DNA of 8,816 bases from Oscillospiraceae bacterium (lineage in GTDB: Bacteria; Bacillota_A; Clostridia; Oscillospirales; WRJC01). The translations under genes and the position numbers were made by a program. Location: positions 1 to 8,816 of the forward strand of contig WQXD01000151.1 in NCBI GenBank assembly GCA_009785015.1, given 5' to 3'. The notes under the pieces were generated by a model. The model was given only the letters and a program-made list of their open reading frames with translations. It did no database searches and was not told the DNA's origin. The number at the start of each line of letters is the position of its first letter. The first letter of the stretch is position 1. Shown one piece after another: positions 1-8,816 of the stretch.

Positions 1-129
1 GTTTTCGCTGTTTGGCCCCCAAGCCATATAGAGTACGTTTTCCACGCAGCCTGCATAGTCATGTACGGCGGCGAAGTCGTCTTCTTTGAATTTTCGCAGT
101 ATCAGGCGTTCTGTTTCAAGTGTTTTCAT
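1..129 (-). CDS. GNAT-family N-acetyltransferase, N-terminal part only (cut by window edge)
   Basis: Seen: an open minus-strand frame of 43 codons begins with ATG at 129 and leaves the window at position 1. It starts MKTLETERLILRKFKEDDFA, the typical opening of RimJ/RimL-type GNAT acetyltransferases (T-E-R-L-x-L-R-x-F). The acetyl-CoA binding motif would lie beyond the window. GGGAGG stands 8 nt before the ATG. The start shares one base with the TAA stop of the upstream methyltransferase gene (TAATG), so translation is probably coupled and the two genes form one operon. Known of the family: transfer of an acetyl group from acetyl-CoA to an amine of a protein N-terminus, antibiotic or metabolite. 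The substrate cannot be inferred from this fragment. Confidence 0.85.
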   Translation of the reverse strand, partial: MKTLETERLILRKFKEDDFAAVHDYAGCVENVLYMAWGPNSEN

Positions 130-929
130 TATGTTTTCCTCCCTACATACATCAAATGCTCCGACCAACTGAGCAAATCTTCGCGCTCCCAAAGTTTTTC
201 GCACAAATCAAGCCATAAATTTATGATTTCTTCCGGCTGTGACATTATATTATTTTCACATGGCGACGTAATGCTTTCCTGCCCGAACAGGTGAAGTTTT
301 TCAAGCGGGAACTGCGACATAAACGGCAGGATTTCGCTTTGCTCCATAAAAACCGCTTTTGTAAATGCGTCGCCTGCAAAAGTCTTTTGCGCGAGAACAT
401 GGTCTATATATATTTTTTCAATATCTAAAGCGACGGCATCCGGCGCTTGTTTCATGTAGTAAATCATTACGGCAAATAAAGTAATAAACGATATGAAAAT
501 CACGCCATTCGATTTCAACAGATTCAATGCGGCGTTTAGCGCCGTTTTCCTGTCGGTTTCTTCCAAAAGGTGAAATATCGGGCCCATAAATAAAACACGG
601 TCAAATTGTCCGCTCACAAGTTTATCAACTGTTCTTGCCTCGCCGCAAACCGTCTTTACCGGCAGGTTTAATTCAACAGATTTTTCCCCGGCGAACTTGA
701 TGTTTTCCGGCGATAAATCGAACAGCGTCACTTCGCAGCCTTTTTTTGCGAGATAGAACGTATAGCGCCCCGGCCCGCCGCCTATATCCAACACTTTATC
801 GCCCGGTTTGATGTAACGGTCAAGCATACGGCAGGTCAAAAGAAATTCCGGCCTGCCTGCTATACGGTTCCATTCTTTTAAAACATTTGCGTCATAGTGT
901 TCCTGTACGGCTTTTATGTCGTCGTTCAT
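129..929 (-). CDS. Class I SAM-dependent methyltransferase
   Basis: A 266-residue protein. Seen: glycine-rich SAM-binding motif I VLDIGGGPGRY (about residues 46-56), the acidic end of strand 2 at LFD (about 69-71), and a motif IV-like stretch FDRVLFMGPIFHLL (about 109-122). Together these give a Rossmann-fold methyltransferase of the Methyltransf_11/25 kind. Length and lack of extra domains suggest a soluble small-molecule methyltransferase; the substrate is unknown. Start choice: ATG at 929 has GGAGG with 8-nt spacing. A TTG five codons upstream (944) overlaps that ribosome binding site and is less likely. The gene follows a terminator hairpin directly, so it may be expressed by read-through from the small RNA/peptide unit upstream. 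It overlaps the next gene by one base (TAATG). No clear promoter of its own is seen. Confidence 0.88.
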   Translation of the reverse strand: MNDDIKAVQEHYDANVLKEWNRIAGRPEFLLTCRMLDRYIKPGDKVLDIGGGPGRYTFYLAKKGCEVTLFDLSPENIKFAGEKSVELNLPVKTVCGEARTVDKLVSGQFDRVLFMGPIFHLLEETDRKTALNAALNLLKSNGVIFISFITLFAVMIYYMKQAPDAVALDIEKIYIDHVLAQKTFAGDAFTKAVFMEQSEILPFMSQFPLEKLHLFGQESITSPCENNIMSQPEEIINLWLDLCEKLWEREDLLSWSEHLMYVGRKT

Positions 930-942
930 TTCTATTTCCTCC

Positions 943-990
943 AAAAATTAAAAATTAAAAACGGCTAAGGAGTTTATTTTCCCTTAGCCG
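943..990 (-). terminator. Intrinsic terminator, leftward
   Basis: A perfect 9-bp stem (CGGCTAAGG at 962-970 pairs with CCTTAGCCG at 982-990) has an 11-nt loop. On the minus strand it is followed by T5-AA-T5-AA-T5. On the plus strand the hairpin has no good T-run, so leftward termination is intended. It ends the transcript starting near 1342. The U-rich tail runs straight into the GGAGG of the methyltransferase gene. Confidence 0.85.
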
Positions 991-1045
991 CTTATTGTTT
1001 TTATAATCTGATATTATATTGTAATATCATAAAAACCAACAAGGA

Positions 1046-1165
1046 CTAAGCCTGTGTTTTCCCGCAGGATTCGCAGACGTAGCCGAATGACCGCATATAC
1101 AATTTTGTATAAATCTGTTCACAGCGCTTGCCCCTTTCGCATGGTATTGCTGCATAGTATAGCAT
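1046..1165 (-). CDS. Small cysteine-containing protein, 39 aa, hypothetical
   Basis: Seen: ATG at 1165, with AGGAG 8 nt upstream, opens 39 codons ending in TAG. The protein begins MLYYAAIPCERGKRC and ends SFGYVCESCGKTQA. It has four cysteines as C-x5-C (residues 9 and 15) and C-x2-C (31 and 34). The second pair sits in a YVCESCGK context like one knuckle of a zinc ribbon or rubredoxin-like fold, so metal binding is a reasonable inference. It lies inside a transcript with its own strong promoter and terminator. It is below usual gene-calling length. The 81-codon frame overlapping it in another register (1027-1272) has no good ribosome binding site and reads as low-complexity basic sequence, so I prefer this frame. 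The alternative is that the whole stretch is non-coding RNA and this frame is incidental. I do not recognise a family. Confidence 0.5.
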   Translation of the reverse strand: MLYYAAIPCERGKRCEQIYTKLYMRSFGYVCESCGKTQA

Positions 1166-1173
1166 ATCTGGAG

Positions 1174-1342
1174 CTCCTCATGCCTTTTTGGCAGAGGGTT
1201 CGGTCGTACTGGCAAGTCTCTCGCGTACCTCGAAAGATTTCGCGCACTACCTTGCTTCCCACCGACTTTCACTACCCATAACTTCCATTGAAGTCATTAT
1301 CGGTAGCATCGCGCCCGCTTCATGACGCTTTTTGCTTTGCTC
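1174..1342 (-). ncRNA. Structured RNA / leader of an independent transcript
   Basis: Seen: between the predicted start near 1342 and the small ORF lie about 170 nt rich in complementary segments. CTACC (1306-1302) can pair with either of two GGTAG copies (1276-1272 and 1251-1247). TCGGT near 1262 can pair with ACCGA near 1201, enclosing GCAAG/CTTGC, which encloses a short CGAA/TTCG hairpin. A further hairpin, CCTC-TGCC/GGCA-T-GAGG (about 1197-1176), ends on the AGGAG of the small ORF. This is far more structure than an ordinary leader. Inferred: an abundant structured RNA or a cis-regulatory leader. The length, strong promoter and host type recall the raiA-motif class of Firmicutes, but I cannot verify the consensus and the raiA/comFC neighbours are absent. 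It does not match tmRNA, RNase P RNA, 6S or T-box hallmarks I know. Confidence 0.5.
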
Positions 1343-1348
1343 TTATAC

Positions 1349-1397
1349 ATCATAGCACACAACAAACGATTTGTCAAGGGGTTTAGAGTATTTTTTT
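1349..1397 (-). promoter_or_regulatory. Strong sigma-A promoter with UP-like A-tract, leftward
   Basis: On the minus strand TTGACA (1377-1372) and TATGAT (1354-1349) are separated by exactly 17 bp. A run of seven A (1397-1391) lies about 14 bp upstream of the -35, where an UP element would contact the RNA polymerase alpha subunit. Predicted start is near 1342. A perfect -35 with a five-of-six -10 suggests high constitutive expression. Confidence 0.85.
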
Positions 1398-1481
1398 GAC
1401 CGCTTGCCGCCCCGCATGGGGGCAGCGCTACGTGTAACGAATGTGAACGCAGTTCTCATGCAATTCATATTAACCGATTAC

Positions 1482-1526
1482 AGCGGCTTATATCCCCATA
1501 CATGAATGTAGGGCTCTTACGCCGCT
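1482..1526. repeat. Two-tier inverted repeat downstream of the membrane-protein gene
   Basis: AGCGGC (1482-1487) pairs with GCCGCT (1521-1526), enclosing CCC-A-TACAT (1495-1503) opposite ATGTA-GGG (1506-1513). It begins 11 bp past the TGA of the 1538-2317 gene, so it may end or stabilise that transcript. It has no T-run on either side and is not a classic intrinsic terminator. The rest of the gap between 1398 and 1537 holds only a GC-rich imperfect hairpin near 1405-1428. Confidence 0.4.
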
Positions 1527-1537
1527 CATGATAACGG

Positions 1538-2317
1538 TCATGTTTGAATTGTTGGTTTCAATTTTGATTTTCTGCGGGCTGCCAAATGAAATGGCAAAGT
1601 TGTGAAAAATATGTACGGTGCAAACGTCAGCATAGACGGTAAAAGAAAAAAGAACTCATAGGGAAGGATACTCCAAAAAAATTCAGTAAAAAAGTCGCCT
1701 TTTAATCCGTACGTAAAAAAATAGTTTGCTTCGGGCGCAACACCTGTTGTCTTGAAAAGCACATTTACGATGTGCATGACAAAAGTCAATCCGGTCAGTA
1801 TCAGCGCAGGCTGCCATATAACTTTGAACGAAGGCGTGTAAAATTTGAACTTGACCAGCAACACCGGCAAAACAGCCAGCATGCTGTGATAATAAAAATA
1901 GACGAGGCACGTAAATTCAAATAACGGCTTCCCTCTGAACGCGGGGTCTATGGTGACAAGTGCCAGCGCAGCCAGAACCGTTCCGAAATAAAATTGGTAA
2001 GCCATGAGATATTTATTTTTCAGGAGAATCGAGAGAGGGAGCAGAATAAGATTTATATTACAGAAATGCAGCGGTAAATTTGTGAAAATATCAAAATTGT
2101 AGTCAGGATCATTCGCCTGTACGATTTTGTATGAAAGATACAGCAGGGCATTGAAACAGCATATAATCATCAATATATTTTTTTTTGTCTTATCGCTGCG
2201 GTTTTTTAAAGAATAATTCAACGCAAGACAGATAATCGCGGGCATAATGACGATGGTAAATATGTGACTCAAATTGAAAGCTTCCATTATCATGATTATC
2301 GGAGCATTTAATTTCAT
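1538..2317 (-). CDS. YwaF/TIGR02206-type integral membrane protein
   Basis: A 259-residue, strongly hydrophobic protein with about six or seven membrane segments: near 17-35, 47-64, 81-99, 106-122, 136-156, 168-188 and 221-243. Seen: LPLHFC at residues 81-86, the hallmark of the YwaF/TIGR02206 (TMEM164-related) family, plus a conserved-looking YYHSML (142-147) and a polar NYFF segment near 198. Length matches the family. The biochemical role of bacterial members is not established; human TMEM164 has been reported as an acyltransferase, and whether that carries over is unknown. Start at 2317 has AAAGGA about 10 nt upstream. The next in-frame Met codons lack a ribosome binding site. It is divergent from the Fpg-like gene, and the gap of about 125 bp holds both upstream regions. 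Confidence 0.82.
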   Translation of the reverse strand: MKLNAPIIMIMEAFNLSHIFTIVIMPAIICLALNYSLKNRSDKTKKNILMIICCFNALLYLSYKIVQANDPDYNFDIFTNLPLHFCNINLILLPLSILLKNKYLMAYQFYFGTVLAALALVTIDPAFRGKPLFEFTCLVYFYYHSMLAVLPVLLVKFKFYTPSFKVIWQPALILTGLTFVMHIVNVLFKTTGVAPEANYFFTYGLKGDFFTEFFWSILPYEFFFLLPSMLTFAPYIFFTTLPFHLAARRKSKLKPTIQT

Positions 2318-2397
2318 AAAAAACTATTCCTTTCATCAAAGCGCAAAATTTACAAAACGTTCGGGATTAATATGACGTACTGCTGTCAGATTATGTT

Positions 2398-2406
2398 TGA
2401 TATAAT
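2398..2406 (+). promoter_or_regulatory. Probable extended -10 promoter of the Fpg-like gene
   Basis: TGA-TATAAT (2398-2406) gives a perfect -10 with an extended TGn element, 36 bp before the ATG at 2443. The segment one 17-bp spacer upstream (TACTGC) is a poor -35, which extended -10 promoters tolerate. Confidence 0.55.
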
Positions 2407-2442
2407 AAGCGTATAAAATTTCAGTATTGGCAGGATTGAAAA

Positions 2443-3258
2443 ATGAGTATCATAACCAAGCAGTTGACACAATGCGTACAAGGCAAACGAATCAAAGAAT
2501 TTAAGCACGAGGTTTTCCATGAGGGCGAGCGTCCGCTCGATTATACGGTCGTACTAGACAACCTCGATAAAATTGCCGGAACGGTTATAAAAAAAGCAGA
2601 TTCAAACACGTTATTTTTGGTCAACGGTTATATCGTCGCTTTCGGTTACAGCAACGGCGGAATACGATATTTCCCCGACATTTCGGAAGCGGAGATAATG
2701 AAAAAAGATAAGAATTTTATTACGAGCGGGTTTGCATTCATCTTTGTTTTTGATGATAGTTCCTGCTTGGTCATTTCGACGAACAGCTGGACGGGTTCAT
2801 TTCATGTGCTCCAATCGGCCGATTATATGCCGTCGGATAAAATAAGCCCATATGACCGCGAAAAATATACGCTTGACGCGTTTCGCCCGCATTTCCGAAA
2901 AAACATCGGCGTGACTGCCGTCTGCGTTACGTCGAAGGGATTTTTGGCCGTTGACCGGGGGCTTATGCACGAGGCATTGTTCAAGAGCGGCATACACCCG
3001 AAAACGAAGGCTTCCAAATTAACCGGCGATGAAGTCGAAATCTTGTATAGCGCGATAAAAGATATCGCAGACGATGTCATTTCGGCCGGCGGAAAAGCCG
3101 GCGACAGCGATTTGTTCGGGCAGACGGGCACATACGAATATTCCATCGGCTTGAAAGCGGTGGGGAACCCTTGCCCCGTATGCAAAACGGCCATCGAAAA
3201 AGCAAGCGCGTTTTTCAGTTCGATTTTCTTTTGCCCGCATTGCCAGATTGAAAAGTGA
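2443..3258 (+). CDS. Fpg/Nei-like DNA glycosylase-fold protein lacking the N-terminal catalytic Pro-Glu
   Basis: A 271-residue protein. Seen: an H2TH region with GIHPKTKASKLTGDEVEILY (about 183-202), an AGGK...DLFG stretch (217-226) typical of Firmicutes Fpg/Nei-like proteins, and a C-terminal zinc finger C244-x2-C247-x16-C264-x2-C267. Active family members start M-[PIL]-E-x-P-E, and Pro2/Glu3 do base excision and strand cleavage. Here the protein starts MSIITKQLTQCVQGKRI, aligning right after that PE block. An in-frame TGA lies two codons before the ATG and AGGA stands 7 nt before it, so no longer start exists. The G-N of the family's GxGN loop before H2TH is also missing (DRGLMHEALF instead), and the finger has Ser where E. 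coli Fpg has its DNA-contacting Arg. Glycosylase activity is therefore doubtful. It may be a DNA-binding pseudo-enzyme or an early-stage pseudogene. Confidence 0.82.
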   Translation: MSIITKQLTQCVQGKRIKEFKHEVFHEGERPLDYTVVLDNLDKIAGTVIKKADSNTLFLVNGYIVAFGYSNGGIRYFPDISEAEIMKKDKNFITSGFAFIFVFDDSSCLVISTNSWTGSFHVLQSADYMPSDKISPYDREKYTLDAFRPHFRKNIGVTAVCVTSKGFLAVDRGLMHEALFKSGIHPKTKASKLTGDEVEILYSAIKDIADDVISAGGKAGDSDLFGQTGTYEYSIGLKAVGNPCPVCKTAIEKASAFFSSIFFCPHCQIEK

Positions 3259-3291
3259 ATCAGCCGAGCAGGAAAGCAAAAAATCGAATAA

Positions 3292-4662
3292 TCAATTTCT
3301 TTCCATGAGTATTTTGATGGGTTCATACTTTGTGATATAACTAATGCCGGTTACGCTTGAAATCGAAACGAGCATGAGCGATATCAAAATGATCATCGTC
3401 ACTGCTTTTAAATTCAAACTCACCTCCAAATCCGTCAACGGTTTCGCGTTTATATCCGTTTGCACCCCGGCGTAATACATGCCCGTGCCGAAATCGGCGT
3501 TTGATTCGGCTGCTGCCGTCTGCCCTTGCAACAATATATCCGAGACCGGCTGGGCGACTGCCGCGCCGACTCCAAAACCGATTATCAAACAGACAGCCGT
3601 TATTGCCAAATTTTCAAAAATCAATCCGAGAGCGACTTTGTGCTTTTTCATACCCATGGCCCGCAGTACGCCAACTTCATATTTACGTTCACGTATGGAG
3701 AGCGCTGCAAGCAGTATTAAAATCAAACTGCCCAGTGTCAAAACCACAATCATAAACGCAAGCGATATTTTCGCCATTCCCTCGACGGGTCCGACTATCC
3801 TGTTATATGCTTCCTCGTCTGTCGTCACTTTGTAATCATAGGACAACCCGGCGGCGCGCGCCTCGTTTTCAAACTTGGACAAAAGGTCGGGGCTCTTTAA
3901 AAAATATGCGGCAGTATCTACGCGGGGGTCTGTTTTTCCGTAAGCGGAAGCTGTTTCATAATTCGTTATTATATCGTTTCGCACATTTATAGCGGCAGGA
4001 GCGGAGATTGCGTCTCCAAACATATTTTGGGTAAAGTCAAAGTATATACCGACTACTTTCAGCGACAGAGGATTATCGGCAACCATGCCCTGCGCTATGT
4101 CGATAACGTCGCCGACTTCGATATTGTTCAATGCCGCAAAATCTTCGCTGACAATGCACTCGTTATTACTGACAGGGAAACCGCCGGACGTTATTCCTCT
4201 GAAACCTTCCCTGAAATCGTCAATTTGTTCAGGGTTTGTATAGCCTTTCACATTCATTGTCGGAAATTTTGTAAAAGAACCGCCGTCGGGCGAAACCGGA
4301 ACCGCGTTGACGTCGGTGTTTTCGCCCAAGCCCAAAAGCGTATCGCTTACAGAAGGCACATGGCAGGATAAATCCGCGCTAATCAGGCAATCGGAAGCGG
4401 CAAGAGCGGCGTAAACAGCAGGTAACGGCACAATCTGCCGGGACTGTCTGCCGGACAGGACGGAAACTTTTGAAGTGTCCGGGTTGATAAACGCTTTCGT
4501 GCCGAACTGCATTTTGTAGTCCTGAATAATAGCCCCGGACGCAGTGTTGATGATAAGGGAAATAACCGTGGTGACAATTATTGCGAAAATAATTGCCCCC
4601 GTCAAAATATTCCTGCCCTTATTTCGCACTACATTTTTCAGCGCGTTTGCGATAATGTACAT
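3292..4662 (-). CDS. FtsX/MacB-type ABC transporter permease without adjacent ATPase
   Basis: A 456-residue membrane protein with the classic four-helix layout. TM1 is about residues 19-41, followed by a large extracytoplasmic domain (about 42-298), then TM2 (299-322), TM3 (346-370) and TM4 (421-441). The RERKYEVGVLRAMGM segment (324-338) is the FtsX-domain cytoplasmic loop that couples to the ATPase, and the end YEPIKILMER is typical of the family. Known members export lipids, peptides or antibiotics, or act as mechanotransmission partners; the substrate here is unknown. No ATPase gene is present on either side. Directly upstream is a ligase remnant and then a pseudogene, and downstream is a convergent gene 33 bp away. 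Start at 4662 has only a distant AGGAG (about 14 nt) and a GAAGA close by, so the start is uncertain. The gene may have lost its promoter and partner in the local rearrangement. Confidence 0.87.
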   Translation of the reverse strand: MYIIANALKNVVRNKGRNILTGAIIFAIIVTTVISLIINTASGAIIQDYKMQFGTKAFINPDTSKVSVLSGRQSRQIVPLPAVYAALAASDCLISADLSCHVPSVSDTLLGLGENTDVNAVPVSPDGGSFTKFPTMNVKGYTNPEQIDDFREGFRGITSGGFPVSNNECIVSEDFAALNNIEVGDVIDIAQGMVADNPLSLKVVGIYFDFTQNMFGDAISAPAAINVRNDIITNYETASAYGKTDPRVDTAAYFLKSPDLLSKFENEARAAGLSYDYKVTTDEEAYNRIVGPVEGMAKISLAFMIVVLTLGSLILILLAALSIRERKYEVGVLRAMGMKKHKVALGLIFENLAITAVCLIIGFGVGAAVAQPVSDILLQGQTAAAESNADFGTGMYYAGVQTDINAKPLTDLEVSLNLKAVTMIILISLMLVSISSVTGISYITKYEPIKILMERN

Positions 4663-4700
4663 AAATCTTCTTTCATCTCCTGACGCATATACGGCCGCAA

Positions 4701-4785
4701 TCAGCCCAACTTTTCCAACTGCTCCATGATTTTATCATTGGTCAGCGACCAGATCCACTCCTGCGGAGTTTTGACTTTGCCGTCG
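4701..4785 (-). pseudogene. 3'-end remnant of a second RNA ligase gene
   Basis: Seen: 28 codons including stop that read DGKVKTPQEWIWSLTNDKIM followed by EQLEKLG and TGA, almost the same as the end of the complete RNA ligase gene at 6047-7159. By hand, 78 of 85 bases match 6047-6131. The inner 61 bases (4725-4785 against 6071-6131) differ at one position. Similarity stops abruptly at 4785/6131, so the rest of this copy is gone. There is no start codon or ribosome binding site, so it is not an independent gene. It ends 38 bp before the permease start. Confidence 0.85.
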
Positions 4786-4816
4786 CTTGATCGGATACTT
4801 CATGCAAAATGTATTG

Positions 4817-5891
4817 TCAAAACATATCCTCAAACCGGACAAGCCGGATATTTGCGCGTTTGTTTGCTTCGGTGACGAGTCTATCCGTAAAACCCGTTTT
4901 GGAAAATAACCAAAACCATTTATTTTTAAAATTAAACAAATCTGCTTTTCTTATCAATTCTGTCATCACCTCTGTATCCGTCAGCGCATTTGTCCACTTA
5001 CACTCGCAAAAAAGAGCGTTGTCCTTACGGTAGGTCAGAATGTCGATTTCTTCCTGTCGTTTTTCGCGCGGATTATTGCCCCACCATCTGCCGATTTTTC
5101 CGGGTAAAAACGGCAGATTATTTTTTTTCGCTTCTTCTTGCAGATATTGTTTGCATATTTCTTCGAAAACCAGTCCCATATATGCGGGGAGCTCTTCTTT
5201 GACTTCATATTCAAATACGGCGCCGCCCAGCCCCGATACGATACTGCTCATATTTGTGAAGACAAACCGATACCAAAATCTGAACATCAAGTCGTCCAGC
5301 AAATAAATGCTTTTTTTAGACGACGTTTCGGTGACGGGCAGTTCCTTTTTCACGATGCCGAGCGAAAGCAATGATTTAAGATATTTCGCGCATTTGTTGC
5401 TTTCTGTTTGGCACTTTGTGGCAATCTCATTCAACCGGGAAGCTCCGCTTGCGATAGCCTCTATGATATTATTAAAGGATTAAAAACAATTTTCTGTCCT
5501 TAAATTGGTTATCTATATGCGCCTGCAAAACAGAAGAAATCGGGCGATAACCTCCCGCAAGGAACGGGTATTCGTCTATAACTAATATGATTCTTTCGTT
5601 TTCAGATATTTGAGAGATATAATCAAAAGCACTTTCCCAATCGGAGAAGAAAGCGTTTTTAGCGAGTTCTTTCGCGGTAACGGAATAAACGTCGCCGCTG
5701 AATCCGTTGAGATTTGCCGATCCGTCCGTTTCGCGGGCGAGAAAATAGATTGCTTTTTTATCCTTTATAAATTCTTTGATGAGCGTAGTTTTCCCGACAC
5801 GCCGCCGTCCGTAAATAATAGCGCACTCAAATTTACCGCTTTCGTACATTTCATTAAGTTTTTTCAATTCTGTATTTCTGCCAATGAACAT
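4817..5891 (-). pseudogene. AAA/archaeal-type ATPase with C-terminal DUF234 nuclease-like domain, broken by internal deletion
   Basis: Seen: the 5' part (5891-5472, 139 codons) starts MFIGRNTELKKL with AAGG 9 nt upstream. It has Walker A GRRRVGKTT (28-36) and Walker B IILVIDEYPFL (101-111), and stops after KLFLIL. The reading continues one frame over with FNNIIEAIASGASRLNEIA and on to a stop at 4817. That part has a helical region, RFWYRF, then GLVFEEI, EEIDIL and FCECKW, the E..D..ExK pattern of the PD-(D/E)XK fold in DUF234. Known intact proteins (ATPase_2 plus DUF234) are about 450-470 residues. The two halves give about 360, so roughly 100 residues after Walker B (sensor, arginine-finger and linker region) are missing and the frame is shifted. 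The 3' half has no ATG; LNEIA begins with TTG. Family role is not firmly established. It sits between two copies of a ligase 3' end. Confidence 0.85.
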
Positions 5892-5916
5892 AAATTACTA
5901 CCTTTCAATATAATAA

Positions 5917-5943
5917 AACTCATAAGTTTGCAACTCGTAAGTT
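5917..5943 (-). promoter_or_regulatory. Tandem 12-bp operator-like repeats
   Basis: Two 12-mers on the minus strand, AACTTACGAGTT (5943-5932) and AACTTATGAGTT (5928-5917), differ at one base and repeat every 15 bp. Each is an inverted repeat AACT-N4-AGTT. They cover the predicted transcription start (about 5938) of the promoter at 5945-5973 and the leader before the ATPase start. This is consistent with a repressor site, but no regulator gene is in the window. Confidence 0.5.
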
Positions 5944-5944
5944 T

Positions 5945-5973
5945 ATTATATATCATTTGACTAAAAAAGTCAA
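5945..5973 (-). promoter_or_regulatory. Sigma-A promoter of the ATPase pseudogene
   Basis: Minus strand TTGACT (5973-5968), 17 bp, TATAAT (5950-5945). It is about 54 bp upstream of the ATG at 5891. The promoter remains intact although the gene is broken. Confidence 0.75.
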
Positions 5974-6046
5974 GCCGAAAAATTAATAACGATATAGACA
6001 AAATGATTATGATAAAAACTAAAATATATTTGCATTTTTTCGTAAC

Positions 6047-6131
6047 TTACCCCAGCTTCTCCAATTGATCCATGATTTTATCATTGGTCAGCGACCAGAT
6101 CCACTCCTGCGGAGTTTTGACCTTGCCGTCG
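6047..6131. repeat. Direct repeat: intact copy of the ligase 3' end
   Basis: This 85-bp segment is repeated at 4701-4785 in the same orientation, with 7 differences by hand count. Here it is the 3' end of the intact RNA ligase gene. The pair flanks the ATPase pseudogene and is a possible substrate for homologous recombination that would excise it. Confidence 0.85.
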
Positions 6132-7159
6132 TAATATATAAAGAAAAACGCGGGATATTTGGTTTTGGTCGCCATTTCCGCGAAATCTTTGCGCGTTTCG
6201 TATTGAACCGGTACGACCTTTTCCCGAATGACAGAATCGAGATATTTGGCAAGATTGTCTATTTTTTCTTTTAAAATTTCGATATGCGGCTTGTATTCGG
6301 GGAAATATGCCAAAAATTCGCCGGTTTCATTGGTTCGCAGCAATTCAAGCAGCCTCTTTTCGTTCATCCCGCTTATGAGATGGCTGATTGCCACATATGC
6401 CGGACTTTTCACTTTGATCCGTCTGTAATCCGCGTCTTTGACGACATATCCTTCCTCGCAGTACCGGAGTTTTGACGCCATCTCGATTAACAAGCTCAGA
6501 TTATTGCATTGATATGTCTTCGGTTTCTTGATTCCAATATCAATTTCAAGTTCTTTAAGCGATATATTATCTCTCGTTCCTATGTGATACAAGTCAATCG
6601 ATTCATATGGGACCACGACGCGGTTATACGGCGACACAAGCTCAAACATATATGTGTACTGCCCATTCAGCGAAGTCATATCAAGCCCGGCCTTGCCTGC
6701 CGCCGCTTCAAACAAGTCGCCGAAATTAGCATATGTCGTATCTATGGTCATTTCGTTGTCGGAATCGGAGCCGATGTTGGCCTTGTTCGCGAATATGGTT
6801 CCGTTGGTCGATACAATCCATTTTCCGTTGCAGTTCCAGACCTTGATCAGCGAGCCGTCGATTTTTTCCTCCACTTTCGCGGTAGTCCAGTCGATATTGT
6901 CCGCGTACGGCTCGCCGTAGTTCCCGAATTTATAAAAAGGCACGCAGACCGGATTCAGATTTTTATCAATAATCAGTCCGCGGCATTCCCGCACGATTTC
7001 GTCATTGAAATCGGAATCTATCTGGGAGTATTTCAGCAATATAAAGTCTCCGTCGTCCTTTATGGTTATATTGTATGGAGCTTTCGACAAAATCTCCCGC
7101 CAGTTCCTATTGTTTTTTATGTATTCCACTACTTTTACTATAGCGCCCACCTCACACAT
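6047..7159 (-). CDS. ATP-dependent RNA ligase, T4 Rnl1-like
   Basis: About 370 residues, close to T4 Rnl1 (374). In this numbering: RECRGLIID (about 57-65), KFGNYGE (77-83), nucleotidyl-transfer motif I EEKIDGS with adenylated lysine K99, motif III MFELVSP (171-177), motif IV EEGYVV (235-240) and motif V RRIKVKSP (246-253), followed by an alpha-helical C-terminal domain. Known chemistry: ATP adenylates the lysine, AMP is passed to an RNA 5'-phosphate, and it is sealed to a 3'-OH. T4 Rnl1 repairs nuclease-cut tRNA; the bacterial role is unclear and no polynucleotide kinase is adjacent. Start: the longest ATG (7189) lies inside the promoter spacer, so it is excluded. ATG 7159 would follow the predicted transcript start by only about 14 nt without a ribosome binding site. 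GAGGTG stands 6 nt before an in-frame ATA at 7141, where the alignment of T4-like proteins would begin. True start is 7159 or 7141. Confidence 0.87.
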   Translation of the reverse strand: MCEVGAIVKVVEYIKNNRNWREILSKAPYNITIKDDGDFILLKYSQIDSDFNDEIVRECRGLIIDKNLNPVCVPFYKFGNYGEPYADNIDWTTAKVEEKIDGSLIKVWNCNGKWIVSTNGTIFANKANIGSDSDNEMTIDTTYANFGDLFEAAAGKAGLDMTSLNGQYTYMFELVSPYNRVVVPYESIDLYHIGTRDNISLKELEIDIGIKKPKTYQCNNLSLLIEMASKLRYCEEGYVVKDADYRRIKVKSPAYVAISHLISGMNEKRLLELLRTNETGEFLAYFPEYKPHIEILKEKIDNLAKYLDSVIREKVVPVQYETRKDFAEMATKTKYPAFFFIYYDGKVKTPQEWIWSLTNDKIMDQLEKLG

Positions 7160-7179
7160 TGAAAATATATTTTGGAATA

Positions 7180-7208
7180 ATTTTACCATACAGGGCTGAA
7201 AATGTCAA
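7180..7208 (-). promoter_or_regulatory. Sigma-A promoter of the RNA ligase gene
   Basis: Minus strand TTGACA (7208-7203), 17 bp, TAAAAT (7185-7180); predicted start near 7173. It is divergent from the promoter at 7236-7264. Its spacer contains the ATG at 7189, so that codon cannot be translated from this transcript. Confidence 0.75.
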
Positions 7209-7235
7209 TAGGTTCCGCTGTCTTTTTAAAATGTA

Positions 7236-7264
7236 TTGCATTTGCGTCCGCAAAGTTGTATAAT
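7236..7264 (+). promoter_or_regulatory. Sigma-A promoter of the phosphotransferase/kinase gene
   Basis: TTGCAT (7236-7241), 17 bp, perfect TATAAT (7259-7264), predicted start near 7271, 23 nt before the ATG at 7294. The leader contains GCAGGA as a distant ribosome binding site. Confidence 0.7.
7241..7254. promoter_or_regulatory. Palindrome between -35 and -10, operator candidate
   Basis: TTTGCG-TC-CGCAAA is a perfect 6+6 bp inverted repeat with a 2-bp centre. It begins at the last base of the -35 hexamer and fills most of the spacer. A protein bound here would block RNA polymerase. The matching regulator is not in the window. Confidence 0.45.
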
Positions 7265-7293
7265 AATTGAGAAAGGCAGGAATAAACCGTATT

Positions 7294-8816
7294 ATGATTC
7301 ACGATATACCCGGTTATGATTCATTTTTAAAAATCGAGCCGATAAATAAAGGCTGGTCGGAAGACAAAAAATACTGCGTTACCAAAGCGGACGGCACGAA
7401 ACTCCTGCTCCGCGTTACGCCCATATCCCGATATGAAACGCGGAAGTCCTTGTTTGATATGCTCGGGCGGGTGGCCGCGCTTGATATTCCCATGTGTATG
7501 CCTGTTGAGTTCGGGGCTTGTGAAAACGGCGTATATTCGTTCCAAAGCTGGATCGACGGCGAGGATTTGGAAATCGTATTGCCCCGGCTATCAGAAGCAA
7601 AGCAGTATGTATTGGGGGTAAAGTCCGGCGAAATCGCGCGGAAGATGCACTGCATCCCCGCGCCGGATGCACAGGAAGAATGGGAAACGCGTTTTAACCG
7701 CAAAACCGATATGAAAATAAAAAAATATAACGAGTGCGGCCTGCGGTTCGACGGCGATGAACACGTCCTCGCCTATATAGAACAAAACCGCGATTTATTG
7801 AAGAACCGCCCGCAATGTTTTCAACACGGCGATTATCATATCGGCAACATGATGATCGAGTGCGGCGAACTGAAAATCATCGACTTTGACCGTTACGATT
7901 TCGGCGACCCGTGGGAGGAATTCAAGCGTATCGTATGGAGCGCGGCGGCAAGCCCGCATTTCGCAACCGGGCAGCTTCGCGGGTATTTCGGCGGTGAGCC
8001 GCCGATTGAATTTTTCAAGCTGCTGACCTTCTATATCGCAAGCAACACGCTGTCCTCGATATATTGGGCTGTCCCTTTCGGGCAATCCGAGCTCGATACA
8101 ATGATGAAGCAGGCGCGGGATGTGCTGGAATGGTTCGACAATATGCAAAACCCCGTGCCGGCATGGTATCTCAAAGATTATCATGCGGAATGGATTGCGG
8201 GTGTGCCGATTTGCTTGAAAAAACCATTTGATTTGAGTTTTATTTATCGGTACGGCGAAGTCTTCAAAGTTGTGAAACACGGCGAGGGTTCATTGAATTT
8301 ATGCTTCGGCGTCGAAAATGACAACAAAAAATATTTTATTAAGTTTGCGGGCGCGCCCAACGAAATGGGCGGCTGTATCAGTCCCACAACAGACGAAACA
8401 ATCGGATTTCTTAAAGATGCGGCGCAAGTCTATCGGGATTTAGAACACCCAAATTTGATCAAATTTATCGACGGCGAGGAAGTCGGCGGAGGGTACGCCA
8501 ATATTTTTGAATGGGTTGAAGCCGAATGTATCGGCTATCCAAGCCCTCCGTCGCGCCAAAAGTTTTTGAATCTGCCGGTTGAGGCAAAAATGCAGGCGTT
8601 TGACGATATATTGGATTTTCACGTTCATGTCGCAAAACAGGGGTATGTCGCCATTGACTTCTACGCCGATCAGATTTTATACGACTTTGAAAATAACAGA
8701 ACAATAATCTGTGATATTGACTTTTATCAGAAGTCGCCCTATTACGGCGACAAAGGCGCATGGGGTTCGTCGAATTTTGTTTCGCCGGAGGAACTTGTCC
8801 CCGGTTCAAGGATTGA
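7294..8816 (+). CDS. APH-family phosphotransferase fused to a kinase-like domain (3' end outside window)
   Basis: Seen: one uninterrupted frame of 507 codons from ATG 7294 to the window edge. Domain 1 (about 1-290) is an aminoglycoside/choline-kinase-like phosphotransferase. It has LLLRV near 38-41, catalytic HGDYHIGN (178-185, Asp180 as base, Asn185 for metal) and the metal-binding IIDFD (195-199), then DPWEEFKRI as in APH-like proteins. Domain 2 (about 298 onward, WIAGVPICLKKPFDLSF) is protein-kinase-like: IKFAG with candidate ATP lysine K350, GYVAIDFY with candidate catalytic Asp455, CDIDFY with candidate Mg-binding Asp476 (DFG position), and SPE (497-499) at the APE position. Both domains keep the residues needed for phosphotransfer. 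From memory, Clostridia often carry these as two separate proteins, so the fusion is notable. The substrate is unknown; antibiotic phosphorylation is possible for domain 1 but unproven. The start has a distant AGGA (about 12 nt). Confidence 0.87.
   Translation, partial: MIHDIPGYDSFLKIEPINKGWSEDKKYCVTKADGTKLLLRVTPISRYETRKSLFDMLGRVAALDIPMCMPVEFGACENGVYSFQSWIDGEDLEIVLPRLSEAKQYVLGVKSGEIARKMHCIPAPDAQEEWETRFNRKTDMKIKKYNECGLRFDGDEHVLAYIEQNRDLLKNRPQCFQHGDYHIGNMMIECGELKIIDFDRYDFGDPWEEFKRIVWSAAASPHFATGQLRGYFGGEPPIEFFKLLTFYIASNTLSSIYWAVPFGQSELDTMMKQARDVLEWFDNMQNPVPAWYLKDYHAEWIAGVPICLKKPFDLSFIYRYGEVFKVVKHGEGSLNLCFGVENDNKKYFIKFAGAPNEMGGCISPTTDETIGFLKDAAQVYRDLEHPNLIKFIDGEEVGGGYANIFEWVEAECIGYPSPPSRQKFLNLPVEAKMQAFDDILDFHVHVAKQGYVAIDFYADQILYDFENNRTIICDIDFYQKSPYYGDKGAWGSSNFVSPEELVPGSRI

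Follow-up and report, generated by a model that had tools for sequence, protein, structure and literature searches.

The window analysed here, a stretch of 8,816 nucleotides from an Oscillospiraceae bacterium, carries on its minus strand, between positions 943 and 1397, a promoter (1377–1349), a densely folded segment (1166–1345), a 39-aa frame (1165–1046), and a terminator (990–957). A preliminary description had taken these parts for a self-contained transcription unit, which is not borne out: a class I SAM methyltransferase gene (929–129, minus strand; Pfam Methyltransf_25, E 5e-17) stands directly behind the terminator. It is followed by the start of a GNAT-like gene (129–1, minus strand) that is cut by the window end; this 43-aa piece gave no Pfam match by itself, and positions 62–143 of the window match at 82% the GNAT gene of L001, a related locus in an Oscillospiraceae MAG. 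On the far side of the promoter, a left-end palindrome of an IS200/IS605-type element (1534–1482, minus strand) lies between the end of a TMEM164-like gene and the leader promoter. The contig is bacterial-looking, and elsewhere it carries a divergent DNA glycosylase relative (2443–3258, plus strand; weak matches to Fpg/Nei-type H2TH and zinc-finger domains, under the Pfam cut-offs), an ATPase_2/DUF234 protein apparently split in two frames (4817–5891, minus strand; 5472–5891 and 4817–5434), and a T4 RnlA-like RNA ligase gene (6047–7189, minus strand; Pfam RNA_lig_T4_1) adjoining an aminoglycoside-phosphotransferase-like (APH) gene.

Ahead of the methyltransferase gene lies a leader frame other than the 39-aa one, which starts with GTG and encodes 31 aa (1122–1027 including the stop codon, minus strand) behind the ribosome-binding site AAAGGGG (1137–1131), and which is conserved in ten copies, the window copy extending over 1137–957. 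The RNA can form a hairpin P1 (1078–1050), in which GUCUG (1078–1074) pairs with CAGGC (1054–1050) in 49 of the 50 cells of the ten-copy alignment, and a terminator (990–957) made up of CGGCUAAGG (990–982), CCUUAGCCG (970–962), and UUUUU (961–957), with 89 of 90 cells paired. The leader frame of the window passes P1 and the block CACAGGCUUAGUCC, and its stop codon lies 16 nt beyond that block. The pairing calculation points to a possible antiterminator (1050–983), in which CUUAGUC (1050–1044), contained in the block, pairs with GGCUAAG (989–983) of the terminator 5′ arm (70 of 70 cells); terminator and antiterminator are mutually exclusive through this shared arm, weakly so in L001. The terminator is present as first described, and a simple terminator scan did not list it because its loop of 11 falls outside the scan range of 3–8.

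All ten copies have AAAGG, a GTG frame of 26–35 aa, and a stop codon 7–29 nt past the block AGGCUUAGUCC, which contains one extra U in L017, two in L030, and AGCCC in L022. The stop codon 29 nt past the block is that of L007; a ribosome sitting on it might leave the block uncovered. In the ten copies AGGC falls in all three reading frames, frame 0 (five copies), frame 2 (three), and frame 1 (two), so that conservation is stronger for the nucleotides than for the residues; the extra U leaves AGUCC with only two reading frames. The leaders end in the SP type in six copies and in the LVLFDFYK type in four, the ending (V)LxDFYK is shared by four of the ten, and some constraint on the peptide is possible from these sequences. 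Compared across the homologous loci, where the preliminary description had expected compensatory changes and conserved signals, the terminator is kept in all ten, with one compensatory change in its arms, in L029, and promoters precede the relatives too, at another place. Because most pairs are invariant, covariation is weak, and the alignment shows pairs that are consistent more than strongly covarying.

In RNA that stops short of the terminator 3′ arm, the expected antiterminator pairing is above the mean of the shuffles in nine of the ten copies; it is reached by 0 to 17 of 200 shuffles in nine copies and by 186 of 200 in L001. With the 3′ arm present, the terminator takes 7.8–8.9 of its 9 pairs in all ten. 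Under free translation of the leader, ribosomes would occupy the block, the terminator would form, and transcription would stop near 957. If ribosomes were slow or stalled early in the leader, as an inhibitor of translation might cause, the RNA would form P1 and the antiterminator instead, and the methyltransferase and GNAT-like genes would be transcribed. Most likely, the attenuator responds to ribosomes that are slow or stalled by permitting transcription of the methyltransferase operon. Control by the ribosome is a reading of the anatomy rather than a computed result, because L022 is the one copy in which hiding the first 30 nt greatly alters the pairing prediction. We give a probability of about 0.7 to the reading that the window holds a ribosome-dependent transcription attenuator preceding the methyltransferase operon, as judged from sequence comparison and predicted pairing. 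The riboswitch-type leader controlling a peptide, as suggested earlier, is thereby kept as a regulatory leader, with the downstream methyltransferase and not the 39-aa peptide as the most likely regulated gene.

The ten copies are distributed over the window (one) and four genomes, G001 (four, L001 and three more), G171 (three), G005 (one), and G081 (one). In L001, positions 331–572 match window positions 1167–925 at 78%, and the match ends beside the fold. Model R1 reached E ≤ 0.001 in six cases among 295 genomes of the order, and at least four genomes were retained, a minimum with ten candidates scored per genome. G146 and G147 were dropped as attenuator genomes, their sequences lacking the motif, as were the opposite-strand match L027 in the order-wide search and L027 and L038 in the family of G001. 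The attenuator was found in two of the 18 genomes of the family of G171 and in two of the three of the family of G001, and the exact pattern occurs in one of 391 genomes of the class, G001 itself, in three copies. IMG/VR gave no match to the attenuator pattern. A methyltransferase scan of genome contigs yielded three loci, L001, L002, and L003, of which the latter two had no match to the leader model. The family looks narrow on this sequence evidence. The nine other loci with copies have no Rfam family at the gathering score, and keyword searches of open PMC papers found no description of the leader. The attenuator is a known kind of regulatory leader, and its family has no Rfam match.

A same-strand gene lies directly downstream in all ten copies, within 183 nt, with the next gene defined as the first frame that reaches 120 aa in the following 420 nt. 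It is a methyltransferase gene in six (the window, L016, L021, L022, L026, and L029), a GNAT acetyltransferase gene in two (L001 and L017), and a 4Fe-4S protein gene in L030; in L007 it is cut by the contig end, has no Pfam match, follows an ABC transporter gene, and by eye likely encodes a second subunit of an ABC exporter. In L001 the order is leader, GNAT, and methyltransferase, and in the window leader, methyltransferase, and GNAT-like start. As to antibiotic resistance, the domains identified downstream are methyltransferase and GNAT domains only, no specific resistance family reached its cut-off, and the best solved relatives are small-molecule methyltransferases.

The spacing of these genes bears on a rather unlikely alternative, a free-standing small RNA gene in which promoter, fold, and terminator would yield a single stable RNA with no role for the leader frame. 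The housekeeping-like promoter, the strong fold, and the terminator do form a layout common to stable RNA genes. However, the nine other copies lack the fold and still conserve the leader frame and terminator, and the terminator stem ends 14–39 nt ahead of the next gene in eight of the ten copies, the distance being 176 nt in L030 and 183 nt in L029. With the attenuator as the preferred reading, one apparent translation-stress signal would govern genes for methyltransferases, acetyltransferases, a likely exporter, and a redox protein through a family present in up to four copies per genome, and it becomes testable whether these bacteria rely on a common ribosome sensor in small-molecule defence.

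The 39-aa cysteine frame, which the preliminary description had counted as part of the unit, is open at 1165–1046 on the minus strand, but nothing marks it as a gene. A search with the 43-aa stop-to-stop frame covering it found no homologue, and the 39-aa frame itself has no match in Pfam or NCBIfam. In L001, the nearest relative, a stop interrupts it after 22 codons, and in L017 after three; an ATG stands at the place of its start in three of the ten copies. This ATG falls on the last bases of the spacer in the relatives' promoter, right before the −10 element (ATATGTTATACT in L001). From these comparisons the peptide looks spurious, and it probably does not belong to the leader. The dense fold, likewise counted in the unit, is real as a structure and lies outside the conserved regulator, whose regulating elements are the other leader frame and the terminator. 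A conserved regulator can hence be masked by a neighbouring spurious peptide and a separate fold.

The near-consensus promoter of the minus strand is present at 1377–1349, with −35 TTGACA (1377–1372), a 17-nt spacer, and −10 TATGAT (1354–1349) preceded by TG, matching 11 of the 12 consensus positions and predicting an RNA start near 1342. By consensus alone it is not beyond chance, because the scan of the window finds one such promoter and shuffles average 1.5. A genome search with 1166–1535 as query found, in relatives, five promoter-like places that match this region over 33–49 nt at 78–91%. It resembles the housekeeping promoters of the clade, as the five include places upstream of the genes of ribosomal proteins L13 (L092) and L32 (L096), a TetR-like protein (L090), and tRNA-Leu (L091). 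An assignment of 1377–1349 as a tnpA or tnpB promoter was considered and dropped. At 1164–1156 (minus strand) the window also has TG-C-TATACT, which in the alignment is the extended −10 of the relatives' promoters, and it has no −35 to go with it. Presumably, the relatives' promoter was displaced in the lineage of the window by a block that contains a promoter of housekeeping type and a closed 172-nt RNA domain, and the present transcript would probably begin near 1342, with this domain as a 5′ extension.

The claim of a structured RNA was confirmed for the minus strand of 1166–1345, which folds at −61 kcal/mol against −45.4 (s.d. 3.7) for dinucleotide shuffles (z −4.24; none of 200 as good), and the plus strand folds less well (z −2.36; 5 of 200 as good). 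The domain itself (1342–1171, minus strand) is closed by pairing of 1342–1339 with 1174–1171 at probabilities of 0.98–0.99, and only 2.2 pairs are expected between domain and attenuator, against 49.2 and 63.2 within them. It sits between the present promoter and the start of the attenuator-family homology, which in L001 begins at 1167, four bases beyond the domain end, and none of the nine other attenuator copies has it.

Relatives of the domain were sought widely. None was found in phages or in the three genomes of the family of G001, and the three matches in the 18 genomes of the family of G171 do not pass its first bases. Among plasmids, one search returned seven Rhizobium records (E 0.4) whose 28-nt match lies outside the domain, and a second search gave 19 records with a best E of 2. 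In the 295 genomes of the order, blastn gave one match at E ≤ 0.01, 33 nt lying, by eye, within a PhoH-like gene, and a covariance model made from the single sequence of the window gave one at E 0.009, a value that chance explains when 295 genomes are searched. The domain together with its flank matched ten places in seven of these genomes, three at the left end, two at another repeat, and five at the promoter, and none reached into the domain past the promoter edge. No Rfam family reaches the gathering score anywhere in the window. At E ≤ 10, the sole overlap with the domain is a snoRNA family (1329–1357, E 9.8), and five matches far under threshold overlap the terminator on either strand, the best being mir-268 (E 0.021, 25.5 of 47 bits) and caiA (E 0.095); all are taken as chance.

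These results weigh differently on the identities conceivable for the domain. That it is a raiA motif RNA (ModT), as the preliminary description had guessed, is scarcely credible, since beyond the clostridial setting and the length nothing speaks for it, and the raiA covariance model finds no match in the window, whether at the gathering score or at E ≤ 10. A riboswitch-like sensor acting jointly with the attenuator would suit a closed multi-helix domain that follows right after the predicted start and folds independently of the leader, but with no relatives and no Rfam match there is no covariation to draw on, and we consider such a sensor improbable.

The immediate surroundings of the domain contain remains of a mobile element. 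At the left-end palindrome (1534–1482), TTATCA is followed by a hairpin GGCGTAA...GGGGATATAAGCC, so that a palindrome stands behind TTAT/TTAC as in left ends of this type, and the same hairpin also precedes a tnpB gene in a phage. The left-end pattern was found in 41 IMG/VR loci and is followed by a tnpB-like frame in 19 of them, and the best matches in a set of 44 loci were L041 and L049 (E 7e-13). A 38-nt piece (1467–1430, minus strand), apparently a dispersed palindromic repeat, matches two places in G005 (L089 and L094) at 92%. As a side observation, L088 (about 1501–1640) and L041 (about 2241–2700) contain short elements in which left and right ends of IS200/IS605 type enclose a guide-RNA-like stretch, with no tnpA or tnpB frame of the usual length, one site lying in a chromosome (G038) and the other in a viral contig.

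The first rival for the origin of the domain is an element remnant: the domain would be the right-end part, bearing the guide RNA, of an IS200/IS605 element whose genes were lost and which landed in the attenuator promoter, with 1534 to about 1170 forming one element. Short elements without tnpB do exist, as left and right ends lie 130–340 nt apart in six IMG/VR loci and L088 shows the same by eye; the left end at 1534–1482 is clear, and the hairpin 1201–1174, placed where the family homology breaks off, is similar to right ends (equalled by 2 of 500 shuffles and by none of 84 other window stretches). On the other hand, a profile of 16 right ends misses this hairpin and finds the left end, the usual GTCAA end is absent there, the best match of the domain to element loci is a 13-nt word in L070 (E 0.59), and the repeat 1467–1430 and the housekeeping-like promoter lie in between. 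We regard this origin as doubtful, and our own guess is that the domain is a by-product of rearrangement at the site of the mobile-element remains and may shield the 5′ end of the leader RNA. There is a slim chance that the 172 nt represent either an undescribed RNA family, with a housekeeping-like promoter and fused to the ribosome-sensing attenuator, or a guide RNA that came from a lost IS200/IS605 element and now serves as the 5′ part of an operon in the chromosome; in the case of an undescribed family, two RNA signals would converge ahead of one terminator.

Collectively, most of the parts first described in 943–1397 are present, but they make up two separate things, a probable attenuator and a folded RNA, rather than one unit. 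The mef(E)/mel attenuator (PMC4335068), which precedes a resistance operon, is like the window in combining a promoter and a short leader peptide with alternative hairpins and a Rho-independent terminator. Its leader, MTASMRLR, contains a known macrolide stall site, whereas the leaders of the window family have 26–35 aa without such a motif and differ in RNA sequence. In rli80-hflXr of Listeria (PMC6310831), a constitutive short RNA carries a small ORF that spans an anti-antiterminator, together with an antiterminator and terminator as in the window; its ORF of 14 aa has an RLR motif, which none of the ten leaders contains, and the window family precedes another gene class. The folded domain shares with the raiA motif or ModT RNA (PMC11706538) the nature of a structured RNA of Clostridia, the domain being without an Rfam match. 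Finally, the IS200/IS605-derived PATE elements (PMC3119063) resemble 1534–1482 in a near-terminal palindrome of IS605 type without a transposase gene, whereas the window has no convincing right end and contains another repeat and a housekeeping-like promoter inside.
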